Assembly: GCA_014192065.1 (NCBI GenBank)
Contig: BJHH01000003.1
Coordinates: 171,835 to 235,834, forward strand
DNA from: Gemmatimonadota bacterium
GTDB lineage: Bacteria > Gemmatimonadota > Gemmatimonadetes > Gemmatimonadales > Gemmatimonadaceae
Length of the DNA: 64,000 nt
Direction of reading: 5' to 3'
The notes under the pieces were generated by a model. That model was not told the origin of the DNA and ran no database searches. It worked only from the letters and a program-made list of their open reading frames with translations. Position 1 is the stretch's first letter. Each line of letters opens with the position of its first letter. The position numbers were made by a program, and so were the translations under genes. Below are positions 1 to 64,000 of the stretch, piece after piece.

Positions 1-227
1 AAGTGCTGCAGCAACCGGGTCGCGCGGCCTACGAGAAGCACCAGCAGTCCGGTCGCAAACGGATCGAGTGTGCCCGCGTGGCCGATGCGCTGTTCACCAA
101 GCACGCGGCGCGCCACCGAGACGACGTCGTGAGACGAGACCCCGGCCGCCTTGTCTACGAGCAGCAGTCCGTCAACCGCCGGTGGCGTCGTCAGAGGTAT
201 TCCCTGGTCCGCCTGCAGCCGTCGCAT
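1..227 (-). CDS. truB: tRNA pseudouridine(55) synthase TruB, 3' end cut by window
   Basis: N-terminal 75 residues of TruB, which makes pseudouridine at position 55 of the tRNA T-loop. The protein shows DGLLLVDKAAGVSSHDVV followed by the catalytic HAGTLDPFATGLL motif, whose Asp is the nucleophile in this family. The coding sequence runs off the left edge. The only good in-frame start I see is ATG at 227, which overlaps the 3' end of rbfA by 56 bp; a CTG closer to the conserved region would be an unusual alternative. It is the last gene of the rimP-nusA-ylxQ-infB-rbfA-truB order that is common in bacteria. Confidence 0.9.
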   Translation of the reverse strand, partial: MRRLQADQGIPLTTPPAVDGLLLVDKAAGVSSHDVVSVARRVLGEQRIGHAGTLDPFATGLLVLLVGRATRLLQH

Positions 228-603
228 CCGTTGCGTCGACCGCCGGCTGAACCGACTTGATGGTGGCGAGCAGCGTCTCAATGCGGGCCGCGCGAGCGAC
301 GCTTTCATCGAGACGGAAGTTGAGGCGCGGGGCAAGGCGCAGTCGCAACGCGCGCCCGATACGCGACCGAAAGGTCGGCGCGATCGCCTGCAACCCATCG
401 AAGGTCGCGGACTTCTCCGGCTCGTCCGCGAAGATGCTGACGAAGACGTTCGCCTCGACGAGGTCGCGGGACATCTCCACCCCCGTGACGGTCACGAACC
501 CCGTCACGCGCGCGTCTCGCACACCCTCGGCGAGGATCATGGCGATCTCCTCGCGGACCGCCGCCGCTACGCGGTCCGGGCGTCTCGTGTCACGCGGTGG
601 CAT
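172..603 (-). CDS. rbfA: 30S ribosome-binding factor RbfA
   Basis: A 143-residue RbfA, a KH-like protein needed for late 30S maturation and 16S rRNA 5'-end processing. The start MPPRDTRRPDRVAAAVREEI and the region VRDARVTGFVTVTGVEMSRDL match the family, as does LRLAPRLNFRLDESV in the second half. The C-terminal tail after about residue 120 is Ala/Thr/Asp/Gly-rich and probably disordered. It starts 30 bp after infB and overlaps truB, so it is likely co-transcribed with both. Confidence 0.92.
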   Translation of the reverse strand: MPPRDTRRPDRVAAAVREEIAMILAEGVRDARVTGFVTVTGVEMSRDLVEANVFVSIFADEPEKSATFDGLQAIAPTFRSRIGRALRLRLAPRLNFRLDESVARAARIETLLATIKSVQPAVDATDATAAGGPGNTSDDATGG

Positions 604-633
604 GGCATCGCCTCAGTCGGACAATGGAGGCGA

Positions 634-3453
634 TCAGCCGGCCGACGCCGACTGAAGGGTGCGGGCGACGGTCTCCTTTTTGTAGCACTCGAGCATATCG
701 CCGACCTTCAAATCATTGAAGTTCTCCACGCCGATACCACACTCGAAGCCGTCCTTGACTTCCTTGACGTCGTCCTTGAAGCGACGGAGTGACGCGATCG
801 CGCCCTCGTACACTTCCTTGCCGTCGCGCATAACGCGAATCCGGCCTGTCCGATTGATCACGCCGCTCTTGACGTGGCAGCCGGCGATGGTGCCAATCTT
901 GGAAACCTTGAACGTCTCGCGGACTTCTGCATCGCCGAGGATGATTTCCTTCTCCTCTGGGCGCAGCATGCCTTCAAGAGCGGCGCGCACATCAGCCACC
1001 GCCTCGTAGATGATTTTGTAGAGGCGGACATCCACGCCTTCGCGATCGGCCGCCGTGCGCGCCTTGTTGTCGGGACGCACGTGGAAACCAATGATGATCG
1101 CACCCGACGCCTTGGCGAGCAGGATGTCGCCTTCGGTGATGGCACCGACCGCGCGCTGCAAGACTTCAACCGCGACCTCGCCCGACGACAGCGCGGCCAA
1201 TGCATCGGCGAGCGCTTCGGCCGGACCGCCCTGGTCGGCCTTGATGACGAGCTTGAGCGTGCGACGTTCGCCGCTCGCCGCGTGCGCCATGAAATCCTCG
1301 AGCGAGACAGCACCCTTCGCGGTGCGACGACTCTTGGCTTCGCGATCGAGCCGTTCACGCGTCTGGGCAATCTCACGCGCCTTCATTGAATCTTCGACGA
1401 CGAGGAACTGGTCGCCGGCCATCGGCACACCGCTCATGCCGAGCACCTGCACTGGCATGGCAGGACCGGCGTCCTTGACCGCTTTGCCGCGCTCATCGAG
1501 GAGCGCGCGCACGCGACCCGAGAAGAGTCCGCAGATGAAGTCGTCGCCGACGCGGAGGGTCCCGTTCTCGACGAGCACGGTCGCGACCGGACCCTTCCCC
1601 GCATCGAGTTGGGCTTCAACGACGGCGCCTGTCGCCTTCCGATCGGGGTTCGACTTGAGGTCGAGGATTTCGGCCTGCAGGAGAATCTGGTCGAGCAACG
1701 TGTCGACGTTCGTGCCCTTCTTGGCGCTGATTTCCGAATGGAGGACTTGGCCGCCAAACTCTTCAAGCACGACGCCGTACTGGAGGAGTTCCTGCTTGAC
1801 CTTCATCGCGTTGGCGGCGGGAAGGTCGATCTTGTTGATGGCCACGATGATGGGCACGCCGGCGTTCTTGGCATGCGAAATCGCTTCGATCGTCTGCGGC
1901 ATGACCGAGTCATCCGCCGCCACAACGAGGACCACGATGTCCGTCACCTGCGCACCTCGCGCGCGCATCGCCGTGAAGGCCTCGTGGCCTGGCGTGTCCA
2001 GGAAAGTGACGTGCTTGCCGTTTGCGGCCGTGACGTGGTAGGCACCGATGTGCTGGGTGATGCCACCGGCCTCGCCTGCCACGACGTTGGCTTTGCGGAT
2101 GAAGTCGAGCAACGACGTCTTCCCGTGGTCGACGTGACCCATGATCGTGACGACCGGTGGACGCGACTTCAGCGACTCGGGCGCATCGACCGGCGCCTCT
2201 TCCACCGAGGCGGCGTACTCTTCTTCGCGCACCGCGTTGTACCCGAACTCCGATGCGATCATTTCGATCTGGTCGAAATCGAGGCGTTGATTAATCGTGA
2301 CCATCAACCCGAGGTGCTTGAACGCAAAACTGACGATCTGCGTGGCTGGAATCTTGAGGATGCCGGCGAGCTCGCTGACCGTGATGAATTCATTGACGCG
2401 AACCAGCTTCTTCTCGACCTCAGCGGCCGCGGCGCGCATGGCGTTGAGTTCGTCACGATCCACTTCCTCAGGGCGGCGGCGCTTCGCCGGTCCGCCCGTC
2501 ATCTGCTTCATCGTCCGGAAGATGTTGGCCGACACCGCTTCCTGGTCCACTGCGCCGCGCTTGCCCTTGCGCCGGCGAGCGCCGCTGGACGGCATCGGTC
2601 CGCTGATCGAGCCCGGCGGGCCACCACGGCCACCACTAGTCGGTGCAGGCCGGACGTCACGCCGTGCACCACCGCCTGGCTGGCCAGGCGAAGCCGACGC
2701 GATCGGTCGCGGCGGGAACGGCAAGTTGCCCATGCCGGGGCGGGCACGCGGTGCGCCCGGAACCACCGAGCGCGGACGTGGCCGCGCCGACGCGGCTAAG
2801 ACTGGCGCCGACGCCGATGCGACTGGCGTGAAAACGGGTGCGGTGCTCGTGGCCGGTCGTGCCGGCGCGACGATCACTGGCGTGTGCGGGACGGCGGCCA
2901 TGAGGGGCGTGACTGCCACAGGCAGAGCGACCGGTGCAACGCGCTCCGGTTGCTGCTCCGCTTCGACCACCACCGGTGCCGGCGCTTCGAGCACAGGCTC
3001 AGATTCTGGTTCAGGCTCCGGCGTCTCGACGAACGGAGCCGGGGGCGGCGCCACGCGGCGACGCGTCGCCTTGGTCGCCTCCGGCGGTGCGACAGGTTCC
3101 GGCTCGAGCGTCGACTTGGCCTTTGCCTTGGGAGCGGGCTTCGCTGGCTTGGCCGCCTCAGCAGACTTCGCGGACTCTTTCGCCTTCGCCTCTGGCTCTG
3201 CGGCTTCGACGGCTGGCGCGGCACCGGTGGTACGACGGCGACGGGCGGGCGCGGAGACCGGAGCAGCCGACGCAGCGGCGCGCGTGCGCTTGTCGCGTTC
3301 CCAGCGCGTGCGTGCACGTGCGACGTGTTCGTCAGTGAGCGGCGTGATATGGCTGCGCACGGTCACGTCGAGTGATCGCAGCATGGCCACGACCTCCTCG
3401 CTCGTAATGCCGAATTCCGAAGCCAGATCCGTTACGCGAAGCTTTGTTGACAC
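634..3453 (-). CDS. infB: translation initiation factor IF-2
   Basis: A 939-residue IF-2, the GTPase that brings initiator tRNA to the 30S subunit. It has an N-terminal IF2N subdomain (residues 1-50), then a long Ala/Pro/Glu/Lys- and Gly/Arg-rich linker (about 55-300), a second IF2N region (about 345-405) and the G domain. The G motifs are GHVDHGKT (439-446), DTPGH (486-490) and NKID (540-543). Domains II-IV follow, ending in the fMet-tRNA-binding domain. The start is GTG at 3453. It sits between an L7Ae-like gene and rbfA, as in many bacteria. The low-complexity linker is usual for GC-rich genomes. Confidence 0.97.
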   Translation of the reverse strand: MSTKLRVTDLASEFGITSEEVVAMLRSLDVTVRSHITPLTDEHVARARTRWERDKRTRAAASAAPVSAPARRRRTTGAAPAVEAAEPEAKAKESAKSAEAAKPAKPAPKAKAKSTLEPEPVAPPEATKATRRRVAPPPAPFVETPEPEPESEPVLEAPAPVVVEAEQQPERVAPVALPVAVTPLMAAVPHTPVIVAPARPATSTAPVFTPVASASAPVLAASARPRPRSVVPGAPRARPGMGNLPFPPRPIASASPGQPGGGARRDVRPAPTSGGRGGPPGSISGPMPSSGARRRKGKRGAVDQEAVSANIFRTMKQMTGGPAKRRRPEEVDRDELNAMRAAAAEVEKKLVRVNEFITVSELAGILKIPATQIVSFAFKHLGLMVTINQRLDFDQIEMIASEFGYNAVREEEYAASVEEAPVDAPESLKSRPPVVTIMGHVDHGKTSLLDFIRKANVVAGEAGGITQHIGAYHVTAANGKHVTFLDTPGHEAFTAMRARGAQVTDIVVLVVAADDSVMPQTIEAISHAKNAGVPIIVAINKIDLPAANAMKVKQELLQYGVVLEEFGGQVLHSEISAKKGTNVDTLLDQILLQAEILDLKSNPDRKATGAVVEAQLDAGKGPVATVLVENGTLRVGDDFICGLFSGRVRALLDERGKAVKDAGPAMPVQVLGMSGVPMAGDQFLVVEDSMKAREIAQTRERLDREAKSRRTAKGAVSLEDFMAHAASGERRTLKLVIKADQGGPAEALADALAALSSGEVAVEVLQRAVGAITEGDILLAKASGAIIIGFHVRPDNKARTAADREGVDVRLYKIIYEAVADVRAALEGMLRPEEKEIILGDAEVRETFKVSKIGTIAGCHVKSGVINRTGRIRVMRDGKEVYEGAIASLRRFKDDVKEVKDGFECGIGVENFNDLKVGDMLECYKKETVARTLQSASAG

Positions 3454-3472
3454 CCCTACCTCCGTTGTGCCG

Positions 3473-3796
3473 TCACGGGCTCATCGGGGCCAATGCCCCG
3501 CGGATACCCCGCGCCAGCGCTTCATCCACCACCGCGACGACCGTCGTGGTTTCACGCCCCACCGCGGCACCGAGATCCCCCGCGGTCACACCACCGATCA
3601 CCAACACATGCCTCGCCGCGAGTAGCGGCAACACCTTTGTGCGGCTGTTTTCCGCCGCATCGTCCGCGACCAGCGTGAGCCGAACCGAACGCTTCCCCAC
3701 TGCTGCCTTCACCTGCTCGACGCCAACGACCACCGACCGCGCACGAAGCCCGAGCCCCAGCAAACCACGAACCTTCACCCACTGGGCCGCGCTCAT
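3473..3796 (-). CDS. L7Ae/YlxQ-like ribosomal protein
   Basis: A small protein in the YlxQ position between nusA and infB. The region KVRGLLGLGLRARSVVVG, followed by RLTLVADDAAENSRTKVLPLL, resembles the L7Ae/L30e/S12e RNA-binding fold. Its exact role is not settled in bacteria. I chose ATG 3796, 46 bp after the nusA stop, because the conserved region starts about ten residues later. A GTG at 3850 would overlap the nusA stop by 8 bp, add 18 residues and has an AAGGAAGG stretch upstream, so it is a real alternative. No separate YlxR (DUF448) gene is visible, although YlxR commonly lies here. Confidence 0.7.
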   Translation of the reverse strand: MSAAQWVKVRGLLGLGLRARSVVVGVEQVKAAVGKRSVRLTLVADDAAENSRTKVLPLLAARHVLVIGGVTAGDLGAAVGRETTTVVAVVDEALARGIRGALAPMSP

Positions 3797-3842
3797 CGTG
3801 ACCGACTTCGCGGGCCGAGTGCCTACTCCACCGCGCGGGTCG

Positions 3843-5210
3843 TCACGCACCCTGCGGCGCGCCTTCCTTTGCTGCTGTTGCGGCGCCTGCGCTGTCGCTC
3901 GCGTCCGCACCCTCGTCGGTCAGTTCGTTGATGAGCTTCATGATGCGCTCCGCTTCCTCCGGCGCGATGCCGGGGAGACGGAGAAAATCTTCCTTATCGA
4001 GATCGATAATGTCGTTGAGCGTGGCGTAGCCACCAGCCTCGAGCACGGCGACCGTCGCCGGCGGCAGTCCCTCAAGATCCGACAGCTTGACGTCGGAGCC
4101 AACCTCGATCGCCTGTTCCTCTTCCGGCAGTGGCTGGAAGAGCGGCGCCTCACCACTGCGCTCGAGCCATTCGCGACTCGAGTACAGTTCGATTTTCCAC
4201 TCTGTCAGTTCCGATGCGAGGCGCACGTTCTGGCCGTTGCGGCCGATAGCCAGCGAGAGCTGGTCCTCGTCCACGACGGCCTGAATGGTCTTCGTCGCCG
4301 GGTCGCTGAATACGCGTGCGACCTTGGCGGGAGCGAGTGCGAGACGCGCGAACCGTTCCGGATCGGACGACCACGGGACGATGTCGATGCGCTCGCCGCC
4401 GAGTTCCTGTACAACGGTCTGCACCCGCGAACCCTTCATCCCAACGCAGGCACCCACCGGATCGATCGCTTCGTCGCGCGAGAACACCGCGATCTTGGTG
4501 CGGCTGCCCACTTCGCGGGCGGCGGCGCGGATCTCGACGATTCCCTGCTGCAACTCTGGCACTTCGAGGCGGAACAGCGCCTTCACGAAAAGGGCGTCAC
4601 CGCGCGAGAGCACGAGCCGCGGCCCCTTCGGCGTCTCCTCGACCTTTTTGAGTACGGCGCGAATCGGTTCACCCTGCTTGTAGTGCTCACGGTGATTCTG
4701 TTCGCGATACGGAATGATGGCCTCCGCCTCGCGGAACTTGTTCAACATCACCACGATCTTCCCGCGCTCGATCTGCTGGATCTCGCCAGACAGGAGGTCG
4801 CCGACACGACCAGCGAACTCGTCACGAATCTTCGTGCGTTCGCCTTCACGGACGCGCTGGACGATCCGCTGCTTCGCAGCCTGCACCGCAGAACGGCCAA
4901 ACTCGGCGAAATCCACGGCGGTCTCCATGACGTCACCGATCTGATAGGCCTCGTCCTCGTACCGGGCTTCTTCGAGCGTGATCTGGCTGGCCGGATCCTC
5001 GACCAGGGCGACGACGCTCTTGAGCAGCACGATGCGGATCTCGCCGCGGTCATCGTCGACCGTGACCTCAGCCTGAACGGTCGGGCCATGCTTTTTGGCC
5101 AAGGCGGCATGAATGCCGTCGCGCAGGAGCTCCGTAAGCTCCGAACGCTCGATCTGCTTCAGGTGCGCGAGTTCGCGGATCGCGGTCAGAATTTCAGTTG
5201 AACCAGCCAT
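3843..5210 (-). CDS. nusA: transcription termination/antitermination factor NusA
   Basis: A 455-residue NusA that binds RNA polymerase and nascent RNA and modulates pausing, termination and antitermination. The N-terminal polymerase-binding domain spans about residues 1-130, then S1 (RVGDLLSGEIQQIERGKIVVML) and two KH domains with GACVGMKGSRVQTVVQELGG and IGRNGQNVRLASELT. After the KH region there is a helix-hairpin-helix-like C-terminal segment (LSDLEGLPPATVAVLEAGG, then DFLRLPGIAPEEAERI). It lies 12 bp downstream of rimP. The Ala/Gly-rich tail is not conserved. Confidence 0.96.
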   Translation of the reverse strand: MAGSTEILTAIRELAHLKQIERSELTELLRDGIHAALAKKHGPTVQAEVTVDDDRGEIRIVLLKSVVALVEDPASQITLEEARYEDEAYQIGDVMETAVDFAEFGRSAVQAAKQRIVQRVREGERTKIRDEFAGRVGDLLSGEIQQIERGKIVVMLNKFREAEAIIPYREQNHREHYKQGEPIRAVLKKVEETPKGPRLVLSRGDALFVKALFRLEVPELQQGIVEIRAAAREVGSRTKIAVFSRDEAIDPVGACVGMKGSRVQTVVQELGGERIDIVPWSSDPERFARLALAPAKVARVFSDPATKTIQAVVDEDQLSLAIGRNGQNVRLASELTEWKIELYSSREWLERSGEAPLFQPLPEEEQAIEVGSDVKLSDLEGLPPATVAVLEAGGYATLNDIIDLDKEDFLRLPGIAPEEAERIMKLINELTDEGADASDSAGAATAAKEGAPQGA

Positions 5211-5222
5211 CGGGGATCGCCC

Positions 5223-5699
5223 TCAGGTATTCCAATGAACGGCGAGGCGGGCCTGCTCGATATCCGCCACCGCCAACTCGTGTTCCGTGCCTTTCAGGTC
5301 CCGCAACGTCACTGTTGCCGTATCGCCGTCACCAGCGACCCCGACAATCTCCACTTCGACATGTCCACCAACCGCGGCAAACCGCGCGCTCTTCACCGTC
5401 GCGCGCCGTCCCACGAACCGCTGCCAATCCTTCAGCGCCTTCAGCGGACGTTCGAGTCCCGGCGAGGACACCTCCAGCACATACCGACCGTCGATCAGGC
5501 CGGGTTCCGTGTCAAACCTCGCTTCAATTGCGCGCGACGCCCGCTCACAGTCCCCAACCTGTACTTTCTCGCCATCTCGCCGGTCAATCCGAACGTCGAC
5601 GACAGGCCTCGAACGCGGCCCCCCAATACGGACGTCTACGAGATCGTAGCCGATGGCATCAAGTTCTTTCTGGACAACAGCTTGCAGACTACTGCTCAC
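5223..5699 (-). CDS. rimP: ribosome maturation factor RimP
   Basis: A 158-residue RimP, needed for 30S assembly. The motifs GYDLVDVRI, DCERASRAIEARFD and YVLEVSSPGLERPL are characteristic. GTG at 5699 (VSSSLQAVVQKEL) is the likely start because the family begins there; an in-frame ATG 25 codons upstream would run into a terminator-like hairpin at 5725-5754. It is the first gene of the nusA/infB operon, so its leader probably carries the operon promoter, although I could not pick a clear one. Confidence 0.9.
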   Translation of the reverse strand: MSSSLQAVVQKELDAIGYDLVDVRIGGPRSRPVVDVRIDRRDGEKVQVGDCERASRAIEARFDTEPGLIDGRYVLEVSSPGLERPLKALKDWQRFVGRRATVKSARFAAVGGHVEVEIVGVAGDGDTATVTLRDLKGTEHELAVADIEQARLAVHWNT

Positions 5700-5724
5700 G
5701 TTGATTCTGCGACTCCAGCGGAGA

Positions 5725-5754
5725 CAAAAAAATGTGGGGCAACTTCCCCCACAT
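5725..5754 (-). terminator. intrinsic terminator after pgeF, or leader attenuator of rimP
   Basis: On the minus strand an 8-bp perfect stem (ATGTGGGG at 5732-5739 with CCCCACAT at 5747-5754, 7-nt loop) is followed by a run of seven U residues (5726-5732, the last pairing at the stem foot). It lies between pgeF and rimP in transcription order. The simplest reading is the terminator of murA-pgeF. It is only 26 bp upstream of the rimP start, so an attenuator role is possible. Confidence 0.75.
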
Positions 5755-5840
5755 CCTGCCGACGTTCCGAGCACCGCCGACCTTCTCCAATGATACGGCT
5801 CGGTCAGGGCGGCGTCAAGGCAAATCCAAGAGCAGCCAAC

Positions 5841-6569
5841 TCAATCGTCCTGGCGGGATGCGATCACCGCTATCTGACGCGCAGCATCGCCAGCGCGGTG
5901 CGAGAAGAACCGATCGTTGTCGCAACGGGTGCACGATTCGCTCGCCGACAGGTGGCCAACACCGGCGCCCTGTGCCTGCTCGGCGATGCGCCCCCGCAGA
6001 TCGACGCTCCGATGCCGGAATGTACGCGATCCCGTGAGCTGCTCGTACACGTCAGGGCCAACTTCGTAGCAGCGGCCGCAGACGGCAGGACCGAGATGCA
6101 GGTGCAGATCCTCCGCGGCGAGTCCGGACGCGGCCAACCGCCGTATGACCTGTTCGATCAGATGCGCTGCCGTCCCGCGCCAGCCGGCGTGGACCATGGC
6201 CACCACACCCGACGGGTGAGCCACGAACACCGGCACGCAATCGGCGATCGTCACCGCGGCGGCGATCGCGGGCGCGAATACGATATGCGCGTCCACGCCT
6301 TCGATGCGATGCCATCCGCTCCACGGATCTCCGTGCTCGGCGATGGCGACTCCGTGCACCTGCCGCGCACTCACGAGCCCCGTCTGGCCAGGCATCAGCG
6401 CGCGCTGCATCGCGTTCCAGCGCGCCGTATTGGCCTCAAGCGTCGCCGGCTCTGAGAGCGAAAAGTCTCCGAGCGCGCGCGTCGTCGTGAACGCTGTGAC
6501 GCCAAGGACCTCGAACTCGGCAACGCGTTCGCGGGTGGGCACGGTAGCCGACCCGGAAGGCGGATTCAT
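5841..6569 (-). CDS. pgeF: PgeF/YfiH-family purine nucleoside phosphorylase (laccase-domain protein)
   Basis: A 242-residue member of the YfiH/laccase-domain family, known as a metal-dependent purine nucleoside phosphorylase and linked in E. coli to peptidoglycan editing. Visible motifs are [20 protein letters not shown] and [10 protein letters not shown], which supply the conserved His/Cys metal ligands. The start is ATG 6569, which overlaps the murA stop as ATGA; in-frame codons upstream lie inside murA and are not conserved. Translational coupling to murA fits a cell-wall role. A terminator follows at 5725-5754. Confidence 0.88.
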
Positions 6570-7861
6570 CCCCGCCCGTTCTCCACTCGCCGGATGCTGG
6601 CGCCGAGCGCTTCGAGCCTCTCGTGGATGCGTTCGTAGCCACGCTCGATCTGTCCAACGTTGTTGATGACGCTCGTACCCTTGGCGCACAGCGCCGCGAT
6701 GAGCATCGCCATCCCGGCCCGGATATCGGGTGATTCCACCGTCGCACCGCGCAACGGTGATGGACCGGAGACGAGCGCCCGATGCGGATCGCAGAGCACG
6801 ATGCGCGCGCCCATCGACACCAACTTGTCGACGAAGAACATGCGGGACTCAAACATCTTCTCGTGCATCAGCACGAGGCCGTTGCACTGTGTGGCGGTGA
6901 CGATGGCGATGGACATCACGTCGGCCGGAAACGCTGGCCATGGCTGATCTTCCAGCTTGGGCACATGTCCGCCGAGGTCGTTCTGGATGTCCAGTGACTG
7001 CTTCGCCGGGACAACCAGCGCCTTCCCATCCACGACGGTCGTGACGCCGAGCCGCTCGAAGCCCATCCGCACGGAACGGAGGTGCTCGACACCAGCGTCT
7101 TCGATGCGGAGTTCGGACTTCGTGACGGCGGCGAGGCCGATGAACGACCCGACCTCGATGTGATCCGGACCGATCGTGTGCGTGGCGCTGCCCAGTGACG
7201 CGCCACCGGTGATGGTGAGTTCGTTCGTACCGATCCCCTGAATGGTCGCACCGAGTGCGACGAGGAAACGGCAGAGATCCTGCACATGGGGCTCGGACGC
7301 GACGTTGCGCAGCACCGTGGTCCCGCTCGCCGCCACGGCCGCCATGACGGCATTCTCCGTGCCGGTGACGCTCGGCTCGTCGAGGAACACATCAGCACCC
7401 TTCAGTCCCCTGGTCGTGAACTTGATGCGGTCGGTGAACTCATGCGCCGCACCGAGCTGTTCGAGGGCGAGAAAGTGAGTGTCGAGCCGACGGCGTCCGA
7501 TGACGTCGCCACCAGGGGGGGTGAGTTCGACCTCACCGACCCGGGCCAGCAGCGGAGCCGCGAGCAGGATCGACGCGCGGATTCGCGCACACAGCGCCGG
7601 ATCGAGCGCGCCGCGCTTGATCGTCTTGGCGTGGATCTGCAGCGTATTGCGTCCGGACCAGTCGGCCTCAGCACCGGTGGTGCGCACGAGTTCGACGAGT
7701 GTCTCGATATCGCGGATGCGCGGGACGTTTTCGAGCGTCACCGGCCGGTCCGTGAGGAGCGTAGCGGCCACGATGGGCAGCGCGGCATTCTTGTTGCCGC
7801 TTGGGCGGATCGCTCCCGAGAGGGGGCGGCTCCCTTCGACGATGAACTGGAGACTCGACAC
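6566..7861 (-). CDS. murA: UDP-N-acetylglucosamine 1-carboxyvinyltransferase (Cys-to-Asp MurA)
   Basis: A 431-residue MurA that transfers enolpyruvate from PEP to UDP-GlcNAc, the first committed step of peptidoglycan synthesis in the cytoplasm. [16 protein letters not shown] at residue 21 and the repeated EPT-type inside-out barrel are clear. The catalytic loop reads [15 protein letters not shown], with Asp119 where E. coli has Cys115. In the family, Cys-to-Asp enzymes (for example in Mycobacterium) remain active and resist fosfomycin. It is coupled to pgeF and preceded by a 117-bp gap after gatB that should hold its promoter. Confidence 0.95.
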
Positions 7862-7978
7862 GGCGCGTTGCGCTCGGGTACGGGACTGGAGCGGATGGCA
7901 TCAACGGATGCCGAAGGATGATAACGCACACGGGCTGCGGGCGACGACCCTCACGCACTCCCCGCCGCTCTACCCGCC

Positions 7979-9406
7979 CTACCGACCGACGCGCTCGCCG
8001 ATCAACTGACTGAGTTTTTGGGGATCGGCGCTGCCCTGCGACTTCTTCATGACCAGCCCGATAAGCACGCCCTGGAGGCGACGCTCGCCACCGATGAACC
8101 GCGCGGCCTCGTCGGGATTCTCCTTAAAGACGTCGTCGACCCAACCACGCAGAGAGGTCTCGTCACCGACCAAGAGCAGGCCGTCGCGCTCGGCGATCAG
8201 GCGGGCCGCGCCACCCTCAGCGACCAACGTCGCGTAAATCGTCTTCGCGGCCGTGTTGCTGACGGTGCCAGCCTTCACCATGCGAATGAGTTCGGCGAGC
8301 GCCTCGGCCGGAACCGGAATCCCCGTCCCAGCTCCCGCCGCATTGCGCGCGGCGAGCACCTCACCCATCACCCAGTGCGCGGCGGCCTTCGAGTCGCCTG
8401 AGCCGCGCGCGACGACCTCGAAGTAATCCCCGAGCGATGGCTCCGCGGTGAGCAGATCCGCCTCGACGGCGGAGACCGCGAAGTCGGTCCGATAGCGTAC
8501 ACGCCGCGCTGAGGGAAACTCCGGGAGCGTCGCGCGGATGCCCTCGATGTAAGCGCGGGAGAGCACAAGCGGCGGAAGGTCAGGATCCGGGAAGTAGCGG
8601 TAGTCCTGGCTCCCTTCTTTAGACCGCGCGGGCCGCACGCTGTTCCGGTCGGCGTCATAGAGCATCGTCTGCTGGACGACGGCGCCGCCGGCATCGTGCA
8701 CGGCGCAGTGGCGCGCAAACTCGATCTCGAGCGCGCGCTCGACGTTCGAGAACGCGTTGAGGTTCTTGATCTCCGTTCGCGTCCGCAGCGCTTGTTCGCC
8801 GTGCCGCCGCGCGCTGACGTTCGCGTCCACTCGGAGGCTTCCCTCCTCCATCGAACAATCAGATACGCCGGCGTACAAGAGGATTTCCTTGACAGCGCGC
8901 AGGTAGGCGCCAGCCTCAGCGCTCGAGGAGAGCTCCGGCTCACTCACGATTTCGATGAGTGGTACGCCCGAGCGATTGAGATCGATAGCCGTATACCCCG
9001 CGAACCGGTCGTGCACCGACTTGCCGGCGTCCTCCTCCATATGGATGCGCGTAATGCCGATGGTGCGTCCGCTGGCCAACGCCACGAATCCATGCTCGCA
9101 CAGCGGCATTTCGAACTGCGAGATCTGGTAGCCCTTCGGCAGGTCGGGGTAGAAATAATTCTTGCGTGCGAAGACCGAGCGTTCGCGAATCGCGCAGCCC
9201 AACGCGAGCCCTGAGCGCACAGCGAACTCTACGGCACGCCCGTTCAGCACGGGTAGCGCACCGGGGAGCGCGAGGCAGACCGGACAGGTGTTCTGGTTCG
9301 GCGGGTCGCCGAACTGCGTCGAGCAGCGGCAGAACACTTTGGTGCGCGTGCGGAGTTGCACATGCACTTCGAGCCCGACGACCATTTCGTAGCGGCCGTG
9401 GCTCAT
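7979..9406 (-). CDS. gatB: Asp-tRNA(Asn)/Glu-tRNA(Gln) amidotransferase subunit B
   Basis: A 475-residue GatB, the subunit that binds mischarged tRNA and phosphorylates its Glu/Asp side chain before amidation. The N-terminus YEMVVGLEVHVQLRTRTKVF, then CRCSTQFGDPPNQNTCPVCLALPG with its Cys zinc ligands, and DLNRSGVPLIEIVSEPE are diagnostic. The C-terminal YqeY-like domain covers about the last 150 residues. ATG 9406 overlaps the gatA stop by 4 bp. The gatC-gatA-gatB order implies indirect synthesis of Gln-tRNA and/or Asn-tRNA. Confidence 0.97.
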   Translation of the reverse strand: MSHGRYEMVVGLEVHVQLRTRTKVFCRCSTQFGDPPNQNTCPVCLALPGALPVLNGRAVEFAVRSGLALGCAIRERSVFARKNYFYPDLPKGYQISQFEMPLCEHGFVALASGRTIGITRIHMEEDAGKSVHDRFAGYTAIDLNRSGVPLIEIVSEPELSSSAEAGAYLRAVKEILLYAGVSDCSMEEGSLRVDANVSARRHGEQALRTRTEIKNLNAFSNVERALEIEFARHCAVHDAGGAVVQQTMLYDADRNSVRPARSKEGSQDYRYFPDPDLPPLVLSRAYIEGIRATLPEFPSARRVRYRTDFAVSAVEADLLTAEPSLGDYFEVVARGSGDSKAAAHWVMGEVLAARNAAGAGTGIPVPAEALAELIRMVKAGTVSNTAAKTIYATLVAEGGAARLIAERDGLLLVGDETSLRGWVDDVFKENPDEAARFIGGERRLQGVLIGLVMKKSQGSADPQKLSQLIGERVGR

Positions 9407-10842
9407 CGGTGCGCCGCCTGCCCCAACTCGGCTTCCAGCGCGTAGGCGACGCGGAACATGTCCGCCTCGGCGAACTTTGGCGCGATCACCTGTCCTCCCA
9501 CCGGGAGGCCTGTGACACGTCCGATCGGGAGTGACATCGCCGGCAGTTCAGCAAGATTCGCCGTGACTGTGAAGATGTCGCTCAGATACATTGCATATGG
9601 GTCCGAGCGTTCGCCGAACCGAAACGCCGGCGTCGGAGTCGTTGGCGTAAAGAGTGCGTGCACGCCAGAGGCGAACACCGCTGCGAAATCCTGTCGGATC
9701 CGCTCGCGCACCTGCATCGCCTTTCGGTAGTAGGCGTCGTAGTACCCAGCCGACAGCACGTAGGTGCCCAGGAGGATGCGACGGGTGACCTCGGCACCAA
9801 ACCCACCGGAGCGTGTCGCCTCGTACATCCCGACCAGCCCGTCGCCGTCGATCCGCACGCCGTACCGAACGCCGTCGAACCGCGCGAGATTCGCGGCACA
9901 CTCGGCAGGCGCGATGATGTAATAGGCCGGAATCGCCAGCGCGGTGTTCGGGAGCGACACGTGCCGGATTTCGGCACCACGGGCGCGGAGCGCGGCGATC
10001 GCGCGATCGCACCGGTCACGCATCTCGGCGCTGAGCGAGGCCGGAAAATATTCGCGCGGGAGCCCGATGATCATTGCCTCGAGGTCACGCGCGACGTGGC
10101 GCAACGCAGGCGATTCACGCACGGCAGATGTCGCGTCGTGGGCTGTGTCGGGCCCGGCGATCACTTCGAGCGCGAGCGCCGCATCATCGACCGTACGTCC
10201 GAAGACGCCCACGTGGTCGAGTGACGACGCAAAGGCGACGAGCCCGAACCGACTGACCCGACCGTAGGTGGGTTTGACGCCGACAATGCCGCAAAACGCG
10301 GCCGGCTGGCGAACTGAACCACCCGTTTCGGAGCCGAGTGCGATGGGGCAGATACCAGCGGCCACCGCCACTGCGGAGCCCCCGGAACTGCCGCCGGGGA
10401 CGCGCGTGGGATCGATGGGATTCTTCGCCGAACCGAACGCGCAATGCTCCGTGCTTGACCCCATGCCGAACTCGTCCATGGTCGTCTTCCCGATGAGCAC
10501 GGCGCCTGCCTCGCGGAGCTTTCGCGCTGCGGTGGCCTCGAACGGGCTCACGTAGCCTTGGAGCATCTTCGAGCCGCAACTCGTGGTGAGGTACGTGGTC
10601 GCGATGTTGTCCTTGATCGCGACCGGGACACCGGCGAGCGGCCCACCGCACGGCGCGCTGGCGGCGAGGGCGCGACTCAGGTCCTCATCAGACGACACGA
10701 ACGCGTTCAGTCCGTCGCGACCGGCATTCACCTCACGCCCGCGACGAAAGGACTCCGCAACGAGCGCGACGGCAGTGGCCGTGCCCGCCTGCACGGCGGC
10801 CGCTATACCGGCTGCAGCGCCGGCCAGCAGACTGGCCGTCAC
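9403..10842 (-). CDS. gatA: Asp-tRNA(Asn)/Glu-tRNA(Gln) amidotransferase subunit A
   Basis: A 479-residue amidase-signature protein that releases ammonia from glutamine for the GatCAB complex. The catalytic Lys lies in VPVAIKDNIATT, and the Ser-cisSer-Lys triad is completed by the Gly/Ser-rich stretch PGGSSGGSAVAVAAG and GSETGGSVRQPAAFCG. The start is GTG 10842, overlapping the gatC stop as GTGA. The length and the C-terminal FGERSDPYAMYLSDIFTV region are typical. Confidence 0.97.
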   Translation of the reverse strand: MTASLLAGAAAGIAAAVQAGTATAVALVAESFRRGREVNAGRDGLNAFVSSDEDLSRALAASAPCGGPLAGVPVAIKDNIATTYLTTSCGSKMLQGYVSPFEATAARKLREAGAVLIGKTTMDEFGMGSSTEHCAFGSAKNPIDPTRVPGGSSGGSAVAVAAGICPIALGSETGGSVRQPAAFCGIVGVKPTYGRVSRFGLVAFASSLDHVGVFGRTVDDAALALEVIAGPDTAHDATSAVRESPALRHVARDLEAMIIGLPREYFPASLSAEMRDRCDRAIAALRARGAEIRHVSLPNTALAIPAYYIIAPAECAANLARFDGVRYGVRIDGDGLVGMYEATRSGGFGAEVTRRILLGTYVLSAGYYDAYYRKAMQVRERIRQDFAAVFASGVHALFTPTTPTPAFRFGERSDPYAMYLSDIFTVTANLAELPAMSLPIGRVTGLPVGGQVIAPKFAEADMFRVAYALEAELGQAAHR

Positions 10843-11141
10843 GCCGATCGCTCTCCGTCGTCGTGCGTCGCGAGCCTCGGCACCAGAAAGAAGCCGTCGC
10901 GCATCTTGGGCGCACCATCTTCGCGCGCGCGCGCGAGCGGTACAGACCCTGGTTCGTCGGCGGCCAACGGCATGCCGGCCGGTTCATCCGCAGCGCCAGC
11001 GGTCGTGTCCACCTGCACGAGCACCTCCATGTGGGCGAGGATGCCGCTGAGTTCCGTGACGAGTGCGTCCAGCTGCGCCTCGGCGACGCCGATGCGCGCC
11101 AAGGCGGCGACGTGACGGACATCGTCACGCGAGACGGCCAT
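10839..11141 (-). CDS. gatC: Asp-tRNA(Asn)/Glu-tRNA(Gln) amidotransferase subunit C
   Basis: A 100-residue GatC, the small subunit that wraps around GatA and stabilises the GatAB complex. It begins MAVSRDDVRHVAALARIGV, the usual family start, and continues with LSGILAHMEVLVQVDT. The second half (PAGMPLAADEPGSVP and then a DGFFLVPR-type end) also fits. ATG 11141 shares one base with the uvrD stop (TGATG). Confidence 0.93.
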   Translation of the reverse strand: MAVSRDDVRHVAALARIGVAEAQLDALVTELSGILAHMEVLVQVDTTAGAADEPAGMPLAADEPGSVPLARAREDGAPKMRDGFFLVPRLATHDDGERSA

Positions 11142-13423
11142 CAGTCCATGCCCCGTTCGAGCCCGGCGAATGCGATGACCAGCTTCTTCGTGCCGATCTC
11201 CGCGTCGTCGAACCGCACGGTCACCTTCGCGTCGCGACCGTTACCACTCAGCGCTTCGATGACGCCGGATCCAAACCGTTTGTGCGTCACCCGCTCGCCG
11301 GTCGCGAACGACGGCGTGTCCTGCGACTGATCCTCAACATCCAAGGCGTGCTCGCGTTTGGGATCGGGGCGCCAGCGCGGCAGGTCCGCGCCGAACGAAC
11401 CGCTTTCCCACGAATCGGGGCGTCCCATGCCGCGCTGCGTGCCGAGCGCCCGCGCACTCGCGCGGAGACGCGCCGTCTGCCGCACCGCCAGCAACTGCTC
11501 GGCTTCCGGCGTGATGAAACTGGACAGGCGGGACTGGATCAACTCGCCGTTGCGTCGCCGGCTTCGGGCCCAGGTGAGCACGAGCGTGCGCTCTGCGCGC
11601 GTGATGCCGACGTAGAGGAGGCGGCGCTCCTCTTCCAGGCGTTCGGGGTCATCAAACGAACGGCTGAGCGGAAAGAGCCCGTCCTCGAGTCCGGCGATCA
11701 CCACCATCGGAAACTCGAGGCCCTTGGCAGTGTGCAGCGTCATGAGGGTGATCACGTCGGCGTCGGGCCCCATCTGGTCGACGCCGGCCGCGAGCGTGGC
11801 CTGCTGCAGAAAGCGGTCGAGCGGCCGAAGTCCGACTTCACCGCCCTCGTCGATCACGACCTCGGCCGCTCCGCGGATCATTTCGCCAACATTCTCGATT
11901 CGCTCGTCGCCGTCCGGCTCGCTACGCAACGACTCGACGAACCCAATGGTGGTGACGAGGTCGGCGAGCAGACGGTCGACGCTCGCATCAGCGGCGATCA
12001 CCTGCATCCGGCGAATGATCCCCACGAAATCGGCGAGCGCCTTCTTAGTCACCGGCCGTGCGCCGGCGATCACCTGTTCGTTGACGCAGGCATCGAGCAC
12101 CGAGATGCCAGCTTCCCGCGCACCAGCGATGATGAGTTCGACGGTTGCCTCGCCCACCCCGCGGCGCGGTGAAGCAATCGCGCGTGTCAACGCCTCAATG
12201 TCCGACGGATTGGCGATGAGCCGCAACCAACTCACGAGATCCTTGATCTCGCGGCGGTCGTAGAACCGAACGGCGCCGACGAGGCGGTACGGGACGCCGT
12301 GCCGGCGTAGCGCCTCCTCGAATGTCCGACTCTGCGCGTTGGTGCGGTAGAGTACAGCCACATCGCCCAACGAGATGTCGCCACGGCCGCGGCGTCCAGA
12401 GACCTCCTCAAGGATCGCCTCCGCTTCGTCGCGGTCGTCGAGAGCTCCGATGAGCGTCACCTGCTCGCCCGCGGGCTTGGTCGCCCGCAACGTCTTGCCC
12501 CGACGCTCTCTGTTTTCACTGATGACCACGTTCGCGAGTTCGAGCACCTGCGGCACCGAGCGGTAGTTCTCCTCGAGCCGCACTACGCGCGCGGCAGGAA
12601 AATCGCGCTCGAAATCGAGGATGTTCCGGACGTCAGCGCCACGCCAGCCGTAGATGGCCTGGTCGTCGTCGCCGACCGCACAGACGTTTCGCTCGCCCGA
12701 CGAGATCAGCTTGATGAGTTCGTACTGTGCGCGATTCGTGTCCTGGTATTCGTCCACGAGGACGTGCGCAAACTGCCGCTGCAGTCGATCGCGCGCGTCC
12801 GCGTTCGCGGTGAGCAACGCGACGGGGAGCCAGAGGAGGTCGTCGAACGAGACCGCGTTCGCCGCAACAAATGCCGCGTCCCATTCGGCGTAGAGCGGCG
12901 CGAGGGCCTTGGCGAGTGGCGTGAGCGCGAGCGATGCGTACTCCTTCGGCGAGACGAGCGCGTTCCGCGCCTCGGAAATCGTCGCGGACACGAGGCGCGG
13001 CGCATACGTCTTGGTCGAGATCCGGTGACGATCCATCAAACGCTTCACGACGCCCAGCGTGTCCGACTCGTCGTAGATCGTGAACGACGGGGTGCGACCG
13101 ACGAGTGATGCGTTGGAACGGACAATGCGTGCGCCGATCGCATGGAAGGTGCCGAGCCACATCCCGCGTGGTTCATACCCGAGTTGCCGGGCCACGCGCT
13201 CTTTCATTTCGCGCGCGGCTTTGTTGGTGAACGTGACGGCGAGTATCTGATCGGCACGCGCCATGCCGAGTTGGACGAGCCGTGCGATGCGCGACGTCAG
13301 CACGCGCGTCTTTCCGGAACCGGCGCCGGCGAGCACAAGCAACGGCCCCGTGCCGTGCTCGACCGCTTCGCGTTGTGCCTCGTTGAGTGTACTGCCCGTG
13401 CGTGGAGTGTCGGTGACCGTCAT
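11141..13423 (-). CDS. ATP-dependent DNA helicase, UvrD/PcrA type
   Basis: A 760-residue superfamily 1A 3'-5' helicase for nucleotide excision/mismatch repair and replication-fork clearance. LNEAQREAVEH is motif Q, followed by Walker A AGAGSGKT (residues 32-39), TFTNKAAREMKERV, DEYQ (224-227), VGDDDQAIYGWRGA, LEENYRS and TLHTAKGLEFPMV. The C-terminus (RVTHKRFGSGVIEAL then VRFDD) is the Tudor-like polymerase-binding tail found in PcrA. It is coupled to a histidine kinase gene upstream (ATGA overlap) and to gatC downstream. Confidence 0.95.
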   Translation of the reverse strand: MTVTDTPRTGSTLNEAQREAVEHGTGPLLVLAGAGSGKTRVLTSRIARLVQLGMARADQILAVTFTNKAAREMKERVARQLGYEPRGMWLGTFHAIGARIVRSNASLVGRTPSFTIYDESDTLGVVKRLMDRHRISTKTYAPRLVSATISEARNALVSPKEYASLALTPLAKALAPLYAEWDAAFVAANAVSFDDLLWLPVALLTANADARDRLQRQFAHVLVDEYQDTNRAQYELIKLISSGERNVCAVGDDDQAIYGWRGADVRNILDFERDFPAARVVRLEENYRSVPQVLELANVVISENRERRGKTLRATKPAGEQVTLIGALDDRDEAEAILEEVSGRRGRGDISLGDVAVLYRTNAQSRTFEEALRRHGVPYRLVGAVRFYDRREIKDLVSWLRLIANPSDIEALTRAIASPRRGVGEATVELIIAGAREAGISVLDACVNEQVIAGARPVTKKALADFVGIIRRMQVIAADASVDRLLADLVTTIGFVESLRSEPDGDERIENVGEMIRGAAEVVIDEGGEVGLRPLDRFLQQATLAAGVDQMGPDADVITLMTLHTAKGLEFPMVVIAGLEDGLFPLSRSFDDPERLEEERRLLYVGITRAERTLVLTWARSRRRNGELIQSRLSSFITPEAEQLLAVRQTARLRASARALGTQRGMGRPDSWESGSFGADLPRWRPDPKREHALDVEDQSQDTPSFATGERVTHKRFGSGVIEALSGNGRDAKVTVRFDDAEIGTKKLVIAFAGLERGMD

Positions 13424-14565
13424 CCAGGCAAAATAACGTCGAACACAGCGCCCCGATCCGACGGCATGAGCGAAACGCGTCCGCGGTGCCCTTCCTCAAC
13501 GATTCGACGGGCAAGCGGCAGGCCGACGCCCCAGCCCCGCTCCTTTGTTGAGAAGCCAGCGGCGAAAATACGTCCCCGAAGTTCCCTCGGAACCCCTGGG
13601 CCGGTATCCGCCACGCGGACGAGCGCGCCGCTGCCGGCGCCAGCCTCGATCGTGATCGTGATGGTGCCGCCCTGGCCGGAGAGTGCGTCCACTGCGTTCT
13701 TCACGAGCGATTCAAATGCCCATTCGAGCAACACCCGGTCGCCGGGAATGAGGAGGGGCTCCTCATGGCGTATGATGTCGATCGTAATGGTGTTAGCCAG
13801 CGTGGGCAGCCGCGCCCGATAGTAGTTCGCCACCCGCGTCACGACGTCCGCGATATCGATCGGATCACGCTTGGCCGGCCGGCCGATACGCTCGAACCGA
13901 TGCGCCACGCGCTCCAGGCGTTCGACGTCGCCCGCGATGTGCGGTATCGCCGCCCCGAGCGAGGCGTCGCCTGCGGCGCGGTCGCGCAGCAACTCGACCC
14001 AACCGCTCAAGCTCGAGAGCGGCGTGCCGAGTTGGTGCGCCGCTTCGCGGGCCATTCCCGCCCAGACACGTTCGCGTTCAGCGCGACTGCGCGTCAGCAA
14101 TACCACCACGCCGACGATGATGAGTACGGCGAGCAGCGCCGCCTGAAGGATCGGAATCCGCTGCATCCCGGCAACCAGCGGTGACTGTCCGAAGTGCACC
14201 AGCTGGAAGGTCGGGTCTCCGACGGGAGCCGATTCACGATCGAGTGCCGCGACGTACGCCGCGACCTTCGGATCACCGACGCCATCGTACGTGAACGGCA
14301 GGTTCGACGCTGCGGTCGGACGCCCCGCCGAGTCGGTGATAATGATCGGCACGCGGAACTCCTGCAGCGTCGAGAGCAGGTCCACGAGCGCTTGATCATC
14401 ACCGGTCGGGCGCGCGACGGCTGCGTAGACTCGCGAAAAGAGCTGAGCCGTCTGACGCGCTTCCCGGTCGAGCTCGCGCACCACGCGCTGCGTGTACCAG
14501 ACGTATGAGCCGAGCAGTGCCAGCAGCCCGAGTGTAACGAGGACGACGGGCGCGCTTCGACGCAT
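13420..14565 (-). CDS. membrane sensor histidine kinase
   Basis: A 381-residue kinase with one N-terminal membrane helix (residues 5-24), a periplasmic sensor segment (about 25-138), a second helix (139-157) and no clear HAMP domain. The H-box is EAAHQLGTPLSSLSGW with phospho-acceptor His177, then N box LVKNAVDAL, G1 DTGPGV and a degraded F/G2 region (FSTKERGWGVGLPLARRI). No response regulator is adjacent. It sits 3 bp after serS and overlaps uvrD by 4 bp, so it is embedded in a housekeeping operon. The signal is unknown. An orphan response regulator starts at 16714 on the other strand and may or may not be a partner. Confidence 0.88.
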   Translation of the reverse strand: MRRSAPVVLVTLGLLALLGSYVWYTQRVVRELDREARQTAQLFSRVYAAVARPTGDDQALVDLLSTLQEFRVPIIITDSAGRPTAASNLPFTYDGVGDPKVAAYVAALDRESAPVGDPTFQLVHFGQSPLVAGMQRIPILQAALLAVLIIVGVVVLLTRSRAERERVWAGMAREAAHQLGTPLSSLSGWVELLRDRAAGDASLGAAIPHIAGDVERLERVAHRFERIGRPAKRDPIDIADVVTRVANYYRARLPTLANTITIDIIRHEEPLLIPGDRVLLEWAFESLVKNAVDALSGQGGTITITIEAGAGSGALVRVADTGPGVPRELRGRIFAAGFSTKERGWGVGLPLARRIVEEGHRGRVSLMPSDRGAVFDVILPG

Positions 14566-14568
14566 CGG

Positions 14569-15843
14569 CTACCCGATGCTCGCGGCGCCGAAGTACGGCT
14601 GCAGCGCCGTCGGTACGGCGATGGTACCGTCCGGGCGCTGGTGGTGCTCGAGAATCGCTGCGACCACCCGTGGCAACGCCAAGCCCGACCCATTGATGGT
14701 GTGGACGAAACGCGGCTTTTCACCGGCCGCTGCTCGGAAGCGGATGTTGGCTCGCCGCGCCTGAAAATCCGTGAAGTTCGAGCAGGACGACACTTCGAGC
14801 CACTTTCCGACGCCCGGCGCAAAGACTTCGAGATCGTACGTCTTGGCACTCGCGAAACCCGTATCACCGGCCGCGAGCAACACCACGCGGTACGGCAGGT
14901 CGAGCTGCTGAAGCACCGTCTCGGCGTGTCCGGTCAACAGTTCGTGCTGCGCTGCCGATTCCTCCGGCGCGACCCAGCGGACGAGCTCGACCTTGTCGAA
15001 CTGGTGCACGCGGAGGAGTCCACGCGTGTCCTTGCCCGCGGCGCCAGCTTCGCGCCGGAAGCAGGCAGAATGCGCCGTCATCGCCAACGGCAGCCGCGCG
15101 TTATCGAGCAGTTCGTCGCGCAGTAGGTTGGTGATGGGCACTTCCGCCGTCGGAATCGCGAATAGCGGGTCGTCGCGGAGGGCGTACATATCCTCTTCGA
15201 ACTTCGGGAGCTGACCCGTTGCCAACATGGACTCGCGGTTTACGAAGAGCGGCACCCAGGCCTCTTCGTAGCCGTGCTGCTGCGTATGCAGGTCGAGCAT
15301 GAAGCTGATGAGCGCGCGTTGCAGGCGCGCGCCGGCGCCGCGGTAGACAATGAACCCGGATCCGGAAATCTTCGCGGCCCGGGCCAGGTCGAACAAGTTC
15401 AATCGTTCACCGACGTCCCAGTGCGGAGTGACCGACTCGGCGGCCCGCGGAGTGCCCCATGTGCGGAGGACAACATTGGCCGACTCATCGCCGTCCGGGA
15501 CATCGTCCAGCGGAATATTCGGCAGCCCGATGAGGATCTCGTCGAGCTCAGACTGCGCGGCGTGCTGGCGCTGTTCGAGCGCCGTGATTTCGTCGCCGAG
15601 GGCGCGGGCGCTCGCGAGCAAGTCGTCGGCTGCCTGCCCGGCCTTCTTTCGTTTGGCGACTTCCTGACTGGCCGCGTTACGCGCCGCCTTCTTTTCTTCG
15701 GTAGCCTGGATCGCGGACCGGCGCTCAGATTCGAGCGCGATCGCCCGCTCCACCAACGGACCGAGCGTATCGGCCTTGCCCCGGCGGCGCATACCGGCGC
15801 GCAACGACTCCGCGGCGTCGCGGACCATCCGGATGTCGTGCAT
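14569..15843 (-). CDS. serS: seryl-tRNA synthetase
   Basis: A 424-residue class II synthetase. An N-terminal coiled-coil tRNA-binding arm (about residues 30-105, rich in Glu/Lys/Ala) is followed by the catalytic core: motif 2 region HSACFRREAGAAGKDTRGLL and motif 3 region GSGLALPRVVAAILEHHQ. It charges tRNA-Ser, two genes for which lie at 55891-56099. It follows a lipoprotein gene by 12 bp and precedes the histidine kinase. Confidence 0.96.
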   Translation of the reverse strand: MHDIRMVRDAAESLRAGMRRRGKADTLGPLVERAIALESERRSAIQATEEKKAARNAASQEVAKRKKAGQAADDLLASARALGDEITALEQRQHAAQSELDEILIGLPNIPLDDVPDGDESANVVLRTWGTPRAAESVTPHWDVGERLNLFDLARAAKISGSGFIVYRGAGARLQRALISFMLDLHTQQHGYEEAWVPLFVNRESMLATGQLPKFEEDMYALRDDPLFAIPTAEVPITNLLRDELLDNARLPLAMTAHSACFRREAGAAGKDTRGLLRVHQFDKVELVRWVAPEESAAQHELLTGHAETVLQQLDLPYRVVLLAAGDTGFASAKTYDLEVFAPGVGKWLEVSSCSNFTDFQARRANIRFRAAAGEKPRFVHTINGSGLALPRVVAAILEHHQRPDGTIAVPTALQPYFGAASIG

Positions 15844-15855
15844 CAGGAGACCATC

Positions 15856-16449
15856 CTAGAACGTGGGCGTGCCCGTAGCGAGCGAGCGGAATCCGCAGTT
15901 CAGGTTTATCAGCGTGCGCCCGTAGAGCCGGCGCGTCCCCAGATTGAGCGAGTCGATGACGACTTTGGCGAAGATGTACGGCGTGAACGACATACTGCAG
16001 ATGTTTTCCTGTGCCTGCACGGCGAGCACGGCGCCGGGCGCCACGACCATCGCCGAATCGAACACGTAGCCGGACTTTGGCGCTTCAGTCACGTTGTCGA
16101 ATGTGCCGGTCACCCGCAACAGGCCGACGAGGCGAGAACCGGAGATTGGCGTGCCGACCAAGCCAAGCGGCAGGACGACGGGTCGGTTCTGCTTATCGAT
16201 GTCGAAGGCCATGTCAAAATCGAAGGAGCCGTCAATGCGCGTGATCGACTTATTGACCAGCTGTAGCGCTGCCGGTGCATCGAGCGATGTGCCAGTCAGC
16301 GCGGCCACCATAAAGGTTTGATTGGTGTTCGCCTGGTCGGCCCGGGGGGCGTACGGATCGTCGCAGGCCCATACCGCCGCCGTGGCGGCGAGCAGGACGG
16401 TCAGGCGCGTGACGTTGCAACGCGTTCCGGAAGCAGAAATGGGTGTCAT
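15856..16449 (-). CDS. uncharacterised lipoprotein
   Basis: A 197-residue protein with a signal peptide ending in a lipobox: TVLLAATAAVWAC, with Cys at about residue 29, followed by DDPYAPRADQANTN. The rest is beta-rich with Val/Leu/Thr alternation and the segments GSFDFDMAFDI and RRLYGRTLINLNCGF. I recognise no family. It is the first gene of the serS-kinase-uvrD-gatCAB run, which may be chance. Envelope location follows from the lipobox; function is unknown. Confidence 0.7.
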   Translation of the reverse strand: MTPISASGTRCNVTRLTVLLAATAAVWACDDPYAPRADQANTNQTFMVAALTGTSLDAPAALQLVNKSITRIDGSFDFDMAFDIDKQNRPVVLPLGLVGTPISGSRLVGLLRVTGTFDNVTEAPKSGYVFDSAMVVAPGAVLAVQAQENICSMSFTPYIFAKVVIDSLNLGTRRLYGRTLINLNCGFRSLATGTPTF

Positions 16450-16575
16450 AGGTCGAGCCGAAGTGTACCGGTCTGGAGAGCCAACTTCAAGCGAATCACC
16501 AGCTTGACTTCATTTGGATGGTGCGTACACTTCGACAACTTCTCGCTCTATCCCCCTCAATGACAGGGAGCGCCC

Positions 16576-16689
16576 ATGCCCACGTTTCGCGACCTGGTTG
16601 GCGCCGCGTACGTTTTGTCAGTCGTGCGGTTGGCCGATGCGTGGGGAGCCGTTTCAGGTCGCGGCACGCTGCCGACGGCCAGCGTCTAG
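16576..16689 (+). CDS. possible 37-residue small ORF
   Basis: ATG at 16576 is preceded by GGGAG five bases upstream and opens a 37-codon frame (MPTFRDLVGAAYVLSVVRLA..., ending in TASV). It lies just upstream of the response-regulator gene in the 263-bp gap between two divergent operons. It has no recognisable family. It could be a small leader peptide or a chance frame in GC-rich DNA; only the ribosome binding site supports it. Confidence 0.22.
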   Translation: MPTFRDLVGAAYVLSVVRLADAWGAVSGRGTLPTASV

Positions 16690-16713
16690 GCACTGCGGAA
16701 CCGACACAGATCC

Positions 16714-17100
16714 GTGCCGATCCACGTGCTGGTTGCCGACGACGAACCGCACATCGGGCGCATCATACAGACGAAGCTCGAACAAGGGCCGTTCCGCGTG
16801 ACGCTGGTGAGTGACGGCCCGAGCGCCCTGCGTGCCCTTGAGGAATACGCCGATGTCGCGCTGGTGCTCCTCGACGTGATGATGCCGGGGCTCACGGGGC
16901 TCGACGTGTTGGCGACGATGCGGAGCGACGCCCGCTGGAAGGATCTCCCCTGCATCATTCTCACCGCAGCAGGGCACGACCAACAGCGCGACGAAGCGGT
17001 CCGACTTGGTGTGGACGATTTTATGACGAAGCCCTTCAGCCCAAAACGCCTGTACTCGCGCGTCGCGGAACTTACCGTCAACGCGCCAGGAGCGGTCTAA
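16714..17100 (+). CDS. single-domain response regulator
   Basis: A 128-residue CheY-like receiver with no output domain. The acidic pocket is ADDEP (Asp9, Asp10), the phospho-acceptor is Asp54 in LVLLDVMMPG, and Thr84 and Lys106 complete the site (ILTAAG, DDFMTKPFSP). The start is GTG 16714. It is the first gene of a plus-strand operon with a nucleotidyltransferase 2 bp downstream. Stand-alone receivers usually act by protein contact, so it may pass a phospho-signal to a kinase or another receiver. No kinase is next to it. Confidence 0.9.
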   Translation: MPIHVLVADDEPHIGRIIQTKLEQGPFRVTLVSDGPSALRALEEYADVALVLLDVMMPGLTGLDVLATMRSDARWKDLPCIILTAAGHDQQRDEAVRLGVDDFMTKPFSPKRLYSRVAELTVNAPGAV

Positions 17101-17102
17101 CG

Positions 17103-18149
17103 GTGGCTGCCGACACAACAGGCCGATGGGCCGTGGTCCTCGCGGGCGGGGTCGGTTCGCGCTTCTGGCCTTTGAGTACCCCCGAACGCCCCAAACAACT
17201 ACTGCCGCTCATTTCTCCGCAGCCAATGCTGCGCGACACGCTGGACCGGCTCGCCACCGTTGCGCCGGCGGAACGGACATTGATCCTCACGAACGCCTCG
17301 CTCGTCCCTGCGGTGCGAGCGGTTGCTCCCGAGGTCCCTTCGGAGAACGTGATCGCCGAGCCAAGACCGGCTGGCACGGCGGCGGCGCTGACGTGGGCGG
17401 CACACCTCGTCGCGCAGCGGAGCGGCGGCGAAGCGCCGATCGTTTCGGTTCACGCGGACTGGGCGGTGCACGACGTGGAGGGGTTTCGCGCGGCGCTCAT
17501 CGCCGCGTCCGATGCCGCCGTGACCGAACAGGCGTTGGTCACGGTTGGAGTCGTGCCCACGGCTCCTGACACCGGGCTCGGCTACATCGAACCGGGCGAC
17601 GCCGTGCGCGGTCCGCTGCGCCGCGTCGCGCGGTTCGTCGAGAAGCCGGACCGGGCGCAAGCCGAACAACTCGTGGCCGCGGGCTGCTTCTGGAACTCGG
17701 GAATTTTTGCCTGGCGCGCGTGCGACCTCCTCAATGAAGTGCGCACGCACTGTCACGAGGTCGCACCAGCACTCGCGGCATACCCAACAGACGCGGCGGC
17801 ATTCTTCGGCGCCGTAGAGTCGATCGCCATCGATGTCGGCGTACTCGAACGCAGCTCGCGAATAATGGTGCTGCCCGGCACGTTCGGCTGGAGTGACGTT
17901 GGCACGTGGAGCGCCCTGCAGAGCGTCCGGCCGTGCGATGCACACGGCAACGCACCGGCGGGGCGCGTGTTCTTCCGCGATGCCACGGCGAACGTTGTCC
18001 ACGCCGAGGGGACGACGGTGGTACTGTACGGCGTGGATGGTCTCGTGGTGGTTGCGCTCGACGGCATGACGCTCGTGACGACAACGGAGCGTGCCTTGGA
18101 TCTCAAGGCGCTCCTCGACACGCTGCCCGCGGACGTGAAGAGGCGATGA
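17103..18149 (+). CDS. mannose-1-phosphate guanylyltransferase
   Basis: A 348-residue NTP-transferase that makes GDP-mannose from mannose-1-phosphate and GTP. The signature VVLAGGVGSRFWPLSTPERPKQ is near the N-terminus, then PLISPQPMLRDTLDRL, and FVEKPDRAQAEQLVAAGCFWNSGIF is the second conserved region. It lacks the C-terminal isomerase domain of bifunctional ManC proteins, matching the short GT-only type. The start is GTG 17103. It overlaps the next gene by 4 bp (ATGA). Confidence 0.88.
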   Translation: MAADTTGRWAVVLAGGVGSRFWPLSTPERPKQLLPLISPQPMLRDTLDRLATVAPAERTLILTNASLVPAVRAVAPEVPSENVIAEPRPAGTAAALTWAAHLVAQRSGGEAPIVSVHADWAVHDVEGFRAALIAASDAAVTEQALVTVGVVPTAPDTGLGYIEPGDAVRGPLRRVARFVEKPDRAQAEQLVAAGCFWNSGIFAWRACDLLNEVRTHCHEVAPALAAYPTDAAAFFGAVESIAIDVGVLERSSRIMVLPGTFGWSDVGTWSALQSVRPCDAHGNAPAGRVFFRDATANVVHAEGTTVVLYGVDGLVVVALDGMTLVTTTERALDLKALLDTLPADVKRR

Positions 18150-19402
18150 GCCAAGCCGGCTTCGTGCTGTACGACGACGCACAGGCGCGCGCGACGGAGC
18201 CGTTCGCGATCACCCGGCCATTTGGCGAAGTTCGCGTTGGTGCGATGCTGATTCGCGAACGGTGGGAGCGGGTGCTGGGCGCACCAGCGACCGGGTTTGT
18301 CGCTGCGCCGCACCTGGCCACCTTCCAGGAGTTCGATTCGCCTGCGGCGACCGACGGCACGATCGCCGCTGGCACACTGATCGTCAACACCCGGTTTGCA
18401 CCGGCGCTCGACGCGTTCGTTCCCCGGCTGAAACCGGGCGAAGCCGTGGTGAACAACGGGCGCATCGCCGCCGTTCGGACGGCGCGTGCGGCGGCGGGGC
18501 CTGGCGCGGCAAGCGGAAGCACGACGCTCGACTCACTGAGCACGACGAGCGTTGGCGACATCGCCGGCTGGTGGCTCGGGGAGACTTGGGACGCCGTTGG
18601 GCTGCTCCCCGACATGCTCGCCACCGACGCGTCGGTACTCGCCGATCAGATCGAGGACGAACCTCCGACACACGTATCTGTACTGGGCCCACACCGCCTC
18701 GCCGCGGCGCGCGGCTCGTACTTCGAACCGCACGTTGTCGTCGACACGACCAATGGCGACGTGGTCGTCGAGGCCGGAGCGCGAATCGGTGCGTTTACGC
18801 GGCTCGCTGGACCCTGCGTGATTGGCGCACACGCGCAGGTTGCCGGCGGTCGGTTCAGCTGCGTCTCAATCGGCGCACACTCCCGCGCCTGCGGCGAGAT
18901 GAGTGTCGTGATCATGATCGGCCACGCGAACAAGGGGCACGACGGCTTCATCGGCCATTCGATGATTGGCCGCTGGGCCAACCTTGGCGCCGGCACGATC
19001 ACGAGCAATCTCAAGAACAGCTACGGCAGCGTGCGCGTGACGACCGCTCGCGGCGTGCACGATACCGGCATGCGGTTTCTCGGCTCGTTGATCGGCGACC
19101 ATGCGAAGCTGGCGATCGGCACACGCCTCATGACGGGCTCGATCATCGGCGCCGGTGCGAATCTGTTCGGTGATCGTTCGCCAGACCAGTGGGTGCCGCC
19201 ATTCGCGTGGGGCGATCGTCCGCCGTTCACACAGTACGCCATCGACAAGTTCCTCGACGTCGCTGCGCAGGTACTGCAGCGACGCGCAGAGCAGTTGAGC
19301 GAAGGCATGCGTTCGATGCTCCGCTCGGCGCACACACTGGCTGGCGGCACGCCTCCGGCCACGAAGCCGAACGAAGCATCCACGCGCCGCCGGCAGCGGT
19401 AG
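18146..19402 (+). CDS. alternative GlmU-type sugar nucleotidyltransferase/acetyltransferase
   Basis: A 418-residue two-domain protein of the alternative-GlmU family (TIGR03991 type). The N-terminus FVLYDDAQARATEPFAITRPFGEVRVG is the divergent nucleotidyltransferase start seen in that family. The second half is a left-handed beta-helix with hexapeptide repeats (VEAGARIGAFTRLAGPCVIG, then GHSMIGRWANLGAGTITSNL). The family is predicted to acetylate glucosamine-1-phosphate and transfer uridylate to give UDP-GlcNAc, the substrate of MurA. I see no classical GlmU in this window. It is coupled to the upstream guanylyltransferase. Confidence 0.82.
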   Translation: MSQAGFVLYDDAQARATEPFAITRPFGEVRVGAMLIRERWERVLGAPATGFVAAPHLATFQEFDSPAATDGTIAAGTLIVNTRFAPALDAFVPRLKPGEAVVNNGRIAAVRTARAAAGPGAASGSTTLDSLSTTSVGDIAGWWLGETWDAVGLLPDMLATDASVLADQIEDEPPTHVSVLGPHRLAAARGSYFEPHVVVDTTNGDVVVEAGARIGAFTRLAGPCVIGAHAQVAGGRFSCVSIGAHSRACGEMSVVIMIGHANKGHDGFIGHSMIGRWANLGAGTITSNLKNSYGSVRVTTARGVHDTGMRFLGSLIGDHAKLAIGTRLMTGSIIGAGANLFGDRSPDQWVPPFAWGDRPPFTQYAIDKFLDVAAQVLQRRAEQLSEGMRSMLRSAHTLAGGTPPATKPNEASTRRRQR

Positions 19403-20196
19403 TGCGGATCATTTCGCTCGCGAGCGGCAGCAGTGGCAACGCACTCCTGATCGATGACGGCGACACCAGGATTCTTGTGGACTGCGGTATCGGCCCGCGC
19501 ACAGTCAAGAAACGGCTCGCCGCCGTCGGTGTCCGTGCTGAAGACATCACGGCGGTGGCCGTGACGCACGAGCACATCGACCACATGGGTGGCATCGCGG
19601 CGGCCGTGGCGAAATGGGGATGGCAGGTCGTCGGCAGTGCCGGCACGATCCGCGGGCTCGACACCGAGGTCCGCAAGATTGCAAAGGTGGTCCGCGAACG
19701 CATCCGTATCGGCGGCCTTGACCTGGACCTGATTCCGGTCGCGCACGACGCCAACGAGCCGACGGCGTACGTCATCACGTCACGTGCGACCGGCGTACGG
19801 GCTGGCGTGGCGCACGACCTCGGCGAACCCTCTGATCGGCTGGTGCGCGCATTTCACGGCGCGGAACTGCTTTGCATCGAAGCCAATCATTGCGCCGAGA
19901 TGCTGCGCAACGGCCCGTACCCGGCGTTCCTGAAAGCTCGCGTCGCCAGCGGCACTGGCCACTTGAGCAACGACCAGTCGGCAGCGTTCATCGACGCCGT
20001 GGCAACGGCTTCACTGCAGGCCGTGCTGCTGCTCCACTTGAGTGAAGCGAACAACACACCCGCCGTGGCGTGCGCAGCAGCCCGACGTGGGATATCGCGA
20101 CTCTCGAGACGGGCGTCCCTCGCGGCCGCGGTCCGCAAGGCGCCAAGCGAGCCGATCGGGCCCAAGCCCTTGGCGCAACTCGCCCTAGCGATCTGA
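19402..20196 (+). CDS. metallo-beta-lactamase fold hydrolase (YycJ/WalJ-like)
   Basis: A 264-residue MBL-fold protein. It starts VRIISLASGSSGNALLIDDGDTRILVDCG and carries the metal motif THEHIDH (His56, His58, Asp60, His61), followed by a distal EANH segment (EANHCAEML) and GTGHLSND. The closest family by motif is YycJ/WalJ, a predicted 5'-3' exonuclease-like or envelope-linked protein. GTG 19402 shares one base with the preceding stop (TAGTG). A strong terminator follows at 20217-20251. Confidence 0.82.
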   Translation: MRIISLASGSSGNALLIDDGDTRILVDCGIGPRTVKKRLAAVGVRAEDITAVAVTHEHIDHMGGIAAAVAKWGWQVVGSAGTIRGLDTEVRKIAKVVRERIRIGGLDLDLIPVAHDANEPTAYVITSRATGVRAGVAHDLGEPSDRLVRAFHGAELLCIEANHCAEMLRNGPYPAFLKARVASGTGHLSNDQSAAFIDAVATASLQAVLLLHLSEANNTPAVACAAARRGISRLSRRASLAAAVRKAPSEPIGPKPLAQLALAI

Positions 20197-20216
20197 ACGA
20201 AACACCTCGAAACAGA

Positions 20217-20251
20217 GAACGCCCCCCGTTTCCGGGGGGCGTTCTGGTTTT
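20217..20251 (+). terminator. intrinsic terminator between convergent operons
   Basis: An 11-bp perfect GC-rich stem (GAACGCCCCCC at 20217-20227 with GGGGGGCGTTC at 20234-20244, loop GTTTCC) followed by TGGTTTT. It ends the plus-strand operon. The hairpin also lies 18 bp past the groEL stop on the minus strand, where the 3' tract (CTGTTT) is weaker, so it may serve both sides. Confidence 0.85.
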
Positions 20252-20268
20252 CATTCGAGCGGGAAAGC

Positions 20269-21942
<1,674 letters not shown>

Positions 21943-21966
21943 TCAGCAGTGCGTGAACCGGTCTGC

Positions 21967-22275
21967 TCAGCCGACGACCGCGAGGATGTCGGACTCGCGG
22001 AGAATCAGCATCTGCACCGTGTCAATCGTCACTTCGGTTCCGGAATACTTTCCGTAGAGGATCTTGTCGCCGATCTTCACTTCCATCGCGACGCGCTTGC
22101 CATCCTCGGTGCGGCCTGGTCCGACGGCGATGACCAAACCCTGCTGCGGCTTTTCCTTGGCCGTGTCCGGGATGTACAGGCCACCACGCATCTGCTCCGT
22201 CTCTTCCGACGGCTTGACTACGACTCGATCAGAGAGCGGCGCGACATTCGCGGCCCCTGCGCTCTTTGCTGCCAT
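21967..22275 (-). CDS. groES: co-chaperonin GroES (10 kDa)
   Basis: A 102-residue GroES that caps the GroEL chamber. [11 protein letters not shown] and [16 protein letters not shown] are the family core; [17 protein letters not shown] follows, and the protein ends ILAVVG. ATG 22275 has GAGG seven bases upstream, which favours it over the in-frame codon 13 residues upstream. CIRCE lies 49 bp upstream. Confidence 0.96.
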
Positions 22276-22323
22276 GATGCAACCTCGTGCTGTGGGTTCT
22301 TGGATTCCTGCCAACAGTGCAAA

Positions 22324-22350
22324 CTAGCACTCTCCATAGATGAGTGCTAG
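22324..22350 (-). promoter_or_regulatory. CIRCE operator (HrcA target)
   Basis: CTAGCACTC, nine spacer bases, GAGTGCTAG: a perfect 9-bp inverted repeat that differs from the CIRCE consensus TTAGCACTC-N9-GAGTGCTAA only in the outer base of each arm. It lies upstream of groES-groEL, where HrcA represses transcription in many bacteria. hrcA itself is not in the window. Confidence 0.95.
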
Positions 22351-22472
22351 CGACTGGCTAGCGATCGGCGACTGGCGTGTTGGTTACGGGCCGCGCAAGT
22401 TGGCCTGGCATCTATCTACCTACAGATAGCACCTAACTACCATTACTGCAATTACTTACGAATACTACTTAC

Positions 22473-23252
22473 TTATTTACTTGAGGTGGTAAGTAGTGCA
22501 TGCGCCATCGCGAGCCCAACCAAGGTCAAGTCGGGATCGACCTGATCGATCTCGTCGCAGAGCTCGGCAAACCGAGCACCCAGACCACCGGTGGCGATGA
22601 CGAGCGGCTCGTTCGTGTTCGGCCATTCCTTCTTGATTCGGCGCACGAGGCCGTCGATCGACTCGGCGGCACCGAGCACCACGCCTGCCCTGATGCATTC
22701 GTCGGTGCGGGTGCCGATGACCTTGGCCGGCGCAACTAGCTCGGTGGCTGCGAGCTTGGACGTGCGCCGAAACAGCGACTCAGCAGCGATTTGCACCCCC
22801 GGCGCGATGACGCCACCTAAAAAAGTCCCGTCGGCCGTGATACAGTCAAATGTCGTGGCCGTCCCGAGGTCGACGACGATGCAATCCTTCCGGTGCAGCC
22901 GGCTGGCGGCGAGCGTGTTGATGATCCGGTCGGCGCCGACGGTGAGAGGTTCATCCACCGCGAGCGTGATCGGCAGCGCCGAGCGGCCGTCGACGATAAC
23001 TGGCGCAGCGCCGGTGAGCTTCGCGCAGGCGCCGGCCAGTGACGACGTCGCGCCTGGCACGACCGAACCGATCGCCGCTCCCGTGAGAAGCGCGGGCGTG
23101 GGGAGATCCGCCAGCAACGCACGCAGGACGAGGAAGACCTCGTCTGGAGTGCGCGACGCGTCGGTCGTGAGCCGCCAGCGCTCGACCACCTGAAGTCCGT
23201 CGCAGAGACCGACGGTCGTTTCCGAGTTTCCTGCATCGATAACTAGGATCAT
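22473..23252 (-). CDS. coaX: type III pantothenate kinase
   Basis: A 259-residue ASKHA-fold kinase for the first step of coenzyme A synthesis, of the CoaX type that acetyl-CoA does not inhibit. MILVIDAGNSETTVGL is the phosphate-1 motif, DLGTATTFDCITADG the second, and FLGGVIAPGVQIAAESLF a third family motif. ATG 23252 is preceded by AGGAGG, which overlaps the birA stop codon. Coupling to birA is common in other bacteria too. Confidence 0.94.
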   Translation of the reverse strand: MILVIDAGNSETTVGLCDGLQVVERWRLTTDASRTPDEVFLVLRALLADLPTPALLTGAAIGSVVPGATSSLAGACAKLTGAAPVIVDGRSALPITLAVDEPLTVGADRIINTLAASRLHRKDCIVVDLGTATTFDCITADGTFLGGVIAPGVQIAAESLFRRTSKLAATELVAPAKVIGTRTDECIRAGVVLGAAESIDGLVRRIKKEWPNTNEPLVIATGGLGARFAELCDEIDQVDPDLTLVGLAMAHALLTTSSK

Positions 23253-23260
23253 GCATCCTC

Positions 23261-23992
23261 CTAAGCAAAGACCAGCGAACCGCGCCTGCACTGCACCGTT
23301 TCCATCGACGTCTCGACTAGGAGCGCTCCGGTCGACGTGATACCGCGCGCCCGACCAACGGTCGGCTCCGCGAGCAGTTGGTTGCTCGCCGCGTCACGTG
23401 CTGAGAATTCAAGCAACTCCGCTTGCGTAAGTTGGCCGCTCGCCGCGCAGGCTGCCCGGACGGGCGCGACGATTGCACGGAACAGATCGCTCCGCCGCGT
23501 ACCCTCAACGAGCGCGGTGGCCGCTGGCTGGTCGAGCGGTACGATGAGATTCACCCCAATGCCGATCGTGACCCACTCGAGCGTAGACTCGCGCCAACGG
23601 GCCTCGATGAGGACCCCCGCCAGTTTCCGTCGGTTGACGAGCAAATCGTTTGGCCACTTGATCGACACCTGCACCCCTGCGTCGACAAACCGATCAAGCA
23701 CCGGGGCGATCGCGAGCCCGACTCGCAGGCTGAGCACGCCCAAGCCCGACGGCTCAACTTCGCGCTCGAGCAACGTCATCCAAAGTCCCATCCCCGGTTC
23801 CGAACTCCAACGCCTGCCGAACCGCCCCCGTCCGTCCGACTGCCGCTCGGCGATCACGACCGTGCCACTCGGCGCATCCTGCTCGGCGAGGTCGTTCGCC
23901 TCATCCATCGTCGACGAAACCAGATCGCACAGCGCGACCCGCGGCACGCCGGCCAGCGTAGCGAGCGCAATGGCATCGAGCCCGTCGATCAT
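23261..23992 (-). CDS. birA: biotin-[acetyl-CoA-carboxylase] ligase without DNA-binding domain
   Basis: A 243-residue biotin protein ligase. The catalytic motif is GRGRFGRRWSSEPG, followed by KWPNDLLVNRRKLAGVLIE. There is no N-terminal helix-turn-helix, so it is a monofunctional (group I) ligase that cannot act as the biotin repressor. ATG 23992 lies 17 bp after the uppP stop; GTG 24001 is possible. It attaches biotin to carboxylase carrier domains in the cytoplasm. Confidence 0.92.
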   Translation of the reverse strand: MIDGLDAIALATLAGVPRVALCDLVSSTMDEANDLAEQDAPSGTVVIAERQSDGRGRFGRRWSSEPGMGLWMTLLEREVEPSGLGVLSLRVGLAIAPVLDRFVDAGVQVSIKWPNDLLVNRRKLAGVLIEARWRESTLEWVTIGIGVNLIVPLDQPAATALVEGTRRSDLFRAIVAPVRAACAASGQLTQAELLEFSARDAASNQLLAEPTVGRARGITSTGALLVETSMETVQCRRGSLVFA

Positions 23993-24008
23993 CAAGTGCA
24001 CCGCGCCA

Positions 24009-24812
24009 TCATCCCGCACGCGACCAGACCAGGCCAATCACCGCGATGCCCAGCACAATACGATACGCGGCGAACACGCCCAAACTGCGGTGCTGCACAA
24101 ACCGGAGGAGCATCGTGATGGCGAGCCATCCACTCACTGCCGCCGTCGCCATGCCGACCAATACAGGCGTGAGGTCGGGCGCCTGCAAGGCCTCCGGAGC
24201 CTTGAGGGCCGCCGCCGCCGCTGTGATGGGCATCGACATCAGGAAGCTGAACTTCGCGGCGCCGGCGCGGTCGAAACCGAGCGCGCGCCCGGCCGTGATC
24301 GTGGCACCCGAACGCGAAACGCCAGGGACGATCGCGCACGCCTGCGCGAGTCCGATCAATACGGCGTCGCGCCAGCGCATGGCCTTGAGCGTGCGATCTT
24401 CCGGCGCGCGACGATCCACGGCCCAGAGAATCACCCCCATCACGATCAGCGCGGTGGCCGTGAGCAACGGCGCGCGGAAGGCCGACTCCGCCTGACTCTC
24501 CAGCAGATACCCGATCGCGGCGCCAGGAATCGTGCCCACGACAAGCAGGCCCAGACGACGGCCATCGTCGCCGGCGAGACGTCGCTCGCGTACCGATCGG
24601 ACCGCCGCTGCTGCGAGGGCGACCCAGTCGCGCCGAAAATACCAGAGCACCGCCGCCAGCGTGCCGATGTGGAGCGCCACGTCGAACGCGAGCCCGGGTG
24701 CGGCCCATCCAAATGCCCAAGGCGCGAGTGCCAGGTGAGCTGAACTACTGATCGGAAGAAACTCGGCGAGCCCCTGCAAGGCGCCGAGTACGGCGGCCTG
24801 AAAGACCGTCAC
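24009..24812 (-). CDS. uppP: undecaprenyl-diphosphatase UppP/BacA
   Basis: A 267-residue integral membrane protein that dephosphorylates undecaprenyl diphosphate to recycle the cell-wall lipid carrier. The two signature sites are QGLAEFLPISSSAHL near the N-terminus and PGVSRSGATIT in the middle. Several hydrophobic helices follow (for example FSFLMSMPITAAAAAL). GTG 24812 overlaps the bshA stop as GTGA. Confidence 0.95.
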   Translation of the reverse strand: MTVFQAAVLGALQGLAEFLPISSSAHLALAPWAFGWAAPGLAFDVALHIGTLAAVLWYFRRDWVALAAAAVRSVRERRLAGDDGRRLGLLVVGTIPGAAIGYLLESQAESAFRAPLLTATALIVMGVILWAVDRRAPEDRTLKAMRWRDAVLIGLAQACAIVPGVSRSGATITAGRALGFDRAGAAKFSFLMSMPITAAAAALKAPEALQAPDLTPVLVGMATAAVSGWLAITMLLRFVQHRSLGVFAAYRIVLGIAVIGLVWSRAG

Positions 24813-25933
24813 GCGACGGAATGGTAAATGTCTTCGTACTGCGTGACGACGTCATCGATGCCAAATTTCGCGCGCGCCCGCGCGACGCTGGCGTCGCTTT
24901 GACGGCGCCAGTGCGCCGGATCGGTGAGCAGCGCGTTCGCCGCGGCGCCCATCGCCTTGATATCGCCAACCGGAAGGAGCGACCCGGTGACGCCAGGCTC
25001 GACCACTTCGACGATGCCACCAACCCCCGCCGCCACCACGGGGACTCCGCACGCCATCGCCTCGAGTGCGCTCAGTCCAAAACTTTCGCGATCGGTGGTG
25101 AGCAGGTAGACGTCCGCGATCGCCAGCAGTGGCGCCACGCCATCGATGCGCCCGAGGAACCGCACATCCTCTGCGACGCCGAGCCGCTTGGCTTCGTCCT
25201 CAGCGGCGCTGCGGTCGGGGCCGTCGCCAACCATCACCAGGACCGCGGGCATCGTGCGCCGCACTTCAGCGAACGTACCGATCACGTCGAGGACGCGCTT
25301 CACCGGCCGGAAGTTCGAGATGTGCATAAGCACCGGGCGGTCGCCGGCCAATTCCCGTTTGAATGCGACGTCGTGACAATCGCGGTTGTACACAGCGGGA
25401 TCGACGAAGTTGGGGACAACATCCACACGAAAGTTTTCGTCACCAAAGGCGCGGATCGTCTCGTGCTTCAGGAATTCGGAGACGGCCGTCACGCGGTCAG
25501 ATTTTTCAATCGAGAACTTAGTAATGGCGTGGTACGAATGGTCCTGCCCGACAATCGTGATGTCGGTGCCGTGCAGCGTCGTGACGACCGGCATCGCGCG
25601 GCCGGATTCGGCGAGCATCTGCTTGGCGAGCCACGCGCTGGTGGCGTGCGGGATCGCGTAATGCACGTGCAGGAGATCGAGATCGTGCTGGATCACCACC
25701 TCGTGCATCTTCACGGCGAGGGCCAAGTCGTAGGGCGGATACTGAAAGAGCGGGTACTGCCCCATCGATACTTCGTGGTACGCCACCCGCGGCACAAACA
25801 CCGGCAGCCGGAATGGTCGCTGGTACGTGATGAAATGGATTTCGTGTCCGCGCGCCGCGAGCGCGAGTCCCAATTCGGTCGCGACGGCGCCGGAGCCACC
25901 GTAGGTCGGATAACAGGTGATGCCAACCTTCAC
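24809..25933 (-). CDS. bshA: N-acetyl-alpha-D-glucosaminyl L-malate synthase BshA
   Basis: A 374-residue GT4 glycosyltransferase that joins GlcNAc from UDP-GlcNAc to L-malate in the first step of bacillithiol synthesis. VGITCYPTYGGSGAVATELG is the family start, and ESFGLSALEAMACGVPVVA with GSLLPVGD forms the GT-B donor site. GTG 25933 has GGAGG seven bases upstream and overlaps the miaA stop (GTGA), so I prefer it over ATG 25957, which lies inside miaA. Bacillithiol is known in Firmicutes, Deinococcus and Bacteroidetes; other bsh genes are not in the window. Confidence 0.88.
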   Translation of the reverse strand: MKVGITCYPTYGGSGAVATELGLALAARGHEIHFITYQRPFRLPVFVPRVAYHEVSMGQYPLFQYPPYDLALAVKMHEVVIQHDLDLLHVHYAIPHATSAWLAKQMLAESGRAMPVVTTLHGTDITIVGQDHSYHAITKFSIEKSDRVTAVSEFLKHETIRAFGDENFRVDVVPNFVDPAVYNRDCHDVAFKRELAGDRPVLMHISNFRPVKRVLDVIGTFAEVRRTMPAVLVMVGDGPDRSAAEDEAKRLGVAEDVRFLGRIDGVAPLLAIADVYLLTTDRESFGLSALEAMACGVPVVAAGVGGIVEVVEPGVTGSLLPVGDIKAMGAAANALLTDPAHWRRQSDASVARARAKFGIDDVVTQYEDIYHSVA

Positions 25934-26856
25934 GCCGTTCCCTCCGATCGCCACCATGCGTCCGCCGCGGCATCGGCGCCGGGGGACCGCGGATCCACTC
26001 GCACGACGTCGGCCCCATCGAGTTGGTGCCGGAACCAGGTGCGCTGTCTCTTTGCGTATTGCCGCGTCTCGAAAAGTATAGCCGAGCGGGCCTCAGCCAT
26101 GTCACGTCCGCGGAGGGCCACATCGCGGACGGCAGCGTAGCCACACGCCTGCCAGGCCGGTGCGTCTGGCGGGACGGTCCGGGTCAGTGCTACGGCTTCG
26201 TCGGCCCATCCCCCAGCGATCATCGCGTCGAGGCGGCTCTCGATCTGCGTCTGCAACTCAGTCCCCGGATCGACAACGAGCCACCGCACGCGGTACCGCG
26301 GCGGTCGGGCCGAATCGCGGTGCAGATCACTCAGTCGATGGCCAGTGAGCAGCGCAACCTCGATCGCGCGCAGCAACTGGGTCCGCCCGAGATGCGCGCG
26401 TGCCGGATCGAGTCGCGCGACCCAACGGCGGAGTTCCGGCACCGTCCAACCTTCCAGCTCTGCCGCGAGCGTCGCGCGCGGCCCTGCGCCGAGCACCGGT
26501 TCGTCGAAGAGCGGAGCGGAGAGTGCCCGCAAATAGAGCCCGGTGCCGCCCACGATGAGCACGTTGACTGCGCCAATCTCTTCGACCCACTGCGTGGCGT
26601 CGCCAGCCCAGCGCGCGGCCGACCAGCGCTCCGTGGGTTCGGCAACGTCGATGCCGCGGTGCGGCACGGCGGCGAGGTCGACCTTCGATGGTTTCGCCGT
26701 GCCGATGTCAAACCCCCGGTACAGCTGCCGCGAATCAGCGCTGACGATCGTGAGTCCATGTTTCGCGGCGAGTGCGATGGCCAGTCCGGACTTGCCAGCT
26801 CCGGTCGGGCCGCAGACGACATGCACCACCGCAGGTGCCGGCAAGAGTTCCGTCAT
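25930..26856 (-). CDS. miaA: tRNA dimethylallyltransferase
   Basis: A 308-residue MiaA that adds a dimethylallyl group to A37 of tRNAs reading U-starting codons. The P-loop is CGPTGAGKSGLAIALA, then SADSRQLYRGFDIGTAKP and GGTGLYLRAL. ATG 26856 is chosen; a TTG six codons upstream would overlap the mutL stop. It is co-transcribed with mutL and bshA. Confidence 0.93.
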   Translation of the reverse strand: MTELLPAPAVVHVVCGPTGAGKSGLAIALAAKHGLTIVSADSRQLYRGFDIGTAKPSKVDLAAVPHRGIDVAEPTERWSAARWAGDATQWVEEIGAVNVLIVGGTGLYLRALSAPLFDEPVLGAGPRATLAAELEGWTVPELRRWVARLDPARAHLGRTQLLRAIEVALLTGHRLSDLHRDSARPPRYRVRWLVVDPGTELQTQIESRLDAMIAGGWADEAVALTRTVPPDAPAWQACGYAAVRDVALRGRDMAEARSAILFETRQYAKRQRTWFRHQLDGADVVRVDPRSPGADAAADAWWRSEGTA

Positions 26857-26870
26857 GCGCTTCGCGGCGC

Positions 26871-28649
26871 TCAACGCCGCCCGAAGCGGCGCTCGAGCTC
26901 TTCCCAGCTCAACTGCACGATCGTGCTGCGGCCATGCACGTCATACGCAGGCAGGGTCGTGCGGGCCAGCGCGATGTAGAGACCGCGCATTTCGTCCTGT
27001 GCGAGCAGGTCACCCGCTTTCACCGCTCCCTTGCACGCCACCGTGGCCGCGAGCCGCTCGTGCCGGGCGAGCCCGCTCCCCGCACGATCGCCCGCAAGCA
27101 TGGCGAGTGAATCGCGCAGGCAGCGTTCGGCGTCGAACCGCGGGTGCGGCGCCGGCACAGCGTGGACGGCCAGTGCGTGACCGCCGAATGGCTCGACCTG
27201 AAATCCAAGTGTCCGGAACAGTTCACCGTGCTCCTCAAACGCCTCACACTCAGCCGGGGCGAGATGCAACGTGAGCGGGAAGAGCAACGCCTGCGACGTT
27301 GCACTGCCGTCGGCCATGCCGAGCATGAACTTCTCGAAGAGCACGCGTTCATGCGCAGAGTGCTGGTCAATGAGCACGATCGCGTCATCGGATTCGAACA
27401 TCATCCAGGTACGTCGCAGCTGGACGAGCGGCGGCACGACCATGTCCGGTGGGCGCACCTGACCGTGCGGCGCCTCACTGGACTCGTCTGGAGAGCCGAC
27501 GGCAATCTGCGCGACTGACGACGGCATCGCATCGCCATCCGCTCGTTCGAACAGCGGAGCCGGCGCTGGCATCGACGGTCGCAGCGCTTCGATGTCCACG
27601 GGCGCTGATTGCGTGTCAGTCCGCGCGCCATGCGTCACAAATGCGAACGATACGTTTTCGCCGGAACCGAGCGCGTGGCGCACCGCGCGTTCCACCGCGC
27701 GCTCCACGCTCCATCGATCGCGGAAACGCACCTCGGCCTTGGCCGGATGCACGTTGACGTCCACGTCACCGACTGGCACCGTGATTTCGAGAAGCACGGT
27801 CGGCCGCACACCAGCCGGGATTGTTGAGCGGTACGCCGCCTCGGCTGCGCGGATAATCCCGTGGTCGCGCACCGCACGGCCGTTGACCGAGACAAAGATA
27901 CGGCGACTGGCGAGCCCAACATCGGACGGCGTCTCGACAAGACCGGCTACGCGGATCGGACCACTGACATCGTCGACGCCAACAAGCGATTCCGCGGCCG
28001 CGGCACCCCAAAGCGCGGCCACCCGATCACGAAGTGTCGTGGCCAGCGGGAGCGTCATCGCTTCGCGGCCGTCGTGCTGCATGGTGAGGCGAACATCGCG
28101 GCGCGCGAGCGCAATCGCCGTCATCGTCTCCTGGATCGCCCGCCACTCGCTCCGCACACCCTTCATGAACTTGTGGCGCGCTGGAGTGTTGAAGAACAGT
28201 CCCTCCACACTGACGGTCGTTCCGCGCCGGCGAGTGGCCGCGGCCACGCTCTCGCGCTGCCCGCCTACGACGCGGACGCGAGTCCCCGATCCGTCGGACG
28301 TCGCCGTTTCGATCTCAAGCCGCGACACCGAACCGATTGCCGGGAGCGCTTCACCGCGAAACCCGAAGCTCGCGACCCCAACCAAGTCGGCGGCGCTGCG
28401 GATCTTCGAGGTCGCGTGGCGTTCGACCGCAATCTCGGCGTCGTCGCGTTCCATGCCGTGGCCATCGTCGGCGACCCGTACGAGCGTGCGCCCGCCCTCG
28501 GTCACCGTGACCTCAATGGTCGTCGCGCCCGCGTCGAGCGCATTCTCGACGAGTTCCTTGACAACGGAAGCCGGCCGCTCGACCACTTCGCCGGCGGCGA
28601 TCTGGTTAGCGACCGCCGAGGGCAGCACGGCAATGCGAAGCGTGGTCAT
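26871..28649 (-). CDS. mutL: DNA mismatch repair protein MutL
   Basis: A 592-residue MutL with a GHKL ATPase: IAAGEVVERPASVVKELVENALDAG, DDGHGM, TSKIRSAADL and GFRGEAL. The C-terminal domain has DQHSAHERVLFEKF, matching the DQHA-x2-E-x4-E endonuclease motif with Ser for Ala, and ACKGAVKAGDLL. The final motif reads DVHGRST where endonuclease MutLs usually have CPHGRP, so one Cys metal ligand is absent. Nicking activity is therefore uncertain. ATG 28649 is the start; the longer frame upstream is unconserved. Confidence 0.95.
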   Translation of the reverse strand: MTTLRIAVLPSAVANQIAAGEVVERPASVVKELVENALDAGATTIEVTVTEGGRTLVRVADDGHGMERDDAEIAVERHATSKIRSAADLVGVASFGFRGEALPAIGSVSRLEIETATSDGSGTRVRVVGGQRESVAAATRRRGTTVSVEGLFFNTPARHKFMKGVRSEWRAIQETMTAIALARRDVRLTMQHDGREAMTLPLATTLRDRVAALWGAAAAESLVGVDDVSGPIRVAGLVETPSDVGLASRRIFVSVNGRAVRDHGIIRAAEAAYRSTIPAGVRPTVLLEITVPVGDVDVNVHPAKAEVRFRDRWSVERAVERAVRHALGSGENVSFAFVTHGARTDTQSAPVDIEALRPSMPAPAPLFERADGDAMPSSVAQIAVGSPDESSEAPHGQVRPPDMVVPPLVQLRRTWMMFESDDAIVLIDQHSAHERVLFEKFMLGMADGSATSQALLFPLTLHLAPAECEAFEEHGELFRTLGFQVEPFGGHALAVHAVPAPHPRFDAERCLRDSLAMLAGDRAGSGLARHERLAATVACKGAVKAGDLLAQDEMRGLYIALARTTLPAYDVHGRSTIVQLSWEELERRFGRR

Positions 28650-28683
28650 CAGATCCTGAATCTCCCGGCCTGCCGTCGAGAGG

Positions 28684-30825
28684 TCAATCGCGGCCACTCG
28701 AGTCGCCCGGCGAACCGCCGAGTGCAGCAACGCGTTCGAGCGGAATCCAGCCGTCACGAGCGCCGTCGAGTCGGATCTGGACCCAAACACCGCGCCGCGC
28801 GATCACTCGGGCCACCTCGCCGGCCATCGGCGTAGACCGAGCGTCGGCACCGAGCGCGGGCAACGCGCGCAATGGCACGGCGCCAGTCACTATCACGAGG
28901 CCCTCACCCTCAAGGCGCCGCTCGAGCCCCCAAGCTCCCCAGACGGCCGCACCAGCGAACGCGAATGTGCCAACCGCCATCCGTGCGGCAGCGCGCCGCT
29001 GCCAGGCCTGCCGCGCGACGAGGGTCCATCCCGTCAGCCAAAGGAGTAATGCAAGAACTGAAGCCCCCCGTCGGGGGAGCGCCGGCACGTGCGCGACTCC
29101 GCTCTCCTGGGGCGCGCGAAGCCGGGAGAGGCGAGCACGAGTAGTTGCATCGAGCGGGTCGAGGCGCAATGCACGCTGCCATCCGAGCGCCGCATTTGCT
29201 GTATCGCTTGCTTGAAACGCTGCCGTTCCAACGTTGGCCCAGGCCGCCGGTGATCGCGGCGCACTGCGCGCGGCGTCGGCGAAGTGTCTGGCAGCCCGTA
29301 CGAAATCGCCTCCAGCATAGGCCGTCGCACCGAGCGCGAACGAATCGTGGGCATCGGCCGTCAATCGCGCGAATACCGGAACCGCGGCGAGGAGAACGAG
29401 CAACGCGGCCGCTCCAGCCGCTGGCGTGGCCCGCGAACGGTACGTGGGCACGCGACGTCCACGCCAGGATTCAGTGTCGACGATCCGCAGCGCCTCACGC
29501 GCCTGGTCGCTCCACCCTGCGCCTCGGGGTTGCGGTGGAGCTGATCCGGCAAAGCAGGCCGCATCGAGTGCGGAGACGAGCGCTTCAACCGCGACGGCCG
29601 CCTCGGGCGTCACACCCCGTTTTCGCAACGCCATGGTCCACGCGCCAGTCGCCGTGAGGCGGGCCGCGTCCAGTCCGGTCCTGATGCACAGTCCATCGAT
29701 GAGGGCGCGGCGCACTTCGCCCAGTGCGTCGGCGTCGGCGCGGGCACCAATGGCGGCAAGCCGCTGCGCCGGCGTGGCGGCCGGCTTCACCCGACGCGGT
29801 CTGCGCGCAAACCAGGCGCCCAACGCACCGAGTGGGGCCAAGATGAGCGCGATCAGGACCAACGGATTCGCGCTCAACGGGAGCGGCGCATCATCGCCGA
29901 GTTCTGGCTGGATGATCATCGGCGCGTCGTCAGGGCCGGCGTCCAGGGTCACCACCGTCGCCACGACATCGCCCGTCGCCACGCGCACGGTCAACGGCTG
30001 GCTCATCGCAATCTCGTAGCGCCGCGTGCGTGGGTTGAAGAAGGCGTAGCGGAGCCCCGGTATGCGCTGCGTGCCGGCCGTGGCCGGAGTGACCAGCCAA
30101 TCAAACTCCTTCGAGCCGCCGAGCAGACTGGGCGTGGAATCGAGGCGGACGCGCTCATCGGCGTTGACCACGCTGGCCCAGTTCACGGACACCGGCGGTC
30201 GTGGAAGCAGCGTGACGTTACCCTGCCCTTCAATGCGGAGCGTGAGAATGAACGGTTCGCCGGTGCGTCCGCGGGAGGTGTCCATCCTCGCCATCGCGCT
30301 CCAGGACCCGACCGCACCGGCCCAATCGACGGGACGCCCAGCCAGCGGCGGTTCGATCGCGACGAAAGACACGCCCTCCGCGCGTAGCGAATAGTTCTGC
30401 TCCCGACTGAAGTAACTCGAACTCTGCGGGAGCGCGTAGGTCAGGCGCGCGGGCGGAATCGCGTAGCGGCCCGGAGTCAGCGGAAAGAGCGCGCGCCGAA
30501 AGACATGCACTTCGTAGGGACGCCCGTCAATGACGCTATTGAGCGATCCGTTGCCGCGCTCGCGCAAATCGTAGGACAGCAGCGATCGCGTCTCCGGCGG
30601 CTGGAACTCCGGATTGCGCCGAATGCGCTGCCGCGTGTCCTGGTCGAGAAACACGCCGAGCTGGTACGTGGCCTGCTGGCCGACATATACCGTCTCCGGC
30701 ACGACCAGCGCGTGGAAGTCTACGCCGCGCGAGTGATCGACCCGCGATCGGGTGACGACTTCAGGGCTGCCACCCTGCCCGGCGCCCTGAAGTAGCAGCG
30801 CGAATCCGATCGCGGGAATCACCAT
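28684..30825 (-). CDS. BatD-BatE fusion (Bat aerotolerance/envelope protein)
   Basis: A 713-residue exported protein. A short signal peptide (VIPAIGFALLLQG) leads to BatD-like beta-sandwich domains (YVGQQATYQLGVFLDQDT, then RGRTGEPFILTLRIEGQGNVTLLP). A membrane helix follows (LVLIALILAPLGALGAWF), then TPR-like repeats (FALGATAYAGGDFVRAARHF, AALGWQRALRLDPLD), another helix and a C-terminal SH3-type domain (GDWVxI-like GVWVQIRLDG). BatD and BatE are separate genes in Bacteroidetes; here they are joined. It overlaps the BatB-BatC gene by 7 bp. Confidence 0.78.
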   Translation of the reverse strand: MVIPAIGFALLLQGAGQGGSPEVVTRSRVDHSRGVDFHALVVPETVYVGQQATYQLGVFLDQDTRQRIRRNPEFQPPETRSLLSYDLRERGNGSLNSVIDGRPYEVHVFRRALFPLTPGRYAIPPARLTYALPQSSSYFSREQNYSLRAEGVSFVAIEPPLAGRPVDWAGAVGSWSAMARMDTSRGRTGEPFILTLRIEGQGNVTLLPRPPVSVNWASVVNADERVRLDSTPSLLGGSKEFDWLVTPATAGTQRIPGLRYAFFNPRTRRYEIAMSQPLTVRVATGDVVATVVTLDAGPDDAPMIIQPELGDDAPLPLSANPLVLIALILAPLGALGAWFARRPRRVKPAATPAQRLAAIGARADADALGEVRRALIDGLCIRTGLDAARLTATGAWTMALRKRGVTPEAAVAVEALVSALDAACFAGSAPPQPRGAGWSDQAREALRIVDTESWRGRRVPTYRSRATPAAGAAALLVLLAAVPVFARLTADAHDSFALGATAYAGGDFVRAARHFADAARSAPRSPAAWANVGTAAFQASDTANAALGWQRALRLDPLDATTRARLSRLRAPQESGVAHVPALPRRGASVLALLLWLTGWTLVARQAWQRRAAARMAVGTFAFAGAAVWGAWGLERRLEGEGLVIVTGAVPLRALPALGADARSTPMAGEVARVIARRGVWVQIRLDGARDGWIPLERVAALGGSPGDSSGRD

Positions 30826-32486
30826 TCCTTCCCGCCCGGCGGGCGCTGTTGTCGCATACCCGCCTGCTTGCGTGCCTGCGTGTCACGTTCGTCGCGCGAC
30901 GCGGCGGCGAGCAACTGCTCCGCCTGCTGGCGCGACATCTGCTTGTTGTCATCCTGCGGCTGCGCCTGCTGCGGTTGCTGTTGGGGCGGGCGCTGTGGAT
31001 CGTCGCGCGATCCGCCACCGCCGTTGTTCTGTTTCCTGATCCGGAGGGCCAGTTCGTAGTTGTACTTCGCGTCGCCATCGCCGGGTTGCTCGAGCAGCAG
31101 CGCGCGATACGCCGCGAGCGCGCCATCGGCCGCGCGCTGGCGGTCGGGGTCTTCCGGGTTCATCGCGCGTTTGAGACGCGCGAGACCGAGGTTGTAAAGT
31201 GCGGGCCGCCGCACCCGGGGGTCCGGCACCGCAGACGCCCGCTCAAGTGCTTCTTCGGCATTCGCGAGCGAATCGGCGGCGAGCAGCGCCGTCCCGAGAT
31301 CGTAGAGCGTCACCGCACGCGCATCGCCGTCATTGATCAGCCGTCGCCAACTCCGCGCCGCCTCGACGAATCGGCCCTGATCGTAGAGTGCGGCTGGCCC
31401 CTGTGCGCGTGCCACTGCGGGTAGCGCAGACAGTAGGGCGAGCGGCAGCACGAACCGCCACAGCCGCCGGACGCGATTCCAGTTTCCGCCGTCGTGGCGC
31501 CACGCGTCGAGGAGCAGGAGCAGGAGCGCCGGCAGGAGGAACCAGGTGAGCCGCAGCGGCCGCGAGAGACCCTCCTGCACGTCACGCTGTTCGGCGTCGA
31601 GGCGCGAGAGTGCCTGCGCCACGCGCCCGCCGCGGTCCCCGTCAGTGGCGGCGATGAATTCGCCGCCGCCGGCGTCGGCCACCGCCTTGAGGAGTGCTGG
31701 ATCGTAACGAGTAATCACGACTTCCCCGTCGCTGTCTCGCTTCGGCACGATGTCCGCGCCGCTCCGCTCCGGAATGGTGGTCCCCTCTTTGGTGCCGAAC
31801 CCGACGGTGATGACGCTGATTCCCGCGTTCTTCGCCGCCGTGGCCGCCGCGATTGCTGCGTCGTGGTCGTCGAACGCCTCGCCGTCGCTCAGGATCACAA
31901 GCGCGCGGCTCGCCGACCCGTTCGCGGCCTGCAGCAGTTGCGTCCCCTGGAGGATCGTCGGCGCGAGCGCGGTGCCGGCAAAGCCCACGATATTCGGATC
32001 GAAGTTGTCGAGGAAGAGTTCGATCGCACCATGGTCGGAGGTGAGCGGCGTGAGCACGTAGCTCTTGCCCGCAAACGCAATGAGCGCGTTGCGATCGCCG
32101 GGCGCGGCGGCGCGGTAGCGCCGCACTTCCTGCCGCATGCGCTGCAACCGGCTTGGTCGCTCGTCTTCGGCGGTCATCGAGAGCGATGCGTCCATGGCCA
32201 GGGCGACGTCGAGCCCGCGCTGCCGAACGGTGGCGGTGCCCGCGCCCCAACGCGGCCCGGCAAACGCGATAAGCGCCAAGGCCAGGGCCGCACCGAGTCG
32301 TGCCGCCCGACCGACTGGAGGACGGCGCATCCTGGCGGGCGCGAGCCGCACGATGGCCGCGGCGGTGCCGAGCGACGCAATGCGCGACGCACGACGACGG
32401 TACTGCCACCAGAAGAGCGCGGCCACGAAGAACGGCGCTGCGAGTGCGGCGAGCGCGGCCCAGGTGAGCTCGACGAAGCGGATCAT
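30819..32486 (-). CDS. BatB-BatC fusion: VWA domain with C-terminal TPRs
   Basis: A 555-residue membrane protein. Two N-terminal hydrophobic segments (LTWAALAALAAPFFVAALFW; AALALALIAFAGPRW) precede a von Willebrand A domain with a full MIDAS motif, DASLS (residues 99-103). Another membrane stretch (LTWFLLPALLLLLLDAW) follows, then TPR-like repeats (LYDQGRFVEAARSWRRLI; LYNLGLARLKRA) and a Gln/Pro-rich charged tail. BatB and BatC normally form two genes. The MIDAS suggests metal-dependent ligand binding in the periplasm. Confidence 0.82.
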   Translation of the reverse strand: MIRFVELTWAALAALAAPFFVAALFWWQYRRRASRIASLGTAAAIVRLAPARMRRPPVGRAARLGAALALALIAFAGPRWGAGTATVRQRGLDVALAMDASLSMTAEDERPSRLQRMRQEVRRYRAAAPGDRNALIAFAGKSYVLTPLTSDHGAIELFLDNFDPNIVGFAGTALAPTILQGTQLLQAANGSASRALVILSDGEAFDDHDAAIAAATAAKNAGISVITVGFGTKEGTTIPERSGADIVPKRDSDGEVVITRYDPALLKAVADAGGGEFIAATDGDRGGRVAQALSRLDAEQRDVQEGLSRPLRLTWFLLPALLLLLLDAWRHDGGNWNRVRRLWRFVLPLALLSALPAVARAQGPAALYDQGRFVEAARSWRRLINDGDARAVTLYDLGTALLAADSLANAEEALERASAVPDPRVRRPALYNLGLARLKRAMNPEDPDRQRAADGALAAYRALLLEQPGDGDAKYNYELALRIRKQNNGGGGSRDDPQRPPQQQPQQAQPQDDNKQMSRQQAEQLLAAASRDERDTQARKQAGMRQQRPPGGKEW

Positions 32487-33475
32487 GGCAGCGGACCCCG
32501 CCAGGCCACGAGCATGAGTTCCAGGAGGAGCGCCGCGATGGCGATCCCGAGCGGCCAGCGATAGAGCTCCTCGTAACGGACGTACCGCTTGGCCCGGATT
32601 GGGGAGCGCTCCAGCTGGTCGATCTGCTCGTAGATCCGCTGTAGCGCGAGACCGTCCCGCGCCCGGAAGTACTTGCCGCCGCTGATCTGCGCGATGTACT
32701 CGAGCAGCGGTTCGTCGATCTCCACGGGTCGGCTCTCGTAGCGCAGCCCAAACACGCCGCGGCCGACCGGCACTGGCGCCATCCCTTCGCTGCCGACGCC
32801 GATCGTGTACATCCTGATGCCAAGCGCCGCGGCGGCGTTAGCCGCGGTTCGCGGGTCGATGGTCCCGCGGTTGTTCACGCCGTCGGTCAACAGGATCAAC
32901 ACCTTCGAACGCCCTTGCGCATCGCGCAGGCGGTTGGCCGAGGTGATAATGCCGGTGCCGATCGCCGTGCCGTCGTCCAGCTGGCCGGGCTGCAGGTTGT
33001 CCACAGCCGCCAGCAGCACAGGATAGTCGACCGTGAGCGGCACTTGCGTGAGCGCCTCGCCGGAGAACGCCACGATGCCGACCTGATCGACCGTCCGTCC
33101 GAGGACAAACTCCTTGACGCGGGTTTTCGCGACCTCGAGCCGGTTCAGTGGCTGGAAATCTTCGGCGAGCATCGAACTCGAAATGTCGATTGCGAGGATG
33201 ATGCTAATGCCGTCCGACGAAACATTCTCCGCCCGTGCGCCGGCCCTCGGTCGTGCGAGCGCCACGCAAACGCCGGTGATCGCGAGTAGCCGCAGCGTGA
33301 CCAACACACGCGTGAGCCAGCGCCCGCGGAACGAGCCGCGGGCGAGTACATCGACGCGGGAAAAGAGAATCGCGGCGGGTCGCCGGGTGCGTCGCCACCA
33401 GAGCCATCCGCCGGCCAGCGCGAGCAGCAGCGACCACCAGGGCGCACCGAAATCGAAACGACTGAGGAGACTCAT
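32483..33475 (-). CDS. BatA-type VWA domain membrane protein
   Basis: A 330-residue protein with hydrophobic N-terminal segments (WWSLLLALAGGWLWWRR; VLVTLRLLAITGVCVALA), then a VWA domain with DISSS (97-101) as MIDAS and TDGVNNRGTID downstream. A C-terminal membrane helix (PLGIAIAALLLELMLVAWRG) closes it. It overlaps the BatB gene by 4 bp. BatA/BatB pairs are thought to form a periplasmic adaptor with MoxR; the biochemical role is not established. Confidence 0.85.
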   Translation of the reverse strand: MSLLSRFDFGAPWWSLLLALAGGWLWWRRTRRPAAILFSRVDVLARGSFRGRWLTRVLVTLRLLAITGVCVALARPRAGARAENVSSDGISIILAIDISSSMLAEDFQPLNRLEVAKTRVKEFVLGRTVDQVGIVAFSGEALTQVPLTVDYPVLLAAVDNLQPGQLDDGTAIGTGIITSANRLRDAQGRSKVLILLTDGVNNRGTIDPRTAANAAAALGIRMYTIGVGSEGMAPVPVGRGVFGLRYESRPVEIDEPLLEYIAQISGGKYFRARDGLALQRIYEQIDQLERSPIRAKRYVRYEELYRWPLGIAIAALLLELMLVAWRGPLP

Positions 33476-34503
33476 CGACGCTTCGGCCGCGGCGGCCGCT
33501 CCATGGCGCGCAAGCGCGCCTCATGCGCAAGCTGCAACAGCGCCACGATATCGCGCGCTTCGGCGGCAAGCGCATCCGCCTCGCCAGGCCTGACAGAGGA
33601 CTGGGCAAACCGAAGCACCGCGTCACGCTCAACGAGCATCGTGAGGCGCTGGAGCGGCAACGGGAAGTCATCTTTGGCTAGGGCCAGCACCAACTCCGAG
33701 GCGTCGAGCGACACCGTGAGTTCTGGAAACCGGCGTGCGATGTAGGCGCGCATGACGTCGACGTGAGCAATCACGTGACGTCCAGGCTCTCCCGCTTCGC
33801 CGAGCGCGAGATGCTCCAGTGCGGTGAACGACGCCTTCGCCTGCTTCCACGCTTCGGGTACGGCGCCTTGGCCGCGTTCCCGACCACGGGATCGGCGGCG
33901 CAGCCAGAGCCAGGCGAGCAACGCCGCGAGCGTGACGCCGAGCACGAGGTACTGCCAGAGCTTGCCGGGCAGCGGCAACGGCGCCCGTAGATCGCGTGGT
34001 GCGTGGTCGGTGGTATCGGAGGGGAGCACCGATGTCACCTCGACCGTCGCCTGCGAGCCGACGGCGAACGAGCGCTGCTGGCCTGCCACTGAGATCACGA
34101 CCGGACCAAACGACGGCGTGCGGCGGCCGATGTCCCACGCGACGAAGCTGTAGACCGCTGTGCGATCCAGCAGGTTGCCGGGCGGCCCTTCTTCGATCGA
34201 CCGTGGATCCACCGGGTCGACCTGGTCAGCAGACTCCGGGACGTCAGGGAACCGTACCGTGGCGACCTTTGGGGCGCGCACGCGCAGGCGCACGGTGAAC
34301 GACTCTCCGACCGTGACGGCTTCAGGCGACACCGTGACCGTGACCATCGACGCCCTGGCATCGGGAGCCTGCGCACCGAGCGGCGTACCGAGCGGCGTAC
34401 CGAGCGGCGTACCGAGCGGCGTACCGAGCGCAACGAGCGCGAGCACGAGCACCGCGAACGAACCCTCGGCGCCTCCGGCGCGCACTGCCAAGAACGTTCG
34501 CAT
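33472..34503 (-). CDS. exported protein in the DUF4381 position of the Bat cluster
   Basis: A 343-residue protein. ATG 34503 overlaps the DUF58 stop by one base (TGATG). A signal peptide (LAVRAGG... VLVLALVALG) runs straight into four GTPL repeats and ends LGAQA, a good signal peptidase site. After it a beta-sandwich domain follows (VTVSPEAVTVGESFTVRLRV), then a transmembrane helix (YLVLGVTLAALLAWLWL) and a cytoplasmic helical domain. The gene order moxR-DUF58-this-batA-batB matches DUF4381 operons, but this protein is longer. Confidence 0.65.
   Translation of the reverse strand: MRTFLAVRAGGAEGSFAVLVLALVALGTPLGTPLGTPLGTPLGAQAPDARASMVTVTVSPEAVTVGESFTVRLRVRAPKVATVRFPDVPESADQVDPVDPRSIEEGPPGNLLDRTAVYSFVAWDIGRRTPSFGPVVISVAGQQRSFAVGSQATVEVTSVLPSDTTDHAPRDLRAPLPLPGKLWQYLVLGVTLAALLAWLWLRRRSRGRERGQGAVPEAWKQAKASFTALEHLALGEAGEPGRHVIAHVDVMRAYIARRFPELTVSLDASELVLALAKDDFPLPLQRLTMLVERDAVLRFAQSSVRPGEADALAAEARDIVALLQLAHEARLRAMERPPRPKRR
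34381..34428. repeat. 12-bp tandem repeat, four units, in a signal peptide
   Basis: Four perfect copies of CGGCGTACCGAG. On the coding (minus) strand they add GTPL repeats between the hydrophobic core and the AQA cleavage site. Unit length is a multiple of three, so copy-number change would alter peptide length without frameshift. Confidence 0.95.
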
Positions 34504-35402
34504 CAACGCCGACGGATGCGCCGGCCGCGGATCTCGCGCGTGTTGAAGAACCGGAGTAGCGGCTCGGCCCATCCAACTTCGGTGCGCACGACGACCTCGT
34601 CGATCGCGAGCCGGCGGAGTAACTGCTGCCGAGCAGCGCGCTCCGCCTGCACGTCGCGCTGGTAGCGATCGCGGACTACCGGATCGCTCGTGTCGATCTC
34701 GATGAGTGTGCCCGATTCGGTATCGACCAGTCTCGTCACGCCAAGATTCGGCAGGATGCGTTCGCCCGGATCGTCGAGCACCACCGCAACGAGATCGTGG
34801 CGTTGCGACAACATCCGAAGCTGCCGTTCGATCGTGGGCGTCACGAAATCCGAAATCACGAACACGATCGCGTGATGCGGTAGCACCCGCACGGCGTAGT
34901 CGAGCGCGGTGGCGAGGTTGGTCGCCCGACCAGATGTCGGCCAGGCCAGCACGTCGCGCACGAGCCGCAGCGCGTGACGACGCCCTTTGCGCGGGGGCAC
35001 GATGTGCTCCGGATGATCCGAACAGAGAATCAACCCCACGCGGTCGTTGTTACGCGTCGCGGTCAGCGCCAGCACGGCCGCGAGCTCCGCCGCCATCGAC
35101 TGTTTATCGCGGTCACCAATGCCGAACCGACTCGATCCGGACGTGTCCACGATCAGCAACACGGTGAGCTCGCGTTCCTCGACGTACTGCTTGACGAAGA
35201 GCCGCCGCATGCGCGCACTCACATTCCAGTCAATCGTGCGGACTTCATCACCGGGCTGGTACTCGCGCACCTCCGAGAACTCCATGCCCTGTCCCTTGAA
35301 CACGGAGTGGTACTCGCCGACGAAGCGCGAGTTGACCAGACCGCGCGTACGCAGCTCAATCCGCTTGACTTGCCGGAGGATGTCCGGCGAGATGGCGGGC
35401 AT
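34503..35402 (-). CDS. DUF58 domain protein of the MoxR/Bat cluster
   Basis: A 299-residue DUF58 protein. The family signature YQPGDEVRTIDWNVSARM and TVLLIVDTSGSSRFG are present, followed by a VWA-like fold (VFVISDFVTP). It has no membrane helix, so it should sit in the cytoplasm near MoxR. It starts 18 bp after moxR and is coupled to the next gene. DUF58 proteins act with MoxR ATPases in VWA protein maturation by analogy; substrate unknown. Confidence 0.9.
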   Translation of the reverse strand: MPAISPDILRQVKRIELRTRGLVNSRFVGEYHSVFKGQGMEFSEVREYQPGDEVRTIDWNVSARMRRLFVKQYVEERELTVLLIVDTSGSSRFGIGDRDKQSMAAELAAVLALTATRNNDRVGLILCSDHPEHIVPPRKGRRHALRLVRDVLAWPTSGRATNLATALDYAVRVLPHHAIVFVISDFVTPTIERQLRMLSQRHDLVAVVLDDPGERILPNLGVTRLVDTESGTLIEIDTSDPVVRDRYQRDVQAERAARQQLLRRLAIDEVVVRTEVGWAEPLLRFFNTREIRGRRIRRR

Positions 35403-35420
35403 CGCTGGGGTGCCGTCGGC

Positions 35421-36395
35421 CTACGGAGCGGGAACCGTCGCGAGCACCCGCGCGACCACTTCGTCGCTGACGACGTTCTCGGCTTCCGCCTCATACGTGA
35501 GCAACACACGGTGGCGCAGGACGTCGGGCGCCATCGCGCGGACGTCGTCTGGCGACACAAAGTCGCGACCGCGCAGGAAGGCGTGCGCACGCGAGGCCTG
35601 TGCGAGTGAGATCGTGGCCCGCGGACTAGCGCCGAACTCGATCAGCGGCACGAGGTCGGGAAGCCCGACATCGCCTGGCGTACGGGTTGCATGCACGATA
35701 TCTACGATGTAGTTGACGATGCGTTCATCGAGGAACAGCCCCGCGACATGCGCGCGGGTCGCCATAATTGCGGCCGGCGTCGCGACTGGCTCGACCGGAA
35801 TCGCGTCGCCACCTGCCATGCGGCGCATGATCTCCTTCTCTTCATCGCGGGTCGGGTAGCCCACGCGGAGTTTGAGCATAAACCGATCGATCTGCGCTTC
35901 GGGAAGTGGATAGGTGCCTTCCTGCTCGATCGGGTTCTGCGTCGCGAGGACAAGGAACGGTTCGTCGAGGACGAAGCTTGTGCCACCGATGGTGACCTGC
36001 TTTTCCTGCATCGCTTCGAGCAGCGCGGCCTGTACCTTGGCCGGCGCGCGGTTGATTTCGTCAGCCAGCACGATGTTGGCGAAGATCGGCCCGCGCTTCA
36101 CCGAGAACGTACCCGACGCCTGATCAAACACCTGCGTGCCGATCACGTCGGCGGGCAACAGGTCGGGCGTGAACTGCACGCGGCTGAACTTCGTGCGGAC
36201 GGTTTCGGCCAGCGTTTTCACCGCCAGTGTTTTGGCTAGGCCGGGCACGCCCTCAATCAGCACGTGCCCACCGGTCAGCAACGACACCATGAGCCGCTCG
36301 ATCATCGCGTCTTGGCCGACAACGCGACGCGCCACCTGCTTCAGGATGTTCTGGACGAGTGAGGGATCGAGCGCGGGGTCGTTCTGCTTGGTCAC
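35421..36395 (-). CDS. MoxR-family AAA+ ATPase
   Basis: A 324-residue MoxR ATPase, thought to act as a chaperone for VWA-domain proteins. VVGQDAMIERLMVSLLTGGH is followed by Walker A EGVPGLAKT (48-56) and Walker B with ADEINRAP (DEIN 112-115). ATQNPIEQEGTYPLPEAQ is diagnostic for MoxR. GTG 36395 begins near the usual family start; I see no ATG closer, and no clear ribosome binding site. It heads the Bat cluster on the minus strand. Confidence 0.92.
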   Translation of the reverse strand: MTKQNDPALDPSLVQNILKQVARRVVGQDAMIERLMVSLLTGGHVLIEGVPGLAKTLAVKTLAETVRTKFSRVQFTPDLLPADVIGTQVFDQASGTFSVKRGPIFANIVLADEINRAPAKVQAALLEAMQEKQVTIGGTSFVLDEPFLVLATQNPIEQEGTYPLPEAQIDRFMLKLRVGYPTRDEEKEIMRRMAGGDAIPVEPVATPAAIMATRAHVAGLFLDERIVNYIVDIVHATRTPGDVGLPDLVPLIEFGASPRATISLAQASRAHAFLRGRDFVSPDDVRAMAPDVLRHRVLLTYEAEAENVVSDEVVARVLATVPAP

Positions 36396-36438
36396 GGGAG
36401 GCGCGCGCTGTGAGGAGACAGAGCCGGGGAACCCATCA

Positions 36439-37149
36439 TTATAAAGCGTGGAGCAGATGTAGTTCGCGCTTAGTGAGCGGCCGGCATTCGCCGCGGGGAA
36501 GCTTGCCGAGCTCGATCGGGCCAAACCGTTCGCGTACGAGGCGCTGTACGTCGAGCCCCAACGCTTCGCACACGCGCCGCACTTCGCGGTTCTTCCCTTC
36601 GGTCAGCGTGATCTCGAGGCGCCAGTGGCCGTGGCCTTCGGGCGTCGCCAGCGCTTCCTTGGCCACGACGAGTCCATCGTCGAGTTCGACGCCGTTCCGG
36701 AGTGCACGCACGGCCGCCTGCGCGTCGCCGCGCACATACGCGGCATACATCCGCTCGATCTCGCTACTCGGATGCGTCAGCGTGTGGGCCATGTCACCGT
36801 CGGTGGTCATCAGCAAGACCCCTTCCGTGAGGTAGTCGAGTCGGCCGACGTAGGTCAGTCCGGGGTCGGGCGGCACCAACTCGAACACCGTTGGCCGACC
36901 GCGTGGATCGCCCTTCGAGGTGAGCGTGCCCGACGGTTTGTGCAGGAGGTACGTGGTCGCGGCGGCAGGCGCTCCGACCGGCTGTCCGTCGACGGTGATC
37001 TTGTCGCGTCCCGGCGTGACGCTCTGTCCGAGCGTGGCCGGCTCGCCGTTAACCAACACCCGCCCAGCCGAGATGAGCGTCTCGGCGGCCCGGCGCGACG
37101 CCACGCCCGCCCGTGCGAGCGCGCGCTGGAGGCGCATCGGCTCCGTCAC
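36439..37149 (-). CDS. ribosomal large subunit pseudouridine synthase, RluB type
   Basis: A 236-residue pseudouridine synthase with an N-terminal S4 RNA-binding domain (RLQRALARAGVASRRAAETLI, GRVLVNG) and the catalytic Asp motif VGRLDYLTEGVLLMTTDGD. RREVRRVCEALGL-type C-terminal elements (NREVRRVCEALG) place it in the RsuA/RluB/E/F group. The start is GTG 37149, overlapping scpB as GTGA; ATG 37137 is also possible. Position after scpA-scpB is common in bacteria. Confidence 0.9.
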   Translation of the reverse strand: MTEPMRLQRALARAGVASRRAAETLISAGRVLVNGEPATLGQSVTPGRDKITVDGQPVGAPAAATTYLLHKPSGTLTSKGDPRGRPTVFELVPPDPGLTYVGRLDYLTEGVLLMTTDGDMAHTLTHPSSEIERMYAAYVRGDAQAAVRALRNGVELDDGLVVAKEALATPEGHGHWRLEITLTEGKNREVRRVCEALGLDVQRLVRERFGPIELGKLPRGECRPLTKRELHLLHAL

Positions 37150-37727
37150 GCCGCGCTAACGGCTGGAACCGGCGCAGTAGCCGGCGCAGTAGCCGGCTCG
37201 CTCGACCGAAGTGCGATCGAGAGTTCATCGATACGTGGCAGTTCTTCGAGGTGGCGCAGCGCGAACTGTTCGAGGAAGAGCGGCGTCGTCCCGTAGAGGA
37301 GCGGACGGCCAAGCCCTTCGCCGCGCGCGACCACGTCAACGAGGCCGCGTTCGAGGAGCGATTTCAGAATTGCCCCAACGTCCACGCCCCGGATCTCGGC
37401 GATATCGGCGCGGCCGATCGGCTGCCGGTAGGCAATGATCGCGAGCGTTTCGAGTGCCGCGCCTGAGAGGCGGTGCGGCCGAACAGCCATCTGCGCCCGT
37501 TCAATCGCCTCGGTGTATTCCGGACGCGTCAGGACCTGCCAGCCACCGCCCTGCTCGACGAGTTCCACACCGTGGCCATCCACGTTGTAGTGCTCACGGA
37601 GTTCATCGAGTGCCGATTGCACGGCAGCCTTCGACGCGTCGGCGTCGAGGGCCCGGAGTTCGTCGGTCGGAATCGGCCGCGGACTCGCAAAGAGTGCGGC
37701 TTCAAGCAGCTTCGCCAGCGAGTTCAC
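37146..37727 (-). CDS. scpB: segregation and condensation protein B
   Basis: A 193-residue ScpB, a kleisin-associated winged-helix protein that works with ScpA and SMC in chromosome condensation. KLLEAALFASPRPIPTDEL and LSGAALETLAIIAYRQPIGRADIAEIRG are family motifs. GTG 37727 lies 26 bp inside scpA. The C-terminus ends with an Ala/Thr/Pro repeat (EPATAPATAPVPAV) encoded by short direct repeats. Confidence 0.92.
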   Translation of the reverse strand: MNSLAKLLEAALFASPRPIPTDELRALDADASKAAVQSALDELREHYNVDGHGVELVEQGGGWQVLTRPEYTEAIERAQMAVRPHRLSGAALETLAIIAYRQPIGRADIAEIRGVDVGAILKSLLERGLVDVVARGEGLGRPLLYGTTPLFLEQFALRHLEELPRIDELSIALRSSEPATAPATAPVPAVSAA

Positions 37728-38442
37728 GGCGAATCTCCACGTCAGAGAATGGTCGGTTTTGCGCGAGCTTTAGCTCGCTGCGGCGGGCCAGTTCAAGCAA
37801 GGCCAGCAGCGCGGACAGGACTTCCCAGGGTTCCGCATCGTCGCGGACGACGTCGCGCCACCTGGCACTGGCGCGGAGGGCGAGGAGCGCACGCACGATA
37901 GCGATCGCGCCATCGACGTCGATGGCGCGAGGCACCACATCGTGCACCCCCGGCTGCTTGACCGAGCGGATTACCCGATCGACCGCGACGAGCAACTCGG
38001 CAAGCGACAAGGCAAGTGGCGCCTGAGGCGGCGCGGAGAGCGTCGGCGTCCACGCACGGGCGAAGCGATTGCGCCGATCTTCGCCAAGCCGTTCGAGCAC
38101 GTCCACCACTTCACGCATCTGTTGGTATTCGAGCAGCCGCCTCACCAGTTCGGCGCGCGGATCATCCCACTGGACTTCGCCCTCGTGACGTGGCAGCAGC
38201 ATCTGCGCCTTGATCCGCAGCAACCGTGCCGCCATTTCGAGATAATCGGCCGCGTCGTTCATCGCGAGTTCGTGCATCTTCGCAAGGAACTGCTTGCAGA
38301 TATGCGCGATCGGGATGTCGTAGATGTCAACTTTCTCGTCGCGAATCAGCGAGAGGAGGAGGTCGAGTGGCCCGTTGAAGGTCGTCAGCTCAACGACAAA
38401 ACTCCCCTGCCCGACCGACGCGCCCTGATGTGGCGATGTCAT
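37702..38442 (-). CDS. scpA: segregation and condensation protein A
   Basis: A 246-residue kleisin ScpA. FNGPLDLLLSLIRDEKVDIYDIPIAHI is the conserved N-terminal SMC-binding helix region, then DYLEMAARLLRIKAQMLLP. The C-terminal part contains the winged-helix segment. ATG 38442 overlaps the M50 protease stop by 4 bp and the 3' end overlaps scpB by 26 bp. Confidence 0.92.
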   Translation of the reverse strand: MTSPHQGASVGQGSFVVELTTFNGPLDLLLSLIRDEKVDIYDIPIAHICKQFLAKMHELAMNDAADYLEMAARLLRIKAQMLLPRHEGEVQWDDPRAELVRRLLEYQQMREVVDVLERLGEDRRNRFARAWTPTLSAPPQAPLALSLAELLVAVDRVIRSVKQPGVHDVVPRAIDVDGAIAIVRALLALRASARWRDVVRDDAEPWEVLSALLALLELARRSELKLAQNRPFSDVEIRRELAGEAA

Positions 38443-39140
38443 GAGAGAAGCATCTCGGACCAGCGGCCAAGTGATAGGTAGGGGAGCACGATAGTGGTGA
38501 CATGCCCGATCAGCCAGCGTGCCGGCATCATCCATGCGCTCAACACCGGCTGGGCAAACGACACCAGCGCGAGCACGATGAGCAGCCCGAAACGCGAGAG
38601 TCGCTGGTACGCGATCGCGATGCGGCCCGGGAGCAGATGCTTGATGACGTGCGAACCATCAAGCGGTGGAATGGGCATCAGGTTGAACCAGGCGAGAATG
38701 ACATTGATCCAGATCCCGTACAACGTCATCACCTGCAACAAGGCCACGGTGTCGGTCAGTGCGGGGGCCACGCGCCCCAGCAATCCAAGCCCGACGATGA
38801 CGAGCATGAAGAGCGCGGCAAGCAGAATATTCGCTGCGATGCCGGCCAGCGAAACGATGATGTCCCCGCGCACATAGTTGGCATAGCGCGTCGGGTCGAC
38901 CGGCACCGGCTTTGCACCACCGAAGGCCATACTTCCACCGGATCCGAAGAATGTGACCAGTGGCATCACGATCGTGAGCCACGGGTCGATATGTTTCAGC
39001 GGATTCCAGGTCAGTCGTCCGAGCGACTCGGCGGTATCGTCGCCCTGCTTGAGCGCCGCAAATCCATGGGCGTACTCGTGCGCCACCATGGAGAGCAGGA
39101 GGACGGGAGCCACGAGGAGGAACTTCTTGAAATCATCCAC
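38439..39140 (-). CDS. M50 (site-2 protease family) membrane metallopeptidase
   Basis: A 233-residue membrane zinc protease. HEYAH (in SMVAHEYAHGFAAL) is the catalytic site and NLMPIPPLDGSH supplies the third ligand Asp. Four or more hydrophobic helices surround them. I use GTG 39140; TTG 39176 would add 12 residues. It is coupled to scpA. The substrate is unknown; this short form (FwdE/YwhC-like) lacks PDZ domains. Confidence 0.88.
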   Translation of the reverse strand: MDDFKKFLLVAPVLLLSMVAHEYAHGFAALKQGDDTAESLGRLTWNPLKHIDPWLTIVMPLVTFFGSGGSMAFGGAKPVPVDPTRYANYVRGDIIVSLAGIAANILLAALFMLVIVGLGLLGRVAPALTDTVALLQVMTLYGIWINVILAWFNLMPIPPLDGSHVIKHLLPGRIAIAYQRLSRFGLLIVLALVSFAQPVLSAWMMPARWLIGHVTTIVLPYLSLGRWSEMLLS

Positions 39141-39320
39141 TGCGCGAAAGGTAGACGCCTCGCGGAGGTGAGTCAAAAGGTTGGGGCGCCTTGACTTTGG
39201 GCTTCCAGCCGCCGAAGTTTCCCTCTGTCGCCTGCAGCGGTCTCGCGGGCGATTTCGCTTCCGGCCGGGTCCGTTTGAGACCTACGCGCCAACGTCAAAC
39301 CGAAACACTGAGAGTCCGTC

Positions 39321-39548
39321 GTGCCCCGTATCGCGTCAGCCAAGAAGAATATGCGGAAGTCCCGTGCAGCCGCCGAGCGCAACCGCGGTCAGCGCGCAGC
39401 CCTCCGCACGGCCATCAAGAAGGCCAAGTCGACGGGCGCAACGCCCGCCGAGAAGATCGCCGCCGCCAGCCTGCTCGATCGCGCAGCCCGCAAAGGCCTG
39501 ATTCATGCGAACGCTGCTGGCCGCCAGAAGAGCCGGATCGCCAAGTAG
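39321..39548 (+). CDS. rpsT: 30S ribosomal protein S20
   Basis: A 75-residue basic protein beginning MPRIASAKKNMRKSRAAAER and ending in an Ala/Lys-rich helix, as in S20. GTG 39321 is the start. It is a monocistronic plus-strand gene in a divergent arrangement; a TTGACT at 39191 could be its -35 but no good -10 is seen. A strong terminator follows. Confidence 0.95.
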   Translation: MPRIASAKKNMRKSRAAAERNRGQRAALRTAIKKAKSTGATPAEKIAAASLLDRAARKGLIHANAAGRQKSRIAK

Positions 39549-39570
39549 CATCGGCGGTGGAACCAAACAG

Positions 39571-39600
39571 AAGGGCCGCGAGTGTTTCGCGGCCCTTTGT
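39571..39600. terminator. bidirectional intrinsic terminator after rpsT
   Basis: An 11-bp stem AAGGGCCGCGA/TCGCGGCCCTT (39571-39581 with 39587-39597, 5-nt loop) followed by TTGTCGTTT on the plus strand. It lies between rpsT and the convergent pyr operon, so it may stop both. Confidence 0.85.
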
Positions 39601-39620
39601 CGTTTCCCTAGCTGTCAGGC

Positions 39621-40442
39621 CTAGAAGGCTGCCAGTTCTCCCCCGCACTGTTCACAATACCACTCCGTCGGAAAGTTCAGGGTGCCGCATTCCTGGCACT
39701 TGAGCGATCGGATGGCCTGCGACGTGCGTGGTGTCGGGGCGCCATCCACGGCGGGCATGGATGAAGGACGCGCGCGCTCCAGCGGCGGCGCGGCCTCGGG
39801 TGCCGGCGCGGGTGCCGGCGCGGGTGCCGGCGCAGGTGCCGGCGCGGGTGCGGCAACCACGGCGTCGGCCAGGGCGGCGACTACTTCGCCAGTCGGCGGC
39901 GGTGGCGACTGCTTCGACGGCGTTGCCTGCGACGGCGTTGCCTGCGACGGCGTTGCCTGCGACGGCGTTGCCTGCGACGGCGTTGCCTGCGACGGCGATC
40001 TCGGCGAGTTCATGACGCCGCTGAGCGTTGCCGTCATCTCGACCAGCTCGCGCGCGGTGGCGTCGAACGTTGACCGTAGCTCAGCAATCGTCGCATCGCA
40101 TTTCGCCCGCGTGGCGTTCCATCCTTTCTCCGACAATTCACCGACCGCGGCACGAAGTTCCATTTCCGCGCGCTCGTCGGTCTTCTCTGTGACGGCGGAC
40201 CGTTCGACCGAGAGCCGCGCTTCGATCTCGCCAACCAGCGAGCGGATGCCATCGGCTTCGGCGCCGAGGCGTTCGCGAATGGCTTCGAGCCGGTGCATGT
40301 AGTCGGCGTGCACGCGCGCGAAGATGTGTTCGGCGGTGGACGCGCGCTTGGCTTCGAGTTGACTCAGCCAGGCGTCGAACTTCTTGCGTTCAGCGAGCAG
40401 CGACTCGATGGCTTCCCGGCGCTTGCCCTGATTGTCTGCCAT
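39621..40442 (-). CDS. coiled-coil protein with C-terminal zinc ribbon
   Basis: A 273-residue protein of unknown function. The N-terminal half (about residues 1-140) is Glu/Lys/Arg/Leu-rich and predicted coiled coil. Then come five SQATP repeats, an Ala-Pro repeat stretch and, at the end, a zinc ribbon CQECGTLNFPTEWYCEQCG with two CxxC pairs. It is the last gene of the pyrR-pyrB-pyrC-aldolase operon, 3 bp after the aldolase. The tandem repeats form a flexible linker between the coiled coil and the ribbon. Confidence 0.75.
   Translation of the reverse strand: MADNQGKRREAIESLLAERKKFDAWLSQLEAKRASTAEHIFARVHADYMHRLEAIRERLGAEADGIRSLVGEIEARLSVERSAVTEKTDERAEMELRAAVGELSEKGWNATRAKCDATIAELRSTFDATARELVEMTATLSGVMNSPRSPSQATPSQATPSQATPSQATPSQATPSKQSPPPPTGEVVAALADAVVAAPAPAPAPAPAPAPAPAPEAAPPLERARPSSMPAVDGAPTPRTSQAIRSLKCQECGTLNFPTEWYCEQCGGELAAF
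39799..39846. repeat. 12-bp tandem repeat encoding Ala-Pro
   Basis: Four copies of GGTGCCGGCGCG (the third with a terminal A), coding Pro-Ala pairs in the linker just before the zinc ribbon of the same protein. Confidence 0.9.
39916..39990. repeat. 15-bp tandem repeat, five units (SQATP linker)
   Basis: Five perfect copies of GACGGCGTTGCCTGC, in the coding sequence of the zinc-ribbon protein. They encode the pentapeptide SQATP on the minus strand. Perfect identity suggests recent expansion. Confidence 0.95.
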
Positions 40443-40445
40443 TCG

Positions 40446-41132
40446 TCAGATCCTCCGTCTCGGGGCGGCACGCGTTACAAGCCCACGGCCCGCGCCTGAC
40501 TTCCATAACTGTTCGAGCGTCATTCGCTCCGCTGCCTTCAGAGTTTTCGGGCGCCCGGCCAACCGTGCCGCGAGAATCGTTCGGGCCGCCTGTTCAAGAC
40601 TCTCCATTCTTTGCAGCGCAACGCCAATCGTCGGCCCCACGGCGACGGCGCCATGGTTGGCCAATAGCGCGACATTGGCGGTGCGGAGCGCTGCCGAAAC
40701 GGCCCGACCGAGCGCGGCAGTACCCGGCGTGCGATAGACCACGACCGGCGTCGGCCCAACGACTCCGGCCACCTCGGCCAGCGTACCCTTGGGAATCGGT
40801 GTACGTGCGACGGCGAATGCCGTGGCAGCCAATGGATGCGCATGCACGATGGCCCCCACGTCCGGTCGGGCGCGATAGATGGCGAGGTGCATCGCGATCT
40901 CGCTCGACGGCCGCAATTGGCCAACCATTCCGGTTCCATCGGTCTTGATGGAGATGAGATCTACGGCAGTGAGATCCGCCTTGCAACGCCCGGAAGGCGT
41001 CACGACCAGTCGAGTGGCACCGATGCGCGCCGAAAGGTTTCCCTCCGCGCCGGCCACATGTCCCTTCGTATCGAGGCGCTTGCAGGCACGAATGACCGCC
41101 CGGCGAATCGCGGGCGCCGACGGGCGGCTCAC
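40446..41132 (-). CDS. class II aldolase/adducin family protein
   Basis: A 228-residue class II aldolase of the fuculose-phosphate aldolase/AraD type, which usually binds zinc. The ligand sites are AHPLAATAF in the AIVHAHPLA segment and ANHGAVAVG. GNLSARIGATRLVVTPSG near the N-terminus is also typical. The substrate cannot be told from sequence. It starts (GTG 41132) one base after the pyrC stop, so it is part of the pyr operon. What it adds to pyrimidine synthesis is not clear. Confidence 0.85.
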   Translation of the reverse strand: MSRPSAPAIRRAVIRACKRLDTKGHVAGAEGNLSARIGATRLVVTPSGRCKADLTAVDLISIKTDGTGMVGQLRPSSEIAMHLAIYRARPDVGAIVHAHPLAATAFAVARTPIPKGTLAEVAGVVGPTPVVVYRTPGTAALGRAVSAALRTANVALLANHGAVAVGPTIGVALQRMESLEQAARTILAARLAGRPKTLKAAERMTLEQLWKSGAGRGLVTRAAPRRRI

Positions 41133-41133
41133 C

Positions 41134-42423
41134 CTACGCCTCGCGGTACACCACGCGTCCGCCGACGACGGTGCACACCGCCCGACCGGTCAGCGTCTGG
41201 CCCCCGTACGGCGTGTTCCGTCCCTTCGTGCGGAAGCCCGCCGGGTCGACTTTCCACGACCGCGTCGGGTCAAAAACCGTCACGTCGCCGAGCGTGCCGC
41301 GAGCGAGCGAACCACCGGGCAGGCCGAACAGCTTCGCCGGCGCGCACGACATGCGTTCGATCAGCGTCGCGAGCGAGAGAATCCCCGGCTTGACGAGCCA
41401 GGTGATGTTCACGGCGAGCGCCGTCTCGAGCCCGACGATTCCATTCGGTGCATCGGCAAAGGCGCGCGCCTTCTCGTCGTTGTGATGCGGTGCATGATCC
41501 GTCGCCAGCACATCGATCGTGCCGTCGCGCACGCCTTCACGCACGGCTTCGACATCGGCCATCGTGCGGAGCGGCGGGTTCATCTTGGCGTGGGTGTCGT
41601 AGCCTTCGACGCAGTCTTCAGTGAGCGAGAGGTGATGCGGGCAGGCTTCCGCCGTGACGCGGATTCCCCGCTCCTTGCCCCAGCGAATCAGTTCGATCGA
41701 ACCCTTTGTGCTCATGTGACAGAGATGCACGTGCCCGCCCGTCAACCGCGCGAGCAGGATGTCGCGAATGGCCATAATCTCTTCGGCTTCGGCCGGAATA
41801 CCGCGCAGCCCCAGCCGGGCCGACACGATGCCCTCGTTCATTGCGCCACCGGCGGCGAGCGTCGGGTCTTCGCAATGATCGGCGACCGGAATATTGAACG
41901 CGCGAGCATACTCGAGCGCCGTGCGCATCAACTGCGAACTCACGACCGGCTTGCCGTCATCACTCACGGCCACCGCGCCCGCACCGACCATCTCGCCGAA
42001 CTCGGCGAGGCGCTCGCCGTTCTGGCCGATCGAGATCGCGCCGATCGGGTAGACGCGCGCTGAATCGGCCGCGCGCCCCTGCTTGAGCACGAATCCGACT
42101 GCGGCCTGATTATCCGTCACCGGATCGGTGTTCGGCATCGCGCACACCGCCGTGATTCCACCGGCCGCGGCCGCGCGTGCGCCCGTTGCAATGGTCTCGA
42201 CGTCTTCGCGTCCCGGCTCGCGCAGATGACAATGCACGTCGATGAAGCCCGGCGAGACCACGAGTCCGGTGCAATCGATGACCTCGGCGCCGTCAGGCGT
42301 GCCGATGCGATCGCCGGCACTCTCCACTTTGCCATCACGAAGCAACAGGTCGCCGATGGTGTTGAGCCCGGTGGACGGGTCGATGATCTGACCGCCCTTG
42401 AGCAAGAGATCGCGAGCGCTCAT
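41134..42423 (-). CDS. pyrC: dihydroorotase
   Basis: A 429-residue amidohydrolase that cyclises carbamoyl aspartate to dihydroorotate. The metal motif is VHCHLREPG (His64, His66), followed by [20 protein letters not shown], and DHCEDPTL and ATDHAPH supply further ligands. ATG 42423 overlaps pyrB as ATGA. This is the type found in Bacillus-like pyr operons. Confidence 0.96.
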
Positions 42424-43376
42424 ACGCCACCCTTCGCCGCTTCGGCGAGCCGTGGTGAGTTGCCGGCCAGCAGATAGAGCACCGCCATACGCACCGCGAC
42501 GCCATTAGTGACCTGATCGAGGATCACGCTGTGCGGACCGTCGGCCACATCGGAATCGATTTCTACACCGCGATTCATAGGACCAGGATGCATGATGAGG
42601 ATCTCCTTCGGCGCGCGGTCAAGCCGCTCACGTGTCACGCCAAAGACGCGATTGTATTCACGCAGCGACGGGATGTACCCGCCTTCCATACGCTCGAGCT
42701 GCAGCCGGAGCACGTTCAGCGCGTCAGCCCACTCGATGGCCTGCTCAATACGGTCGAACACCGTCACACCCATTTCACCGATCGCGCTCGGCAGGAGCGA
42801 GCGCGGGCCGCAGACCGCCACCTCGGCGCCAAGTTTCTGCAGGCCCCAGATATTGGAGCGCGCCACGCGCGAGTGCAGGACGTCGCCGCAGATGCACACT
42901 TTGCGGCCCTTGAGCGAGCCCCAGCGTTGCCGGAGCGTCAAGAGATCGAGCAGCCCCTGCGTGGGATGCTCGTGCGTGCCGTCGCCGGCGTTGATCACGT
43001 TGGACTCGATGCGCTCGGCGAGAAACTGCGCTGCCCCCGACGAGTTATGCCGGATCACGACCATGTCAATCTTCATGGCCTCGAGATTCCGCGCGGTGTC
43101 CACGAGCGTTTCGCCCTTCGAAATGCTCGATCCGGCCGACGCGACGTTGACCGTGTCGGCCGACATCCGCTTCTCCGCGAATTCAAAGGAGATGCGGGTC
43201 CTGGTGGACGCTTCGAAGAAGAGGTTCACGATCGTGGCGCCGCGCAGTGTAGGCACCTTCTTGATCGTCCGCTCCGAAATCTCCTTGAGCGGTTCGGCGG
43301 TGTCGAGAATCAGCCCGATCTGTTCGGCGGTAAGCTTTTCGAGGCCGAGGAGGTCCTTGCCGAGTGGGCTCGTCAC
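42420..43376 (-). CDS. pyrB: aspartate carbamoyltransferase catalytic subunit
   Basis: A 318-residue ATCase. The carbamoyl phosphate site [14 protein letters not shown] is followed by LDTAEPL-like and [12 protein letters not shown] motifs. GTG 43376 overlaps the pyrR stop. No pyrI regulatory subunit is adjacent, as expected in PyrR-type operons. Confidence 0.97.
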
Positions 43377-43921
43377 GCGACTGGCTCCGTTTCGAGCACC
43401 ACTTCGTCGCGCCCGTCCTGTTCCAGGACGAACACGTCCACGCGCGCGCCGGCCTGCGCTTCGACATACTTGCCGACGACGTCTGGCTGGATCGGGAGTT
43501 CGCGTCCACCGCGGTCAATCACGACGGCCAGCCGCACGCGCGCGGGCCGGCCGAAGTCGGCGAGCTCGTTGAGTGCCGCACGGACGGTGCGGCCAGTGAA
43601 CAGCACATCGTCGACGATCACGACGCTCTTCCCTTCGATCGCCATCGGAATGTCGGTGCGGCCGACAATCGGCCGCGGCCCGACGGTCTGGAGGTCGTCG
43701 CGATAGAGCGTGATGTCGAGCGCACCCCGCGGGACTTCGACGCCTTCCCGCGCCGCGATGACCGCCGCGATCCGCTGAGCCACATGCACGCCGCGGCGCT
43801 GGATGCCTACGAGGACGAGATCGTCCGTGCCGTCGTTTTGCTCGACGATTTCGTCCGCCATGCGCGCGAGCGTTCGCTCGAGTGCACGGGCATTGAGGAC
43901 GACCGACCGTGAGGGAGTCAT
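43373..43921 (-). CDS. pyrR: bifunctional PyrR: pyr operon regulator/uracil phosphoribosyltransferase
   Basis: A 182-residue PRTase with the PRPP motif [13 protein letters not shown] (residues 100-112) and DITLYRDDL. PyrR binds pyr mRNA when UMP is high and promotes attenuation in Gram-positives. ATG 43921 is the family start. The 144-bp divergent gap to the GT2 gene should hold its promoter; I saw no clear PyrR-binding stem-loop there. Confidence 0.93.
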
Positions 43922-44065
43922 GTCGAGAGTGAAATATGATGGCCGACACACCCAAATGTCAGCGGCAAGGCAGGGCGATTGTCTGTTCAGGGCGCCGAGC
44001 GGTCGGCGGCACGCCCCGTCGCCCCGGTTGCCTCTACCGCCGCCGATCGGCCACCTTCCACAGCG

Positions 44066-44821
44066 ATGCATTCTCAAGGACAGCCCCACCTCTCAGTCAT
44101 CGTGCCTGCCTACAACGGCGAGGACCGCCTGCCGGCTGCACTCGACCAACTCGGGGCGTGGCTCGACGCGCAGCCGTATGAGAGCGAACTGATCCTCGTG
44201 GACGACGGCAGCCGCCCGCCAGCCGCCAAGGTGATGACCGATTTCGCCACCCGTCGACCGAACACGCGCGTCATCCGCAATGACGTCAACGTTGGCAAAG
44301 GTGCCGGCGTGGCGAAGGGTATGCTCGCGGCGACCGGCGCGTACCGCGTGTTTACCGATGCGGACCTCGCGTATCCGCCGCCGGAAATCGGGAAGATCCT
44401 CGCGGACCTCGAAGCCGGCGCGGACGTCGCCATCGCCTGTCGCGTGCTGCAAGAATCACGCTACCTCATGAGCCCGTCGTTCTTCCATTACCTGTACACG
44501 CGGCACCTGATGAGCCGTGCGTTCAACCGGATGGTGCGGCTGATCCTGCTCCGCGACGTGCTCGACTCGCAGGCCGGACTCAAAGGCTACACGGCACACG
44601 CCGCGACCGTCGTCTTTCCGAAACTGACGATTCCTCGGTTCGGATTCGATGTCGAGACGCTGTTCATCGCGCAAACGCACGGATTCCGCGTGCAGCAGAC
44701 GGCGGTGCACTTCAGGTACGACGAAGAACCGACCACGATCAAATTCACCGAGAGCGTGTTCCGGATGATGGCCGACCTCGTGCAGGTGCGCCTGAATCAC
44801 CTGCGCGGCCGGTACCGCTGA
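44066..44821 (+). CDS. family 2 glycosyltransferase, dolichyl-phosphate glucosyltransferase-like
   Basis: A 251-residue GT2 enzyme with the GT-A core [41 protein letters not shown] and QAGLKGYT. It most resembles polyprenyl/dolichyl-phosphate sugar transferases. No membrane helix is evident. ATG 44066 is the chosen start; the TTG further upstream is not conserved. It is followed at once by a ChbG/YdjC gene (1 bp), so the two are probably one unit for lipid-linked glycan work. Confidence 0.83.
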
Positions 44822-44822
44822 C

Positions 44823-45644
44823 GTGACGCGGCTCGTGATCAACGCAGACGACTTCGGGATCTCACCGGCGGTGAATGCTGGGATTCTCGAGGCGCATGCG
44901 GCCGGATCGGTGACCTCGACATCAATGTTGGTGCACTGCCCAGGATGGGACGACGCGGCACGGCTTCGTGACGCGGCACCACGGCTCGGCGTTGGACTGC
45001 ACCTGAACCTTCTGGTTGGCGCACCCACCATCGCCGGCGTGACGATGATCGATCGCCGAACCGGGCGTTTTCTCGGCCTCGGCGCGCTGCTTCGCCGGGC
45101 GCTCGCTGGCCGCCTCGACAGTGCCGAAATCGAAGCCGAGTGTGAGGCACAGATCGCCGCGATCGAAGCGCTCGGCGTGACGCTCACGCATATCGACTCG
45201 CACCGGCACACGCACGCGCTGCCGGTCGTGCGGCGCGCCGTCGCGCGGGTGGCGGCACGCCGGAGACTGCCGCTCCGTCGGCCCGTGGAGTCGCATCGCT
45301 GGTTCCCGAATGACGGTCTGTCGCAGTTCCACCGCGGTGTCATCGCCTGGTCGTGGCGCGTGACGTCGGTCGGCGCAGCCGCGACCTTGGCGCCCGATCA
45401 CTTCATTGGGGTTTCCATGCAGGGCGGCGATCAGTTCGAAGCGCAGATCACTCACCTACTCGATCGGCTCCCCTCTGGTTCTGTCGAGCTGATGGTCCAT
45501 CCGGGCCGTGTGGACGCGGCGCTCGAGTCCGTAGACGGCTACACCTGGCAACGGACGCGAGAACTTGCCGCGCTCACTTCAGCTCCCGTGCTGAACCGCC
45601 TGCGGCAGGACGACATCGCGCTGATCCGTTTCAGCGAGCTCTGA
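44823..45644 (+). CDS. ChbG/HpnK-family carbohydrate deacetylase-like protein
   Basis: A 273-residue protein of the YdjC fold. LVINADDFGISPAVN and LTHIDSHRHTHALPVV provide the metal ligands Asp and His. The family includes chitooligosaccharide deacetylase (ChbG) and HpnK of hopanoid clusters. Next to a GT2 gene it may process a lipid-linked GlcNAc sugar. GTG 44823 is the start. Its 3' end overlaps the convergent GT87 gene by 66 bp. Confidence 0.82.
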   Translation: MTRLVINADDFGISPAVNAGILEAHAAGSVTSTSMLVHCPGWDDAARLRDAAPRLGVGLHLNLLVGAPTIAGVTMIDRRTGRFLGLGALLRRALAGRLDSAEIEAECEAQIAAIEALGVTLTHIDSHRHTHALPVVRRAVARVAARRRLPLRRPVESHRWFPNDGLSQFHRGVIAWSWRVTSVGAAATLAPDHFIGVSMQGGDQFEAQITHLLDRLPSGSVELMVHPGRVDAALESVDGYTWQRTRELAALTSAPVLNRLRQDDIALIRFSEL

Positions 45645-46826
45645 GAACTCGGCCAACCCGCGGTTGTGGATGATGCCGTGCAGCTCGAGCTGCATGACAA
45701 TCCAGAGCGGAATCAGCGGAACCGTCTTGAGCAGGTACGGCACGTAGTACGCCGTGTACCAGGCCCGAGGCATCAGGTCGGACGAACCGAGGTTCACGAT
45801 GATGAGGCACGCGGCGACGAGCCAAGTCCGCCATTTCGCTTGCTCCGCACTCGCATACCAGATCGCCGCACCCAGCATCGCGATCGCATACGACGGCGAC
45901 TCTGCCTGATGATTGAAGAGCACGCAGAAGACGAGCAGACTCGCCAGCACCTGCACCCGAAACGCGTATTCGCCGAACCGTTTGCGTTGCACGAGCACGG
46001 GCAGCATCAAGATGACCAGACCGGTGAGTTGCACCGGCCAGTGCGGCCAATCGACGCCGAACCAGACGCGAAACTGACCCATGAGCCCGGCGTAGAGATC
46101 GGCCCCGCCGGTTCCATAGCGCGACATCGGGGCCACGTCGCGCGTTTCGATGGCGTACCAGGAACGGTACTGCGCGGCCAGCGACTCCGGATCGGACACC
46201 AGCACCGGCAGCACCGCACCAACGGCGATCACGCCGACGAGAATCAGGCAGAACCGGAGCCACTGCTTGTGGAGTAACGCCCCCATTCCTGCAGCAAGCG
46301 GAAAGAGTTTCACGAAGGCGCCAGCGGCAACAGCGATCGCGGCCGGGAGCTGTTCCTTCCGCTCGTACGCCACCCAGGCGAGCACCATCAGCCCGGCCAC
46401 GAGCGCGTTGCTTTGCGCGCGCTGCAGGTCGCCAAGCACCGAGAAGAACGCGAGCGAGAGCGCCACGAATGCGGCACGCGGTGGCAGGAGCCGAGCGACG
46501 CTCACCCAGACGACCGTGGCGCAGGCGGCAGCCCAGAGCGCGTAGCCCGCCGTGGTCGGCAGTAACGCGAACGGGGCGAAAAGCAGCGCGAAGGTCGGGC
46601 TGTACTTGAAAAAGTCCGCGTGAATCTCGGGATACGCCGCGTACAGGTCAGCGCCCGAGCGCAGATGCTCGAACGCCGCCTGGAAAATCCAGAAGTTGTT
46701 TTCCCGCGAGAGCAGCGTGCGTTGCACCGCGACGAACACAGCGGTGAGCAGGTAGACGCCAAGCAGGATGCGAAGCGCGCGGACGGCCTTTTTGGCGCGT
46801 GCAGATTTTGAGAGCGGGCGCGTCAT
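45579..46826 (-). CDS. GT87/DUF2029 membrane glycosyltransferase
   Basis: A 415-residue integral membrane protein with about ten hydrophobic segments (for example LLGVYLLTAVFVAVQ, GYALWAAACATVVWVSVA, LILVGVIAVGAVLPVLV). The GT87 family uses polyprenyl-phosphate mannose on the outer face. ATG 46826 has GGGAG just upstream. The last 22 codons lie on the complement of the ChbG gene, so the C-terminus is shared DNA. Upstream sequence that keeps the frame open is spurious. Confidence 0.82.
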   Translation of the reverse strand: MTRPLSKSARAKKAVRALRILLGVYLLTAVFVAVQRTLLSRENNFWIFQAAFEHLRSGADLYAAYPEIHADFFKYSPTFALLFAPFALLPTTAGYALWAAACATVVWVSVARLLPPRAAFVALSLAFFSVLGDLQRAQSNALVAGLMVLAWVAYERKEQLPAAIAVAAGAFVKLFPLAAGMGALLHKQWLRFCLILVGVIAVGAVLPVLVSDPESLAAQYRSWYAIETRDVAPMSRYGTGGADLYAGLMGQFRVWFGVDWPHWPVQLTGLVILMLPVLVQRKRFGEYAFRVQVLASLLVFCVLFNHQAESPSYAIAMLGAAIWYASAEQAKWRTWLVAACLIIVNLGSSDLMPRAWYTAYYVPYLLKTVPLIPLWIVMQLELHGIIHNRGLAEFSELAETDQRDVVLPQAVQHGS

Positions 46827-46910
46827 CTCCCGCAAAGCTACGGCGCGAGGCCTGCGAGTGGAACGACGGTGGTGAAGCTTGCCCGCGTGCTCGGCACCGC
46901 GCCCGACAAC

Positions 46911-47102
46911 ACAATGTAGGGTGTACGCATCCGGTACATCGAGCAGGGCGCTGGTGAGCCGGTGGTCTTCGTCCATGGCTACCCATGGAAAGGCGAGAGG
47001 AACTGAGTCGAGAGCGGTCTGTTTCAGCGCCTGGCCAAGCCCTATCGGGTCATCGCTATTGACTGCCGCGAGCCCGCACCCAAAGATAGATTTGCCCACC
47101 AG
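46911..47102 (+). pseudogene. remnant of an alpha/beta-hydrolase gene, N-terminal part
   Basis: On the plus strand the frame reads GVRIRYIEQGAGEPVVFVHG and then YPWKGERN, a TGA stop, and GLFQRLAKPYRVIAIDCREP. These are the first strands and the HGxP oxyanion region of an alpha/beta hydrolase, broken by TAG at 46917 and TGA after KGERN, and cut before the nucleophile Ser. The frame runs on into the next gene without a break. I read it as decayed, not as a start of that gene. Confidence 0.8.
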
Positions 47103-49262
47103 ATGATGCTCCTCTTTGCCGCGCAACTCGGCGTGCAGCTTGTCGCGACTCCGCAGAGCGACACGGCACAGTACGCGTCGCCCGCGGTGCGCCAAATCGT
47201 GACGGCGGCTGCGCTGGCCAACCACCTGGTGCCGGCGGCACTCGGGCAGTACCGCGCAACGGTGGAGAGCGAGATCTCGTTTGGCATGCAAAATGTCACG
47301 GGCAGCGAAGGCGTGGTGTCCATCGAGCAGACGGCGAACGAACTTCTCTGGAAGCGCACCGGGGAGTTCGAACAGCACGTGACGGGATATCGCAATCAGA
47401 GTCTGGGATTCCAGTTGTCCTCGCTTGGCTTCTTCCAAAATGCGTGGACGGTTCCGTCGCTCTACGGGAACCGACTCGCGCTCCTGTTTGGACGCGACAC
47501 CACGCGGATTCCTGTGCGACGAGTGGCCAACCGCCGGACCACTTACGCCGTCCATCCGCTGGCGGACGATCGTGAGCGCTACTACCGATTCAGCGGCGGC
47601 GATACGGTTCAGGCGTTGACGGTTGGCAACCGCGAAATCCGGATCGTCAAGCTCGAGATCCAGCCGCGCGCCGATATCAAGCCGGGAGTCACGATTTTCA
47701 CCGGTGAGCTCGATCTCGACGCGGACCGCATGCATGTGGTGCGGATGCGTGGCGCGTTCCAGGCTATCTCCGAAGCGGAACCCGCACTCCGCCGCGTACT
47801 TTCGATAACGAGCAAGATCGAGGCAATCGCCTACGTCGAACTCGTTAACGCCGAAGTGAATCAACAGTTTTGGCTGCCGAGCTATCAGCGGTTCGACTTT
47901 CAGGCGCTCGTGCCACTGGCGGGTGACGGGAAGACCGTATTCCGGATCGTGTCGCAGTTCAGGAACTACGACATCACCGCGCCGGAAGCGGCGAATCTCT
48001 CCGCGGCTGATACGTTGCGGGCTGTTCCACACCGGCTCACGATGGCGACAGGTGATTCGCTTGCCGCCTTCGGCTCATGGCGAGGCACCATCGGTTCCGT
48101 CACCGGGAATGTGAGCGCCGAGGACTTCTCGGATGTCGCGCCGCTCAAATGGCGCACGACCGGTCCTCCTGTCTGGGCTGTGCAGGGAGAGCGGTTCAGT
48201 GACCTCGTGCGAGCGAATCGCGTCGAAGGGCTGTTCACCGGCGTCGGCGTCAGCCTTCGCGCGCGCGACGCCGTTCCGGGGCTGACTGCCCACAGCACGG
48301 CTGGGTATGCATGGAGCGAACGCACGGTGCGGGGCCGCGTGAGCGCCGATCTGCAGCGCGGCACTTGGACGTACGGGTTTCGGGCCGGGCGATCGCTCGA
48401 CAATACCAACGATTTCGCGTTTGCGCTCGATTCAACCGGCTCGCCCATTGGCACGGTCTTCGGCGTCGACAAGTTCGACTACGTTGACCGCGTCTTCGCG
48501 CATGGCACAGTTTCCCGAACAACTGGTGACCGTCGGCTACGGGCTCGCCTGGAACTCGGGTATGCCGACGACCGTCCGGCGACACAACATCTCACTCGCG
48601 GATTGTTCGGGAAGTCGGAGTTCCTGCCCAACCGTCCTGTCAACCCCGGTGGCTATGCACGCACCGCGTTGATTCTGGACTGGAACCCAAACGTAGCGGC
48701 GGAGTTTCTCCGTCCCGGCATTGGCGGGACGCTGACGTATCGGCGTGGCGATGGCGCGGTGAATTATCAGCGGACCGAGCTGCGACTGTCGGCGCGCGCG
48801 AATCCGGGCCGCTGGACGCTGGCCAGCCGGTTCGACGCCGGTGCGCTATTCGGGGCTGGCCGTCCCTTGCAGCAGTTGTTCGAGCTCGGCAGCACCCAGA
48901 ACCTGCCGGGGTATGACTACAAACAGTTCGCCGGCGACCAGGCGGCCCTGCTACGTGGCATAGTCATGTATCGACTGAATATTTGGCAGGCACCTATTCA
49001 GCTTTCCGAACGGTTCTGGCTCCCCGCGCTTGCACCTGGATTGAGCGTGACAGGCCAGACCGGTTGGGCCGGATCCTCTGGTCGCGAGGCGAGATCGGCC
49101 ATTTCGCGACTCGCCTTCGGCTCTGCGATTACCGGCGAAGCCAAAACATCAGTGGCCGCCGGCATTCGGTTGTTTGGTGGAGCTGTCGGCATCATGGCTG
49201 CCCGAGCCGTCGATCACACGGCCCCGTGGCGTGTGTACCTGGAGTTCGGGCAGATCTTCTGA
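47103..49262 (+). CDS. predicted outer-membrane beta-barrel protein
   Basis: A 719-residue protein. A brief hydrophobic start (MMLLFAAQLGVQLVA) stands in for a signal peptide, but it lacks basic residues. The N-terminal region (ATVESEISFGMQNVTG) precedes a long stretch of alternating hydrophobic and polar strands. RVYLEFGQIF ends in the C-terminal Phe typical of outer-membrane barrels. I cannot assign a substrate. The real start may lie in decayed upstream DNA. It ends the sugar region; lower-GC island DNA begins after it. Confidence 0.65.
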   Translation: MMLLFAAQLGVQLVATPQSDTAQYASPAVRQIVTAAALANHLVPAALGQYRATVESEISFGMQNVTGSEGVVSIEQTANELLWKRTGEFEQHVTGYRNQSLGFQLSSLGFFQNAWTVPSLYGNRLALLFGRDTTRIPVRRVANRRTTYAVHPLADDRERYYRFSGGDTVQALTVGNREIRIVKLEIQPRADIKPGVTIFTGELDLDADRMHVVRMRGAFQAISEAEPALRRVLSITSKIEAIAYVELVNAEVNQQFWLPSYQRFDFQALVPLAGDGKTVFRIVSQFRNYDITAPEAANLSAADTLRAVPHRLTMATGDSLAAFGSWRGTIGSVTGNVSAEDFSDVAPLKWRTTGPPVWAVQGERFSDLVRANRVEGLFTGVGVSLRARDAVPGLTAHSTAGYAWSERTVRGRVSADLQRGTWTYGFRAGRSLDNTNDFAFALDSTGSPIGTVFGVDKFDYVDRVFAHGTVSRTTGDRRLRARLELGYADDRPATQHLTRGLFGKSEFLPNRPVNPGGYARTALILDWNPNVAAEFLRPGIGGTLTYRRGDGAVNYQRTELRLSARANPGRWTLASRFDAGALFGAGRPLQQLFELGSTQNLPGYDYKQFAGDQAALLRGIVMYRLNIWQAPIQLSERFWLPALAPGLSVTGQTGWAGSSGREARSAISRLAFGSAITGEAKTSVAAGIRLFGGAVGIMAARAVDHTAPWRVYLEFGQIF

Positions 49263-49573
49263 ACGACAGCACGGTCAGGGCCGGGCGGCCTAAGCTTCCT
49301 GCTTCGGAAGGCATCCGAAGGAGGTCGTCACCGAAGCGGACGAGGATATAATTTTGATTGGGATCCGAAACTAGCGTTTATGGCGGGAACTGGTAGCGGG
49401 GCCAATATCTCGGCCGCCGCCCAGGTAGCCGCCCCCCCCTGAATTCGAAGGAACACGAGGTCATCGTTCGCGGGTATGAATTAAGCAAGCGAGTTAGCCT
49501 TGCAGTTGGTTGTATCTCGTACTCTCACAATCTTTGCTTCAGATCCTGATCTCCAGATAAAGGAATCGCAATA
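49263..49573. other. intergenic stretch at island left edge
   Basis: 311 bp without a supported gene. It has a short stem CTTCGGA/TCCGAAG at 49302-49320, a C-run near 49432, and AT-rich sequence from about 49340 on, where base composition first shifts. AAAGGA lies nine bases before the next ATG. I see no clear -35/-10 pair and no repeat of the tRNA-Ser 3' end. Confidence 0.5.
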
Positions 49574-49957
49574 ATGCAACTCAGCAAATCTGTTCCTAGC
49601 AGTGATCTAGGACCCATCGCCGATCTAATCATTTCCACCTGCTTCGATTCGGTGATGGTGACCGGGACCACCGCAAAAACCCCGATCTTGTACGTCAATG
49701 AGGCTTTTACGCAGCTAACGGGGTACATCTCCGAGGAAGTGTTAGGCAAGTCCCCTTCTCTGCTTCATGGCGCAGGCACCGATCCCGCCGTACTCGATCA
49801 GCTCCGTAAAGACCTGGCAGCCGGACGTAGCTTCGAAGGTATTGCCACTAATTACCGCAAGGATGGGACGCCTTTTACGATGCATTGGCGGGTAGCAACA
49901 GTTCGATCTGGAAAGGATGAAGTTCTCTACTTCATCGCGGTGCAACGCCGAGGCTGA
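49574..49957 (+). CDS. short LOV-like PAS protein lacking the photoactive Cys
   Basis: A 127-residue single PAS domain with LOV hallmarks: TPILYVNEAFTQLTGY, GTDPAVLDQLRKDLAAG, NYRKDGTPFTMHWRVATV and YFIAVQRR. The LOV flavin-adduct motif GxNCRFLQG reads GKSPSLLHG here, with Pro61 where the reactive Cys would be. It may still bind flavin or another ligand, but a classical LOV photocycle is not expected. It has no output domain. It is the only plus-strand gene of the photorepair island. ATG 49574 follows AAAGGA. Confidence 0.82.
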   Translation: MQLSKSVPSSDLGPIADLIISTCFDSVMVTGTTAKTPILYVNEAFTQLTGYISEEVLGKSPSLLHGAGTDPAVLDQLRKDLAAGRSFEGIATNYRKDGTPFTMHWRVATVRSGKDEVLYFIAVQRRG

Positions 49958-50277
49958 CCAGCGAAAGCCAAGCTTAAAGACGTGCTGTTGGATTGCGACG
50001 GATCAAGCCCTGCATATTCGAGACACAGAGCCGATTGGAAAGGATTCCGACAACACCGACGACAATAATAATGGACAGAACAGAATCATTTGCTCAGCCG
50101 AATTGCTTCTTACCTTGGACGCGGGTCGCTGGTGTCGTACGTGTTGATTAATGCTATTCTGCAAAGCAACCGATGAACGAACTTGACCACGATCAGCACA
50201 TGCAGCGATAGCTCGCGCCTCGTCGGCCACCCGGTGCCTCAAACTCGTTGACAGGTTCCGCATGGCCCGACGCGCCT
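49958..50277. other. intergenic gap between convergent LOV-like and photolyase genes
   Basis: 320 bp with no gene I can support. Both strands carry only short open frames without family motifs. Composition is lower in GC than host DNA. No terminator with a clear T-run was found. Confidence 0.5.
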
Positions 50278-52755
50278 TTAAAACAATTTGAACTGCGACG
50301 CTGCCGTATCAGTTTTCGCGGCAAGCGTTCCGAGGATCCTGCCCGCTGCCGCCATGCCGCTCAGAAAAGCGCCCTCCACGCGAGCGCCGCCGGCCCAGTC
50401 GCCACAAGCCACGATCCCGGATTCAGCATCGAACAAACAGCGTTCGCTCGGCGGATCGATTGGAAATGCGAACTTCCAGTGATGGGCCGCCAAGTGAAGC
50501 GGAGATTGCGGCGGAACCCCTGCGTCCTGCCAGAATGTGGCCAGCATTTCCTGAGCCACTTCATGCGCGGGGCGGTCCCAATTCTCTTGCGTCCATTTGT
50601 GACCTGCATGCAGCACCAGATGTTCGGCAATATTTGACCGCACTGAGCGATGAGGCTTGGTGCTGTTGCGGGCAACCCACGTGAGCAGAGAATCATGAAT
50701 GAAAGCGCCCACCCAGTCGCTGGTAATAGGTCGCTCCAATGTTGCCAACACAGCCCAGCAGGGTTGCATCTGAATCTTCGAAATCAGTTGAGCGAGTTGA
50801 GGGAACTTTGCAAGCAAGCCGGCGGCTTGAGGTGCTGGAGCCGATACGATCACATGTTGAAACGTGCCCAGCGATCTGCCGACTCCGTCCGTCAAACAAA
50901 TCCCCTCCTCGACCGATTCAATCGTCCCAACCTGAGTCTGCATGCGAACGTCCAGATCGGTTGCCAAATGTCGGCAAACGGCACTCATCGACGGTGAACC
51001 AACGAACCGCTCGTTCGTATCTGGTTTTTCAAACACCCTGCCGTGATTGAGCGACACAATCTTGTGTGATGGATCAGATGCGGAATCGGGCCAACGAGCG
51101 ACAACGCCCTGCTGCAACCAGGAATCGATGTAGCGCCGGAACCGAGGATCGCGCGCCGTAAAATACTGAGCTCCATGGTCGAAGCTGATATGACCATCGA
51201 CACCTTCGACTCGACGGCTCGACATTCTCCCACCGACACCACGGCCCTTGTCAAACACAATGACCGGTACACCATGGTCGGACAGCGTGCGAGCTGCACA
51301 CAACCCAGACATTCCTGCACCAATCACTGCGACGCGCGGAACCGGATCGAATCGAGGCCTCGCCACACGTGTCCGGTAAGATTGCGTGTCGAGCCGCCGC
51401 GCATGTTCTCTGGTTGGACGCGGCCGTACCGTTCCAAACACTTTCGTTTCGGGTTCGAAAGGACGATCAAACTGCCCGAGGCACCAGAGCAATCCGCCGA
51501 ATGACGCAGGATCACGCCCGTCAAGCGCGTAGCGATGATTGAGATCGATCATGAGTTTCAAAGCGTCCTGTGGCAACTTCGTCCAGTTTACAATCGCTTT
51601 GCCCCATGTCATTCGCACGTTGTTGTGCAGCTCTCCCTGCCTCAGCAGCGACATCTGTGCGGCATTCCACAACGCATCATTCGTTTGTGCTCTGGCTAAC
51701 TGCTCCCAAGCATAAAGCTCTTGACGCGAATCGCCACTGTGCGCGAGCAAGGTGGCCTGCGCCCAGTCTGGAAGTGCTGACCATTGGTCGTGGTCGGCCC
51801 GATAAAAACAAAACGCATATGCCAACTCCCGCCAAGTCAGCAATTCATCGAGATATTTGTCGCCTCCTTCGTTGTTGACGGCAGCTGCGTCTCGCGCGAG
51901 CCTCATGGGCGACACCATGCCGTAGTGAAGATACGGAGACATGCGACTGACTCCATCGATCAACGCGTTGTTCCGCCGAACGGAATACTTTGCGATACCA
52001 GTCTCGAGGAATCGTACCCACCGAGCGTAACCCGCATTCGAGCCACCCTGTGTGTCGACCACCGGCCCTACGCAATGGTCGATCATACAGCACGATACCA
52101 GCTCGGGCAAATCAGCTGTCTGCAAATCAAGGGGTTGGAACGGCAGCGTACTGAGATCGAAGGGGCGCACCGTAGAATTGACGTCGGGCCATGCACGAGT
52201 CAGCCGCTCGCTATACAACTTCTTTGTGGCGCTTCGGAACTCAAACGCTCTTGTGTAGTACCGTGTCAGCAATCGCATCGGAACTATGCAAGCCGTGTCC
52301 ACGCATATCAGAGGCTTAGCGACCTGACTGGCCAAAGCGGTCAGCTCTCGACGCGACGGATCGACCGGCATCTCCTCAGTCACCACGACCGTGGATTGTT
52401 CGGAAAGAGTCGTCAGGTGCGAGCCACAGTCGTCGCCAGTCGCCAGATGAAACCCATAACTGATCCCGCGCTGCAGACACTGCTTTTGCACATCGCGCGC
52501 TCCTTGCAGCATGAACATGTGATGCCGGTCAGACGCATAATCGTCATTTTGCGAAAGCGCTTGGTAGACAAGAAGCGGCACACTCTGTTGATCGGCCAGC
52601 CTGATGGCGACCTCTAAAGCAGGATTTTCGTCGGTCCGCATGGCAGTCCGCATCCAGTAGAGCACGAAACGCCCATTTTCATGCGAGCGTGCCGAATTAA
52701 GCCGCATCCGCTCTAACAGATGCGCTGGAAAATCCGCAAATGGATGGTTTACCAT
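50278..52755 (-). CDS. class II photolyase fused to a renalase-like FAD oxidoreductase
   Basis: An 825-residue fusion. Residues 1-465 are a class II CPD photolyase: RFVLYWMRTAMR near the start, RMSPYLHYGMVSP, LDELLTWRELAYAFCFY, DALWNAAQMSLLRQG and YALDGRDPASFGGLLW. Residues 474-825 are a COG3380/renalase-like flavoprotein: RVAVIGAGMSGLCAARTL (GAGMSG 479-484), DKGRGVGGRMSSRR and SFDHGAQYFTARDPRFRR. Both halves should bind FAD. The photolyase repairs cyclobutane dimers with light; the fused half may supply electrons or act separately. ATG 52755 is the chosen start; TTG 52812 would add 19 residues. Confidence 0.88.
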   Translation of the reverse strand: MVNHPFADFPAHLLERMRLNSARSHENGRFVLYWMRTAMRTDENPALEVAIRLADQQSVPLLVYQALSQNDDYASDRHHMFMLQGARDVQKQCLQRGISYGFHLATGDDCGSHLTTLSEQSTVVVTEEMPVDPSRRELTALASQVAKPLICVDTACIVPMRLLTRYYTRAFEFRSATKKLYSERLTRAWPDVNSTVRPFDLSTLPFQPLDLQTADLPELVSCCMIDHCVGPVVDTQGGSNAGYARWVRFLETGIAKYSVRRNNALIDGVSRMSPYLHYGMVSPMRLARDAAAVNNEGGDKYLDELLTWRELAYAFCFYRADHDQWSALPDWAQATLLAHSGDSRQELYAWEQLARAQTNDALWNAAQMSLLRQGELHNNVRMTWGKAIVNWTKLPQDALKLMIDLNHRYALDGRDPASFGGLLWCLGQFDRPFEPETKVFGTVRPRPTREHARRLDTQSYRTRVARPRFDPVPRVAVIGAGMSGLCAARTLSDHGVPVIVFDKGRGVGGRMSSRRVEGVDGHISFDHGAQYFTARDPRFRRYIDSWLQQGVVARWPDSASDPSHKIVSLNHGRVFEKPDTNERFVGSPSMSAVCRHLATDLDVRMQTQVGTIESVEEGICLTDGVGRSLGTFQHVIVSAPAPQAAGLLAKFPQLAQLISKIQMQPCWAVLATLERPITSDWVGAFIHDSLLTWVARNSTKPHRSVRSNIAEHLVLHAGHKWTQENWDRPAHEVAQEMLATFWQDAGVPPQSPLHLAAHHWKFAFPIDPPSERCLFDAESGIVACGDWAGGARVEGAFLSGMAAAGRILGTLAAKTDTAASQFKLF

Positions 52756-53095
52756 TGTGGCAAATGACCGACATTCAGCAGTGAAGGTTGTGTTTACAAC
52801 AGAGACAGTCAACCGTTTAATTTAAGTAGCGCCAGAAAGATCACACTGATTGTAGACGCTGTTCGCGTTCAGTTGACTCTTACTGACCGCAAAGTCGTGC
52901 AACCCGTAAACAACGGTTCTTAGGACAAGTGCGCTAACGCTGCTGAGAAAACGCACAGCCGCACGAAGCACAAAGCGCAACGGGGAACGCCCCGTTATCG
53001 TGGAGAGGTTTTGCTAGCTCGAAGCGCAGCATCGGCCGAATCACCGCCCCGCACGATGCCATTTACCCCAAAGCGGGATCAGTTCAGAGTTGCAG
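52756..53095. other. intergenic gap between the two photolyase-family genes
   Basis: 340 bp without a supported gene. It holds a short 7-bp hairpin AACGGGG/CCCCGTT at 52979-52996 without a T-run, and TTGACT on the minus strand at about 52808-52813, a possible -35 for the fusion gene. It is AT-richer than host DNA. Confidence 0.45.
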
Positions 53096-54658
53096 TTAAC
53101 CCTTCGGAGCGGCACCAGCCCAAATCCGCCGCAATTCGTTGGCCCGTGCGCGAATGTCAGTAATCTCCTGCGGCTTCTTTCGCATCTTCGCTACGTTGCT
53201 GATCGGAAACTTCATCCGCTGATTGTCTTTGAGAAGATCAAAATGCCGGTCCATAAATTCCCAGTAGAGCGTCGTGAACGGGCAGGCATCGTCTCCGACT
53301 CGCTTCTTATAATCGAAGCGGCATCCACCGCAGAAGTTGCTCATCTTGTTGATGTAATTTCCACTGGAACAGTAAGGCTTTGTGCCAACAATGCCGCCGT
53401 CGCCATACTGGCTCATGCCAAGCGTGTTCGGAAGCGACACCCAGTCGACGGCATCCAGATACATCGCCATGTGCCACTCGTGAAACAGACGCGGGTGGGC
53501 GCCCCACAACTGCGCGAAGTTTCCCAGCACCATCAGACGGTGAATGTGGTGAGCATAACCATGATTGATCACATGCTCTAAGGACTGCTTCACACAGTTC
53601 ATCTCTGTTTTACCATCCCAAAAAAATGACGGCAGCTTGAGTTGGTGGTCCAAATGATTCAGTTCGATGTAATCCGGCATCTTCAGCCAATACACGCCAC
53701 GAACGAATTCCCGCCACCCCAGAATCTGCCGCACAAAGCCCTCGACACTGTTGAGCGGAGCTCTGCCGGTTCGGCCAGCTTCGACGGCGGCGTCCACGCA
53801 CTCACGAGGATTCAACAGTTTTAGATTGAGCGGAACCGACAATCGCGAGTGATAGAGAAACGCTTGATCAGTCCACATGGCGTCTTCCCATAACCCAAAC
53901 TGCGGCAGAATATTGTCGATAAAGTTCTTTAGAAAGCTTTTCGCCTGTTGCCGTGTTACGGGCAGTTGGAAATGCTCGAGACTCCCAGGGTGATTCGAAA
54001 AACGAGCTTCCACCAGTTCGATCACTTCCCGCGTAATTGCATCGGGCTGAAACATTTTGGGTTGCGGCAACGTACCCGGACCGGATTTTCCGAAATGTTC
54101 ACGGTTGTCATGGTCAAAGTTCCACTGGCCACCCGCCGGCTGATTGCCGTCCATCAGCACGTCGTGCTTCTTTCGCATATCGCGGTAGAAAAACTCAAGC
54201 AACAGGCTTTTGCGTCCTTCCGCATACCCTGCAAACTCCTCGATCGAGCAGTAGTAGTGGCGATCGGGTCGCACCTCCAGGGCGATGCCAAGTTCATCCG
54301 CAACAGCCTGAAGTTGCGTTCGCACACGCCAGTCGCCGGGCTCGACTAAGACCAGCCGTTCGGGTTCCAGACGTTTGATGTCCAGCCGCAGGATCGCACC
54401 AAACGACTTCCCGCGATCTTGAGATCGTTGCCTGTGCAACTGGTGATAATCGACCGTGCGTTTTGACGTGGTGAGTTCATCTCGAAAATGCCGCATTGCA
54501 GACAGAAACAGCGCAATTCGCAATTTGTGGCACCAGACGTGCGTCGTCTCTTCCTCAACCTCTGCCATCCAGACAACGTCGTTTGTCTGATCGAACCCGT
54601 CGAAAGCAGCCGAAGCATGATCAAGCTGATCGCCCAGCACGAGGATGAGATTACGCAT
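53096..54658 (-). CDS. iron-sulfur photolyase/cryptochrome-related protein
   Basis: A 520-residue FeS-BCP family protein (deoxyribodipyrimidine photolyase-related, like Agrobacterium PhrB). Start [19 protein letters not shown], then [20 protein letters not shown]. The four cluster cysteines are Cys355 (TEMNCVKQ), Cys443 and Cys446 (FCGGC) and Cys459 (DACPFT); PhrB numbering is 350, 438, 441 and 454, a constant offset of five. [20 protein letters not shown] is the FAD region. The family repairs (6-4) photoproducts. It lies 9 bp behind a membrane-protein gene. Confidence 0.93.
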
Positions 54659-54667
54659 TGTCGTCGT

Positions 54668-55105
54668 TCAGCTGTTGCCGAGATGACTGGATGTGATGAC
54701 CATCACAATCACGCCTCTGGCCGTCCACGCAACGGTCCGGATCCAATTGGTTAAGACCAGCTTATGATGAGCTACGTCAGAAAATCCTGCCGTCAAGACA
54801 TCATGCGCCGGCACAGAAAGCGTGGCTGTCGCAATCCAGATCACGATGAGGAGTCCCAGACCCATCCATGAGAGCATGGAAGAAACATTTGGAGAATGCT
54901 TCAGGAGCAAGACAGCAGTCACCAATTCAACGAGCATCGCTGGCCCGACGACCCACATCGTCAGCCGATTGTGCAGTGCTTCGTATTCAGAAAACTGTTC
55001 GCGACCGACATTTGCGTAAAGCGGGTAGTGCACGATCTGCACAAACCAGATCAGGCCGACCATGAACAGCGTTGCGAAGACTTGTGTGAGCAGAATCAGT
55101 TCCAT
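54668..55105 (-). CDS. four-helix membrane protein of the photorepair island
   Basis: A 145-residue protein with four hydrophobic helices (LLTQVFATLFMVGLIWFVQIV; MWVVGPAMLVELVTAVLLL; WMGLGLLIVIWIATATL; WTARGVIVMVITS). VHYPLYANVG and SVPAHD resemble small uncharacterised membrane proteins, but I do not name a family with confidence. ATG 55105 is chosen; GTG 55111 is possible. It is the first gene of an apparent operon with the iron-sulfur photolyase, 9 bp away. Confidence 0.7.
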   Translation of the reverse strand: MELILLTQVFATLFMVGLIWFVQIVHYPLYANVGREQFSEYEALHNRLTMWVVGPAMLVELVTAVLLLKHSPNVSSMLSWMGLGLLIVIWIATATLSVPAHDVLTAGFSDVAHHKLVLTNWIRTVAWTARGVIVMVITSSHLGNS

Positions 55106-55107
55106 GG

Positions 55108-55760
55108 TCACTTATCGTAAGTTTTATCGTGGCACTTCGGCCGGTCGCTGCTGCTCGACTTACAGTTCAGGCTTTGACTGATTGGACCAGAAGGTGACGT
55201 GTCCCCCAACCCTGTACCGAGGATTATGTCGGTCCGGTGGATGGGGAAACGGAAGGTGTAGTGTGCGAGCGCGAAAGCAAACTCACAGGAGCGGGGGGTG
55301 AAGTCTCGAAGCCTGCTGTGTGGCCGCTCGCAGTGGTAGTCGTAGTCGATGCACCACGCCTCGATCGTGCGCGGCGCGTTGTAGAGGCTGTCAAACCAGC
55401 GCCCGTTCAGACATTCCGCGCGGAACGTGCCGTCGAGGCTCTCGACGAACACATGCTACGTCGGCTTCCCCGGATGGATGAATTCCAACAACACGCCGGC
55501 CGTGCGTGCCGCGAGGCGGACAAAATCCATGCTCCAGCGTTCGTTCGGCTATGCCGGAGCGGGCATCGGGCTCCGCGGCACCAGGACGCGGCGGCGGGGC
55601 TTTCGGCGACGCGCCTGCAGTCCTGCTTCTTGATACACGCGTTGCACGCGCTCGTGGTTGATGCGGTGGGCATCGCGTTCGTAGCGGCCAGCGTAGTCGC
55701 AGCGGTGCAGGCCGTAGGGTAGAACTCCGCCGAAGCACCGCAGGGCCACGAGAGGCGAAC
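55108..55760 (-). pseudogene. decayed IS3-family transposase (orfB remnant)
   Basis: Fragments of an IS3 OrfB in several frames of the minus strand. One holds HRINHERVQRVYQEAGLQ followed by RRR repeats (HTH_21 region); a second holds WSMDFVRLAARTAG, then IHPGKPT, a stop, and HVFVESLDGTFRAECLNG; then DYDYHCERPHSRLRDFTPR, the end of the rve domain. Most of the integrase core is deleted and stops interrupt it. I could not place exact insertion-sequence ends. It marks the right edge of the island. Confidence 0.8.
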
Positions 55761-55855
55761 GAGCGGTGCGAGGGCTACCTCGTGTCGCTCGTTCTGTTAC
55801 AGGGAATACCTTGGCACAGTTTTGACACAGTCGGCAATTTCACTCCCGAAACGAC

Positions 55856-55889
55856 AGAGCCGCAACGACGGCTAAGTCGTTGCGGCTCT
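55856..55889 (-). terminator. hairpin after the tRNA-Ser genes
   Basis: A 14-bp perfect stem AGAGCCGCAACGAC/GTCGTTGCGGCTCT (55856-55869 with 55876-55889) just past the 3' end of tRNA-Ser(GGA) on the minus strand. The downstream tract is TGTCGTTT, weak in T, so termination is likely but not certain. Confidence 0.65.
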
Positions 55890-55890
55890 A

Positions 55891-55978
55891 CGGACAGGGT
55901 GGGATTCGAACCCACGGTACGCTATTAACGTACACAAGCTTTCCAGGCCTGCGCCTTAAACCACTCAGCCACCTGTCC
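55891..55978 (-). tRNA. tRNA-Ser (GGA anticodon)
   Basis: An 88-nt type II tRNA. Acceptor stem GGACAGG/CCTGTCC pairs perfectly, the anticodon loop reads CTGGAAA (anticodon GGA, for UCC/UCU), there is a long serine variable arm and a GGTTCGAATCC T-arm. The CCA end is not encoded; discriminator G. It lies 34 bp from the second tRNA-Ser. Confidence 0.95.
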
Positions 55979-56012
55979 TGCGTGCGCGGAACTCGTGCTC
56001 GGAACTAATGAA

Positions 56013-56099
56013 CGGACAGGGTGAGATTCGAACTCACGATACCCTTACGGGTACGCCGGTTTTCGAGACCGGTGCCTTCAACCACTCAGCCACCTGTCC
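56013..56099 (-). tRNA. tRNA-Ser (CGA anticodon)
   Basis: An 87-nt type II tRNA with the same GGACAGG acceptor, anticodon loop CTCGAAA (anticodon CGA, for UCG), a variable arm GTACCCGTAAGGGTATC and T-arm AGTTCGAATCT. CCA is not encoded. It is transcribed first, from a promoter at 56139-56167. Confidence 0.95.
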
Positions 56100-56138
56100 T
56101 GATCAATGCACGACAGCACATCGTTACAGGAACCTCAA

Positions 56139-56167
56139 AAAATAGCCCGCTGACACAGCACGGTCAA
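56139..56167 (-). promoter_or_regulatory. sigma-70-like promoter of the tRNA-Ser pair
   Basis: On the minus strand TTGACC (-35, 56162-56167), a 17-bp spacer and TATTTT (-10, 56139-56144), 39 bp upstream of tRNA-Ser(CGA). A second TTGACC about 40 bp further upstream, with TATTAT or ATTATG at 15-16 bp, could be a tandem promoter; its -35 overlaps the tadA end. Confidence 0.6.
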
Positions 56168-56203
56168 CGAAATTGTGCGCATAATACAGGAACTGGATGT
56201 CGG

Positions 56204-56692
56204 TCAACGTCTCCGCGACTCGAAGAATCGCGTCAGCAGCTCACCGCACTCAGTCTCGAGCACCCCACCCTGCACCTCCGGGCGGTGATTGAGCCGCGGG
56301 TGCCGAAGCAGGTCCTCGATCGAGCCGGCCATTCCAGCCTTGGGGTCCCAGGCGCCAAAGACCACGCGATCGACCCGGGCTAGCACAATCGCCCCGGCAC
56401 ACATCGCGCAGGGCTCGAGCGTCACATACAGCGAGCACCCTTCGAGGCGCTCCGCGCGGAGTACCGCCAGTGCCGCCTGGATGGCGAGCAGTTCGGCGTG
56501 TGCGGTCGCCCCAGTGTCCTTCATCGCGTTTGCGCCGGTCGCTACCACAACGTCGCCGCGCACGACTACCGCCCCGACGGGCACTTGGCCCCGCACACCC
56601 GCTTCGGCCGCCAGCGCAAGCGCCTCACGCATAAACCGGTGGTCTGACTCGCTCCTCGGAAGGGCGGCGGGCGAAGTTGGTGGCGGGAACAT
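56204..56692 (-). CDS. tadA: tRNA-specific adenosine deaminase TadA
   Basis: A 162-residue cytidine-deaminase-fold enzyme that makes inosine at the wobble position of tRNA-Arg(ACG). The zinc site is HAE (His65, Glu67) and PCAMC (Cys95, Cys98). KDTGATAHAELLAIQAAL and RVDRVVFGAWDPKAG are family-typical. It is on the minus strand just upstream of the two tRNA-Ser genes. Confidence 0.94.
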   Translation of the reverse strand: MFPPPTSPAALPRSESDHRFMREALALAAEAGVRGQVPVGAVVVRGDVVVATGANAMKDTGATAHAELLAIQAALAVLRAERLEGCSLYVTLEPCAMCAGAIVLARVDRVVFGAWDPKAGMAGSIEDLLRHPRLNHRPEVQGGVLETECGELLTRFFESRRR

Positions 56693-56805
56693 AGGGAGGA
56701 AAGTATGAGCGAGGACCTCGCCAGTGAGAAGGCGCGGCGTATTCGGTGGGTTGACCGCTGCTCCCTCCGCCCACGATGTTTATCGCTTCCCAGGCCCCGC
56801 AAGCC

Positions 56806-58827
56806 ATGAAACGCATCGCACCATTCCTGCTCGGACTCAGCCTCGCCTGCGGCGGCAGTGACGGCCCGACCGCTCCAGCGCCGGTGGCATCGGTGGCGAT
56901 CGCGTCACCGGTGACCACGCTGAACGTCGGGGAAACAGCGACGTTGACGGCGACCCCCAAGGACGCCCAGGGCAATGCGTTGACCGGTCGGGTGGTCAGT
57001 TGGACGTCATCGAGCGCGACCGTCGCGACGGTTTCGACCGCTGGCCTTGTCACCGCCCTGACTGCCGGCGCGACGGTCATCACCGCGACCTCCGAAACCA
57101 AGTCCTCGCAGGCTCCGATCACGGTCACCGTCGCGGGCCCGAACTGCACCGGTGTGGCGCCGGTGGCCATGTCGGTCGGCGAGGTGCGCGTACTGAACGC
57201 GACCGAGCGTTCCCTGCTCTGCGTTCCCGGCGGTGCGGCAGGCACCGAGTACACGCTCATACCGGTGAACCTCGGCACCGGCGCCGGAACCAGCATTAGC
57301 GTCGAAGCTATTTCGGCGAACACGGTCCCGCCCACCGGTGGCCCGAACGCACGGTTGATGCCTGCCGCCGGTACGCAGGGCTTCTCCGGTCCCGCCTTTG
57401 CGTTCGGCAGCATGCCGTCCAACCGGATGCCACGAAACGTCGGCTTCGAACGTTCGCTCCGTGCGCGGAGCCGCTTCGAGCTGAACGCGCTGCGGGTGTC
57501 CGCGCGGCTCGCGACTCCTGGCGTCAGTGCACTCCCTCGACCCAGCCGCTCTAACATCATCGGACTCGCCGCGACGCCGGCGCTCGGGACACTCGTCACC
57601 CTTAACGCCAGCTCAACGAGCTCCTGCACCACGGCACTCCCCCGCACCGCTCGGGTGGCGGCCGTCACAAGCAGCGCGCTCGTGCTCGTCGACACAACGG
57701 CCCCATCGGGGGGCTTCAGCGACGGCGAATACGTCAGCATTGCGGCCACCTTCGATACGCTCGTGTACGCCGTCGATACCACAGCATTCGGCGCGCCCTA
57801 CGACATGGATGCCAACGGCCGAGTGATTCTTTTCTTCACGACCGCCGTAAACCAACTCACCGCGGCTGGGGCCACGTCCGTGATCGGCGGTTTTTTCTGG
57901 GATCGCGACCTGATCCCGCGTAAGCCCAACGCGATCGTGCCGTTCGCGTGCGCGACGAGCAACGAAGGCGAGATGTTCTACCTGCCCGTCGTGGACGTCG
58001 ACTCGCGATACAACGGCTACTTCAAGAACAAAGCCAACCTCTTCACGGACATCAACGGCACGACGGTTCACGAGTTCCAACATTTAATTAATGCATCTCG
58101 CCGCATCTACATCACACCGGAGATCGTCGAGAACGAAGAGTCGTGGCTCAACGAAGGGATGAGCCACCTGGCTGAAGAGTTGCTGTTCTACAAAGTGTCC
58201 GGGCTGACCACGCAGCAGGACCTCGGTTTCTCCACGACGACACAGCCGGCCGCGCGGTACGCCACGATGGTTGCCTACCAGGCGGACAACCTTGGCCGGT
58301 ACAACTCGTACCTCCTAGCCACCGACCGCCATTCCGCGTATGGCGCCGACGCCGACGACGACGACCTCGAAACGCGCGGCGCGACCTGGGCGCTGCTGCG
58401 CTTCGCCCTCGACCGGTCGCCCGGTTCGCCCAACACCTACCTGCGGGCGCTGGTGAATGCCCCCACGCAGGGCATCCCAAACTTCAACAACATCTTCTCT
58501 GGCATCGGCGGGCTCGCCGGCGCCGTGCGTGATTTCACTATCGCAAATTTCACCGACAACTCCGGCCTCAGCGTCGCGACGAAATACACGCATGCCAGCT
58601 GGAACTACCGCGACTGGTTGCCCCACTTCACGAGCAACGCCAGCAAGTTCCCGCTCGTTCCGCGCAACCTGATCGGCGGCATTGCGCAGCCGTACTCGCT
58701 GATCCGGGGTGGCAGTGCCTACCTACGCTTCCGCGTCGGCGCCAACACGACTGGCGGAGTAAAGGTGACCACCTCCGGCGCGGCACTCTCCACGCTGGTC
58801 GACCTGATCCTCGTGCGCACGCAGTAG
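56806..58827 (+). CDS. exported lipoprotein metallopeptidase with Ig-like domain
   Basis: A 673-residue protein. The lipobox LGLSLAC (Cys15) follows MKRIAPFL, so it should be an envelope lipoprotein. Residues about 25-115 form a Big_2-type Ig-like domain (ASVAIASPVTTLNVGETATL). The zinc site is HEFQH (422-426), and SWLNEGMSHLAEE supplies Glu450 as a third ligand, as in gluzincin-type peptidases. ATG 56806 is preferred over 56776 because the signal peptide starts there. The substrate is unknown. Confidence 0.8.
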   Translation: MKRIAPFLLGLSLACGGSDGPTAPAPVASVAIASPVTTLNVGETATLTATPKDAQGNALTGRVVSWTSSSATVATVSTAGLVTALTAGATVITATSETKSSQAPITVTVAGPNCTGVAPVAMSVGEVRVLNATERSLLCVPGGAAGTEYTLIPVNLGTGAGTSISVEAISANTVPPTGGPNARLMPAAGTQGFSGPAFAFGSMPSNRMPRNVGFERSLRARSRFELNALRVSARLATPGVSALPRPSRSNIIGLAATPALGTLVTLNASSTSSCTTALPRTARVAAVTSSALVLVDTTAPSGGFSDGEYVSIAATFDTLVYAVDTTAFGAPYDMDANGRVILFFTTAVNQLTAAGATSVIGGFFWDRDLIPRKPNAIVPFACATSNEGEMFYLPVVDVDSRYNGYFKNKANLFTDINGTTVHEFQHLINASRRIYITPEIVENEESWLNEGMSHLAEELLFYKVSGLTTQQDLGFSTTTQPAARYATMVAYQADNLGRYNSYLLATDRHSAYGADADDDDLETRGATWALLRFALDRSPGSPNTYLRALVNAPTQGIPNFNNIFSGIGGLAGAVRDFTIANFTDNSGLSVATKYTHASWNYRDWLPHFTSNASKFPLVPRNLIGGIAQPYSLIRGGSAYLRFRVGANTTGGVKVTTSGAALSTLVDLILVRTQ

Positions 58828-58985
58828 CCGCCCTGCGCTTTCTCGAACTTCAGCAGGTCGCCGTCCACGATCGCCTGCATGCGGTCTCCCTCAACGAACC
58901 CGCCCTCCAGTACCGCCATGGCCAACGGGTTCTGGACGAGACGCTGGATAGCCCGCTTGAGCGGCCCGAGCGCGGGATCCCGCTA
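58826..58985 (-). pseudogene. C-terminal remnant of ClpB
   Basis: The minus strand encodes GPLKRAIQRLVQNPLAMAVL followed by EGGFVEGDRMQAIVDGDLLKFE, the last about 45 residues of ClpB. A TAG stop lies just upstream, and the frame then runs on past the ClpB end into the 3' end of the metallopeptidase gene on the other strand. No other ClpB sequence is present. I infer a truncated, non-functional copy left after rearrangement. Confidence 0.82.
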
Positions 58986-59043
58986 CCTAGAGCAACATTG
59001 GTGCCGTCAACAGTACGCCAAAAGGGCAGATTCGGTGACGGGT

Positions 59044-61146
59044 TTATTTCTCGCCAGGCTTGAGTAGGCGCACGGACTTCAGATAATCGCCGAGCTCGAG
59101 CTTCTCGACGACGTCCATGCCCTTGATGATGCGGCCGAGCGCTGCGAAGTCGCCCTCGTTGTGCGGCTGCGGCGTGACCCCAAAGGTGTAGACCGCCGGT
59201 CCAGTATCGTACGCCGCACCCGGACCCCGCTGGCCGGGAAAACGCGGGGCATTCCCGATGTTCGACCCCCAACTCAGATTGCCGCGCACGAGGCGGCCGC
59301 GACTGATCTCATCACGCTGCAACGGCTCGTCGATGAGCACTTCACGTTGCTGCGCCACAAAATTCGGCACCACGCGGTCGAAGCGAATGCGCTGCATCGC
59401 GCCCTTGGCGGTGAGCTGCATCAGGTAGTCCGACGCGAGCGGGGTATCGAGCGTATTGAGCTCCGTGTCCAGATCGCCGCGTGTGGTGGTCCAACGGAGC
59501 GTCGGTGCCGGCGCGCCGTTGTACGCAGGCACGATCAGCGCCTCCACGATGCGCTGGTAGTCGGCATCGGTGCGCCGACTGCGCACCGGGCGACCCCTGC
59601 CCCACGCAGCCAACGTCTTCGGCCCGAACGCCCGACCGGCTGCGTTGTAGACGATGTCGCTCGGTGCTGTTGGATATTTCGCAAAGAGCGCGGCCGCCGC
59701 ACTGCCTCCGCGCGACTCGATCTCGGCGAGCGCCTCGATCACCGCGTCCTGCGCGATCACAGCGCTGTCCTTGAGGGCGACCGCGAAGGCATCAAGAAGC
59801 ATCGGAATGTCGGATGGCTCCGCCCACTCGGCCATCGACCGGGCCGCGCCCGCGCGAACGGCCACATCGCGCGATGCGAACGCTGCCTTCCGTGCGGCGC
59901 GGCGCACGACCGGATTCTCAATCGTGTCGGCGAGCGCGATCCACGCGGCATGCGCTGCCGTGCGCACGGCACGATCAGCGTCATTGCGCAGTACGGCGAG
60001 CCCGACGCGTCCGCCAACCTTGAGACGCGCCAGCACGCCCACCGCGGCAGTCCGCACCGTGAGCGAGGTGTCCTTCGCCATCGCGATTGCTGGCTGCTGT
60101 GCGGCTGATAGCCAGACGTCGGCCAACGCGGTCAACGCCGCCGCGCGGACCCACGCCGGGTGATCGGCGCCGGTGGCCTGACCGAGCTGCGCCATCGCGG
60201 CCCGGGCATTGTCCCCGCGCGACCCAATCGCCTCGGCCGCCATCGTCGCGATCCATGGATCTTCCGCTTCGAGCAGCAGAATCAACTGGACGAGCGACAC
60301 ACCGTCGGCATGTGACCCCAATGCGCGAACCGCTTCGACCTGTACGCGCCGGTCGTCGCTGCCCAGCGCTTCCATAATGGCCTGCTGGGCGACGGCTGCT
60401 CCCACTCCCGACGAATCGGCCCGCGGGCCGGTGAGCCCGCGGACGGCCCAGAACCGCACTTCGGGAGATGGATCCTTGCTGAGCTGGAGCAGCTCCGGAA
60501 TCGCGATCGGATCACGTGGGCGGAAGAGCGCCCAGGCCGCGCGCCAGCGGAGCTCGTCGTCGGGCGATGCCGCCCAGCGGGCGATGGAGGTGATGTCGCC
60601 CCGATCACGGTGCCGTCCGATCGAGAGCAGCGCCTCTGCTACGGCCGCAGCGGACTTCGGCCCTGGCACCGCGTCATTGAGGTACAGGGCGAGCCGCAAC
60701 CGCGTATCGCTCGTGCGGATCTTGCCGAATGCTCCGGCTGCTTCGGTGGCGACTCCAGTCGGGGTGTTCTCGTCGCGCAGCAGGGAGTCGATCCACTCGA
60801 CCGCGCTCGTGTCGACCAACTGCCCCGTGGCCCAGACAACCGTCGCCAACACGGCGGTGTCCGTCTCTGCGCGCATCGACTTCAGGAGATCTCGGCCGCG
60901 CCAATCGTAAAGCCGCGCGATGGCGAGCACCGCGCGACGACGGAGTTCAGGGTGCGGTGCTGTGGCAATGCGCTGCAGCGCCGCGGTGTCATAGTTGCGA
61001 CGATCCTCGATCTTCTCGAGTGTCACGATATCGGCGACGTCGGCGGCGGAGAGCGGCGGGCGCGCTTGCGCGAACGCGGCCAGCGGCAGAACGCTCGCCA
61101 AAAGCGCCACGGCCATCACACGCACATTTCGGTTCGACAGGCTCAT
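59044..61146 (-). CDS. HEAT-repeat protein with C-terminal cyclophilin-like domain
   Basis: A 700-residue exported protein. Signal peptide VMAVALLASVLPLAAFAQA is followed by many HEAT-type helical repeats (for example HPELRRRAVLAIARLYDW, DPSPEVRFWAVRGLTG), ending near residue 530. The last part (FDRVVPNFVAQQ, then DFAALGRIIKGMDVVEKLE) is a divergent peptidyl-prolyl isomerase domain. Such fusions are seen in Gemmatimonadota-like genomes by my recollection, not checked. Periplasmic folding or scaffold work is a guess. Confidence 0.75.
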   Translation of the reverse strand: MSLSNRNVRVMAVALLASVLPLAAFAQARPPLSAADVADIVTLEKIEDRRNYDTAALQRIATAPHPELRRRAVLAIARLYDWRGRDLLKSMRAETDTAVLATVVWATGQLVDTSAVEWIDSLLRDENTPTGVATEAAGAFGKIRTSDTRLRLALYLNDAVPGPKSAAAVAEALLSIGRHRDRGDITSIARWAASPDDELRWRAAWALFRPRDPIAIPELLQLSKDPSPEVRFWAVRGLTGPRADSSGVGAAVAQQAIMEALGSDDRRVQVEAVRALGSHADGVSLVQLILLLEAEDPWIATMAAEAIGSRGDNARAAMAQLGQATGADHPAWVRAAALTALADVWLSAAQQPAIAMAKDTSLTVRTAAVGVLARLKVGGRVGLAVLRNDADRAVRTAAHAAWIALADTIENPVVRRAARKAAFASRDVAVRAGAARSMAEWAEPSDIPMLLDAFAVALKDSAVIAQDAVIEALAEIESRGGSAAAALFAKYPTAPSDIVYNAAGRAFGPKTLAAWGRGRPVRSRRTDADYQRIVEALIVPAYNGAPAPTLRWTTTRGDLDTELNTLDTPLASDYLMQLTAKGAMQRIRFDRVVPNFVAQQREVLIDEPLQRDEISRGRLVRGNLSWGSNIGNAPRFPGQRGPGAAYDTGPAVYTFGVTPQPHNEGDFAALGRIIKGMDVVEKLELGDYLKSVRLLKPGEK

Positions 61147-61263
61147 TCGTAGAAGATACCCGGCCAACGCGCAACGGGAATGCGACGACGCGGCGTGGCG
61201 GCGCCCAATTCCGCGCCGCACGGTAACTTCATCGTCACCACTACCCGCATCGGAGTACCACCA

Positions 61264-61551
61264 ATGGCCGGCTATTTCATCGCCAACGTAGACGTCACCG
61301 ACCCCGTCGGTTTTCAGGAATACGCCAAGGGCGCGCCGGCGACGGTGGCCGCGTATGGCGGCGCCTATCTGGCACGCGGCGGCGCGATCGAAGTCCTCGA
61401 AGGTGACTGGGCGCCGACGCGCCTGACGATCATCCAATTCGAGAGCGTGGCGCGGGCCAAGGCGTGGTTCGACTCGCCCGAGTACCAGCCGTTCAAAGAG
61501 ATCCGGAAGCGAACCACAACAGCGCGCCTGCTCGTCATCGAGGGCGTGTAG
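61264..61551 (+). CDS. DUF1330 family protein
   Basis: A 95-residue DUF1330 protein, a ferredoxin-like small fold. MAGYFIANVDVTDPVGFQEY, YLARGGAIEVLEGDWAPTRL and FDSPEYQPFKEIRKRTTTA are the family pattern. The function of the family is not known. It stands alone, divergent from the HEAT gene, 59 bp before the rhodanese gene. Confidence 0.88.
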   Translation: MAGYFIANVDVTDPVGFQEYAKGAPATVAAYGGAYLARGGAIEVLEGDWAPTRLTIIQFESVARAKAWFDSPEYQPFKEIRKRTTTARLLVIEGV

Positions 61552-61610
61552 CACCGGATCATTATCTCGCCATCGCAACGCGCCGACACCGGCTACCCTG
61601 GAGCTTCCTC

Positions 61611-62525
61611 ATGCGCACGACCCTGACGCAACGTCGCCCGTTTCTTGCCGCAGTCGCAATCGCCGCCGTGATCACGACCACGTTCGCGCCGAGCGCAGCC
61701 GCCCAATCCGTGCCGGTCACGGTATCCGCCGAGTGGCTCGCCAAGAAGCTGAGCGACCCCAAGGTCGTGGTGATCCACACGGCCGGATCGCGCGCCGACT
61801 ACGACGCGGGACATGTACCTGGTTCTCGCTGGATGCCATCGTCGGCGTACATGATCTCGGCGCCGGGTGCGCTCTCCACGCAACTGCCGTCGCCCGAGGT
61901 GGCGGATTCGATTTTCGAAATGATCGGCGTCAGCGATGATTCACACATCGTGATCAGCGGCGGACCGATCCAGACCTCGGGACGGCTGTTCTTCACGCTC
62001 GAGTATTTCGGACTCGCGGGTCGCGTCTCGATGCTCGACGGCGGAATCGATGCCTGGCGCGAGCAAGGCCGAGCGCTGGATCGCGCGGAACCGAAGATCA
62101 CGCGGGGCAACCTCACGCTGAAGCCAGTGGCGACGAAGGTCGTGGACGTCGACTGGGTGAGGGCGAATAACCAGACGGACGGCGTCTCCCTGCTCGACGC
62201 GCGCACACCGGAGTTTTACAGCGGCGAATCGTCGGGCGGACAGGCGCGGGCGGGCCATATTCCGGGCGCACGCAACGTGCCGTTCGCATGGCTCACGGGA
62301 GAGGTGTCGGTGTTTCGCGACCGCGCCAAGCTGCAGCGGCTCTTTGACCAGGCCGGCGCGAAGAAGGGGAATAAGATCGTCACCTACTGTCACATCGGGA
62401 TGCAAGCGTCGGCGCTGTACGTCGCCGCCCGGATTCTCGGCTATGACGCGGCGGTGTACGACGGGTCGTGGGAGGAGTGGTCGAAGAAGCCCGAGCTACC
62501 CATCACAGGCCCCGTGCGTCCCTGA
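61611..62525 (+). CDS. exported thiosulfate sulfurtransferase-like rhodanese pair
   Basis: A 304-residue protein with a signal peptide (RPFLAAVAIAAVITTTFAPSAAAQ) and two rhodanese domains. The first (SAEWLAKKLSDPKVVVIHTA) lacks the catalytic Cys; the second has Cys260 in YCHIGMQAS, the active-site loop. This is the sulfurtransferase (SseA-like) layout, moved to the periplasm. ATG 61611 is chosen because the signal starts there. Confidence 0.88.
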   Translation: MRTTLTQRRPFLAAVAIAAVITTTFAPSAAAQSVPVTVSAEWLAKKLSDPKVVVIHTAGSRADYDAGHVPGSRWMPSSAYMISAPGALSTQLPSPEVADSIFEMIGVSDDSHIVISGGPIQTSGRLFFTLEYFGLAGRVSMLDGGIDAWREQGRALDRAEPKITRGNLTLKPVATKVVDVDWVRANNQTDGVSLLDARTPEFYSGESSGGQARAGHIPGARNVPFAWLTGEVSVFRDRAKLQRLFDQAGAKKGNKIVTYCHIGMQASALYVAARILGYDAAVYDGSWEEWSKKPELPITGPVRP

Positions 62526-62559
62526 GATGGGCGCCACGTCGCGGTGCCACCCCGCGCCG

Positions 62560-63573
62560 CTACTTCCGCAGCGCCACTCCCGCCTCAACCGTCTTGAACC
62601 CGCTTTCTCCCCACCCGATCACAAACACGCTGAAGCCCTGCTTGTAACGCATTTCCATCGTGGCCGGGTCGTTGGCCGGGAAGCCGCACGCCACGTTGAA
62701 CTCTTTGCACGCCGCCAGCACCTGCTGGAGCGCCGCTTCCCACGCGGCGTCGTCGTTGACCCGACGGCCGGTTGAATCCTGCGTCGAGTACACACCGCGT
62801 AGCGTACCAGCACCCGGAAAGAGCACGCCGATTCCCTTCACGGCGGCGATCTCGCGAATCTTCGCCACACCAGCCTTGCTCTCCACGATTGTCCAGTTGA
62901 GCAGTTCACCCTTCGGGTTGAGCGGCCAGAGATCGGCCTTCGCTTTGTAGTCCTTCTCGCTGAGACCCCAAAACGCCGGCGCCTCGCCGACCGCGTCTGG
63001 CCGCGTGCCGCCATTGGCCTTGAAGCGCATCGCCGCGAGGCCGGCCTTCACTTCATCCGCGCTCTCCACGCCGACGAGCACCACCGTCGAAACACCGAGG
63101 TCGAGCTGGCGGCCGATGTTCACCGCGGACTTGACCGGGTCCGGCGCGATCTCGTGCATCTTCACGACGATGGGATGCTTCCACCGCTCCGCCGGCGAGC
63201 CGGCCTCGGCGTACCCTTTCATGAACGCGCCGAAACTTTCGATACTGCGATCGAAGTTGGCGAACGCTTCCATCGACCCATCGAAGATGTAGTCGTTCGG
63301 CGAACGGCTGATCGCGTCCTTCGCGAGTTCGGCAATTGTTTTCTGCGGCGGGGCCGGCTGCGCAGCCTGCGACGTGGCGCTGGCGCCTGGCGCGCCCGGA
63401 GGACCGCCACGCCCGCCCCGACCAGCGCGCGGATTCGCTGGTGCGTAGAGGCCAAACACTGGCTTCTTGGCTGTCAGGAGATCCACGAGCGGATTGAGGT
63501 GCTGGGCCTGTGCCGAGGAGCCGAGGCCGAGTACCGCGAGTGTCGATAGCGTCGCGAGCGAGCGAATGCGCAC
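62560..63573 (-). CDS. exported HpcH/HpaI-aldolase-like protein
   Basis: A 337-residue protein with a signal peptide (VRIRSLATLSTLAVLGLGSSAQAQ). A Gly/Pro/Ala-rich insert follows (RAGRGGRGGPPGAPGASA). The fold resembles class II HpcH/HpaI aldolases: IVESKAGVAKIREIAAVKG and VLFPGAGTLRG, where the family usually has an Asp metal ligand (GPNDL). Here that position is Thr, so catalysis may be lost or altered. GTG 63573 has GGGGAAAG upstream. It is convergent with the rhodanese gene. Confidence 0.72.
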   Translation of the reverse strand: MRIRSLATLSTLAVLGLGSSAQAQHLNPLVDLLTAKKPVFGLYAPANPRAGRGGRGGPPGAPGASATSQAAQPAPPQKTIAELAKDAISRSPNDYIFDGSMEAFANFDRSIESFGAFMKGYAEAGSPAERWKHPIVVKMHEIAPDPVKSAVNIGRQLDLGVSTVVLVGVESADEVKAGLAAMRFKANGGTRPDAVGEAPAFWGLSEKDYKAKADLWPLNPKGELLNWTIVESKAGVAKIREIAAVKGIGVLFPGAGTLRGVYSTQDSTGRRVNDDAAWEAALQQVLAACKEFNVACGFPANDPATMEMRYKQGFSVFVIGWGESGFKTVEAGVALRK

Positions 63574-63752
63574 GTAACTTTCCCCTGTGTGATGGCGTGG
63601 AGGTCTCCGGCGAGTATCGCGTACTCCATCCCTTGAATCAAGGGCGGCCGACCGGGCACCCCTTGCCTTCAACTTCACGCCTGACAACTATATAGGCGGT
63701 GTTGCGTGTAGCCACGTTCCATCCTTCCCTCTGTATCCAAGGCAAGCCGGGC

Positions 63753-64000
63753 ATGAAGTCACCGCTCATTCTGTTGGCGGCTGGTGTGGTGTGTGCGAGC
63801 GCGGCGGGTTTCGCCGGATCAGCAACGGCCCGCACGGTTGCGTCGCCGCGCACCGCGACCACCATCGCCATCCCCCGCGACGAACTGCCCGTTTCGGCAC
63901 CGCGCGCGCGCCGCGCGATCCGCCACGAAGGGGTGAAGGCGGCGCTGACCATCGCGGCACCAGAGCTCACAAGGGTCGTCAAGACCGCGTGCGCCAACTG
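63753..64000 (+). CDS. exported protein, 3' end cut by window
   Basis: ATG 63753 opens a frame that runs off the right edge: MKSPLILLAAGVVCASAAGF followed by AGSATART, a plain Sec signal peptide, then a basic Arg/Thr/Ala-rich segment (REAIRHEGVK-like RRAIRHEGVKAAL). I recognise no family in the 82 residues seen. A minus-strand frame also overlaps it, but the signal peptide favours this one. Confidence 0.55.
   Translation, partial: MKSPLILLAAGVVCASAAGFAGSATARTVASPRTATTIAIPRDELPVSAPRARRAIRHEGVKAALTIAAPELTRVVKTACAN

Follow-up and report, generated by a model that had tools for sequence, protein, structure and literature searches.

How the flavin of a photolyase is kept reduced inside the cell, and what purpose the renalase-like proteins of bacteria serve, are both, to our knowledge, open questions. 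A gene in the stretch of Gemmatimonadota DNA analysed here (64,000 nucleotides of contig BJHH01000003.1, hereafter the window) brings these questions together, as it encodes a class II CPD photolyase and a renalase-like flavoprotein in one reading frame; this conserved single-chain pairing makes both of them directly testable, including in named strains. Two things must be asked of the locus: whether the chain is a true fusion of two complete flavoproteins and, if so, whether its halves work together. The features discussed are collected in Table 1.

Table 1. Features of the fused gene and its surroundings (window positions).
Feature	Position	Strand	Remarks
Fused gene, class II CPD photolyase + renalase-like flavoprotein, 825 aa	50278..52755	-	ATG 52755; alternative longer TTG start 52812
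Class II photolyase half, residues 1-463	51367..52755	-	Profile, residue and fold matches
End of inter-half linker, residues 464-473	51337..51366	-	Alignment of 53 fusions
Renalase-like (COG3380-type) FAD oxidoreductase half, residues 474-811	50323..51336	-	Sequence, core-residue and fold matches
DPRP (PF04244) protein, 520 aa, FeS-type bacterial cryptochrome/(6-4) photolyase family	53096..54658	-	Recurrent fusion neighbour; four-Cys pattern from sequence
147-aa small membrane-protein-like ORF, weak HemJ similarity	54668..55111	-	Relatives at 8 other loci
IS3-family transposase remnant	55108..55452	-	Edge of low-GC island
Two tRNA-Ser genes (gga, cga)	55891..56099	-	Beside island
LOV-like PAS protein, 127 aa	49574-49957	+	GRNCRFLQ-type motif reads GKSPSLLHG

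An earlier note on this DNA had described two complete flavin enzymes in one uninterrupted chain and had called for a domain search and a structure prediction, both of which recovered the two domains. The TIGR00591 (phr2) profile matches residues 17-463 with 331 bits (E 1e-98), spanning profile positions 8-452/453; this is below the cut-off of 550 bits, as are nearly all sampled stand-alone bacterial class II enzymes. PF00875 matches residues 31-163, while residues 475-811 match the Pseudomonas renalase 3kkj/4zcc (E 1e-67), and the GAGMSG motif begins, as had been read, at residue 479. When the AlphaFold2 model was searched with Foldseek, the top matches included 4cdn (MmCPDII, the M. mazei enzyme; TM 0.90 by target length) and the renalase 4zcc (TM 0.94-0.95 by target length). 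The N-terminal half is thus a class II CPD photolyase by fold and whole-length profile, and the C-terminal half a renalase or COG3380-type flavoprotein by fold and conserved core. Both halves keep their FAD and substrate residues, and neither shows the loss of FAD-contacting residues that would have spoken against the observation. The frame is open over all 825 codons, uninterrupted by a stop or frameshift where the halves join, and this junction recurs in more than 50 homologues that are likewise fused and open. The sequence data confirm that two complete flavoproteins are covalently joined in one chain. A sequencing, frameshift or assembly artefact, or chance, is ruled out because independent open fusions occur across many genomes. 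Just 5′ of the ATG at 52755 lies a palindrome, GTTGT-AAAC-ACAAC (52780-52805, minus strand), a possible operator.

The fusion is genuine, ancient and kept across many bacteria. A single scan of 84,980 species genomes found more than 50 further examples, and the database count that had been suggested now stands at about 65 fusions from seven phyla (Planctomycetota, Pseudomonadota, Myxococcota, Gemmatimonadota, Acidobacteriota, Thermodesulfobacteriota and Sumerlaeota), mostly Pirellulaceae-type Planctomycetota. Carriers include the named strains Rhodopirellula europaea 6C, Alienimonas chondri LzC2 and Aporhodopirellula aestuarii ICT_H3.1. The length of the junction is nearly constant, with a spread of only about 3 residues among 53 aligned fusions. 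When 294 Planctomycetota genomes were sampled evenly, the matches listed placed the full fusion in at least 10 of them, a stand-alone class II photolyase in at least about 113 and a stand-alone oxidoreductase in at least 27. In the plasmids searched, only separate halves are present. A viral origin was considered and rejected, as phage records gave no match and none was confirmed in viral contigs. A full-text literature search, with most subscription journals and all bioRxiv preprints outside its reach, so that an earlier mention may exist, returned no paper describing the fusion. At one planctomycete locus (L040:3431-7319), the fusion is immediately preceded, on its own strand, by a gene for a stand-alone class II photolyase.

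The photolyase half appears able to repair pyrimidine dimers in blue light, judging from its residues. In MmCPDII, the CPD is contacted by R164, R256, N257, E301, W305, M379 and W421 (PMC6126647); all of these are present in the window protein (R174/R261/N262/E304/W308/M382/W424). The Trp triad and the neighbouring asparagine of M. mazei (W381-W360-W388 and N403) are likewise kept, as W384-W363-W391 and N406, and the triad positions are retained in 63-65 of the 65 fusions. Two natural variants of the electron chain were observed, in which the terminal Trp388 is Met (L056 and L030, from Rhodopirellula europaea and Aporhodopirellula aestuarii). It has also been considered that the photolyase half might mainly be a cryptochrome-like light sensor that switches the oxidoreductase, since 8 of the 10 fusion-bearing Planctomycetota genomes also hold, among the matches listed, a stand-alone class II photolyase, and the fused copy may be specialised. 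This we regard as very unlikely, as all the CPD-contact residues that were checked are conserved in nearly every fusion, and the window's genome has no class II photolyase besides the fusion.

The outer end of the electron chain, by contrast with its core, has changed. Tyr345 (M. mazei numbering) is found in 45/45 stand-alone enzymes and 21/65 fusions, His356 in 45/45 and 2/65, and Lys384 in 33/45 and 2/65, respectively. The window protein keeps the tyrosine (Y348) and D360 but not His356 or Lys384; its changes include K384 to A, Y380 to T and E387 to N, the last two at positions that vary in stand-alone enzymes too. Among 77 positions conserved in stand-alone enzymes, 12 are lost in fusions, and seven of these losses fall in M. 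mazei 340-361, 384-388 and 429-455, so that they are enriched near the exit of the chain and the C-terminus (7/14 versus 5/63, Fisher p=7e-4, for regions picked after inspection of the data). In MmCPDII, Tyr345 lies 3.8 Å from Trp388 and serves as auxiliary electron donor; Trp388 is deprotonated by a water cluster whose surrounding residues include Tyr380, Lys384, Glu387 and Asp357; and Tyr445 adjoins Tyr380, which itself adjoins Trp360 (PMC5885780). Because of these published distances, the C-terminal segment of the photolyase, which leads into the linker, probably passes beside the outer end of the chain. Overall, the fused half is like MmCPDII (PDB 2xry/4cdn/5zcw; TIGR00591) in fold, FAD site, CPD contacts, triad and N403, but differs from it in the added C-terminal oxidoreductase domain and in fusion-specific changes at Tyr345, His356, Lys384, Trp431, Met443 and Lys451.

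Whole-chain AlphaFold2 predictions for the window protein (pTM 0.93) and for a homologue about 45% identical to it (pTM 0.92) pack the halves confidently, which suggests that they hold a fixed arrangement and are not beads on a string. Because of these two predictions of fixed packing and the altered chain exit, the reading that we tentatively favour, without yet calling it probable, is that of a single-chain, two-flavin photorepair enzyme with the oxidoreductase as a tethered redox partner; the kept triad and the changed surface end would fit such a partner. The oxidoreductase half would dock near the C-terminus of the photolyase, where the triad also has its outer end, and there it might re-reduce the Trp radical left by FAD photoreduction, or return oxidised flavin to active FADH-, and so replace the Tyr345/water relay used by stand-alone class II enzymes. 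Its hydride source would probably be an unusual reduced nicotinamide (e.g., 1,2-/1,6-NAD(P)H) or another reductant, and not necessarily ordinary NAD(P)H. That the oxidoreductase is a dedicated intramolecular donor in place of the Tyr/water relay, which would make this the first photolyase family with a built-in reductase, seems to us doubtful.

The earlier note had proposed that the oxidoreductase may reduce the photolyase flavin or feed it electrons from NAD(P)H in the dark. This proposal is only partly supported. Redox coupling of the halves agrees with their rigid packing and with the altered end at which electrons enter the photolyase. Human renalase, however, acts on the 1,2- and 1,6-isomers of NAD(P)H and shows no activity with 1,4-NAD(P)H (PMC7660482), so that ordinary NAD(P)H could feed the flavin in the dark only with changed chemistry and a changed substrate specificity. 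This property of human renalase argues, by analogy, against a redox partner, as do the Tyr that the window copy keeps at the Tyr345 position and the two fusions that lack the terminal Trp388. On the other side, a redox partnership is favoured by the completeness of both halves, the nearly constant length of the junction and the single clade formed by the photolyase halves (see below). It is also favoured by co-occurrence in Planctomycetota, as 19 of the 27 genomes with a stand-alone oxidoreductase have a class II photolyase versus 94/267 of the others (p=6e-4, among the matches listed), and by a gene overlap on a plasmid of Asticcacaulis sp. DW145 (L171:3992-6098). There, a COG3380-type gene overlaps a photolyase-type FAD_binding_7 gene by 11 bases; the product of the latter, with 390 aa, has no match to PF00875 (the N-terminal photolyase domain), and the arrangement is an independent pairing of both enzyme types.

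The oxidoreductase half shares with Pseudomonas renalase (PDB 3kkj/4zcc/5krq) the whole fold (TM about 0.95, about 39% identity) and the GxGxxG, GGR, DxGAQYF, W/R/K/H core and CGDW motifs, and differs from it in being fused to a photolyase and in reading DHGAQYF in place of DMGAQYF, a change also seen in the stand-alone relatives examined. Where the fusions are conserved, their stand-alone relatives and Pseudomonas renalase mostly have the same residue. Stand-alone oxidoreductases with this conserved core are also present where a genome gave no class II photolyase match, so the COG3380-type enzyme has a role of its own. The neighbours of the stand-alone genes (ChrR/sigma-E, FolE, SDR, DUF3429, MerR, Dps-like ferritin, BLUF or rhodopsin genes) are photo-oxidative stress settings, and the remark that COG3380 genes often lie near photolyases held in that they sit with photolyase-type, light or singlet-oxygen genes. 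Similar groupings of photolyase, SDR, FolE, LOV and FAD-oxidoreductase genes are known from the light-response clusters of Pseudomonas (LitR/PhrB/UfaM/FolE/SDR/FAD-dependent oxidoreductase; PMC9758184), where, unlike in the fused protein, the genes are separate and no fusion is reported. Only slightly less likely than the reading to which we lean is that the chain combines two independent activities, CPD repair and the clearing of 1,2-/1,6-NAD(P)H or a similar product of photo-oxidative stress, the fusion providing only joint expression and location. Known renalase chemistry (PMC7660482), the shared core and the occurrence of stand-alone enzymes in light, singlet-oxygen or iron-storage clusters without a class II photolyase all point this way, and so does their position in the trees; by itself, this account leaves the constant linker length, the confident rigid packing and the remodelled electron-entry end unexplained.

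In the trees, a single clade (SH-aLRT 100) unites the photolyase halves of all 65 fusions and separates them from 46 stand-alone class II enzymes drawn from two phyla plus MmCPDII. For the oxidoreductase halves a single clade is rejected (AU p 6e-5, with 24 stand-alone rows, one of which, L062, counted as stand-alone in both the tree and the test, is really a fusion ending at a contig edge), and the fused enzymes have stand-alone ones, from Lacipirellulaceae and other groups, nested among them. This nesting, together with the occurrence of stand-alone enzymes without a class II photolyase, counts against the redox-partner reading. L062 itself was rejected as a nested stand-alone enzyme, being a fusion truncated where its contig ends and bearing an adapter-like stretch. 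Distances in the trees of the two halves are correlated (Mantel r 0.65). Within this sampling, then, the photolyase half never occurs without its oxidoreductase partner, which for its part has been lost, regained or exchanged. A fusion of two co-regulated light-response genes that is neutral or matters for expression alone, without biochemical interplay, would agree with both gene types being light or photo-oxidative stress genes and with the spread of the fused unit across several phyla in a pattern suggesting transfer. We consider it unlikely, since the photolyase half remains fused throughout the sampled clade and the fusion-specific residues and fixed predicted packing also speak against it.

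The window copy of the fusion looks foreign to its genome. Class II photolyases are almost all stand-alone in the host's group; a class II match is present in 6 of 15 listed genomes of the host genus, the host included, and the other five are of stand-alone size. Lateral transfer is the best reading, because the gene lies in a 6-kb stretch of roughly 54-60% GC within a region of 66% GC, is absent from sampled congeners, adjoins an IS3 remnant and tRNA-Ser genes, has its closest relatives in Pirellulaceae proteins (64% identity) and lies beside the DPRP and 147-aa genes, relatives of which also adjoin planctomycete fusions. A duplicated tRNA attachment site was rejected, as no tRNA-derived direct repeat was found on the far side of the island, and in three congeners the stretch around the homologous flanking gene held no tRNA gene. 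Genes for 8-HDF synthesis, an antenna not essential for membership of the class II CPD photolyases, were not recognised in the host, with CofG judged only via weak similarity through MqnC; the CofH-like matches were rejected, being the menaquinone genes MqnC/MqnE. The LOV-like gene flanks the fusion on the side away from the IS3 remnant and tRNA-Ser genes, and was rejected as a canonical LOV sensor because its sequence lacks the photoactive Cys. The low-GC island extends over 49500-56100 and is edged by the IS3 transposase remnant and the two tRNA-Ser genes.
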